From IMG/VR virus record IMGVR_UViG_3300047453_000512, positions 1 through 27,872 of that record: DNA of 27,872 nucleotides. The stretch is one strand, 5' to 3'. The notes below the pieces were generated by a model. It had not been told where the DNA came from and did not search any database. It saw only the letters and a program-made list of their open reading frames with translations. Below, piece after piece: positions 1 to 27,872 of this stretch. A program made the position numbers and the translations under genes. Each line of letters opens with the position of its first letter. Position 1 is the stretch's first letter. Source of the stretch: a virus.

Positions 1-292
1 CTGTTTGCGCACTTCCCACTGTGTTTCCATCTCCAGTTATAGTCCAATATGCTTCGTGTCCACCTTCTTCGTCTATGTCAATAGTGCCATCTACGTGCAT
101 ACCTTGACGAATTGTAATATTGTTAGAACCACCATTGCTGTTTAAACTAACATAGTTGTCCTCGCTACGCTGTTGCACTTCCAATTCAAGGTTGTCGCCT
201 GCTTGGTTTATATAGATTTCGTTACTAAAAGCCACGTTGGGAAATATTAATACTATTCCCGCCGCCCACGCCAACACGGTAGCCGTATGCAT
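1..292 (-). CDS. curlin-repeat secreted protein (partial, 3' end outside window)
   Basis: About 97 codons are visible and the frame stays open to base 1, so the C-terminus lies outside the window. The start at 292 is set by a strong AGGAGG Shine-Dalgarno at 301-306. A signal peptide (residues 1-23, ending NVAFS) is followed by NEIYINQAGDNLELEVQQ, which closely parallels the start of the mature protein encoded at 1309-2046. Later stretches such as NNITIRQG fit the loose curlin pattern of alternating residues with conserved Q, G and N. In the curli system such proteins are unfolded substrates exported through CsgG to form amyloid fibres outside the cell. The gene overlaps the 3' end of the FecR-domain gene by 68 bases in another frame. 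I infer a second curlin-like subunit (CsgA/CsgB-like); which of the two nucleates cannot be told. Confidence 0.7.
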   Translation of the reverse strand, partial: MHTATVLAWAAGIVLIFPNVAFSNEIYINQAGDNLELEVQQRSEDNYVSLNSNGGSNNITIRQGMHVDGTIDIDEEGGHEAYWTITGDGNTVGSAQT

Positions 293-1343
293 AGAAGCCC
301 TCCTGTTCCATATCTATATTATATCCATAACCTTGATCCAATGTAAGTTGGAATATGTGTTGATCGCCTTCTTGCCTACGCACTATAAAATTAGGATAAT
401 TTTCATCGTAAAAAATATTAGTTTCAGGGTCTAGTCCTAAAAGCTTTACATCTAATAATTCTTGGTTTTGTACAGAAAGTTCGTCAATCCACTGTGCTAG
501 TATTTCTGCCAACTGTCTCTCCATTTCGTCAATCCACACAGGATTCAAGTAAGTCATATTATCCAAATCTGTAACCCAAATACTTTTTATATTTTCAACT
601 AAAGGATCTCTATCTAACTCGTCAAAATTTAAAAAGTCAATGTCTAATAAATTTGTATTTGGATAGGTTTTGGTTATTTCTTCTGTGTAAGGTGAAACTT
701 TACGTACAAGCAACATTGCTGTAAGCATATTCTCAGGTAAATCTAATATTACACTTGGGCCTGGAGTTGCACCTCTATGTGGCACCACAGTGGTTTGATA
801 AGCTTGATTCATTATAATTTGACCAACATCTGATTCTACTGATATTTCTCCTATAACACAAGAACCACTAGCGTCACAACTTGGTAACAGTGTTATCATT
901 GATCCACCTACTTCGTCAATAATCATCATAAAGTCTGTGCCTCGCACGTTTATTGTAGCACTTGGTGTTCTTATATTCACTCTTTGTCTGCTATTCTTTG
1001 CTATTTGTCCTGATGCATATCTAACTGCTCCTAGTGTGGCTTTCATACTCAGCGCACCAGTTTTTGTGTTGGGATCATATATAAATTCGTCTATGGTCAT
1101 ACGTGAATGTTCTGTTACATCAACACGAGTGTCATCTATAAAGTCCATACGCATTGAACCTTTGCCTGTAACGATCCTATCGTTCATTTCAAGACCAAGT
1201 CCTACTTCGCCAGTGTATTTTTCTGCTTCACGCTGAATTGTGCTAGAACCTTTATGTTCTGCTATTTTGCCAATATTTGCATACACTGGGGTTGTTAGTA
1301 ATAATGCACTAATCAGACTGCGTAATATCAACGTCTTGTCCAT
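225..1343 (-). CDS. secreted FecR-domain protein
   Basis: A 372-residue protein. The start at MDKTLILRSL gives a clean signal peptide ending at PVYA; an ATG 18 bases upstream (1361) is possible but would put a polar stretch before the signal. Residues about 25-150 match the FecR domain: a KGS..I.R region, a D-R-I-x-T-G-KGS-M-R-F-like strand pattern and the IRTPSATINVRGTDF core. The C-terminal 180 residues are acidic and unfamiliar, and end in GGGNSINISQRGF, which resembles a curlin half-repeat. FecR domains are classically periplasmic signal transducers for iron uptake, but here there is no sigma factor or TonB receptor and the protein sits between two curlin-like genes. I infer a role in fibre assembly or anchoring. 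It overlaps both neighbours, suggesting translational coupling. Confidence 0.75.
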   Translation of the reverse strand: MDKTLILRSLISALLLTTPVYANIGKIAEHKGSSTIQREAEKYTGEVGLGLEMNDRIVTGKGSMRMDFIDDTRVDVTEHSRMTIDEFIYDPNTKTGALSMKATLGAVRYASGQIAKNSRQRVNIRTPSATINVRGTDFMMIIDEVGGSMITLLPSCDASGSCVIGEISVESDVGQIIMNQAYQTTVVPHRGATPGPSVILDLPENMLTAMLLVRKVSPYTEEITKTYPNTNLLDIDFLNFDELDRDPLVENIKSIWVTDLDNMTYLNPVWIDEMERQLAEILAQWIDELSVQNQELLDVKLLGLDPETNIFYDENYPNFIVRRQEGDQHIFQLTLDQGYGYNIDMEQEGFYAYGYRVGVGGGNSINISQRGF

Positions 1344-2046
1344 CGCCTGAGAATGTAGCATCTACTGTGTTATCTTTTACACCACTTTGTTTAATTTTGT
1401 AGTTGCTGCCGCCGCCGGTGATATCTAGTGTTACACTGTGTCCTGCGCTGTCTCCATCGCCGTCTTGATCTATTTCGACTAACACACCGCCTTGTTCTGT
1501 TGTGTAAGTTGATGATGAGTCTGAGGTTGTAGCTGACGAAAGTGTAGAATTATTGTCTATTGTAACATTGACTACCGCACTTGTGCCGTCAACTTCTGTG
1601 ATCAATATGCTTCCGTCGCCCTCTACTGTAAAATCAATTTGCGCTCCGTCTGCATCTGCTGTTTCACCAATTTCTAAATAATACTTGTTGGTATCTCCTG
1701 TAGTTGCAATATTCAGTGTGACGTTTTCACAGTTTACACCTGAGGTATTATCGCAGACTAAATCAACAAAATTGTTGTTGCCTGTAAAAGTCCAAGTACC
1801 AGTATATGTATTACCTTTTATTTTTGCATCAATTATGTTTGCATTACCTGTTTGAGTAATACTAAAAGTCATATCATCGCCATCAAGCATTGCGTCGGTG
1901 GTTGAATCACCAAATTCGTTGTCAGTCCCATCTTGTGTAATATCTAAATCAAGGGTGTCACCTATTTGTGTAATGTAAATCTCGTTTGCATTTGCTGCAC
2001 TTACGAGAACCAATGATAGGATGAACCCATATAATATTGCCCTCAT
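1309..2046 (-). CDS. curlin-repeat secreted protein
   Basis: A 245-residue protein beginning MRAILYGFILSLVLVSAANA, a clear signal peptide. The start is fixed by GGAGGTGG at about 2053-2060; an in-frame upstream start at 2073 would add charged residues. The mature part is rich in G, D, N, T and S, very poor in hydrophobics, and has irregular repeats of the form I-x-Q-x-G-x-x-x-x-(I/L) (IYITQIGDTLDLDITQDG, FSITQTGNANI, YKIKQSGVKDNTV, VDITQ at the end). These fit the curlin repeat family, although more diverged than E. coli CsgA. One Cys pair occurs near residues 105-113. It is first in the minus-strand transcript starting at the TATAAATA box at 2077-2084. I infer a structural subunit secreted through the CsgG/CsgF pore encoded next door. 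Confidence 0.75.
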   Translation of the reverse strand: MRAILYGFILSLVLVSAANANEIYITQIGDTLDLDITQDGTDNEFGDSTTDAMLDGDDMTFSITQTGNANIIDAKIKGNTYTGTWTFTGNNNFVDLVCDNTSGVNCENVTLNIATTGDTNKYYLEIGETADADGAQIDFTVEGDGSILITEVDGTSAVVNVTIDNNSTLSSATTSDSSSTYTTEQGGVLVEIDQDGDGDSAGHSVTLDITGGGSNYKIKQSGVKDNTVDATFSGDGQDVDITQSD

Positions 2047-2076
2047 ATTTTTCCACCTCCGGCTTTTAGCCAAATA

Positions 2077-2107
2077 TATTTATAATATGTTGATATTATT
2101 ATAAATA
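2077..2107. promoter_or_regulatory. divergent T4-type late promoters in a perfect inverted repeat
   Basis: Two TATAAATA boxes point outwards: minus strand at 2077-2084, toward the curlin-repeat gene (start 2046), and plus strand at 2100-2107, toward the Fis-like gene (start 2153). They lie in exact 11-base inverted arms, TATTTATAATA (2077-2087) and TATTATAAATA (2097-2107), separated by 9 bases. TATAAATA is the consensus recognised by the T4 gp55-type late sigma factor. Distances to the starts fit a start site 6-8 bases downstream of each box. Inference: coupled late expression, possibly with an operator function for the repeat. Confidence 0.7.
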
Positions 2108-2152
2108 CAATGTTATTTAGTGTAAATATTTTTACAGTAAAGCGGGTATATA

Positions 2153-2422
2153 ATGAAACTAAATACAGTTATGATGGCATTAAAACAAGCAGAAAAAAAT
2201 CATAAAGAACAGCAGGCCTTTTGGGATGTATTTGACGAGATATGGCCGCCCGAAGAAAGACAAGATGATAAATGTTTGCACCAAGAAGTAGACGATTTTA
2301 TAATAGATAGGATTGCAGCGGCTCTAAAAGAGTGCAATCACAATCGCACACACACTGCTGATAAGTTAGGAATAAAAAGAGAAACCTTATTGGCTAAGAT
2401 GAAGAAGTACTGTCTTGTTTAA
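2153..2422 (+). CDS. Fis-type helix-turn-helix DNA-binding protein
   Basis: An 89-residue protein and the only convincing plus-strand gene here. The C-terminal 45 residues (IIDRIAAALKECNHNRTHTADKLGIKRETLLAKMKKY) have the HTH_8/Fis pattern: a helix ending in hydrophobics, then the N-x-T-x-A-A-x-x-L-G-I-x-R-x-T-L-x-x-K-hydrophobic turn shared by Fis and NtrC-type regulators. The N-terminal half is acidic and unfamiliar (FWDVFDEIWPPEE) and could be a partner-binding segment. There is no AAA+ domain, so it is not an NtrC activator. It is transcribed away from the curlin genes from the plus-strand TATAAATA box and its 3' end runs 29 bases into the 3' end of csgG. The placement suggests it controls the curli block; that is inference. 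Confidence 0.75.
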   Translation: MKLNTVMMALKQAEKNHKEQQAFWDVFDEIWPPEERQDDKCLHQEVDDFIIDRIAAALKECNHNRTHTADKLGIKRETLLAKMKKYCLV

Positions 2423-3194
2423 ATTTCCATAGATTTTGTGCAGCACCTTGATAAATCATTTCAATTACTGCGGCCTCGATGGCTTGACGCACGGCATAAT
2501 TTGATGCTTCATTTACACTATATCCAGTTTCGATTTCTAATGCTTGTGTACCTAAATCAAAAAACTTGAATGCGTTTGCACCTTGTCTGTAACTAGCAAT
2601 TGATTTTTCTGCTGCTACGCTTACCAATACACGACCTGTGCTTACGCTTACAAGACGCATTGCAACTGTCACAGTATCAACTCTATATTCTACCGCAGTA
2701 CCGATTCCCATATACATAGCACCATTGCCGCCTGTAGAAATATTACTGTCATATCCTATAATACCGCCTTCTAGTAATATACCTGCAAATTTCATAGGTG
2801 ATAGAGAAACTTCTTTTTCACCATAGTTTTCCCTTGTATTGCGTATAACCTGACGTTCTTTGATCACGTGATCCATTCCACCTCGTTCTACAACTTCAAA
2901 CCAAGTACCGTTGCCTGCTTGCAATAGTGCATCTATTACCCAAACTTCTGCACCTTGTGTAACTGCACTACTCAAGTTTGAAATACTTTCAGAGGGTTTA
3001 CGTTGCCCTGTTTTATCTGCAAACTCATAAACACCTACTGTCATTACAGGACCATCCAATGGCTGAAGTTTATTTAATTCTTCTACCATTGGATTATCCT
3101 GCACTTTTGCAGCATTTTGCAGCATAGTTGGAACTTCTCCTTGTGTTGCACAACCTGCAACAAATAACATTGCTAATATTGCTATAAATTTCAA
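2394..3194 (-). CDS. csgG: CsgG-type outer-membrane curli secretion lipoprotein
   Basis: A 266-residue protein matching CsgG. The signal peptide has a lipobox FVAGC with the lipidated Cys at residue 15, which predicts anchoring in the outer membrane. Family landmarks visible: VGVYEFADKTGQRKPSES, the run SAVTQGAEVWVIDALLQA, WFEVVERGGMDHVIKERQ and IRNTRENY, all aligned with the E. coli order. CsgG forms a nonameric pore that secretes curlin subunits. The start codon appears to be TTG at 3194, overlapping the csgF stop as TTGA; the only nearby ATG would cut the signal peptide, so TTG and translational coupling are the better reading. The 3' end converges with the Fis-like gene. Full length relative to E. 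coli CsgG (277). No CsgE-like plug gene is visible in the window. Confidence 0.9.
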   Translation of the reverse strand: MKFIAILAMLFVAGCATQGEVPTMLQNAAKVQDNPMVEELNKLQPLDGPVMTVGVYEFADKTGQRKPSESISNLSSAVTQGAEVWVIDALLQAGNGTWFEVVERGGMDHVIKERQVIRNTRENYGEKEVSLSPMKFAGILLEGGIIGYDSNISTGGNGAMYMGIGTAVEYRVDTVTVAMRLVSVSTGRVLVSVAAEKSIASYRQGANAFKFFDLGTQALEIETGYSVNEASNYAVRQAIEAAVIEMIYQGAAQNLWKFKQDSTSSS

Positions 3195-3664
3195 AAGTTA
3201 AATTCCCCCATTCCTGGTATCACTATTTCCGTGTAGCCATCTGGACCATCGATAATAAGTGTTATACTTCCTGTGACTTCATCTTTGCTCCAAGCAATTT
3301 CTGCTCCTTCAACTTCTGTGGTTCCTGAATTAGAACACGCAGGCTGATCATCTGCTCCGCAGGCTGCAAACATATTGTCAACTAACTGTTTACTAAGTGT
3401 AGCATATATACGTGATTCTAAGTTACGGATAAACTTATTAAGCACCGTGTTTTCAAGTTCACGCTCAATGCGTTCTGCTTCACGTTCCGCATCTTTTCTG
3501 ATATCTTCTTTACGATTAAAAGTAAGTTGTTCAAGGCTCAACATATGAGCACTGTAGCCTTGTCCTGTAAATGTAGGAGATTTAAAATTGTGTACTAAAT
3601 CGCCGCTGGCTACTCCGGGGGTAACCATTAATATGAAAAAAATAATTTTAAAATAATATTGCAT
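3191..3664 (-). CDS. csgF: CsgF-type curli pore accessory protein
   Basis: A 157-residue protein with signal peptide MQYYFKIIFFILMVTPGVAS. The mature N-terminus GDLVHNFKSPTFTGQGYSAH matches the CsgF N-terminus (G-x-L-V/F-x-F-x-N-P-x-F-G-G-x), the segment known to insert into the CsgG channel. The rest has an Arg/Glu-rich helix (residues about 55-85) and a C-terminal beta segment ending TEIVIPGMGEFNF, also typical of CsgF. A Cys pair is near residues 100-108. No good Shine-Dalgarno precedes 3664; a longer reading from 3733 is possible but would bury the signal peptide. An AATAAATA sequence at 3670-3677 is too close to the start to be a normal promoter. Its stop overlaps the csgG TTG start, consistent with a CsgF-CsgG complex. 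Confidence 0.8.
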   Translation of the reverse strand: MQYYFKIIFFILMVTPGVASGDLVHNFKSPTFTGQGYSAHMLSLEQLTFNRKEDIRKDAEREAERIERELENTVLNKFIRNLESRIYATLSKQLVDNMFAACGADDQPACSNSGTTEVEGAEIAWSKDEVTGSITLIIDGPDGYTEIVIPGMGEFNF

Positions 3665-3696
3665 AAAGCTATTTATTAACAAAAAAGTTGAGAATA

Positions 3697-4767
3697 TTAA
3701 ATCATTGCTTTGTTTAAAGTAAGTTGAGCCCATTGTTCTCGGCCAGCACCTGCTTGTGTTGGTATAACACTGATTGATAAGCCGCCTGCGTGTCCGCCTG
3801 TTCTGAATGCTTGTAAATCTGCTGCATTTTTTAGCATTGCAGTTTTTTGATTAGGAATACTCATTAGCAATAGTGCATCAAAGTCGTCTCTATTTTTATA
3901 CCATTCAAAGTTTGCAGCCAAATAAGCTAGTTCAACTTGTGCTGTGTCTTCAGTTGTTGCAATTTTATCTGCAACTGATGCAGCATAATTCTCCATATCC
4001 ATTTGCAGTAAATCAAGCATTAATGCTTTTCTTACCTTTTGGTTTTCTGGAACATTTGTAGGAAGGTCTTGATTTAAAGCAGCCATAAAAGGTCCTAGTC
4101 CGAGACTTCCGCCTTTTTGTCCAATGGCTCCAATTACTGACGGTATTTTTTCTTCATACTTTTGTAGGACTGCACGTTTTGCTTTTTGACTTCCGCCACC
4201 GTAACCGATACGTCCACCACTAGAACTCATAGCTGCTTTAAGTTCTACTTTCCCAATTCCATCTATTTCTAAATCGCCTTCGCCTTGTGCAAGTCTAATT
4301 TTGTTTGATAAACAGGCTAGTCCATATTCGCCTGGACCTTTTTGTTTTTTACCTACACCATATGCTGCTAATTTTCTAAAAGCTGCACCTCCGGCTTCGT
4401 CTCCAAACACTGCGCTAAAGGTATTGAGTGGCTTTGACAGAGATGTAATATCTACTACGCCGCCGCCTTCTAATCTTTTAAGAAGAGCGCTCATTGTTTT
4501 ATAATCGCTTTCGATTGTACTAAAAATTTTAGTCATATCTTGGCGCACTAGTAACTTTTCTTTTTGACCCATATTTTCATCTTGAAGAGGAATATCAAAA
4601 GCATTGTCAATGTTACTACTAATAGTACCACTGTTAAGTATTTTCCATATTCTATCTAATAAATTAGCTTCATCTTGATTATCTGCCGACAATCCGGATA
4701 TAGTTGATATAATTTGATCTTTTTCTTGACTTAAGTCTGTGTATTCAACAAGGTCTTTATAACGCAT
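3697..4767 (-). CDS. putative PD-(D/E)XK nuclease-fold protein
   Basis: A 356-residue soluble protein I cannot name. The centre carries a pattern like the PD-(D/E)XK nuclease core: GPGEYGLA with Glu147 on a helix, then GDLEIDG with Asp165, then VELKAA with Glu175 and Lys177, followed by a Gly/Ser-rich SSSGGRIGYGG turn. The E...D...ExK order and spacing match the restriction-endonuclease-like fold. The N-terminal 130 and C-terminal 150 residues are helical and unfamiliar, with no signal peptide or membrane segment. Related proteins in large myoviruses may be annotated as structural or hypothetical, so packaging, recombination or host-DNA degradation are all possible. It lies between pcyX and csgF, with its 3' end near the csgF leader. 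The fold call is inference from four residues and their spacing. Confidence 0.5.
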   Translation of the reverse strand: MRYKDLVEYTDLSQEKDQIISTISGLSADNQDEANLLDRIWKILNSGTISSNIDNAFDIPLQDENMGQKEKLLVRQDMTKIFSTIESDYKTMSALLKRLEGGGVVDITSLSKPLNTFSAVFGDEAGGAAFRKLAAYGVGKKQKGPGEYGLACLSNKIRLAQGEGDLEIDGIGKVELKAAMSSSGGRIGYGGGSQKAKRAVLQKYEEKIPSVIGAIGQKGGSLGLGPFMAALNQDLPTNVPENQKVRKALMLDLLQMDMENYAASVADKIATTEDTAQVELAYLAANFEWYKNRDDFDALLLMSIPNQKTAMLKNAADLQAFRTGGHAGGLSISVIPTQAGAGREQWAQLTLNKAMI

Positions 4768-4788
4768 TTTTCACTCCTGATATTGTAT

Positions 4789-5475
4789 TTAGTCAATGTC
4801 AGGGAATAAACATTCCTGTACGAATACTCGTACATCCTCTTCGTCGAGTCCTAAACTGGTCATTGTTTTAGGAGTGTGCGGATTTTGTTTTTGATAATGT
4901 GCATAACGATTCTGTGCTGTTTTTACTTCGTCTGTATCTGCTGTATGATTATGATTACCAATGTCTGTAAGATAAGCATCTACACTGTCTAAACTCAACT
5001 CTAACAGTTGATCAAGTTCTTCACGTTTGTTCACATTGCCTGCTGCTACCATATGCGGTGAGAAGATTGCTTGAGCCCATTCAGGTAGTTCACGTTCTTT
5101 GCGCCATTCAAGTTTGCTTACTTCGTCACCAAATGCTTCAATCATTGGATGATCGGCATCTATAGTTCTACTGTAGTCGTGGAAGAACCCTGTAATTTTA
5201 TTTTTACCAGCAATAACATCTAGTCCAAAAACAGGACCGTTATTGTCTAGTCTTGGAAAAACACAACAATGCATCATCCACAAACCTTTGGTTTCACGCA
5301 CATCCACAACATCAATGTGTGCTCTACGATAGCTGTCACTTTGCCATACTCTGTTTAACCAACCAGGCTGATTGAATCTATCCATTCCTGGCTCTTGTAT
5401 TTCTGTACCCGTAGCGTCAAATGCATCAATTAACCTGTCTTGTATTTCTATTAAGGTTTCCCAAACTTCACTCAT
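4789..5475 (-). CDS. pcyX: ferredoxin-dependent bilin reductase, PcyX-like
   Basis: A 228-residue member of the PcyA/PebS family, which reduces biliverdin with electrons from ferredoxin. The family core is clear: YRRAHIDVVDVRETKGLWMM, then VFPRLDNNGPVFGLDVIAGK, then KITGFFHDYSRT. Asp86 in FGLD matches the catalytic Asp of PcyA/PebS. The short N-terminus and the pairing with a heme oxygenase fit the phage PcyX group known from marine metagenomes and assigned to phages of heterotrophs; PcyX is reported to make phycoerythrobilin by four-electron reduction. The gene overlaps ho1 by 8 bases, so the two are likely co-translated. The role in a non-cyanobacterial host is unknown. PebS or PcyA activity cannot be excluded from sequence alone. 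Confidence 0.85.
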   Translation of the reverse strand: MSEVWETLIEIQDRLIDAFDATGTEIQEPGMDRFNQPGWLNRVWQSDSYRRAHIDVVDVRETKGLWMMHCCVFPRLDNNGPVFGLDVIAGKNKITGFFHDYSRTIDADHPMIEAFGDEVSKLEWRKERELPEWAQAIFSPHMVAAGNVNKREELDQLLELSLDSVDAYLTDIGNHNHTADTDEVKTAQNRYAHYQKQNPHTPKTMTSLGLDEEDVRVFVQECLFPDID

Positions 5476-5995
5476 TATTTAATTCCTCAAACAATTTGGT
5501 TGCATATTTAAAACAAATATTTGCTTCCTCTGCCATTTCGTCATCCAACACAGTACGAACTTTTATTTTAAGGTCTTCGACATTATCAAAATCATACATA
5601 ACACCTTTTGTAAATGGAATACGTTTTTTAATCATTTGACCTCCATACATATCTCCAAAGTGTCTAACATAAACGTGGGCCATTAGTTCATCACTATCAA
5701 GTGTAGGAAGGTAATTAATATAATCTACAGCACTAGGTTTTAGTTTATCTTTTGTTCTTTTAAAACCATATTCGTGTTCTAATTCTTTTAAATCAATACT
5801 AATGCGTTTGGCTCTGCGTATGTCTTCAATGCCGTCTAAGTCAGCTAATGATTCAAGAGAACCGTAGATAATAAATTGATTGTACAAGTAGGTGTGATAT
5901 TGTTCAGGAGTAATACCATTCATAAGTTTCCTGGCAAATGCTGTTCTTTCAGCATTTTGATGATTCTCCCAAGTAAGTTCTTTAAGTTTGCTCAT
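5468..5995 (-). CDS. ho1: heme oxygenase (biliverdin-forming)
   Basis: A 175-residue heme oxygenase that opens heme to biliverdin IX-alpha, CO and iron. The proximal heme ligand is His12 (TWENHQNAE). The distal helix has the flexible glycine motif GDMYGGQ at residues 114-120, preceded by YVRHF. At 175 residues it is shorter than bacterial or cyanobacterial HO (about 210-240) because the C-terminal extension is missing, as in other phage HO proteins. Its product is the substrate of the bilin reductase encoded 8 bases inside its 3' end. It overlaps the clpS stop as ATGA (5992-5995), so clpS-ho1-pcyX read as one operon. Electrons are expected from ferredoxin. Confidence 0.93.
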   Translation of the reverse strand: MSKLKELTWENHQNAERTAFARKLMNGITPEQYHTYLYNQFIIYGSLESLADLDGIEDIRRAKRISIDLKELEHEYGFKRTKDKLKPSAVDYINYLPTLDSDELMAHVYVRHFGDMYGGQMIKKRIPFTKGVMYDFDNVEDLKIKVRTVLDDEMAEEANICFKYATKLFEELNNE

Positions 5996-6294
5996 TCTTC
6001 CTCAATTTTTACATTTAGCTGAAACCCATTTTGCCTTGCTAAATTTACAGTTTCCGTAGCTTTTTGTTCTGCTATTTCGTAACTATATATACCTGCAACT
6101 CCGCTTCCTTCTTCGTGAATTTGAATGGTTAAAGCAGAAGCAGTTTCAAAAGAGTGTTTGAATATTTCTTGTAAAATACTTACAACAAAATCCATTGGTG
6201 TTTTATCATCATTAAGGAAAATGACTTTGCAATCCTTAGGTTCTGAAATATCAATTTCAATTTTTTCGTCAATTACTACATCAGTTTTATTCAT
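5992..6294 (-). CDS. clpS: ClpS adaptor for ClpAP (N-degron recognition)
   Basis: A 100-residue ClpS. The domain runs from about residue 20: VIFLNDDKTPMDFVVSILQEIF, with the Asn28-Asp29-Asp30 and Thr32 pocket residues, and His60 in the second helix, all of which line the N-degron pocket in bacterial ClpS. The C-terminus (YEIAEQKATETVNLARQNGFQL) also fits. ClpS hands substrates with destabilising N-terminal residues to ClpA(P) and blocks ssrA-tagged substrates at ClpA. That is notable because this phage also encodes its own ssrA tag. Start supported by AGGAGAAAAAT. It follows the terminator-like hairpin at 6309-6331. Confidence 0.92.
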   Translation of the reverse strand: MNKTDVVIDEKIEIDISEPKDCKVIFLNDDKTPMDFVVSILQEIFKHSFETASALTIQIHEEGSGVAGIYSYEIAEQKATETVNLARQNGFQLNVKIEEE

Positions 6295-6308
6295 ATTTTT
6301 CTCCTAAA

Positions 6309-6331
6309 AATGGGGGGCTGTTACTCCCCCA
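6309..6331 (-). terminator. rho-independent terminator between hsp20 and clpS
   Basis: Read on the minus strand, ATGGGGG and CCCCCCAT arms close an 8-base loop (AGTAACAG) and are followed by TTTTT. It lies between the hsp20 stop (6338) and the clpS Shine-Dalgarno. The run of T is short and no separate clpS promoter is seen, so partial read-through into the bilin operon is likely. Confidence 0.8.
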
Positions 6332-6337
6332 TAACTA

Positions 6338-6784
6338 TTAGCCTTCAATTGCATCAAAGTTTTTGATAGAAATTTTCTTTGGTTTCTGTGCTTCTGGTAC
6401 ATTGCGCACCAAATGAATGTTAAGCATACCTAGTTCAAGCCCGGCTTGTTCTACTTCAATATGCTCTGCTAGAGTAAACTCTCTACGGAAGTTGCGTCCG
6501 CCAATACCTTTGTGTAGGTAGTTAACTTCTTCATCTCCTTTAGGAGTAGTACCTTCAACAGTCAATACATTTTTCTCCAATGTAATGTCTAAATTGTCCA
6601 TACCAAATCCAGCAACCGCCAACGAGATCATATATTCGTCTTCGTTGATTTCTACTACATTGTATGGTGGGTAACCTTGTGATTTACTGTTTGCAAACTC
6701 TTTGTTGAGTTGGTTAAACATTCTATCAAAGCCAATAGTTGCTCTGTGAAATTCAGGTAGGTTTAGTGTTTGTAATCTTGTCAT
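6338..6784 (-). CDS. hsp20: small heat shock protein, Hsp20/IbpA type
   Basis: A 148-residue alpha-crystallin-type chaperone. The start at MTRLQTLNLPEFHRATIGFDRMF is set by AAGGAG 7 bases upstream; it reads like IbpA (FRSTIGFDRLF). The crystallin domain is intact: YPPYNVVEINEDEYMISLAVAGF, LTVEG, NYLHKGIGGRNFRREFTLAEHIEV, and the LGMLNIHLVR strand. The C-terminal I-x-I anchor is present as ISI in KKISIKNF. Such proteins hold unfolded host and phage proteins during infection; hsp20 genes are common in T4-like marine phages. It follows guaC after a small hairpin and is ended by the terminator at 6309-6331. Confidence 0.93.
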   Translation of the reverse strand: MTRLQTLNLPEFHRATIGFDRMFNQLNKEFANSKSQGYPPYNVVEINEDEYMISLAVAGFGMDNLDITLEKNVLTVEGTTPKGDEEVNYLHKGIGGRNFRREFTLAEHIEVEQAGLELGMLNIHLVRNVPEAQKPKKISIKNFDAIEG

Positions 6785-6799
6785 TTGTTTCTCCTTATA

Positions 6800-6836
6800 A
6801 AGCAAGAATTATATTGAGCCCTTTCGGCGCTCACAG
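6800..6836 (-). promoter_or_regulatory. hairpin and possible promoter upstream of hsp20
   Basis: In the guaC-hsp20 gap the minus strand forms a compact hairpin GAGC(G)CC-GAAA-GGGCTC with a GNRA-type loop, followed by TATAAT. No convincing -35 element lies 17 bases upstream, so the promoter reading is weak. The hairpin may be an end signal for guaC or an mRNA-stabilising element for hsp20. Confidence 0.35.
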
Positions 6837-7976
6837 TTATTTACCAATTGTCGATGATTCATACACCGAATTGTGTGTTTGTGAGCAACGAATAAAAGTT
6901 GCACACTTACTAAGTTGCTTGAGTTTTAATGCACCTGTATAGGTACACGCACTACGCACTCCTCCAAGGATCTCTTGTACTGTTCTAGCTACAGGTCCTC
7001 TATAAGGCACAAGCACTGTGCGTCCTTCTGATGAACGATAATTTTTTAGTCCACCAAAATGCTTGTCATTTGCACTTTCACTACTCATACCGTAGAATTG
7101 CACAAAATGTTTTTCTTTAAACTTTCGAGTCCTTCCATCATCCTGGAATTCATCTGTAATATACTTTCTAGTAATTACTTCGCCGCCGCCTTCATCGTGC
7201 CCAGCAAGCATACCACCAAGCATAACAAAATCTGCACCGGCTGCAAAGGCTTTAGCGACATCTCCAGAGCTATTACACCCACCGTCAGCAATAATGTGAC
7301 CACCAAGTCCGTGTGCTGCATCAGCGCATTCGATGACTGCAGATAGTTGCGGATATCCCACACCAGTTTGTATCCTAGTAGTGCAAACAGACCCGGGACC
7401 AATGCCCACTTTAACAATATCAGCTCCTGCAAGAATAAGTTCCTCCGTCATTTCTCGTGTAACAACATTACCTGCAATGATTACCAAGTCTGGAAAATCG
7501 TCTCTTACTTTACGAACGTGTTGTGCAAAGTGATCGCTGTAACCATTGGCAATGTCCATACATACATATTTAAGCCTGTAGTCACATTCTTTTTTCACTT
7601 TCAATAATTTGTTATAATCACTTTCGCCTGTGCCAATACTCATTGCAACATTTTCAGTACGTTCAAGCCCAATATCAGAATTAAAATATTCTATCAACTC
7701 TTCAGCACTGAAAGTTTTTACAAGACAAGTAAACATTTCGCCTTCTGCTAATTTATCAGCCATACGAAACGTTCCGACACCATCCATATTGCTTGCCATA
7801 ATAGGAATACCCATATAATGATATTCATCAGGCAATGGTTCTGCAATGTCGTGATCATAATGCCGAAATTGAAACTTACGATTTAATTTCACTTGTTTCC
7901 GGCTATGCAATGTACTGCGTTTTGGACGTATAAGAACGTCTTTGTAATCTAATTTAATGTCTTCTTCGAGACGCAT
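6837..7976 (-). CDS. guaC: GMP reductase
   Basis: A 379-residue TIM-barrel enzyme of the IMPDH/GMPR family. The N-terminus [26 protein letters not shown] is the GuaC signature, and there is no CBS insert as in IMPDH. The catalytic Cys198 sits in [21 protein letters not shown], followed by ADGGC and [11 protein letters not shown] phosphate-binding loops. The reaction reduces GMP to IMP with NADPH, feeding purine salvage toward ATP/dATP, which suits an AT-rich phage and the nrdAB genes in this window. It is about 30 residues longer than E. coli GuaC because of a longer C-terminus ([18 protein letters not shown]). It is immediately followed, in transcription order after bS21, by hsp20. Confidence 0.92.
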
Positions 7977-8228
7977 TTAATAACCTAACTGATCTTTTAA
8001 TTTTATTTGATTTCTTTTGAATCGTCTAATGGCAGCTTTTTTTGCAAGTCTTTTTTTAGTGCCTTTACTTTCAAAATATTCACGCTTTCTTAGCTCTTGC
8101 ATTAATCCATCTTCTGAGATCTTTTTCTTGAGCTTTCGCATTGCTTTGGTTACATCGTTGTTTATTACATTAACTTGTAAACCTTGTTTGTTCCAGTCGT
8201 CGTTATGTTTTTTTCGATTGTTTTTCAT
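7977..8228 (-). CDS. rpsU: ribosomal protein bS21
   Basis: An 83-residue bS21-like protein. The family core is LQVNVINNDVTKAMRKLKKK, then LMQELRKREYFESKGTKKRLAKKAAIRRFKR, very basic and helical. I prefer the ATG at 8228 because AAGGA lies 4-5 bases upstream; an ATG at 8240 (four more residues) has no Shine-Dalgarno. The C-terminus adds NQIKLKDQLGY. In bacteria bS21 sits near the anti-Shine-Dalgarno on the 30S platform, and phage copies are thought to replace the host protein and bias initiation. The stop abuts the guaC start codon (7976/7977). The basic N-terminal tail (KKHNDDWNKQ) is unusual for the family. Confidence 0.93.
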   Translation of the reverse strand: MKNNRKKHNDDWNKQGLQVNVINNDVTKAMRKLKKKISEDGLMQELRKREYFESKGTKKRLAKKAAIRRFKRNQIKLKDQLGY

Positions 8229-8613
8229 TTTGTCCTTCATTGGGTTCAGCTAGCCAAGTTAGATCATATATTCTATTAAGGCTAAGTTTAGTATAAGGTG
8301 TAACATCGTCTTTTGTCAAGTAAAAAACGTTGGGTAAACTAATTAAGTAACTAGAAAATTTCTTTTCTAAAATTGGCATTTGATCTAAATCCAAAATAAC
8401 AGTTTCGCATATTTTTGCTATTGCAAGTAACCACGCAATATCTGTTTCTTCTTCTGTTTGTGGATCATACAAATAAACATTAATTGATGTGCTTACAGTT
8501 TCAAGATATTTTTGAAAATCATTACGCACATCTGTACTGGGATTTACTAGTAATATATTTTTGTTTTGATTGTGTAAAATATCCGGTGCTGTAATTACAT
8601 TAATCTTTGTCAT
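8203..8613 (-). CDS. conserved-looking hypothetical protein
   Basis: A 136-residue acidic protein I do not recognise. It looks like an alpha/beta fold: NILLVNPS, SINVYLYDP, TVILDLDQMP and NVFYLTKDDV alternate strands with helices, in a way reminiscent of a response-regulator-like or Rossmann-like domain, but no phospho-acceptor pattern is convincing. No signal peptide or membrane segment. It overlaps the 3' end of the 731-residue membrane protein gene by 14 bases and its own 3' end overlaps the bS21 start region, so it is embedded in the operon. Confidence 0.7.
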   Translation of the reverse strand: MTKINVITAPDILHNQNKNILLVNPSTDVRNDFQKYLETVSTSINVYLYDPQTEEETDIAWLLAIAKICETVILDLDQMPILEKKFSSYLISLPNVFYLTKDDVTPYTKLSLNRIYDLTWLAEPNEGQNEKQSKKT

Positions 8614-10795
8614 TCGAACCTATTTTCTGCCATACGCTTTCTTGGTTTTGTTCATTGTTTTGTACGTAACCTGTGTATTGTTTGCCTTTGGCATCCTTTG
8701 CTATAAAAGATATATCCCAAGGCAAATTATCAATGTTACCTAATATATATTGTTCTTTTACATCTTTGGCGGTTTGATCTGGATTTTTTAGTTTCCATAA
8801 CCGTTTAGCTTCTTTAAACTCTTCGTCGGTTTGTTCTTTATGTTCTACTTCTAATCGTCGTTGTTCTTGTCTGGATTCAAGAACTCTGTCGGCAACACTT
8901 CTTCCATCATAGCCGGTTCTATCATTGTTATACAACTTGGCATAGGAGACTGAATCAAAGTCTTCTCTGGTACTGGTTCCTGTTCCTGGCTCTCTGGTAT
9001 TTTCTTCAAGTCGTCCAACATCGTCTCGTGATTGTGCATATTCATCATACTGATGATCATTGCTTTTATTGTCATTGTTATTTCCCTCCGAGCCTAGCCG
9101 AAGACGCTCCTGTCTGCGCATCTCAAATGTGGCTTGGCTCGCTATAAGCAAAAGGACCGCTAATGGATCGAATACAAATATAATTACTATAATTACCCAT
9201 CTTACCGCTTCCTCTAGTACATCTTTATCAGCTTCATCGTAAATGAATTCTGCAAGATATTTAATTGGTCCTACTTCTGCTTCAAGTTTCCTATATTCTG
9301 CTTGTAGAGTATACTTGTCTTCAGTTAAACTGTCAATAGTATTATTAAATTCTACAATCTTTTTCTGTTGAGCATTTACTAATACTTCAACGTCTGTGTC
9401 TTTGCCTACTGTTAGGCTATCACGCAATCTTTGTATAAGATTATTGCTGGCTGCAATTTGTGACTCTGCACCGGCTCTAAGATCTTTTATAGTTTGTCTG
9501 GCAGCATTGATACGTGGATCGTCTGCTTTACGTAAGACAGTAATTTGCTCTTGAGCAGTTTGCCTTGCACTCCTATTAGAAGGAATATCAGTATTCAAAA
9601 CATTGTCAATCTTTAATTGTATATTAGATTTTGTTTCTTTGGCTTCATCAATACTATTTGATCTAATTTGATCAATTGCATCTAAAAGACTTTGCTTACG
9701 CTGTAGTATAGTTTCAGTCTGCGGTCCACGCAAATCTTTTACTAGATCTGTTAGTCGTGTTCTTTCAACATCTAAGGTGCCTTGTGCTTGTGTTCTTAAT
9801 TCTATTGCTTGTGTTTGTAATGTGTTTATACGTGATTGCTGTGCGTCTACCCATTTAGCAAGAGCAGTTCTAGTGTTTCCGCCAAATAGCCCGTCACTGG
9901 TAACACCTATAACCGCCTGACCTTCTTGTATCTTGGCACGTTCTGTACTTTGCAATTTATTAGTAGTAACTACAATTGCATTTTCTATATCGGCAATCTG
10001 TTGCTGTAATGCTTCAATTGCACTGTTGTCGATACTTACTTCACTTATACGTTGTTCGTATTCATTTGCTTGTGTGTTGATACGTTGTAAATCTTCATCT
10101 AGTTGTGCAATCTGATCGTTATAGGGTTGCACTTGCTCTTCTATACTTGCAACTGTAGTAGTTTCTAATTCTCCTCTGTAGCTATCAGCTACATCTCTTA
10201 GACGCTGTAATTCGTTATCTAAACTTGTAATTTCTTCTTCGTATACAGCCACACGATCTTCTAAATTATCCAGTTGTGTTTGTATGATTACATTTTGTTC
10301 ATCTATAGCAGGTTGTATACGTTCGTAGGCAGTATCGATACGAGTTTGTTCTTTATCTATTTGTGCTTGAGTTTCGTTGTTGCCAATGCCTACACTTGCT
10401 TCAGCATCAGCAATACGTGTTTCTGCTCTACTAATCAAGTCTTGTATTCTTAGCACTTCTTTATCAATGCGTTCTATTTGTGCTAAGCCTTCTTCGGCAG
10501 CACTAGTTTGTTCGATATGTGCTTTTGATAAGAAACCAAAAATACCCATACTTGTTATAAACATTAAAACTATTACACTGATACTGAGATAAGTTTTGAG
10601 CCACCATTTTGCTTTATCCCAATACCAATGTAGCCATACTGCCGTAACAAGTTTTCCAACTTCAAGAGCTGTGCCCATAACTATAATAGGTATGGCGGCT
10701 GCTGCAAAAATTGCCACAAGGCCGCTTACCGAGTAGTAGATAGCAACGGCGCTAATAGTAAGCGCCGTTATCATTACAAAGAAACCAAATATCAT
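8600..10795 (-). CDS. large membrane coiled-coil protein with peptidoglycan-binding-like motif
   Basis: A 731-residue protein. Residues 1-90 hold two or three membrane helices (ALTISAVAIYYSVSGLVAIF, AAAAIPIIVMGTALEVGKLV, YLSISVIVLMFITSMGIFGF). Residues about 95-290 and 320-515 are long Gln/Glu/Arg-rich coiled coils. Between them residues 294-320 read AVIGVTSDGLFGGNTRTALAKW, close to the PG_binding_1 pattern G-x-x-x-D-G-x-F-G-x-x-T-x-x-A. Near residues 530-565 another hydrophobic segment (WVIIVIIFVFDPLAVLLLIA) precedes a charged tail of about 150 residues. The shape suggests an inner-membrane anchored rod spanning or sensing the periplasm, perhaps in lysis timing or superinfection exclusion. 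Both ideas are inference; no family name is recognised. Composition and codon use look like the neighbours. Confidence 0.8.
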   Translation of the reverse strand: MIFGFFVMITALTISAVAIYYSVSGLVAIFAAAAIPIIVMGTALEVGKLVTAVWLHWYWDKAKWWLKTYLSISVIVLMFITSMGIFGFLSKAHIEQTSAAEEGLAQIERIDKEVLRIQDLISRAETRIADAEASVGIGNNETQAQIDKEQTRIDTAYERIQPAIDEQNVIIQTQLDNLEDRVAVYEEEITSLDNELQRLRDVADSYRGELETTTVASIEEQVQPYNDQIAQLDEDLQRINTQANEYEQRISEVSIDNSAIEALQQQIADIENAIVVTTNKLQSTERAKIQEGQAVIGVTSDGLFGGNTRTALAKWVDAQQSRINTLQTQAIELRTQAQGTLDVERTRLTDLVKDLRGPQTETILQRKQSLLDAIDQIRSNSIDEAKETKSNIQLKIDNVLNTDIPSNRSARQTAQEQITVLRKADDPRINAARQTIKDLRAGAESQIAASNNLIQRLRDSLTVGKDTDVEVLVNAQQKKIVEFNNTIDSLTEDKYTLQAEYRKLEAEVGPIKYLAEFIYDEADKDVLEEAVRWVIIVIIFVFDPLAVLLLIASQATFEMRRQERLRLGSEGNNNDNKSNDHQYDEYAQSRDDVGRLEENTREPGTGTSTREDFDSVSYAKLYNNDRTGYDGRSVADRVLESRQEQRRLEVEHKEQTDEEFKEAKRLWKLKNPDQTAKDVKEQYILGNIDNLPWDISFIAKDAKGKQYTGYVQNNEQNQESVWQKIGSNDKD

Positions 10796-10807
10796 TATAT
10801 TATTTAA

Positions 10808-11290
10808 TCACTCCCACCGGTAGAATATATGCGCACCTATCCTACCTACTAATTGTAGTGTCTTTGCCCAACGTGGAGACACATATGTAGCGTGATAATG
10901 TGTTGCGCCTTCGGTAATGCCACGATATTTGTCAAACTTAATTATTCCCCAAGCAATCATTTGTGCTTCAGCCCAACGATCTTGATCCTGTGGATTATCT
11001 GACTTACCATCACAGTACCAGCTAAATTGGCAATTCTTTTTTCCTTTTTTATATCCATCGTGTACAACATCACAAATTGTGTTTGGATAGCGGCTGTCAT
11101 TTACTCGATTTAAAACCACATCTGCCACTGCTGCTTTATCGGCAAGATTACTCCCTCTTGCTTCATAATAAACATTTAGAGCTAGACAATGTTCTTGAGG
11201 ATGAGAGCCAAAGTCAAATAAGTTATTTTGTGCTTCTGCTTCTACACTAGATGCAGCCAGCAAAAAAACTGCTGTTAAAAATTTTTTCAT
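10808..11290 (-). CDS. SleB/CwlJ-like cell wall hydrolase with signal peptide (endolysin candidate)
   Basis: A 160-residue protein: signal peptide MKKFLTAVFLLAASSVEAEA, then the Hydrolase_2 (SleB/CwlJ) domain. Landmarks are LNVYYEARG with the catalytic Glu43, KAAVADVVLNRV, CQFSWYCDG and GATHYHATYVSPRWA. This family cleaves peptidoglycan in the glycan strand. A signal peptide would let the enzyme reach the periplasm by Sec, without a holin, so it can act as an exported lysin. It sits directly beside the membrane coiled-coil protein with a PG-binding-like motif, 12 bases apart. No holin or spanin is recognisable in the window. Four Cys residues suggest disulfides after export. Confidence 0.88.
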   Translation of the reverse strand: MKKFLTAVFLLAASSVEAEAQNNLFDFGSHPQEHCLALNVYYEARGSNLADKAAVADVVLNRVNDSRYPNTICDVVHDGYKKGKKNCQFSWYCDGKSDNPQDQDRWAEAQMIAWGIIKFDKYRGITEGATHYHATYVSPRWAKTLQLVGRIGAHIFYRWE

Positions 11291-11302
11291 ATCTACCTTT
11301 TA

Positions 11303-11659
11303 TTAATTTCTGCGCATTGCGGAGATGTCTTTTGCATCTTCTTTTCTATCCGCAAATACTGGTACCATATTGCTCTTGTGCATTGTTGCAATACCTAGTA
11401 ATTGGCGTTCACCTGAATATACCATAGACTCTTTTGCTGGACCGTGTCCTGCAATATTATTGCCTAATTTGACTGTTTCATTTGTACTGTAATCAGGTAT
11501 CTCGTTTGTGTGCTTGGCTGTGCTTTTGCCAACTCCCATAGACTCAAGCCACTTTTCGTGTTCTGCTTGTTTCGCTGCAAGACGTTTATTCCTGCTAGTC
11601 TTTTGTTTACGATTATACTTTGTGGTGGTCATATAAGGACCAACTAAGTGCATCGACAT
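11303..11659 (-). CDS. conserved hypothetical phage protein
   Basis: A 118-residue basic protein, start supported by CAGGAG upstream of 11659. The first 45 residues are Lys/Arg rich (KYNRKQKTSRNKRLAAK); the last 40 carry MVYSGERQLLGIATMHKSN and VFADRKEDAKDISAMRRN. A tail of this type, ending in a Met-Arg-Arg motif, recurs from memory in small proteins of T4-like marine phages without a known function. No signal peptide or membrane helix. It is preceded by one of the best sigma70-like promoters in the window, so it is probably expressed early. Confidence 0.75.
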   Translation of the reverse strand: MSMHLVGPYMTTTKYNRKQKTSRNKRLAAKQAEHEKWLESMGVGKSTAKHTNEIPDYSTNETVKLGNNIAGHGPAKESMVYSGERQLLGIATMHKSNMVPVFADRKEDAKDISAMRRN

Positions 11660-11689
11660 AATAAACTCCTGTATTGTTATTACTACATT

Positions 11690-11718
11690 AGTATATACAG
11701 GAGCTATTACTTTGTCAA
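11690..11718 (-). promoter_or_regulatory. sigma70-type promoter for the gene at 11303-11659
   Basis: Minus strand: TTGACA at 11713-11718, exactly 17 bases, then TATACT at 11690-11695, followed about 20 bases later by AATACAGGAG. This is close to perfect consensus and independent of the TATAAATA box, suggesting host-polymerase early transcription. It starts inside the 3'-flank of the 79-residue gene at 11720. Confidence 0.75.
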
Positions 11719-11719
11719 C

Positions 11720-11959
11720 CTAAAAACTTCGAGGTCTATTGTATTGTTTTAAATTGCTACGATCTCTCGGCTTTGGCATTTGTTTGCCCGTCATAGAATT
11801 GTATTTCTCACTATGTTCTTTTAAATAAGCTAATCTATCTATAAGCCATTGATAGTTAGGATGAGTTTCATCTATTCGTTTCAACTGATCTTCTACATTT
11901 GAAACTGCACGATGTATCCAGCTCCTAATTTCTGCAATTGTTGTGTAATTAGTGTTCAT
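11720..11959 (-). CDS. hypothetical protein
   Basis: A 79-residue helical protein of unknown function (IAEIRSWIHRAVSNVEDQLKRID, then LIDRLAYLKEHSEKY, then a basic tail KPRDRSNLKQYNRPRSF). No motif recognised. It lies 9 bases downstream of the SNase gene and shares its transcript. The purine-rich stretch GGAAGGAAAG is rather far (about 12 bases) upstream of the ATG, so initiation may rely on coupling. Confidence 0.65.
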   Translation of the reverse strand: MNTNYTTIAEIRSWIHRAVSNVEDQLKRIDETHPNYQWLIDRLAYLKEHSEKYNSMTGKQMPKPRDRSNLKQYNRPRSF

Positions 11960-11967
11960 TAGCTAAT

Positions 11968-12444
11968 TTACTTTCCTTCCATAAGTTTTTCAGCTTCCTC
12001 GACTGCTTCTTTACTTACCACACCTTCACGCAACAGTTTCTCTCTATTGGCCATATGCTTCATTTGTATTTCTTCTTTACTACCGCCAAAGTATGCAACG
12101 CAATGTCCTTCTGCTATCATAATATCAGTCACTAAGTCGCCATTTGGTGCTCTAAAGTCACCCAAGATGCGGCCAAACTTGCCCTTCATATCTTCGCCGT
12201 GTTTGTTTTCAGTTGTGATAAGTTTTCCACCATTCTCAAGTAATTCTTTTAATCTTTTCTTTGCAGCCAGTCCAAAAACTTTTTCTACTTTATCACTAGT
12301 GCGTGATTCTGGGGTATCAATGCCCATAATTCTTACACGCTCATCTTTTAACCATACGTTGAATCCTAGGTCAATGTCTACGTCTACTGTATCACCGTCA
12401 ACGCATTTAAGTAGTATTACGTCATATTCATTTTGTGTTTGCAT
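11968..12444 (-). CDS. SNase-type (thermonuclease-like) nuclease
   Basis: A 158-residue staphylococcal-nuclease-fold protein. Motifs: VDGDT (Asp16/Asp18) at the start of the barrel, RVRIMGIDTPESR with Asp43 and Glu46, and KGKFGRILGDF with Arg92. These are the Ca2+ and catalytic positions of SNase. There is no signal peptide, so unlike many SNases it should act inside the cell, presumably on host DNA or RNA for nucleotide recycling. The start is supported by GAGGG. A CATAAATA variant of the late box lies at 12476-12483, about 35 bases upstream. It follows the SDR gene with a short gap. Confidence 0.9.
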   Translation of the reverse strand: MQTQNEYDVILLKCVDGDTVDVDIDLGFNVWLKDERVRIMGIDTPESRTSDKVEKVFGLAAKKRLKELLENGGKLITTENKHGEDMKGKFGRILGDFRAPNGDLVTDIMIAEGHCVAYFGGSKEEIQMKHMANREKLLREGVVSKEAVEEAEKLMEGK

Positions 12445-12478
12445 TTTTTGCCCTCTCTAAATAATGTGCCCGTATTAT

Positions 12479-13033
12479 TTATGGAGAAGTATTCTGATGC
12501 CACACTGCTAATTCAAATATTTGTATATCTTGGGGTTGATCTAACACCCATTTAACCGTTTCTGCAACTTTACTAGGCGGCATTTTCTTAATATGCCTGA
12601 GAAACTTTATCATATCAGTGTCTGTCCAACCAATAATTAAATTTGTTACTCTACAATTAAAAGTACTAACACCGGCTCTCATACGTAATGTTTTGGCTTT
12701 AACATTTTCATCTAGTTCTTGCTTGTTTTTAACGTAGTTACCAAACCCTGCTTGGAATTCTGGATATTTACTAGAACTATTCATATTGATAATAGTTTTA
12801 TGTTTATATTTCCAATCTTCCCAAAACAAATCAAATAATTTTGTTTGATAATTTTGAAACTGTGCATTGTTTATAAAAACATCTGCATCTTTTGCAAGCT
12901 CATATATTGCATCAGGTTCATTTATGTTATAACCATTTGTTCTACTAAAACCAACAATTTCGTGTTCATTCTCTAACAGTTGTTTAATTGCATTGCCAAT
13001 TCCTTTGGTATGGCCTGTTAATGCAATCTTCAC
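12479..13033 (-). CDS. short-chain dehydrogenase/reductase family protein
   Basis: A 184-residue Rossmann protein. The cofactor loop is TGHTKGIG (residues 6-13), NNAQ replaces NNAG (55-58), the serine row is SSS at 86-88, and the catalytic pair is Tyr100-x-x-x-Lys104 in GNYVKNK. It is short for an SDR (usually about 250), lacking some C-terminal substrate-binding elements. The substrate is unknown. Its ATG overlaps the stop of the radical SAM gene (13030-13033), so the pair is likely translated together. Confidence 0.8.
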   Translation of the reverse strand: MKIALTGHTKGIGNAIKQLLENEHEIVGFSRTNGYNINEPDAIYELAKDADVFINNAQFQNYQTKLFDLFWEDWKYKHKTIINMNSSSKYPEFQAGFGNYVKNKQELDENVKAKTLRMRAGVSTFNCRVTNLIIGWTDTDMIKFLRHIKKMPPSKVAETVKWVLDQPQDIQIFELAVWHQNTSP

Positions 13034-14718
13034 GCTAACATTTCTTCCTGTTTTAATGATTGTACGTGATTTATCAATTTAAGTTCAGTGTGATAATTAT
13101 CAATCCATTGTCTGTTTTTTTGATAAACATCCTGTGGTACAACTTTAGCTGTTAATATTTTCACTGACTCTAAATGATTGTATCCTAAACTACGTAGCCT
13201 TGGATACGCCCAGAAATTGGTGTTGTAACTAAAGTGTCTTTCAAATGCTGTCTTAGGATGATCCACTAACATTTTTTCCCATTCGATTGCAATTTTTTGT
13301 GCATCGTGTAGGTCCATACTGTTATGCTTCCAATAGTAGTTTGGATAATATTCTAAATGTATTCCGTATGGGTTATCAGGCTTACCTGTAAATGCAGGAG
13401 ACTTACTATCGTTACCGTCACTTACAAAGAATAATTCATATTGTATTTTGTCTAGCACTGTTTGCTCTTGGAACCATTCTGCTGTTTTTATCAAACTTTC
13501 TTTTGTTTCGCCAGGCAATCCAATAATCATACTAGCAAGAATAAAAACATCGTCTTGTGCAACTTCACGCATCCAAACTAATATTTCTTTCATACGTTCT
13601 GGATCTAATCCTTTACCTGCAAGTTTACCTGCTGTATGATCAAGTGTTTCTACACCCAAGAACACACCTTTGCAACCCATATCAATCATTTTATGCCACA
13701 TTTCAGGATACTTACTAAACATATCGGGCCTACAATAACTAATCCATTCCATTTTAAACGGCAAACTTTTTATGACACTGTGTAACATATCTATTTTTGC
13801 TGGACTGTCGTTAACTGTATCATCTGTGAGCATATATCCTGTGACACCAAAGTTTTCATAGTTGTACATAAGTTCTTCACGCAAACAATCTTTGTCCTTA
13901 ATAAGTGTGCCTCTAATGTCATAGAAACAAAACTTACAACCAAACCTACAACCTTTGCTTACCTCAAGTGGTAACCATTCGCCATTCTTAATAGCCATTG
14001 AGTGTTGATAGTTGCTTTGTAATACTTTTGCACCAGTTGATGCCATTTTTGTTTCGTTGATAAAAAAGATACCATTTTTTTCGTGTACCTTTTTTGGATC
14101 AAGATTTCCATTTAAAAATTCTACTATGGTATCTTCTGCATAGCCATTAAACACATAGTTAATGTGTTTTTGGAAAGCTACCGGAAATTTTGCCTCTGGT
14201 CTTGTTTTAAAATGTATTTTATACCATAAGTCGGTTATAGCGCCACCTAGTATAAATTCTATATCAGGATTTATATCCTTAATTTTACTAAACCATTCAT
14301 CTACTTGTCGTTGTCTTGTAAACCATAGGTTAAAATCTTGTGCTCTTGGATTAAATGTATTCAACAAAAATGTTGTGCTTAATCCAATATAAACTGTGTC
14401 TTCATTTATAAAATTTTCTAAGTAATCGTGAAAGTGCTCAATTTTTGTAAACCAATCAATAACTACAACTTCCCAGTCAGGACAATTTTGATGTACAGCA
14501 CTTGCCACTGCATAAGGACCCATATACCTACTCCAAAAAGTATATTTGTTATTAGATGAAATCATTTTGACTTCATACTTTTTGTTTGATTTTTCTTGTT
14601 GTTCAATATGCAAATTATTAAACGTGTCTTCATCTAAATCTTGCAAAGAGTCTTGTGTTTGTCCAGAGATGTCATTATCAAATATATCGTTGAGTAGAAT
14701 GATTCTGTTCTTACGCAT
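13030..14718 (-). CDS. B12-binding-domain radical SAM protein
   Basis: A 562-residue protein. An N-terminal region (about 50-200) has the alpha/beta pattern of a cobalamin-binding domain (VASAVHQNCPDWEVVVIDW, YIGLSTTFL, FILGGA), although the DxHxxG cobalamin ligand motif is not evident. The radical SAM core begins with CRFGCKFCFYD: Cys257, Cys261 and Cys264 hold the [4Fe-4S] cluster, followed by the GVTGYMLTDDT, GVFLGVETLD and GLPGETKESL strands. The reaction could be methylation or rearrangement; substrate unknown. Similar genes occur in T4-like cyanophages. Upstream it has both a sigma70-like promoter and a TATAAATA box. It is translationally coupled to the SDR gene, hinting at a two-step modification, which is inference. 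Confidence 0.85.
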   Translation of the reverse strand: MRKNRIILLNDIFDNDISGQTQDSLQDLDEDTFNNLHIEQQEKSNKKYEVKMISSNNKYTFWSRYMGPYAVASAVHQNCPDWEVVVIDWFTKIEHFHDYLENFINEDTVYIGLSTTFLLNTFNPRAQDFNLWFTRQRQVDEWFSKIKDINPDIEFILGGAITDLWYKIHFKTRPEAKFPVAFQKHINYVFNGYAEDTIVEFLNGNLDPKKVHEKNGIFFINETKMASTGAKVLQSNYQHSMAIKNGEWLPLEVSKGCRFGCKFCFYDIRGTLIKDKDCLREELMYNYENFGVTGYMLTDDTVNDSPAKIDMLHSVIKSLPFKMEWISYCRPDMFSKYPEMWHKMIDMGCKGVFLGVETLDHTAGKLAGKGLDPERMKEILVWMREVAQDDVFILASMIIGLPGETKESLIKTAEWFQEQTVLDKIQYELFFVSDGNDSKSPAFTGKPDNPYGIHLEYYPNYYWKHNSMDLHDAQKIAIEWEKMLVDHPKTAFERHFSYNTNFWAYPRLRSLGYNHLESVKILTAKVVPQDVYQKNRQWIDNYHTELKLINHVQSLKQEEMLA

Positions 14719-14744
14719 TAATAAACCTTTTTGTATTTTTTATT

Positions 14745-14782
14745 ATTATACTACAGAATAGAATAATATGCAACTATTTATA
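14745..14782 (-). promoter_or_regulatory. tandem late and sigma70 promoters for the radical SAM-SDR operon
   Basis: Minus strand: TATAAATA at 14775-14782, then TTGCAT at 14768-14773, 17 bases, and TATAAT at 14745-14750. The coding start is 14718. The -10 box is consensus. Two overlapping start systems would permit both early and late expression. Confidence 0.7.
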
Positions 14783-14785
14783 GAC

Positions 14786-14811
14786 AAAAAAAGAGCCCGG
14801 AGGCTCTTTTA
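14786..14811 (-). terminator. rho-independent terminator after the outer-membrane protein gene
   Basis: Minus strand AAAAGAGCC-TCC-GGGCTCTTTT followed by TTT: a 9-10 bp stem with a 3-base loop and U-tract, 20 bases after the stop at 14833. The A-tract on the other side makes it potentially bidirectional. Confidence 0.85.
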
Positions 14812-14832
14812 AATTTTTGTTTATTTTATAGT

Positions 14833-15624
14833 TTAGAATGAAAATCCAACTGATACTGATGGAGTTAATTCTTCTTTATCGATATTATAGTTCACTCCGC
14901 CTTCGAGCTCAGCGCCACCTAGCAACATAGTATATTCACCACCGATATTTTGTAGTGCGTCATCTTGATCACCGTTTGTGTATGCTGTTAAACCACCAAG
15001 TCCTGCTGTACCTTCGTATGCAAATTTACTCGCATCCATATCATATGACATAGCGCCGCCTAATACTGCTCCGCCAAAAGCAAAGTCGCTTACACCGCCG
15101 CCGATTACTGTGTTTTCACTGTCCAGGTTATAATCTAATGCGCCTGTAACACTTGCAATACCTGCGTCTACAGTGTATGCACCTTGCACGTTACTGATAT
15201 CTGTTACATCAGTTGTCCAATCAGTAAAACCAAGTGCTACACTTGCTGCACCTGCTGTAACTTTAACAGATTCAGTCATAACTGGCGCTGTCAATGTGTG
15301 ATTGCCTTCTGCATCTGGCATTACACCGTTGTCGTCGCCAATTGCAATTCCAACACTATTTACAGTTGTACCAACTGTCCAATTGTCTAGTGTAATTGAA
15401 CCGCCGTCTACTGCACTTAAATCTAGATCAACAGTTGCCAATCCACTAGCATTGATATCTAAATCAAGTGCCATTGCACCACCCCATTTGTCTGTGGTTG
15501 CATTTTCTGAGAATGTTAACTCAACTTCGCCTGATAGTGTCGGTCCCGATACTACTGCTGGCGCTTCAGCAAATGCCGCTCCCGCGACGAACATTGCTGC
15601 TATTGTGGTAAATACGTTACGCAT
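14833..15624 (-). CDS. phage-encoded beta-barrel outer-membrane (porin-like) protein
   Basis: A 263-residue protein starting MRNVFTTIAAMFVAGAAFA, with AAGGAA 8-9 bases upstream of 15624; a longer in-frame start at 15663 lacks this. After signal cleavage the chain is Gly/Ala/Thr/Asp rich with alternating hydrophobic residues typical of amphipathic beta strands (SVALGFTDW, SVTGALDYNL, LGGAMSYDMD, LEGGVNYNID). It ends SVSVGFSF, with the C-terminal Phe used by BAM to insert outer-membrane barrels. The size fits a 12-14 strand barrel. Phages rarely carry such proteins; possible roles are changing host permeability, masking a receptor or excluding rival phages. It is flanked by a strong terminator and a stem-loop leader, suggesting high, separate expression. 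Confidence 0.75.
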   Translation of the reverse strand: MRNVFTTIAAMFVAGAAFAEAPAVVSGPTLSGEVELTFSENATTDKWGGAMALDLDINASGLATVDLDLSAVDGGSITLDNWTVGTTVNSVGIAIGDDNGVMPDAEGNHTLTAPVMTESVKVTAGAASVALGFTDWTTDVTDISNVQGAYTVDAGIASVTGALDYNLDSENTVIGGGVSDFAFGGAVLGGAMSYDMDASKFAYEGTAGLGGLTAYTNGDQDDALQNIGGEYTMLLGGAELEGGVNYNIDKEELTPSVSVGFSF

Positions 15625-15661
15625 AATAATTTCCTTCTTTTTTGTTATGTGTTCATAAAGC

Positions 15662-15704
15662 AAAGGGCAAGTTCGACGCTTGCCCTTTCGCTGTGTTATT
15701 TATT
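15662..15704 (-). promoter_or_regulatory. stem-loop leader and AATAAATA box upstream of the outer-membrane protein gene
   Basis: A perfect 10-bp inverted repeat AAAGGGCAAG/CTTGCCCTTT with a 7-base loop spans 15662-15688. Immediately upstream on the minus strand is AATAAATA (15697-15704), a one-base variant of the late box, so transcripts would begin almost at the hairpin. It could be the terminator of the cupredoxin gene, but there is no U-tract after it; a 5' mRNA-stabilising stem is at least as likely. Confidence 0.55.
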
Positions 15705-15769
15705 ACAAGCGTTGCTGTGAGTGCAACATTTTGTTATAATCTGAAATTTATGTTGTTTTTATGCAACAT

Positions 15770-16198
15770 CTATAGATCAGCCAGTAATGCTTTCATTTTC
15801 TTTTTAGACTTGCCACGCATTTTCATATCAGTGATTGCATCTAAATTAGATGTATCGTCACCAACGACTACCATTGCAATCATTCCCATTGATTTGTGTG
15901 GGGTACATTGGTATAGGTAAATGCCTGGAGCATCAAATGTAATAGCAACTTCTTTACCATTCTTTGATTTCTTAGGTGCATCCCAGCCATCTGGACCTGC
16001 AATAAATTCTACATTGTGACCTTTTGAAGTTGGTACCCAAGTAATTGTATCGCCTACATCGATACGAGCAATGTCTTCGGAGTAAACCATTTTAGCTCCG
16101 TCGTCACGTTTGTTTAACATTTCAATTGTTGTGTCTGCGGCTAGTGCTGGTGTCGCCATAACTGCAAGCAATCCTAGTGTAGTCAATAGTTTAATCAT
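15770..16198 (-). CDS. pseudoazurin-type blue copper protein
   Basis: A 142-residue cupredoxin. Signal peptide MIKLLTTLGLLAVMATPALA directs it to the periplasm. Copper ligands fit pseudoazurin: His61 (KGHNVEF), Cys98, His101 and Met106 in YQCTPHKSMGM, with C+3 His and C+8 Met spacing. The C-terminal extension (MRGKSKKKMKALLADL) matches the helical tail of pseudoazurins rather than plastocyanin, which ends near the last strand. Pseudoazurins carry electrons between periplasmic redox enzymes such as bc1 and terminal oxidases or reductases. Cyanophage plastocyanins are known; a pseudoazurin-like version fits a heterotrophic host. Shine-Dalgarno AAAAGGAAAAA before 16198. Confidence 0.85.
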   Translation of the reverse strand: MIKLLTTLGLLAVMATPALAADTTIEMLNKRDDGAKMVYSEDIARIDVGDTITWVPTSKGHNVEFIAGPDGWDAPKKSKNGKEVAITFDAPGIYLYQCTPHKSMGMIAMVVVGDDTSNLDAITDMKMRGKSKKKMKALLADL

Positions 16199-16219
16199 AT
16201 TTTTTCCTTTTCTATATAA

Positions 16220-16438
16220 TTATCCGCCCGGTACAAATTTATTTTTTGGTTTGTACCAAATTTTTTGGTCGTGTAGTCTGCCGAGTAATTCTTGTATCTC
16301 GTGCATTTCTTTTTTGAGCATATCACTTGTTTCGCCGTTAGCAATTGCCATTCCCCTGCGTCCTGCCTTGGCTCTAAGTGCTTGCTCTATAATTTCAATA
16401 TCTCTTACTGAAAGAGTAAATTTAATATTAGGCTTCAT
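16220..16438 (-). CDS. small conserved-looking phage protein
   Basis: A 72-residue soluble protein, function unknown. The N-terminus is KFTLSVRDIEIIEQALRAKAGRR, with a helix (MLKKEMHEIQELLGRLHDQKIWY) and a basic C-terminus. The LSVRDIEIIEQALR phrase seems familiar from small proteins in T4-like marine phages. Its start lies 11 bases inside the gene at 16428-16664, so coupling is likely. It is the last gene of the small-protein cassette before the cupredoxin. Confidence 0.7.
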   Translation of the reverse strand: MKPNIKFTLSVRDIEIIEQALRAKAGRRGMAIANGETSDMLKKEMHEIQELLGRLHDQKIWYKPKNKFVPGG

Positions 16439-16664
16439 CGGGTACCTCTACCACGTTTTGATTTTCTGGTAAGCATAGAACAGATGTTATTGAGTCATTG
16501 AAGCCTGCTTTTGCTATAACTTCTACTGCCAGTCTATCACTGTTATCGGGATTCATAACATACTCCACACATTCTTCTTTGGAATTAAATTCTAGTATTG
16601 GAATTATAAAAGGGTCTGCTAATGCCATTGTAACGATAATTAAAAATTTCATAAACTGTTCCAT
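16428..16664 (-). CDS. small protein with N-terminal hydrophobic segment
   Basis: A 78-residue protein of unknown function. It begins MEQFMKFLIIVTMALADPFIIPIL, a possible signal or anchor, followed by EFNSKEECVEYV and an acidic tail. The pattern N-S-K-E-E-C-x-x-Y and a second Cys (VLCLPE) suggests a small exported, disulfide-bonded domain. The start at 16664 has AAAGG 4-6 bases upstream; an internal Met at 16652 is the alternative and overlaps the stop of the 42-residue gene upstream. Confidence 0.65.
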   Translation of the reverse strand: MEQFMKFLIIVTMALADPFIIPILEFNSKEECVEYVMNPDNSDRLAVEVIAKAGFNDSITSVLCLPENQNVVEVPDEA

Positions 16665-16777
16665 TCAACCTTTACATATTGTGCGTCTAATTCATCTCTG
16701 TACTCAATTGCATCCAAAACACAATTAAATACACGTCTAACAGTACTATCTGAAAAATATCCTATAATTTCAATCAT
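16649..16777 (-). CDS. 42-residue small protein
   Basis: A short gene easily missed by length cut-offs. Its ATG at 16777 shares the last base of the preceding stop (TAATG) and AGGAG lies at 16785-16789, 7 bases upstream. The product starts MIEIIGYFSDSTVRRVFNC and ends AQYVKVEWNSL. It overlaps the next gene's start by 16 bases. No signal or membrane segment; function unknown. Support is the strong ribosome site and coupling on both sides. Confidence 0.7.
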   Translation of the reverse strand: MIEIIGYFSDSTVRRVFNCVLDAIEYRDELDAQYVKVEWNSL

Positions 16778-16986
16778 TACCAAACTCCTAATGTTTTAGC
16801 ATTGCCTGCTATAATAAAGCAACAAGTTAATATGTGTAAGACAATCCAAAATGTTCTAAATGCTAATGCACGCCTTACATCTGTTTGTGTTATGGGTAAG
16901 AACTCTGGCTTGTCATCGTCATCAAGGCCTATTGGCATTCCTACTGTCCTTGCCCACATTTTTAAAAAGCGTCTTTGTCCGCTCAA
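16777..16986 (-). CDS. small single-span membrane protein
   Basis: A 69-residue protein. Residues 1-40 are polar and basic at the start (MSGQRRFLKMWARTVGMPIG) with an acidic DDDDKPEF turn; residues about 43-65 form one membrane helix (FRTFWIVLHILTCCFIIAG). The GMPIGLD and FRTFWI phrases resemble small proteins I recall from other marine T4-like phages, function unknown. Overlaps the upstream 4-TM protein gene by 4 bases and the 42-residue gene by one base. Confidence 0.72.
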   Translation of the reverse strand: MSGQRRFLKMWARTVGMPIGLDDDDKPEFLPITQTDVRRALAFRTFWIVLHILTCCFIIAGNAKTLGVW

Positions 16987-17396
16987 GTTCTATTACCTCT
17001 TAGGGCAAAGTACATACCACCTACCCATAACAATACGTGTAAGTTATCATACAGTAAAACGTCCCAAAAACTTGCTGGTTCTCCTATCCAAATAACTCCT
17101 GTCATAATACTTGCAATGGTAATACCGCTGAAGCGTGTAATTAAATCACCAATTTCTTTGGTCTTTTTCACATAACCTAGCAATCCGCCGATTAATATAC
17201 CTATTGCTCCACCTATTTCACCAAGTACAACAAAAGTCCAAACCAACAATGTTAGTCCAAAGGATTCTGCTGTATCAACATCAATAGGCCATTTGTCTAA
17301 TCCTTGCTGTAAGAAAACAACAATGATTGGTATACGTATGAGCCAATGTGTCATACAAAATTCTGGTATTTTACTTGTAATAGTTTTTAAGGACAT
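16983..17396 (-). CDS. four-helix membrane protein, DoxX-like
   Basis: A 137-residue protein with four predicted membrane helices (IRIPIIVVFLQQGLDKWP; LTLLVWTFVVLGEIGGAIGILIG; GITIASIMTGVIWIG; LHVLLWVGGMYFAL). The helix count, length, the L-R-x-x-x-x-x-x-F-x-x-x-G-x-x-K near the N-terminus and the E-x-x-G-x-x-x-x-x-G in helix 2 match the DoxX/DoxD membrane-protein group, some members of which work with quinone-linked oxidases. Function in phage unknown. Overlaps genes on both sides (17387-17396 and 16983-16986). Confidence 0.65.
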   Translation of the reverse strand: MSLKTITSKIPEFCMTHWLIRIPIIVVFLQQGLDKWPIDVDTAESFGLTLLVWTFVVLGEIGGAIGILIGGLLGYVKKTKEIGDLITRFSGITIASIMTGVIWIGEPASFWDVLLYDNLHVLLWVGGMYFALRGNRT

Positions 17397-17617
17397 TTGA
17401 AATTTTTACACCCATTTAAGTTAGTAGGAGCATATACACTCCCATCATATTGCGAACCTGTTTTAGCTTCGCCTGTTTCTACACCAAAGTTACAACTGGT
17501 TACTGCTAGGAAAAAAGCAAGTGCTCCATACACTGTCCATTTGGTCCATTTCATAAACTCGCCAAAAGTTTGCTCCGATGTAGCTTGAGCAACTGGTCGC
17601 GGATCTAGCTCCCCCAT
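17387..17617 (-). CDS. small membrane-anchored protein
   Basis: A 76-residue protein. The start MGELDPRPVAQ is chosen because GAGGAG lies 8-9 bases upstream of 17617; longer readings overlap the neighbour fully. One hydrophobic helix (YGALAFFLAVTSC) is followed by CNFGVETGEAKTGSQYDGSVY and a C-terminus with two Cys (GCKNFKCP). FFLAVTSC could act as a lipoprotein-like or anchor segment. Function unknown. It overlaps the next two genes of the cassette. Confidence 0.65.
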   Translation of the reverse strand: MGELDPRPVAQATSEQTFGEFMKWTKWTVYGALAFFLAVTSCNFGVETGEAKTGSQYDGSVYAPTNLNGCKNFKCP

Positions 17618-17790
17618 CCAGCAAACTCCTCTTTGTTTTTCATACGTTCGTGACGTGTTGGCAGATAATGTTCGGTTATACCCAAACAGTCCCAACCTGT
17701 TTCTGCAAGCCACTCAGCTAGGTGAGTTTTACTTGTAAACTTCATAGAGAATGTTTCTCCAGATTGTCTATTTAAAATGGTATAATTCAT
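17605..17790 (-). CDS. small soluble protein
   Basis: A 61-residue protein starting MNYTILNRQSGETFSMKF; the ATG at 17790 overlaps the preceding stop as ATGA. The pattern of a strand followed by HLAEWLAETGWDCLGITEHYLP is unfamiliar. Charged C-terminus (RHERMKNKEEF). It is likely cytosolic. No Shine-Dalgarno is obvious, which fits re-initiation from the upstream gene. A TTG at 17808 is a weaker alternative start. Confidence 0.6.
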   Translation of the reverse strand: MNYTILNRQSGETFSMKFTSKTHLAEWLAETGWDCLGITEHYLPTRHERMKNKEEFAGWGS

Positions 17791-17960
17791 TTGTTCAGTC
17801 CAAAGCAAGGTAAAATATTTAAATTACAATAACGGCCGTAATCTTCTAATCCAACCATCATCATAAGCATTAATACGGGTAAAACAGCAATAACAAAGAA
17901 TATAACTAAGAAAGCCCAGCCTAATCCTTTGGTTGTGCAATATTGTGTTTGTTCACTCAT
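17787..17960 (-). CDS. 57-residue single-span membrane protein
   Basis: A short gene that length cut-offs may skip. ATGA overlaps join it to the gene before (stop at 17957) and the gene after (start 17790). MSEQTQYCTTKG is followed by one long helix (LGWAFLVIFFVIAVLPVLML and MMMVG) and a short tail with Cys residues (GRYCNLNILPCFG). The tight coupling and a textbook transmembrane segment make it real; function unknown. Confidence 0.75.
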   Translation of the reverse strand: MSEQTQYCTTKGLGWAFLVIFFVIAVLPVLMLMMMVGLEDYGRYCNLNILPCFGLNK

Positions 17961-18319
17961 TCGTGTTCGCCTCCCGCTGCACGGCCGTTGTACTTACGAC
18001 CAGACTTCATAATGTTGTTTAGTGACGCTGGATTGTTTTCTGCTTGACGGAATGTCACAACTGTGATTGTGATACCGCTGATGAGCAATATGTGGAAGGC
18101 TGCACTAATACCAAAAGCCAAATAACTTCCTACCATTACAGCAAAGATACCACTCCAAATAAAGAATAGACATTGAAAGATCATATGACCTACCATAGGG
18201 TCTAAGTTGCGTAGTGGTGACTTTTCTACTGTCATAACGCTGTCCCACATCTCGCGTGGCATAGTAATTAGTGATGAAATAGTTGTTGCCCAACCAATGG
18301 GTTTACTTGGTTTATTCAT
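17957..18319 (-). CDS. two-span membrane protein
   Basis: A 120-residue protein, first of the small membrane cassette in transcription order. The start at 18319 has AGGAG upstream. MNKPSKPIGWATTISSLITMPREMWDSV is an amphipathic N-terminus, then two helices (MIFQCLFFIWSGIFAVMVGSYLAFG and FHILLISGITITVVTF) and a basic tail (KSGRKYNGRAAGGEHE). No family recognised. Driven by the promoter at 18345-18373. Confidence 0.72.
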   Translation of the reverse strand: MNKPSKPIGWATTISSLITMPREMWDSVMTVEKSPLRNLDPMVGHMIFQCLFFIWSGIFAVMVGSYLAFGISAAFHILLISGITITVVTFRQAENNPASLNNIMKSGRKYNGRAAGGEHE

Positions 18320-18344
18320 TTAAGTCTCCTGTGTGTATGTACTA

Positions 18345-18380
18345 TATATAGCAGGGTTTGACCATAAAGTCAACCCTGCT
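18345..18380 (-). promoter_or_regulatory. sigma70-type promoter overlapping an inverted repeat
   Basis: Minus strand TTGACT (18368-18373), 17 bases, TATATA (18345-18350). The -35 element and the spacer lie inside a near-perfect palindrome: AGCAGGGTTTGAC/GTCAACCCTGCT at 18350-18380 with a 6-base centre and one bulged T. The same DNA could end the upstream TauD-like transcript as a hairpin and start the membrane cassette, or be an operator. Confidence 0.6.
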
Positions 18381-18401
18381 AGGGTGTGTAAAAGTGTAGC
18401 A

Positions 18402-19313
18402 CTATATAGTATTTTTTTCCTGTATAAAATTATTGTAATTACTAATTCTAAATGTAATTCTATGTAACACACGTTCAGCAAGTATTTCTGGATCGTTTTG
18501 ATCACGCTTATGTAAAGTTAATAATTGATCCATTAACACAATATCTCCTGGTTCGTACCAATGCTGATAAATGTATTTGTCTTGGAACATATGATCATAT
18601 AAACGTTGAAACAGTGTTTCGTCTTGTGTAATTATTTTACATTTATTGTTAGTGTAAAAGTAAATGCCTTTGACACCTGCGATGTTTTGTTGGAGCAACC
18701 ACATTTTATAAGGACCATCTTCGCCGTCCTTTTTCATCATTTTGTACTGTGTTTCGTTTAGTCCTTTTGCCCAAACCTCTGGTGTATAGCTATATTCACA
18801 ATGCACACCTTCTAATTCTTTTTTAAAGTCATCATCTAAATCATTGTATGCTAGATTTGTATTCAAATAACTTGTGCTAGTATTTTCACAACCTTCGTAA
18901 CCTTGTAGTGCTACACCATCAGCACGATCCAATCCGTTTAAGTTGGCGTGCCAATCTAAAATACCACTGCTGAATATACCAGTTGTAATACCTTTTTTAT
19001 TTTTTTTACCTGTCGTTCTTTGTATAGGATATAGTTCTTTGTCTTTATCCCATTTGTCAGTGTTAGGAGGAGTCTTACCAATATAAAACTCCCCTTCTTT
19101 TGTATAAATCATTTGTCTGTAGTTAGCAACTGTGCCTATACGTTCCACAAAATTAACAAACCAATATGGTAATCTTTCTTGATGCTTTAATACAACTATT
19201 AAGTCTTTGCGTAAGATATTTTTTATTTTATCAGCATCACTATCACTTAAATTTGTAATGTCAACATTATTAATTTGTGTAGCTACACCGTTTAAACTTT
19301 CTACTTGCATCAT
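18402..19313 (-). CDS. TauD-like 2-oxoglutarate/Fe(II) oxygenase
   Basis: A 303-residue protein of the TauD/TfdA superfamily. WHANLNG (His122) sits where the first iron ligand lies; LLTLHKRD gives the second His (His268), and Arg285 in RVLHRITF is placed to bind 2-oxoglutarate. The fingerprint GVALQGYEGCENTSTSYLNT between them is typical of the core. The usual HxD motif reads H-A-N here: Asn124 replaces the acidic ligand, which could change iron binding or chemistry (some halogenases have HxA). The substrate is unknown. Its start overlaps the phosphoribosyltransferase stop as ATGA. Confidence 0.75.
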   Translation of the reverse strand: MMQVESLNGVATQINNVDITNLSDSDADKIKNILRKDLIVVLKHQERLPYWFVNFVERIGTVANYRQMIYTKEGEFYIGKTPPNTDKWDKDKELYPIQRTTGKKNKKGITTGIFSSGILDWHANLNGLDRADGVALQGYEGCENTSTSYLNTNLAYNDLDDDFKKELEGVHCEYSYTPEVWAKGLNETQYKMMKKDGEDGPYKMWLLQQNIAGVKGIYFYTNNKCKIITQDETLFQRLYDHMFQDKYIYQHWYEPGDIVLMDQLLTLHKRDQNDPEILAERVLHRITFRISNYNNFIQEKNTI

Positions 19314-19735
19314 TTTCTGTCTGATTTCTTTGGCATTGTAAATAATGCTCTAACGTGATGAGGATGCTCTTTACAAGGTTGTCTAGCAAATACTACCCAA
19401 CGAAATCCTTGAGCAGCAGACCAGTCTGGATATTCTTGCGCTATAAACTCTTTCATACTTGTGCCTGTGGTAAACACATCATCACAGATCATAATCTGAT
19501 CATTAGGATCGCCACTTGCATATTCTTGCATTGCTTCTGCAAATGGTAATCCACCTCTTGGTATACCTACTGCTTTGTAAAAAGGTCTATCTTGGTATTC
19601 CATAACCATTCTTGCTATGGCTCGCCATTCATCTGGATGTATTGCATCACATTCTAGTTTCCAACTCAATGGCAAACCTGCGTGTGATATAAAGTCTCCT
19701 GCTTCAAATAGTCTTGCATTTGTTCTATGTGGCAA
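19310..19735 (-). CDS. phosphoribosyltransferase-family protein
   Basis: A 141-residue type I PRTase. The PRPP loop is IMICDDVFTTGTSMKEF (residues 81-97) and the pyrophosphate loop is VGIPRGGLPFA (57-66). It is shorter than OPRT or HPRT (about 180-215), without a clear hood, so the base is unknown; a nucleobase-salvage or regulatory role is possible. Codes overlap at both ends: aldolase stop (19725) lies within its start region and its stop overlaps the TauD-like gene. The genes form one coupled unit. Confidence 0.85.
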   Translation of the reverse strand: MPHRTNARLFEAGDFISHAGLPLSWKLECDAIHPDEWRAIARMVMEYQDRPFYKAVGIPRGGLPFAEAMQEYASGDPNDQIMICDDVFTTGTSMKEFIAQEYPDWSAAQGFRWVVFARQPCKEHPHHVRALFTMPKKSDRK

Positions 19736-20540
19736 TGCTGGCTCCTGTAATCATTTTAATATTCGTACTTATTTTAGCATTAAATGCTTCGTCTGTCAAA
19801 TCATAATATAAGCCTTCGGATAATGCTCTTGAAAAACTTGCTGTAATACCTTTGTTTATTGATAACCTTTGACACGCTTCTGCTGTACTATATCCACCAC
19901 TTAGAAATACAACCTTTTCAACATTATCAAACACTGTAAGATTATGATACAAGTTGGGTACTTCGGGTGGTGTTAGTTTGAGGATGCACTTGCCTGGAAA
20001 CTCGTCCAAAAATTCATATAATTGATACATAAGAGTATCTTCAACTTGTTCTTTGATTGGATGATTGATAGGTACTTCTGGTTCAATAATAGGTACAAGT
20101 CCGTAATCAAAAATAGTACGAGCTAGTGTAAACTGTTGCTTGAGTACAGGATGTACCATTCCCTCACCGTGTACAATACTGCGCATCTTTGTACCATAAA
20201 TCTTAGGACCAATACCGTTTGTAGCAAACTCCAACATCTGCTTTACTGGAAACTGTTTGAGTGTTCCGTCAGCATCACATCCACTGTCAATCTTTAGGAA
20301 CGTGTCAATACCTTTTTCATCCAAAACGTTAACCATACCACGTGTGACTGTGTCCTGGTAGAGGATTGCTGCCCAGATGTTTGAATCGTTGAAGTCAGGT
20401 GAGTTAACCATACGCATACGCATTTCGTGTACACGTTCCATTTTGTTGTCTTCTGTGTACTCACGTCCGTAGCGTTCTAGTACGCCACCTGTCGAACCAC
20501 CACTGTGATCCATTGCTGCAATAAATCTGCGATCACTCAT
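19725..20540 (-). CDS. class I fructose-bisphosphate aldolase-like protein
   Basis: A 271-residue TIM-barrel. The start MSDRRFIAAMDHSGGS has AGGAG upstream of 20540. The Schiff-base lysine is Lys188 in CILKLTPPEVPN, and other class I FBA landmarks are present: AAMDHSGGSTGG for substrate phosphate, IIEPEV, FLSGGYSTAEA and SFSRALSEGL. The reaction is reversible cleavage of fructose 1,6-bisphosphate to DHAP and glyceraldehyde-3-phosphate. It is shorter than eukaryotic class I (about 360) but near bacterial class I members of about 295. Cyanophages more often carry transaldolase (talC); a phage class I aldolase is less common. Its stop overlaps the PRTase start and its start overlaps the HAD phosphatase stop. 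Confidence 0.85.
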   Translation of the reverse strand: MSDRRFIAAMDHSGGSTGGVLERYGREYTEDNKMERVHEMRMRMVNSPDFNDSNIWAAILYQDTVTRGMVNVLDEKGIDTFLKIDSGCDADGTLKQFPVKQMLEFATNGIGPKIYGTKMRSIVHGEGMVHPVLKQQFTLARTIFDYGLVPIIEPEVPINHPIKEQVEDTLMYQLYEFLDEFPGKCILKLTPPEVPNLYHNLTVFDNVEKVVFLSGGYSTAEACQRLSINKGITASFSRALSEGLYYDLTDEAFNAKISTNIKMITGASIAT

Positions 20541-20871
20541 ATGACTCTCCTGTTTCACGGAAGAAGTTTTCACTCCAAAATGCCTTGTCGTCAATCCATA
20601 CATCGTAGTTCTCTTTTTTGCCTACGCTGAGTTCGTGAAATTTAGCACCCCATTCAACTAATTGATTGTTTGTTAAGTTAAAATAATCTACACCACTTAC
20701 GCAGCCTCGTGCTGTCATATATTTAATTGTATGACCTGCATCGTACAATGCATTTACTCGTGCAATGCGTTCTGGCATTGGGATATGATTTGCATAATCC
20801 TTCTTGCCGCCGCTGTCTGGAATGATTACTTCCTTGCATATAGTTCCGTCGATGTCAATTACATATTTCAT
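20533..20871 (-). CDS. HAD-superfamily small phosphatase
   Basis: A 112-residue HAD protein without a cap. The nucleophile motif is YVIDIDGTIC (Asp6, Asp8), motif II follows as IKYMTARGC with Thr, and the acidic motif is DVWIDDKAFW. The size and VIDIDGTIC match small sugar- or nucleotide-phosphate phosphatases of bacterial capsule and phage loci. Substrate not known. AAAAGGA supports the start. It leads the HAD-aldolase-PRTase-TauD run, each overlapping the next. Confidence 0.8.
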   Translation of the reverse strand: MKYVIDIDGTICKEVIIPDSGGKKDYANHIPMPERIARVNALYDAGHTIKYMTARGCVSGVDYFNLTNNQLVEWGAKFHELSVGKKENYDVWIDDKAFWSENFFRETGESYE

Positions 20872-20884
20872 TAAATGTCCTTTT

Positions 20885-20935
20885 TATAAAAGAATAGCCG
20901 ACCCTAGATTATAGAGACGGCTATTTGTTTTCTTA
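20885..20935 (-). terminator. hairpin after the YhhQ-like gene
   Basis: Minus strand AATAGCCG ... CGGCTATT arms of 8 bases (about 20894-20925) with a 15-base loop, followed by CTTTT. It sits between the transporter stop (20942) and the HAD phosphatase Shine-Dalgarno. The loop is long and the U-tract weak, so this is a tentative terminator. Confidence 0.5.
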
Positions 20936-20941
20936 TTTAAT

Positions 20942-21556
20942 TTATTTACTATCTTCTGAAAGTCGTCCATTAATATACTTTAGTAGTAATCCGTATGCTG
21001 GTAAGAAAATAACCAACCCTACGCCAATCTTCAGTACTGTTTGTGATCCTGCAATCTCCATCCAGTTTGCTGCCATATACTCATCTGCTGAGTTGTTGAA
21101 TGCCACCCAAAAGAAAGTGTAACTATCAATAATATTGGCTGCTACTGTTGATACAGCTGGTGCTAACCACCAAGCCTTATACTTTTCACGCAAATACTGG
21201 AAGACATAAACGTCTAACATTGTTCCAATAGCATAGGCTGTTGCACTTGCAAAACCAATACGCAGTGCCACTGATTGTGGTGCGCCTTCAAGCATTACAA
21301 CTGCAATGCTTCCGATGATTGCCAACGGATATGCCGCTGCAATTGTTGCTCGAGCAATATTCTTACCTAACATTCTAACTGTTAAGTCAGTTGCTAAAAC
21401 AACTAATGGGAACGTAAATGCTGCCCAAGTTAATTTGATACCAGCTATTTCTACTGGAATAGCAACTAGTGCATTACTTACTGTGATAACAACTACGTGT
21501 AATAACACTAGTTTGAGCAACATACTTCTATCAATGTTTTTAAAAATTCCTATCAT
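20942..21556 (-). CDS. yhhQ: queuosine precursor transporter (YhhQ/VUT family)
   Basis: A 204-residue membrane protein with about six helices. Family phrases: VITVSNALVAIPVEIAGIKL, TWAAFTFPLVVLATDLTVR, GKNIARATIAAA and the last helix with NIIDSYTFFWVAF. YhhQ imports preQ0/preQ1 for queuosine in tRNA or, in some phages, 7-deazaguanine DNA modification. No other deazaguanine gene is in this window, so whether the phage modifies DNA or helps the host's tRNA modification is unknown. The start has GGGAG 7-8 bases upstream. It follows the tmRNA gene with only about 20 bases between and may share its promoter. Confidence 0.85.
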   Translation of the reverse strand: MIGIFKNIDRSMLLKLVLLHVVVITVSNALVAIPVEIAGIKLTWAAFTFPLVVLATDLTVRMLGKNIARATIAAAYPLAIIGSIAVVMLEGAPQSVALRIGFASATAYAIGTMLDVYVFQYLREKYKAWWLAPAVSTVAANIIDSYTFFWVAFNNSADEYMAANWMEIAGSQTVLKIGVGLVIFLPAYGLLLKYINGRLSEDSK

Positions 21557-21579
21557 ACAATTCTCCCTTGTTTTGGAAT

Positions 21580-21863
21580 GAGGCCCGTTCTGTTGCTAGG
21601 TGGAACCCATACCCCGCATACCTAATTAGGCTGCAATTGCCATTGCTGGCGCACGATTGTCATTTGCAATTGTGAATGTTGACCAATAACGCAGTCATCC
21701 GGTAAACTCCACTTCACTTTCACACCTGTCGATCCTAGTTCAGCCCCATCATAATTACTCTATGCCGTAAATTTGTAGTTTTTACGCTACAAAGTAATTA
21801 TGGTGGAGCTGCCGGGTACTGCCCCCGGGTCCAGTATGCGTTCACGTTGCTTCAACGTCTACA
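21580..21863 (-). ncRNA. ssrA: circularly permuted (two-piece) tmRNA, ssrA
   Basis: The gene is arranged acceptor piece first (about 21863-21801), then a loop to be removed (21800-21748), then the coding piece (21747 to about 21580), as in alphaproteobacteria. The acceptor piece ends CAGCTCCACCA with the CCA encoded; its CAGCTCC pairs (one G-U) with GGGGCTG, the first seven bases of the coding piece. A CCGGG/CCCGG T-stem with a 7-base loop precedes it. The coding piece begins GGGGCTGAACTAGGATCGAC, like tmRNA 5' ends. The tag frame (21667 to 21626) starts at a GCA resume codon and gives ANDNRAPAMAIAA then TAA, which matches alphaproteobacterial tags (AND...AA). The loop folds by inverted repeats TAATTACT/AGTAATTA and TTTGTAG/CTACAAA. 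The 3' boundary and exact processing sites are estimated. Confidence 0.93.
21748..21800 (-). other. intervening segment of the permuted tmRNA
   Basis: These 53 bases separate the encoded CCA (21801-21803) from the first G of the coding piece. Nested inverted repeats at its ends (ATAATTACT and AGTAATTAT) and inside (TTTGTAG and CTACAAA) would hold both RNA ends close for RNase processing. It should be missing from the mature two-piece RNA. Confidence 0.8.
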
Positions 21864-21866
21864 GTC

Positions 21867-21897
21867 TATTTATAACATAGATTTAAGCTTGTGTCAA
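21867..21897 (-). promoter_or_regulatory. fused sigma70/late promoter of the tmRNA gene
   Basis: Minus strand TTGACA (21892-21897), 17 bases, TATAAA (21869-21874); extending the -10 gives TATAAATA at 21867-21874, an exact T4-type late box. A start 6-8 bases downstream falls at about 21861, where the acceptor piece begins. One DNA element thus fits both the host sigma70 and phage late sigma factor. Confidence 0.8.
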
Positions 21898-21905
21898 CAG
21901 ACAAG

Positions 21906-22118
21906 TTACCATTTAGTAGATTTAATTTTTTGAAGTTGACGCTGAGATTTTACTGCATTAAGACAGTTTAATATTTTGCGCTGTTTTTGAAACGGTCTAG
22001 AATATCCATTCTTGTTTTGCCAAGTCTTATCTTGTTCCATTTCTTTTGACAGGGCTTCGCCTAACATTTTTTCCATAAACATAAGTTCATCGTCAGTTAG
22101 TAATTGTATCTTGTTCAT
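21906..22118 (-). CDS. small helical hypothetical protein
   Basis: A 70-residue protein from MNKIQLLTDDELMFMEKMLGEALSK to KSQRQLQKIKSTKW; GGAG lies 8-9 bases before 22118, and a longer reading is less likely. Basic C-terminus (SRPFQKQRKILNCLNAVKSQRQLQ) may bind nucleic acid. Unknown function. It overlaps the previous gene by 26 bases and ends just before the tmRNA promoter. Confidence 0.65.
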   Translation of the reverse strand: MNKIQLLTDDELMFMEKMLGEALSKEMEQDKTWQNKNGYSRPFQKQRKILNCLNAVKSQRQLQKIKSTKW

Positions 22119-22305
22119 ACCGTTTTCTCCACTCTTGTTCAAAGTTCTCATCATATTCATAAAGAGGTGCACCATCTGCGCCGTCACGCCATAGACGATT
22201 AAAATAACTATTGTAACTACTTATGACTGTGTTGGGTGATGCGTCGAGGTGGCCTTTAACCATATAGAATATTCTGTATTCTTCTTTAAGGTCGTTTCTC
22301 AACAT
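22093..22305 (-). CDS. small hypothetical protein
   Basis: A 70-residue acidic protein: MLRNDLKEEYRIFYMVKGHLD, then NTVISSYNSYFNRLW and an acidic tail (YEYDENFEQEWRKRYEQD). No family recognised; it could be a conserved phage orphan. No good Shine-Dalgarno or promoter is visible in the 45-base gap upstream. It is translationally linked to the gene at 21906. Confidence 0.6.
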   Translation of the reverse strand: MLRNDLKEEYRIFYMVKGHLDASPNTVISSYNSYFNRLWRDGADGAPLYEYDENFEQEWRKRYEQDTITN

Positions 22306-22350
22306 ACTGTATTTACAAAATTGTTATACATTGGGCGCTAACATAGGTTA

Positions 22351-23103
22351 TTAATTAGACTTTATAAGTTCGATAACAGTGGCACTAGGGTCAACGGTTC
22401 CAAACCTGTATCTATACGGAGTTTTATGATGACTACCGTGATATAGTAAGTCAAACCAGCATAGTAAATATTTTGCCTTATCCCAATCTTGTACCTCACC
22501 GTACCAATGTCCCCAAGTATTAACTATTGAAGATTGAGTTAATACCAGTATACAATGAAAACAATACAATGAAAATAAAATTGGTGAAATGAAGAACAAA
22601 CCAAGTAACACACAAACATTTATTAAGATATAGTAATCAGTAGTAAATTTCATTAATTTAGAACGTTTGTACAATAAACCGTAACTTAATTCTTGTAATT
22701 TTTTATCTTTTGGTGTAGGCCAAATAAACCAACCTACAAAAAATGCGCCTATTCTTCCGTAAATTTTTGGAGAATGAGGATCTCCATCTTTGTCACTAAA
22801 TTTATGATGAGTGGTATGTGAAGAAACCCAAACAGGTATAGGACCAGCACCGGATAATGTTGATAAGAAGACTAATGTATAATGCCAAAATTTATTAGTT
22901 TTAAAAGATTGATGAGTAAAATATCGATGATATCCAACACTTGTTGAAAATAGGGCTAATAAATATGCAATTAATATTAATAAAATACAGACTATAAGTG
23001 GAAGTATGTAAAAAGAATATATTATTCCTATTATTGCAGGTATATGTATTACCCACAAATGTATATAATTTTTTTGTATAGTTTGAACATTAGAGTTTTT
23101 CAT
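22351..23103 (-). CDS. membrane acyl desaturase (delta-9/stearoyl-CoA desaturase type)
   Basis: A 250-residue membrane desaturase with three His boxes: His59-RYFTH64, His96-TTHH100 and His222-GSHH226, plus DPHSP and NTWGHW, as in fatty acyl-CoA/delta-9 desaturases. Four membrane helices are expected, with the diiron site on the cytoplasmic side. The enzyme inserts a double bond using O2 and reduced ferredoxin or cytochrome b5. It could make host membranes more fluid at low temperature or during virion release. The gene is notably AT-rich compared with its neighbours. CATAAATA lies 5-12 bases before the ATG, too close to drive this gene normally; it may be coupled to the gene at 23111. Desaturases are known in some marine phages. 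Confidence 0.88.
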   Translation of the reverse strand: MKNSNVQTIQKNYIHLWVIHIPAIIGIIYSFYILPLIVCILLILIAYLLALFSTSVGYHRYFTHQSFKTNKFWHYTLVFLSTLSGAGPIPVWVSSHTTHHKFSDKDGDPHSPKIYGRIGAFFVGWFIWPTPKDKKLQELSYGLLYKRSKLMKFTTDYYILINVCVLLGLFFISPILFSLYCFHCILVLTQSSIVNTWGHWYGEVQDWDKAKYLLCWFDLLYHGSHHKTPYRYRFGTVDPSATVIELIKSN

Positions 23104-23110
23104 TTAATAT

Positions 23111-23374
23111 TTATGTAAACTGTCTTTCCAGAAGATTATAATCTTCTAATGTAGTAATCATATCGCCAGCTAGATAAAAATTCATTTCTTTCAATAGTTC
23201 TTCGTCACTGCTATAAACACCAGCACATATATAATTATTTTTATCTATGTATTTTATGATCTCGTCTTTGTTTTTCCAATTAGGAAACCGTATCAAACAT
23301 CTTGCTGTATCTTCACAAACCATAATAGTTGTAGGAACTAATTGGTATTTGTCTTCAAATTCATATTTTATCAT
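23111..23374 (-). CDS. hypothetical protein
   Basis: An 87-residue protein I do not recognise. Strands and helices alternate (LVPTTIMVCEDTARCLIRF, NNYICAGVYSSDEELLKEM, FYLAGDMITTLEDY). Its ATG shares one base with the preceding stop (TAATG), so it is coupled to the 59-residue gene. No signal peptide. It precedes the desaturase by 7 bases. Confidence 0.65.
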   Translation of the reverse strand: MIKYEFEDKYQLVPTTIMVCEDTARCLIRFPNWKNKDEIIKYIDKNNYICAGVYSSDEELLKEMNFYLAGDMITTLEDYNLLERQFT

Positions 23375-23553
23375 TATATGTCGTTCTTCATTTGCTGTAT
23401 TTCTTGTCTACGATCTGTAATTAGTTTTTTTAGATCATTAAGTGCCTGCCTTGCACGAACCGCACTAACCTTTACACCATTCTCTTCAAAGTTTTCTATT
23501 TCTTTGAGATATGTTGCAAATGCTAATTTAAGTTGTTCGTGTGTGTCACTCAT
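23374..23553 (-). CDS. 59-residue helical basic protein
   Basis: A short gene below common length limits. ATG at 23553 overlaps the HAD phosphatase stop by 8 bases and its stop overlaps the next ATG. The sequence MSDTHEQLKLAFATYLKEIENF then SAVRARQALNDLKKLITDRRQEI resembles small proteins of T4-like marine phages with an 'RARKAL..L.K..K.RR' helix. The charge pattern suggests nucleic-acid or protein binding, function unknown. Confidence 0.75.
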   Translation of the reverse strand: MSDTHEQLKLAFATYLKEIENFEENGVKVSAVRARQALNDLKKLITDRRQEIQQMKNDI

Positions 23554-24118
23554 CCAGTATTATCTCGCACACTTTTTTCCAGTCATCTACTCTTTCTACT
23601 TCAGGATGATGAAACCAAGTGTTCCAAGGATGGCTAATTAGAATAGGCTTCAAACCAAACTTCAATCCTGTTACAGCATTTTCAGGTTTATCTTCTAACC
23701 AATACAAGCCTGTTCCGTCATACTGTTCAAGTATGTGATCTTTAGGACCATTAGCCGTAACATAATGCATTTTGTCAAAAGTCTTTTTACCAAACAAGTA
23801 TCTTAGATGTCGATTCCTAGTTTCTTGAACATACTCATTTGTTCCAACTGCTGTGCAAATATCAATCTCAAAGCCATTGTCTACAAGTTTTTGCACACCT
23901 TCTTTTGCATCACGTAGATAAGCTAAATGTGATATCCAAACGCTTTCGTTGAAGTCTTTTATAAGTCCTTCAGCTTGATCTCTATTGATATCATATCGCA
24001 GATTGACTGCATAGTTGTCTGGACTTTGTATAGCAAAGCCTTCTTCTTCCATCCACTCGTTGAATTTTGTATTCCAATCCAGTAATACTCCGTCAACATC
24101 TGTAATTATTTTTTTCAT
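23546..24118 (-). CDS. HAD-like phosphatase / 5'-nucleotidase-type
   Basis: A 190-residue HAD protein. Motif I is ITDVDGVLLDW (Asp7, Asp9), motif II lies in FEIDICTAVG and motif IV as WLEDKPENA. A helical cap (residues about 20-75) precedes the core, as in mitochondrial 5'(3')-deoxyribonucleotidase-type enzymes. Likely dephosphorylates a nucleotide or small sugar phosphate; target unknown. It is driven by a consensus sigma70-like promoter and followed by overlapping small genes. Confidence 0.8.
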   Translation of the reverse strand: MKKIITDVDGVLLDWNTKFNEWMEEEGFAIQSPDNYAVNLRYDINRDQAEGLIKDFNESVWISHLAYLRDAKEGVQKLVDNGFEIDICTAVGTNEYVQETRNRHLRYLFGKKTFDKMHYVTANGPKDHILEQYDGTGLYWLEDKPENAVTGLKFGLKPILISHPWNTWFHHPEVERVDDWKKVCEIILDE

Positions 24119-24137
24119 AGATCTCTCTTTCTATATT

Positions 24138-24166
24138 ATTATAGTAAATTATTACAGAATTGTCAA
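24138..24166 (-). promoter_or_regulatory. consensus sigma70-type promoter for the HAD phosphatase gene
   Basis: Minus strand TTGACA (24161-24166), 17 bases, TATAAT (24138-24143), both perfect consensus. It begins just 3 bases after the PAAR gene stop. No TATAAATA box is present here, which points to early-only use. Confidence 0.85.
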
Positions 24167-24169
24167 GTG

Positions 24170-24517
24170 TTAACTGTTTGCGTGTACTGTTGATTGAGTC
24201 ACTGAAGTAATTTTTGCACCACAGCCGTATGTATCGTCTTTACGTCCTATGTTAAGATTGTTAGCAAATACATTTGCGCTGTGTGTAGCTAGGCCTGTTT
24301 GATGTGTGCTACATCCAGGAATGGTGTGTGCTACTTCGTTATCGCCTTTTCTAACAACCCCTACATTTTCTACAAAAACATCGCTACTACCGTCTGCTGT
24401 TACTATGTTTTGTGGAGCAGCATCGCAAGCAATGCCGTCATCAGGATCAGCATCACCAACACTCACGTGAATTGTGTTTACTATATCTACTCCATCTTTT
24501 CTTGCAACTAAAGGCAT
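24170..24517 (-). CDS. PAAR-domain spike-tip protein
   Basis: A 115-residue PAAR-type protein: MPLVARKDGVDIVNT, an extended loop with Cys (DGIACDAAP), NIVTADGSSDVFVENVGVVRKGD, HTIPGCSTHQTGLAT and IGRKDDTYGCG. The His and Cys residues of these repeats fit the metal-binding tip. In T4 the gp5.4 PAAR protein sharpens the gp5 needle. Full-length for the family. AGGAAAA precedes the start. It is the clearest structural gene in the window. Confidence 0.85.
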   Translation of the reverse strand: MPLVARKDGVDIVNTIHVSVGDADPDDGIACDAAPQNIVTADGSSDVFVENVGVVRKGDNEVAHTIPGCSTHQTGLATHSANVFANNLNIGRKDDTYGCGAKITSVTQSTVHANS

Positions 24518-24525
24518 AAATTTTC

Positions 24526-24819
24526 CTAAGCTAATGCAATTCCTGTGGTGCTTTGTACATATTGCTTTGCCATATTATCTTCTGTTTTATGGCAAAAAAC
24601 CACTGCACTTTTATTTATTTTGATATTGCTTTTAGGATCTACTGTAAAAGTATATGGACCTAATCCAATACCCTCAGGAGTAGACATTAATGCCATAGGC
24701 TTTGTAATTGTAATTGTCGTATTATCCTCTTCAACAAATCGGCAGACAATTTCATCACCTCCTGCGGCTGTTTTAATGGTTACAGTATCATTCATTTTAT
24801 ATGGTGCTTCTAATAACAT
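24526..24819 (-). CDS. conserved-looking phage protein
   Basis: A 97-residue beta-rich protein: MLLEAPYKMNDTVTIKTAAGGDEIVCRF, VEEDNTTITITKPMAL, LGPYTFTVDP, and a C-terminus KQYVQSTTGIALA. I recall similar proteins from T4-like marine phages; the fold may be a small beta barrel. Function unknown, perhaps a baseplate or chaperone partner of PAAR. It begins at the last base of the glutaredoxin stop (TAATG). Confidence 0.7.
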   Translation of the reverse strand: MLLEAPYKMNDTVTIKTAAGGDEIVCRFVEEDNTTITITKPMALMSTPEGIGLGPYTFTVDPKSNIKINKSAVVFCHKTEDNMAKQYVQSTTGIALA

Positions 24820-25070
24820 TATAGTGTATATCCTGTTCCTGTATAGTTTGTATTTTCGACATATGAAAGTAATTGTTCATATCCGCCTACTTTATGTCCG
24901 TTAATTACTATTTGTGGAAATGTGCGAGCTTCTGGAAATTCTTCTAAAACTCTTTCTCTTTCAAAGTCTTTTCCCATTTCTAAATATTCAAACTCAAAGT
25001 TACTTTTTTCACAAAACATCTTTGCCTTTGTACAACTCGGACACGCCGGTTTTCCCCAAATTTGTATCAT
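24819..25070 (-). CDS. grx: glutaredoxin
   Basis: An 83-residue glutaredoxin: active site CPSC (Cys10, Cys13), the cis-Pro in TFPQIVINGHKVGGYEQL, which also provides the glutathione-binding GGY element. It probably reduces ribonucleotide reductase; its gene overlaps the nrdB stop (25067-25070) as ATGA. Sequence alone cannot settle whether it uses glutathione or thioredoxin reductase. Start at MIQIWGKPA. Confidence 0.9.
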   Translation of the reverse strand: MIQIWGKPACPSCTKAKMFCEKSNFEFEYLEMGKDFERERVLEEFPEARTFPQIVINGHKVGGYEQLLSYVENTNYTGTGYTL

Positions 25071-26170
25071 AGTGAAAATCCTTTTAGGCTGTCTTTGCTT
25101 ACGTCTTGTTTGATACCACCAATAACATATGATTCAACTTCTGTCTCTTGTGGAGCAACTTGTAGCCCAGAGCTACTTAACCAATGTTGTGTCCAAGGAA
25201 GTGGGTTGGTATTCACTGGTTGATCAAATATTGCTTGCATACCTAGTGCTTTTAATCTACGGTTTGCAATGTACTCGACATATTGATTTAATAACGTTGT
25301 GTTTAACCCAATCATTGATCCGTCTTTGAAAAGGTATTCTGCCCAATCTTTTTCTTCAGCTACACATTCACGCCATAAGTCGTAAACTTCCTCTTGGCAG
25401 TCTTTTGCAATTTTGGCCATTTCTGGATCGTCTTTGCCGTTTGCCCACAACTTCAATACGTGTGTGCTTAGTGCTAGATGCTGTGCTTCGTCACGAGCAA
25501 TTAATGAGATAATCTTTGCAGACCCTTCCATTAATTTTAGTTCGCCAAAGCCAAACGTACAAGCAAAACTTACGTAAAAACGTAGTCCTTCTAATATATT
25601 AACTGTCATCATTGCTAGATACATTTTCTTCTTAACATCATACATCGAACCTTCGCCACGATGGAAATATGCATCTGCTGCTTCGTTGAATGCATCGTAG
25701 TGTTTGGTTACACTAGTTGCTCTAGCAATAATTTTTTCATCATCTAGAATAGTGTCAAACACTTCTGCAGGATCAGCATACACATTTTTCATAATGTGTG
25801 TATAACTGCGTGAATGGATTGTTTCAAAGAAATCCCAAGTAACAATACAGCCCTCTAGTTCAGGAAGTGATACGTGTGGCAAAAATGCTAAACAAGGGCC
25901 ACGTCCTTGTACACTGTCGAGCAGTGTTTGATACTTTAGATTTGCTGTAAAGATGTGCTTCTGTTCTGGACGGAAGTTTGCAAAGTCAGCTCTATCTTTT
26001 TGTAGACTTACTTCTTCAGGACGCCAAAAGTATCCTAGCATTGTTTGATTCAATTTATCAAACACTGGAAATTTAAACACATCATAACGCTGTGTGTTTT
26101 GATCTGCTCCGAAGAACATATTCTGTTTTGTGAAGTCTACCTTCTCTTTATTAAAAACTGTCTTTGACAT
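25067..26170 (-). CDS. nrdB: class Ia ribonucleotide reductase beta subunit
   Basis: A 367-residue R2 protein, close to E. coli NrdB over its length. Diiron ligands are Asp62 (RADF), Glu116 and His119 (FFETIH), Glu210, Glu228 and His231 (ARDEAQH). The radical tyrosine is Tyr123 in SRSYTH. The C-terminal tail (GIKQDVSKDSLKGFSL) is the R1-binding segment. With NrdA it makes dNTPs for phage replication. Upstream are both a strong sigma70-like promoter and a TATAAATA box. Confidence 0.95.
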   Translation of the reverse strand: MSKTVFNKEKVDFTKQNMFFGADQNTQRYDVFKFPVFDKLNQTMLGYFWRPEEVSLQKDRADFANFRPEQKHIFTANLKYQTLLDSVQGRGPCLAFLPHVSLPELEGCIVTWDFFETIHSRSYTHIMKNVYADPAEVFDTILDDEKIIARATSVTKHYDAFNEAADAYFHRGEGSMYDVKKKMYLAMMTVNILEGLRFYVSFACTFGFGELKLMEGSAKIISLIARDEAQHLALSTHVLKLWANGKDDPEMAKIAKDCQEEVYDLWRECVAEEKDWAEYLFKDGSMIGLNTTLLNQYVEYIANRRLKALGMQAIFDQPVNTNPLPWTQHWLSSSGLQVAPQETEVESYVIGGIKQDVSKDSLKGFSL

Positions 26171-26203
26171 TTAGATTCCTCTTTCTGTGTATCTCTATAG
26201 ATA

Positions 26204-26249
26204 ACTATACAGCCATTAAGGCTGTATGTCAACTAGTTTTGTATTTATA
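26204..26249 (-). promoter_or_regulatory. tandem late and sigma70 promoters with palindromic spacer, nrdB
   Basis: Minus strand: TATAAATA (26242-26249, straddling the nrdA stop), then TTGACA (26227-26232), 17 bases, TATAGT (26204-26209). The spacer contains the palindrome TACAGCC-TTAA-T-GGCTGTA, which could be an operator or a small hairpin that ends the nrdA message. nrdB starts 34 bases after the -10 box. Confidence 0.75.
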
Positions 26250-27872
26250 TTGCGCAGGCTTCGCAGTATTCTTCATACTCGTCATCTGTGCCAGTAAATT
26301 CACCACGTGCCAAAGGTTGATCTACTTGTGTTTCTTCCTGTAATTCACTTGGATCAGTTTTATAATCATAAGTGTTTTGATAATAACTAGTTTTCCATCC
26401 TAGTTTATATGTTTGTAATAGGTCTTGTATCATTACACTCATTGGAACTTCATTGTCAGGATATTGTGTAGGATTGTAACTCCAGTTGCCACTAATTGCT
26501 TGATCAAAGAACTTTTGCATAACTGCAACAACATTTATATATCCTTGATTACCATTCATTTCCCATAACAATGTGTAATAGTTCTTTAGAGTTTGGTACT
26601 GTGGAACAATCTGCTTAAGAGGCCCTTTTTTACTCTTCTTAACGGACAGGTAACCTCTAGGTGGCTCGATTCCATTTGTTGCGTTCGACACAACGGAACT
26701 GCTCTCTGAAGGCATTTGTGCGGACAATGTGCTGTGCCTAAGACCGAATTCCAATATGTCTTTCCTAAGAGATGCCCAATCATAATTTAACTTATTCTCT
26801 ACAATGTTATCGACATCTTTCTTATATGTGTCAATAGGAAGAATGCCGTCTGAGTATTTAGTGCGGTCAAAGTAGTCACAAGCACCACGTTCCTGCGCTA
26901 AGTTGTTGCTGGCTTTTAACAAATAGTATTGAAATGCTTCTGTCAAATCGTGTACAAGTTTCCACGCTCTGTCTTCTTCGTAACTCACGTGATTTTTAGC
27001 AAGGTAATGTGCAAGTCCAATATAGCCTACACCAAGTGAACGTCTTGCCTTTGTGCTAATCTCTGCAGCCTTGATTGGATAACGTTGGTAATCAATTATT
27101 TCTTCTAAAGCTCTTACTGCTAAATCACATAATTCTTCTAAATCATCTAATGTTTTTATTGTGCCAATATTAATAGCACTTAAAATACACAAAGCTATTT
27201 CGCCTTCACTATCATCTATATGAGTAAGTGGTTTTGTTGGAAGTGTAATTTCTTGACATAGATTACTCATATAAACAGTGTCTTTAAATGAACTGTGCGT
27301 GTTACAATGATCAACATTCATAATATAAATGCGTCCAGTTTCTGCACGTTCTTTGATCAATGCTGAAAATAGTTCCATTGCATCAACTTTCTGTTTTTTG
27401 ATGCTAGTTTTTCGCTCGTACATTTCGTACATTTCTTTAAACACGTCAGGATCCCCAAAATATGCTTCGTATAATCCTGGTACGTCGTGGGGGCTAAACA
27501 ATGTAATGTCGCCGCCCCCGAGCAACCTTTCGTACATTGTTTTGTTAAGTTGAATAGAATAATCCAACTTACGAACTCTATTATCTTCTGTGCCTTTGTT
27601 GTTCTTGAGTACAAGTATGTCCTCAATCTCTTGATGCCAAAACGGGAAGTGCGTTGTAGCACTACCGCCACGTACACCATTCTGTGTGCAACAACGCACT
27701 GTTGATTCAAACTTCTTTAGGAATGGGATGATTCCTGTGTGCGCAACTTCGCCTCCTCGAATTTTTGAATTAACTCCTCTGATGCGCCCTGCGTTAATGC
27801 CGATGCCAGCTCTCTGCGCTGTGTAACGTCCAATAGACATATCACTGGCAAAAATGGAATCAAGCGTGTCAT
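26245..27872 (-). CDS. nrdA: class Ia ribonucleotide reductase alpha subunit (partial, N-terminus outside window)
   Basis: The frame is open to the window edge, so the start and the ATP-cone and N-terminal part are missing. The visible ~540 residues align well with E. coli NrdA: AGIGINAGRIR, GGVRGG-type CTQNGVRGGSATTHF, NVDHCNTHSSF, then the active site NLCQEITLPTKP (thiyl Cys and Glu) and IALCILSA (second Cys), the ATNGIEPPRGY loop, the radical-path tyrosines in TSYYQNTYD and a C-terminal CEACAI Cys pair. It converts NDPs to dNDPs. No intein or intron is seen. The stop lies on the late-promoter box upstream of nrdB. Confidence 0.95.
   Translation of the reverse strand, partial: DTLDSIFASDMSIGRYTAQRAGIGINAGRIRGVNSKIRGGEVAHTGIIPFLKKFESTVRCCTQNGVRGGSATTHFPFWHQEIEDILVLKNNKGTEDNRVRKLDYSIQLNKTMYERLLGGGDITLFSPHDVPGLYEAYFGDPDVFKEMYEMYERKTSIKKQKVDAMELFSALIKERAETGRIYIMNVDHCNTHSSFKDTVYMSNLCQEITLPTKPLTHIDDSEGEIALCILSAINIGTIKTLDDLEELCDLAVRALEEIIDYQRYPIKAAEISTKARRSLGVGYIGLAHYLAKNHVSYEEDRAWKLVHDLTEAFQYYLLKASNNLAQERGACDYFDRTKYSDGILPIDTYKKDVDNIVENKLNYDWASLRKDILEFGLRHSTLSAQMPSESSSVVSNATNGIEPPRGYLSVKKSKKGPLKQIVPQYQTLKNYYTLLWEMNGNQGYINVVAVMQKFFDQAISGNWSYNPTQYPDNEVPMSVMIQDLLQTYKLGWKTSYYQNTYDYKTDPSELQEETQVDQPLARGEFTGTDDEYEEYCEACAI

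Follow-up and report, generated by a model that had tools for sequence, protein, structure and literature searches.

The window, which is the whole analysed stretch of 27,872 nucleotides of viral DNA, probably carries a type VIII (curli-type) secretion module of a T4-like marine phage that exports sticky, amyloid-like surface fibres from infected cells. On the minus strand of the window, csgF, csgG, the gene of a curlin-repeat protein (curlin 1), a FecR-domain gene and, cut by the window end, a second curlin gene (curlin 2) were located. Longer contigs of the same phage, including L084, revealed that the module runs past base 1 of the window, where it is continued by curlin 2, proteins of 115 aa and 635 aa, two further small ones and a CHASE2-adenylate cyclase. 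The preliminary description had proposed a phage-borne locus with a pore, a pore accessory and two curlin-type substrates, accompanied by a FecR-domain protein and a Fis-type regulator, and this was supported by the family matches presented below.

The csgF-csgG-curlin1-FecR-curlin2-cyclase order was nearly invariant among the relatives. The retention of the genes was determined in the 21 distinct loci for which 9.5 kb or more of downstream sequence was available; csgF, cur1, fecR and cur2 were kept in all of them and the cyclase in 20. The module genes were found to be under purifying selection, with dN/dS values of about 0.06–0.3 where these were computable. Relatives of the CsgG of the window were encoded on 415 viral contigs, thus the module is widespread.

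The 266-aa CsgG outer-membrane secretion pore lipoprotein (2394..3194, minus strand) matched Pfam PF03783 with 165 bits (cut-off 20.8). Its profile matched the CsgG chains of the PDB with an E-value of 3e-61 over the positions 5–266 and without a large gap, in agreement with the full length claimed earlier. The lipobox LFVAGC was read from the sequence, and a lipobox regex matched 54 of the 58 viral CsgG homologues. The CsgF homologue, a pore accessory of 157 aa (3191..3664, minus strand; the ORF is open to an alternative ATG at 3733), resulted in 36.3 bits with PF10614 (cut-off 25.8) and 152 bits with phrog_35372.

Curlin 1, a 245-aa protein with a signal peptide (1309..2046, minus strand), matched Curlin_rpt with 23.9 bits (cut-off 20.7). 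In the alignment of 43 curlin 1 members, 32 matched Curlin_rpt at E 0.01 and Q27, Q38 and Q65 were invariant. The AF2 model of curlin 1 was a confident all-beta repeat (pLDDT 82.8, pTM 0.78) with two strands per about 22–25 residues. No significant Foldseek match was obtained with this model; many of the non-significant ones were beta-solenoids, and the CsgA fibril 8enq ranked 36th with an E-value of 4.5. The N-terminal 97 aa of curlin 2, which is cut by the window end (2..292, minus strand), scored 19.3 bits, slightly under the Curlin_rpt cut-off. The complete curlin 2 of 226 aa (L084:11052-11732), identical to the window fragment across the common part, reached 30.3 bits. The candidate fibre subunits, regarded as the new point in the preliminary description, were already known, since they are annotated in the HTVC008M and Melnitz records and csgA/B-type genes, FecR and the cyclase have been reported in pelagiphages (PMC9599517).

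In the proposed mechanism, both curlins and the FecR-domain protein would reach the periplasm through Sec. CsgG and CsgF would together form a channel across the outer membrane; the curlin-repeat proteins would pass out through it and assemble on the surface into stacked fibres. The likely benefit would be that the fibres retain cells or progeny close to new hosts or shut out competing phages. Fibre export, which might serve to aggregate cells or trap virions, and a pore weakening the envelope before lysis had both been suggested earlier. The former was favoured and the latter became weaker, because both substrates, FecR and the cyclase are kept in nearly every relative under the purifying selection described above. 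The absence of clumping in cultures with Melnitz, a relative with the same module, counts against fibre export (PMC9004378).

The same observation would agree with a repurposed pore, a reading that we consider rather improbable. Here a large ungated CsgG/CsgF channel would depolarise or weaken the envelope, helping to time the lysis (PMC9004378), or import nutrients, and the curlin-type proteins would be vestigial or plug the pore. In a set of 27 long records, two of which are genomes of cultured phages, no PF10627 (CsgE) match over the cut-off was detected, which extends the earlier remark on the absence of CsgE beyond base 1; also as remarked, CsgC and CsgD were absent among the annotated module genes. 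The published phage modules likewise have no CsgE (PMC9599517). Without CsgE, the channel would have no gate or a gate of another kind, which counts against fibre export and in favour of a bare pore. The constriction loop of the phage CsgG, KPSESISNL, is without the aromatic residues of the E. coli loop KPYPASNF and points in the same direction; however, a similar loop was found in an alphaproteobacterial csgG of cellular origin that neighbours curlin genes (L214). The retention of both curlins and FecR in 21/21 informative loci would be unexpected if only the pore mattered, and the window has a separate gene of an endolysin-type cell-wall hydrolase at 10808–11290. Fibre export was therefore kept as the preferred function.

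The exported-type FecR-domain protein of 372 aa (225..1343, minus strand) matched PF04773 with 32 bits (cut-off 24), and all 37 FecR members scanned had a match to this family. According to its AF2 model, the protein starts with a signal-peptide-like helix (residues 3–16), followed by a FecR domain (25–188) that resembles PupR and 4m0n. The Foldseek matches of the model included 4m0n and 6ovk as well as 5ix9 (TMt 0.74), a domain for anchoring at the cell surface. When the PDB sequences were searched with the FecR profile, no meaningful match was obtained.

In PMC9599517, which does not mention CHASE2, FecR was called an iron-dependent regulator. A signalling role of this kind, in which FecR responds to iron or citrate and regulates the secretion genes jointly with the cyclase, seems unlikely. 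It is consistent with the PF04773 matches, with the fold similar to the periplasmic domains of the anti-sigma regulators 4m0n and PupR, and with the frequent location of cellular FecR near CHASE2-cyclase-like genes (within 1.5 kb in 23 of 74 loci). In contrast, no cytoplasmic anti-sigma region or inner transmembrane helix was seen in the FecR protein, 41 of 42 members were without a later hydrophobic segment, and no ECF sigma factor (FecI) gene was found among the module proteins scanned. The resemblance to 5ix9 and a curlin-like tail specific to the curli-linked FecR proteins also argue against the regulator. We infer that a role as cap or anchor of the fibre suits the protein better than one in iron regulation.

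The tail belongs to a C-terminal all-beta domain (residues 301–372; 228..443, minus strand), modelled with pLDDT values of about 80–87 across most of its length. It ends in a curlin-like Gln-spaced repeat, in which Q347 and Q369 are invariant and 22 residues, one curlin period, apart. The motif was present in 41/42 viral FecR homologues and in 51/52 curlin 1 proteins, but in only 1/78 cellular FecR proteins not beside csgG. A near-canonical QDGxxN unit was detected in divergent FecR members (L217). In hhalign comparisons of the tail with two curlin profiles, the scores exceeded those of all 100 column permutations. Convergence, by which any exported beta-domain ending in alternating hydrophobics and Gln would look curlin-like, is less likely than not. 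The motif is short, Pfam Curlin_rpt matched none of the 37 FecR proteins, and the matches of a curlin-unit HMM to single FecR sequences were not significant (9/42 at E 0.05 versus about 7–9% of shuffles). Against convergence stand the distribution of the motif, the spacing of the two glutamines and the hhalign result. As Pfam and the single-sequence HMM gave no support, the idea of a cap draws on this profile, spacing and distribution evidence.

With a curlin-like repeat at the end of its C-terminal domain and a FecR domain similar to periplasmic or surface-anchoring ones, the protein would most likely be a fibre-associated cap, nucleator or anchor. The full proposal is tentative: the FecR protein might be a fibre component, the terminal curlin rung of which caps, nucleates or anchors the fibre and which reports the state of the fibre to the CHASE2 cyclase, while a dedicated Fis/NtrC-type regulator-operator pair times the expression late in infection. 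If right, the new interpretation of FecR would remove iron regulation from the published view of the module and fill the place of a missing nucleator or anchor.

The cyclase protein matched CHASE2 with 126 bits and the cyclase domain with 69 bits (Pfam). Its motifs FSDLRGFT, IKYIGD and SYDVLGD include the metal-binding Asp and the adenine-selecting Lys/Asp of a class III adenylate cyclase with CHASE2. On the other hand, Asn was replaced with Ser within the catalytic GDxVNxAAR motif in 31 of 38 cyclases. With a periplasmic sensor and a cytoplasmic cyclase, the protein probably links the state of the envelope to cAMP. FecR/CHASE2-cyclase pairs were also found in cells, including SAR11 single-cell genomes, where FecR and a cyclase of the same family are neighbours; unlike in the phage, there is no csgG or curlin beside them and the FecR is without the curlin-like tail. 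Nothing directly useful was found in the literature on FecR with CHASE2 or on FecR with the retention of adhesins.

Between csgG and curlin 1, a putative regulator of the HTH_8 (Fis/NtrC C-terminal) type is encoded on the opposite, plus strand (2153..2422; PF02954, 40.7 bits). The gene recurs in the relatives, either at this place or upstream of csgF. The palindrome TGTAAATATTTTTACA (2121..2136) is the candidate operator; it occurs in a single copy in the window, which by itself is not above chance. Among the relatives the palindrome moves with the HTH gene: TGTWA-N6-TWACA was present in the module promoter of 18/20 relatives with the HTH gene versus 1/40 without it. The T4-late-type promoter core TATAAATA is aimed at curlin 1 (2077..2084, minus strand) and, divergently, at the HTH gene (2100..2107, plus strand). 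At the position of the core in front of curlin 1, 7 of the 8 relatives with the HTH gene between csgG and curlin 1 carry NATAAATA. As the count of TATAAATA over the whole window was not above chance (5 versus 3.7 expected), the late-promoter assignment is based on position and conservation. Judging from the sequence, the HTH gene is probably the dedicated switch of the module, and in the lineage of the window its product probably regulates the fibre genes by binding the palindrome between the divergent late-type promoters. The pair would provide a direct, testable switch.

The core of the module has already been published, phage csgFG in 2020 and the curlins, FecR and cyclase in 2022. The FecR as an exported-type protein with a curlin-like tail, the HTH gene travelling with the module-promoter palindrome, and the cellular FecR/CHASE2-cyclase pairs without csgG appear to be unreported so far. 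If the module makes fibres, the phage gives its streamlined planktonic host a surface structure that is otherwise absent, and aggregation, encounter rates and gene exchange could change in very abundant marine bacteria.

In comparison with E. coli csgBAC-csgDEFG, the CsgG pore, CsgF and curlin-repeat substrates are common, whereas the cyclase, FecR and HTH_8 are found instead of CsgE, CsgC and CsgD. The cellular alphaproteobacterial curli operons (L214-L216) also have csgF-csgG followed by curlin-repeat genes, but no FecR-domain protein or cyclase was found in these three genomes, of which 19 kb each were inspected. Bacterial contigs with the phage-type module (L101-L106), considered as a cellular version, were mostly from MAG bins and were treated as probable phage contigs. 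In 147 SAR11-family genomes, two CsgG matches were detected on short contigs (23 kb and 15 kb) with the phage-type module, putatively phage.

The window follows the pelagiphage order of PMC9599517, csgF-csgG-curlin-FecR-(curlin)-(cyclase) without CsgE. The module of the HTVC023P-type podoviruses similarly contains csgF, csgG, curlin and FecR, frequently with a second curlin and the cyclase. One or two histidine kinases precede csgF there (PMC9599517); in the window, the ORF 3697–4767 before csgF gave no kinase match. The pelagimyophage/methylophage modules (HTVC008M gp14-19; Melnitz-3 EXVC039M_99-104) share the order csgF-csgG-curlin-FecR-curlin-CHASE2 cyclase with the window at 46–49% identity of CsgG and 43% of FecR. 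Unlike these, the lineage of the window has the antisense HTH_8 gene and palindrome between csgG and curlin 1, the 115-aa and 635-aa proteins between curlin 2 and the cyclase, and an adjoining heme oxygenase-bilin reductase-ClpS cassette.

All of the genes named in the preliminary description were found in the window (27,872 bases, 37% GC, IMG/VR virus record). CsgG (2394-3194, minus strand) matched Pfam CsgG with 165 bits and solved CsgG chains with an E-value of 3e-61. The family matches of CsgF (36 bits), curlin 1 (23.9 bits) and the FecR protein (32 bits) were above the curated cut-offs; the fragment of curlin 2, truncated at base 1, scored slightly below its own. Two longer contigs from the same phage, L004/L084 (77-kb record) and L006/L086 (61-kb record), encode CsgG and FecR identical to those of the window. 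Beyond base 1 they carry the full-length curlin 2 (226 aa, 30.3 bits to Curlin_rpt), a 115-aa protein partially matching a PHROG annotated PagP, a 635-aa protein whose N-terminus resembles a signal peptide, two small proteins, a CHASE2-adenylate cyclase of 681 aa and an alpha/beta hydrolase. The csgE gene, previously noted as not visible, was not found past base 1 either, and no CsgE over the cut-off was detected in 27 long records, 2 of them cultured phage genomes.

The occurrence of csgF and csgG was reported in pelagimyophages, with the idea of sibling capture (PMC7029224), and in Melnitz, where a role as lysis regulator was proposed and clumping was not seen (PMC9004378). Curlin, FecR and cyclase genes were described in podo- and myophages (PMC9599517), and the gene order in the GenBank records of the cultured phages HTVC008M and Melnitz is the same as in the window module. 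Therefore, the candidate fibre subunits, regarded earlier as the extra point, are not new; the module core is known, and the module belongs to a phage family that has been published. The new elements are the reinterpretation of the FecR protein and a candidate pair of dedicated regulator and operator.

The module is both widespread and stable. A relative of the window CsgG is encoded by 415 viral contigs. Of 21 distinct loci that extend at least 9.5 kb downstream of csgG, all have csgF, curlin 1, FecR and curlin 2, and 20 have the cyclase. The pairwise dN/dS values with five close relatives were about 0.06-0.3 wherever computable. The conserved gene content and low dN/dS argue that selection acts on the substrates too, not only on the pore. 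The curli-type export module is real and conserved, and it is probably functional; fibre formation and its benefit are predicted.

The model of curlin 1 (1309-2046, minus strand, 245 aa; 43 aligned sequences) was all-beta, with two strands per ~22-25 residues (pLDDT 82.8, pTM 0.78), and is compatible with the anticipated beta-solenoid repeats. The Foldseek matches of this model were not significant, with beta-solenoid proteins numerous among them. The CsgG profile aligned with E. coli CsgG across the entire barrel region. The constriction loop of the phage CsgG lacks the aromatic residues of the E. coli protein, as does that of a cellular alphaproteobacterial homologue. In HTVC008M curlin 2 (L003 10576-11901), a PA14 domain precedes the curlin repeats, which suggests a binding domain on the putative fibre.

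The FecR protein (225-1343, minus strand, 372 aa) was previously named an iron-dependent regulator (PMC9599517). Its N-terminus resembles a signal peptide, no anti-sigma region was found in it, and a later hydrophobic segment is absent in 41/42 homologues. In the AlphaFold2 model, residues 25-188 form the FecR domain and residues 301-372 an all-beta C-terminal domain, which is well modelled (pLDDT ~80-87 for the most part); the linker (212-299) has low confidence. Q347 and Q369 are invariant in the last strands, and their spacing of 22 residues equals the curlin period known from CsgA. The terminal motif was present in 41/42 viral FecR homologues and 51/52 curlin 1 proteins vs 1/78 cellular FecR proteins not beside csgG (viral vs cellular FecR, Fisher p 8e-30, relatedness not corrected for). 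The profile comparison of the tail with both curlin families scored above all 100 column permutations; single-sequence tests of curlin likeness in FecR proteins were not significant. In the divergent relative L217, the tail is VIFIQDGKSNVVRVNGGSDSTIKITQ, a near-canonical curlin unit. Foldseek matched the model with periplasmic FecR domains (4m0n, PupR) and the cell-surface anchoring domain 5ix9 (TMt 0.74), the E-values being 0.001-0.008. We infer that the FecR protein is a fibre cap, nucleator or anchor; its exported-type features and curlin-like tail appear to be unreported.

In the window's lineage, the gene of the 89-aa HTH_8 protein (2153-2422, plus strand) lies between csgG and curlin 1 in antisense orientation; a second set of loci has it upstream of csgF. 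With both placements, the gap between the HTH gene and the module contains the palindrome TGTWA-N6-TWACA. In most cases the palindrome is followed by the T4-late-like NATAAATA, matches to which were not enriched across the window as a whole. The palindrome was found in the module promoter of 18/20 loci with the HTH gene vs 1/40 without it. Because of this co-occurrence and its single copy in the window (2121-2136), the palindrome is a likely candidate for the operator of the HTH_8 protein. Such putative regulation appears to be unreported.

As in the phages, csgF, csgG and curlins occur in three alphaproteobacterial curli operons (L214-L216), but, unlike in the phage module, no FecR or cyclase gene was found in the 19 kb covered in each genome. 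In cells without csgG, FecR and CHASE2-cyclase-like neighbours are common (within 1.5 kb in 23/74 loci), SAR11 single-cell genomes being among these cells; for two examples from SAR11, Pfam confirmed the FecR domain. Examples in SAR11 genomes are L119, L145 and other Pelagibacteraceae loci, where a FecR-domain gene lies near a CHASE2-cyclase-like gene without csgG. Therefore, the phage module resembles a curli operon to which a FecR/CHASE2-cyclase pair has been added, as far as can be inferred from few cellular operons. This proposed origin seems not to have been reported.

In 31/38 phage CHASE2 cyclases (L084 15294-17339 and homologues), Asn of the catalytic GDxVNxAAR motif is replaced by Ser; the smaller HTVC008M-like cyclases retain Asn. 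Paired membrane/coiled-coil proteins of ~93-117 aa lie at the module edge in several phages (L084 18580-18933 and 19112-19414; L003, i.e. HTVC008M, 6838-7400; contig L213 366-934), the L084 and L003 pairs belonging to phrog_18771. Possibly these proteins correspond to the 'histidine kinases' that PMC9599517 places ahead of csgF; a kinase domain was not detected in the L084, L003 and L213 pairs.

Directly upstream of the curli module, the window encodes bilin reductase, heme oxygenase and ClpS (4789-6294), a cassette recurring in many related loci. Similar phage enzymes are known (PcyX), and a limited literature check found no published link of the cassette to curli loci. A cell-wall hydrolase (Hydrolase_2; 10808-11290), a candidate endolysin, is encoded apart from the curli genes. 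The window also contains a permuted tmRNA gene of Alphaproteobacteria type (21577-21901), Melnitz likewise having a phage tmRNA, and genes of exported porin-like and plastocyanin-type copper proteins, a TauD-type dioxygenase and a fatty acid desaturase (14833-16198, 18402-19313, 22351-23103).

Follow-up and report, generated by a model that had tools for sequence, protein, structure and literature searches.

The window, a stretch of 27,872 nucleotides of viral DNA (IMG/VR record IMGVR_UViG_3300047453_000512), encodes a circularly permuted (two-piece) tmRNA on its minus strand at positions 21862-21590. Two Rfam models score above their gathering thresholds, alpha_tmRNA (RF01849) with 138.1 bits over 21901-21577(-) (E 5.5e-38; gathering 50) and tmRNA_permuted (RF04321) with 120.2 bits over 21862-21626(-) (gathering 47), and ARAGORN reports one RNA gene only in the whole window, this permuted tmRNA, with the tag ANDNRAPAMAIAA followed by a stop. 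The first-pass annotation had read the locus as a phage-borne two-piece tmRNA of the alphaproteobacterial type with its own complete tag, and the covariance models bear this out; the range it gave, 21580-21863, is off by no more than a few bases, though the promoter at 21897-21867 lies outside it.

The acceptor (tRNA-like 3') piece comes first (21801-21862, minus strand; ARAGORN and Rfam) and consists of the T arm, the acceptor strand CAGCTCC, an A and an encoded CCA, the last three elements at 21811-21801. The coding (mRNA-like) piece, which Rfam places at 21590-21747 (-) with an approximate 3' end, begins with GGGGCTG (21747-21741) and pairs through it with CAGCTCC in an acceptor stem of seven pairs, G3:U70 among them. 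Its tag frame, ANDNRAPAMAIAA plus a stop codon, lies at 21626-21667 (-; coding part 228-269 of the ARAGORN gene). These elements are all present as first described, but on the minus strand, and the covariance scores, the order of the halves with the seven-pair stem and CCA, and an open tag frame with a hydrophobic AA end and a stop together mark the gene as a two-piece tmRNA. The intervening segment (21748-21800, -) extends the acceptor stem as a long hairpin: acceptor strand, segment and start of the coding piece fold as one continuous hairpin of 95 nt (-43.5 kcal/mol, z -6.8). The segment is probably removed from the precursor.

Covariation supports the stem. In a set of 127 distinct viral tmRNAs, 373 of 381 cells retain pairing at acceptor pairs 5-7, and changes on both sides of a pair are frequent (GC, CG, TA, AT). 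This count leaves out 17 of 172 matches without a findable 5' strand; loci L083-L202 had position 7 of the 3' strand fixed, and pairs 1-4, set by the search patterns, add no proof. When the partners of pairs 5-7 were re-dealt 1,000 times, the number kept averaged 284.5 and never exceeded 302. In L387, a syntenic relative, the tmRNA is conserved at 75.7% DNA identity, with the tag ANTNAAPAMAIAA.

Neighbouring genes in the window encode NrdA and NrdB, the curli proteins CsgG and CsgF, a heme oxygenase and a bilin reductase, IMPDH, a fatty acid desaturase and a YhhQ-type transporter. The window's NrdA shares 74.6% identity with its S-PM2 counterpart, and a protein on a sister contig is 51% identical to a Melnitz cyclase. 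These matches, with a clamp-loader relative described below, support a T4-like phage only indirectly, and no structural genes were found in two sister contigs. At 4789-5995 (-) the heme oxygenase adjoins the ferredoxin-dependent bilin reductase, a pair that we take to be pigment genes like those of pcyX phages. The next gene downstream of the tmRNA, outside its unit, is the YhhQ-type transporter (Pfam Vut_1; 20942-21556, -), presumably a queuosine precursor importer, for which 175 viral relatives were confirmed. No terminator was seen between it and the tmRNA, and the two are possibly co-transcribed.

Promoter boxes upstream of the acceptor piece

The acceptor piece is preceded by TTGACA-N17-TATAAATA, in which the -10 element of a sigma-70 promoter coincides with an exact T4 late box. 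The -35 element TTGACA lies at 21892-21897 (-) and, after the 17-nt spacer, TATAAATA with its TATAAA lies at 21867-21874 (-). Measured against the sigma-70 consensus (TTGACA, 16-18 nt, TATAAT), the pair matches at 11 of 12 positions; a stricter consensus promoter scan misses it because the last -10 position must there be T. Transcription begins about 7 bases after TATAAA with sigma-70 and about 6 bases after TATAAATA in T4 late promoters. With these spacings both starts would fall near 21861-21862 (-), where the acceptor piece has its 5' end and the RF04321 match its first position (21862), and the exact box would stand about 13 to 6 nt before the predicted start, as in a T4-type late promoter. 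In an alignment of 13 sequences that includes L387, all eight columns of TATAAATA are invariant and diverged spacer columns hold about 1 bit or less; TTGACA is present in all 13, in one register in 11 of these.

The box is widespread among viral tmRNAs and was not seen in front of cellular ones. Of 113 distinct sequences upstream of viral tmRNAs (left from 121 matches once 2 that were too short and the duplicates had been removed), 61 have exact TATAAATA 60-25 bases before GGAC and 52 lack it, whereas none of 115 distinct alphaproteobacterial upstreams has it (118 matches to the same pattern in cellular genomes). A Pelagibacteraceae-order set was added because this first host set is GC-richer than the viral one (0.50 vs 0.33). 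The tmRNA gene is present in 129 of 147 genomes of the order of a Pelagibacteraceae genome, and TATAAATA occurs in none of the 37 distinct tmRNA upstreams in the resulting AT-rich, mostly SAR11 set, where -10 boxes are TATATT-like (52 loci, including one other, unclassified alphaproteobacterium, L323, and one locus without an ARAGORN call, L357). Relatives chosen by linkage to nrdB, without regard to tmRNA, yielded 15 tmRNAs in 80 loci, and all 12 distinct upstreams are composite; a few of these contigs, plus the window's sisters, are also among the matches of the IMG/VR pattern scan.

Two other assignments were rejected. A promoter that mainly serves yhhQ fits poorly, given that only L003-L007 and L055 of 80 yhhQ-linked viral loci show a tmRNA, that Rfam finds none in 12 of the remaining loci, and that the genes after the tmRNA vary, unrelated ones standing there in relatives. 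Since the downstream genes differ, the promoter follows the tmRNA. A late-only promoter was rejected in view of the TTGACA ahead of TATAAATA.

It is harder to dismiss a promoter that is simply early and sigma-70-dependent, although we consider it unlikely. The 11 of 12 consensus match speaks for it, TATAAATA by itself can serve as a sigma-70 -10 box, a stable tmRNA made early could persist through infection, and the BPROM call of the Melnitz authors is an early promoter (PMC9004378). However, among TTGAC-N18-TATAA sites on the same 1.01 Mb of viral contigs, ATA follows and completes TATAAATA at 36 of the 37 distinct ones that precede tmRNAs and at just 5 of the 38 others (Fisher 8e-15). The invariance of all eight box columns among diverged relatives also speaks against an early-only use, as does the occurrence of TATAAT and TATAAATA side by side in L100, L137, L171, L187, L189 and L200. 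Finally, the box is lacking in phages without homologues of gp23 or gp55 (0 of 8 cultured phages).

Gene content links the box to T4-type late transcription. Homologues of Melnitz gp23 occur in 12 of 50 tmRNA-bearing records and of gp55 in 11 of 50, and Melnitz also has gp55. Exact TATAAATA is found in 9 of 14 gp23-positive records, that is, these 12 with Melnitz and Phosso added (L084, L094, L129, L133, L151, L153, L154, L167 and Melnitz). L147 and Phosso match at 7 of 8 box positions, and L139, L150 and L183 at best at 6 of 8, by eye. Among gp23-negative records, two of more than 80 kb (L106, L172) have no box and a 63-kb fragment (L161) has one. In a 134-kb nrdB relative (G208), the plus strand, which is the tmRNA strand, has ten copies of TATAAATA and the opposite strand one, mostly just before reading frames, and a clamp-loader relative was found there. 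Against the link, no gp55 was detected in four sister contigs of the window, all fragments, and neither gp23 nor gp55 in six nrdB-relative contigs including the 134-kb one, again all fragments.

Similar boxes also occur at other genes. Upstream of nrdB in the window, TATAAATA (26249-26242, -) comes first and a distinct sigma-70-like promoter (TTGACA ... TATAGT) after it, an early-plus-late arrangement that is conserved in the 134-kb relative (G208 24482, +). The composite TTGAC-N-TATAAATA also precedes genes for an Hsp20-like and a gp32-like protein (both by eye) and for a small secreted protein (L093, L112/L133, L377/L498).

Lineage of the RNA and its tag

In a tree of 139 tmRNAs (midpoint root, host rows subsampled), 70 of 77 viral rows and the cultured phage RcRudolph lie on one side of a branch with support 97/87. 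Another side, with support 99/97, holds 55 cellular rows and three viral ones; four viral and six cultured-phage rows make up the remainder. The tmRNAs of the window and of Melnitz sit on the main viral side, apart from the cellular genes. The distance from the -10 box to GGAC is mostly 41-50 bases in viral genes and mostly 57-65 in host genes, and is shorter in the former because the host 5' hairpin is missing, seen as a gap in the Rfam alignment. The window's gene, which lacks the hairpin positions and groups with viral rows, falls outside the alphaproteobacterial cellular clade and apparently belongs to an old viral branch of two-piece tmRNAs.

This placement bears directly on whether the gene could be a recent copy of a host tmRNA, taken up by imprecise excision or transduction and serving no selected function in the phage. 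Integration is common at tmRNA genes, and close relatives of the window (L420, L426, L459) carry exactly ANDNRAPAMALAA, which equals tags of Rhodobacterales: cellular tags of that group include ANDNRAPAMALAA (L207, L209 (Roseicyclus), L248 (Rhodobacterales), L286 (Cypionkella)) and ANDNRAPAMAVAA (L240, Shimia). However, the RNA body groups with the viral tmRNAs, the host 5' hairpin is missing, the promoter is different and the gene is conserved in L387, so that a recent host copy is largely refuted by the tree and very improbable overall. Given the viral RNA bodies, the identity of ANDNRAPAMALAA with Rhodobacterales tags would reflect convergence or chance, and we place little weight on it because many of the viral genes have tags that follow the pattern ANDNxAPxxALAA.

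Nor is it at all probable that the RNA acts as a decoy or inhibitor of host trans-translation instead of a helper. A precedent exists in the tag-less tmRNA-like gene reported for mycobacteriophage DS6A (PMC11915505), but the window's gene has its tRNA domain, G3:U70, tag frame and stop all intact, and an ANDN-like start and AA end are retained in most viral tags. In some related phage tmRNAs the tag is unusually long, at 19-31 residues, and also has AA at its end (L160/L175, L196, L155/L428, L179/L481).

The tag itself, which had been called unusual for its AIAA end and RAPAM centre, turns out to be unexceptional: RAPAM is ordinary in Rhodobacterales (the five cellular loci above), and AIAA ends 9 of 105 tag-bearing loci in the general alphaproteobacterial set and 4 of 51 in the mostly SAR11 set. 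The suggestion that some SAR11-type phages carry tmRNA was partly apt, given that relatives are in part Melnitz/HTVC008M-like, but the tag resembles those of Rhodobacterales and not the 9-aa tags of SAR11 (for example, ANESYALAA). A phage smpB, proposed as something to look for, did not appear in any of 20 phage records, several of them fragments, while control genomes were positive in 10 of 14. Hence, the phage tmRNA probably uses host SmpB.

Proposed role in infection

We consider it likely, with a probability of roughly 0.68, that the window encodes a working two-piece tmRNA of a viral lineage, transcribed through the same bases by an early sigma-70 and a late T4-type start, and serving ribosome rescue throughout infection. 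The use by both polymerase forms, the processing, the charging and the rescue are what we infer from the features above. Early on, host sigma-70 polymerase would initiate transcription where the acceptor piece begins, through TTGACA-N17-TATAAA, and later a phage T4-type late sigma would read the same bases as TATAAATA. In the folded precursor the intervening hairpin would continue the acceptor stem, and host RNases would cut out the intervening segment to leave two pieces held together by that stem. After loading by host AlaRS, which G3:U70 would allow, and by host SmpB, the tmRNA would free ribosomes stalled on broken mRNAs, which are expected to be common because phage infection degrades host RNA, and would add ANDNRAPAMAIAA to the stalled proteins for ClpXP-type proteolysis. 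A phage copy that both polymerase forms can read would secure rescue while host transcription falls.

Rescue with a phage-encoded tag late in infection had been proposed at first pass. Rescue is still the best reading and the T4-type late box agrees with it, but 'late' is only half right: expression at all stages is more likely because the late box doubles as the -10 element of a good sigma-70 promoter. E. coli tmRNA is abundant throughout T4 infection, and the authors of that work suggest a constant need (PMC9697503). A promoter readable in both phases would argue that the phage requires this RNA at every stage, contrary to the 'early' proposal in print, and bears on the question of why phages carry tmRNA.

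A wider picture, to which we give even odds, is that marine T4-like phages maintain an old, self-contained tmRNA lineage that lost the host 5' hairpin and gained a fused early/late promoter, providing rescue from entry to lysis, with some tags equal to those of the likely Rhodobacterales hosts. If this is true, such a tag would stay readable by host proteases. The mainly viral side of the tree also weakens the inference of a recent host switch from the tmRNA of a phage, an argument made for Melnitz.

Comparison with known systems

Two-piece tmRNA in phages is a known kind of gene. It has been published for Melnitz and other marine phages, and two-piece forms make up 53 of 133 unique phage tmRNAs counted there (PMC9004378); other papers count 79 phage tmRNA sequences (PMC11915505) and describe tmRNA in Bradyrhizobium phages (PMC12656738). 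Our pattern scan of IMG/VR found at least 120 stretches with such genes, which are therefore common. The part that looks new is the composite early/late promoter in front of the tmRNA, of which we found no published account in the open-licence literature.

Among the cultured phages, four roseophages (DSS3P8, RpoS-V10, MD18, DSS3_MAL1) have a match to GOLLD RNA (RF02032) at or just over the 150-bit cut-off, about 60-240 bases before the permuted tmRNA (L408 545-978, L409 545-978, L415 436-903, L416 593-1056); three of these four records lack a tmRNA annotation, and our search of the literature for GOLLD together with tmRNA turned up only work on mycobacteria and streptococci. In the Rhodobacter phage RcRudolph (L414 1127-1462), the hypothetical protein UUV44828.1 lies over the acceptor half of the permuted tmRNA and is probably a false gene.

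Melnitz (MZ577097, SsrA), a Methylophilales phage, is similar to the window in its permuted alpha-type tmRNA, marine origin, curli genes, TTGACA-N17-TATAAATA in front and side of the tree; it differs in its tag (ANDNYVPVDYALAA), its other neighbours, and the glutamine riboswitch and early sigma-70 promoter that its authors assign to the tmRNA (PMC9004378). The alpha_tmRNA (RF01849) of Alphaproteobacteria shares the piece order, tRNA domain, encoded CCA and tag form ANDN...AA, but has an additional hairpin at its 5' end, downstream of the -10 box, and no TATAAATA. Eight cultured phages of alphaproteobacteria (DSS3P8, RpoS-V10, RcXuper, MD18, DSS3_MAL1, EliS-L02, RcRudolph and Cp1R7A-A1) likewise carry a permuted alpha-type tmRNA, but have neither a gp23 or gp55 homologue nor TATAAATA upstream. 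The tree includes seven of them, and RcRudolph alone joins the main viral side. The closest parallel to the promoter comes from RB49 and S-PM2, for which overlapping early and late promoters were proposed at other genes (PMC2984593): early and late elements are likewise combined for one gene, but there the genes are middle-class protein genes, whereas in the window both elements share bases before an RNA gene.
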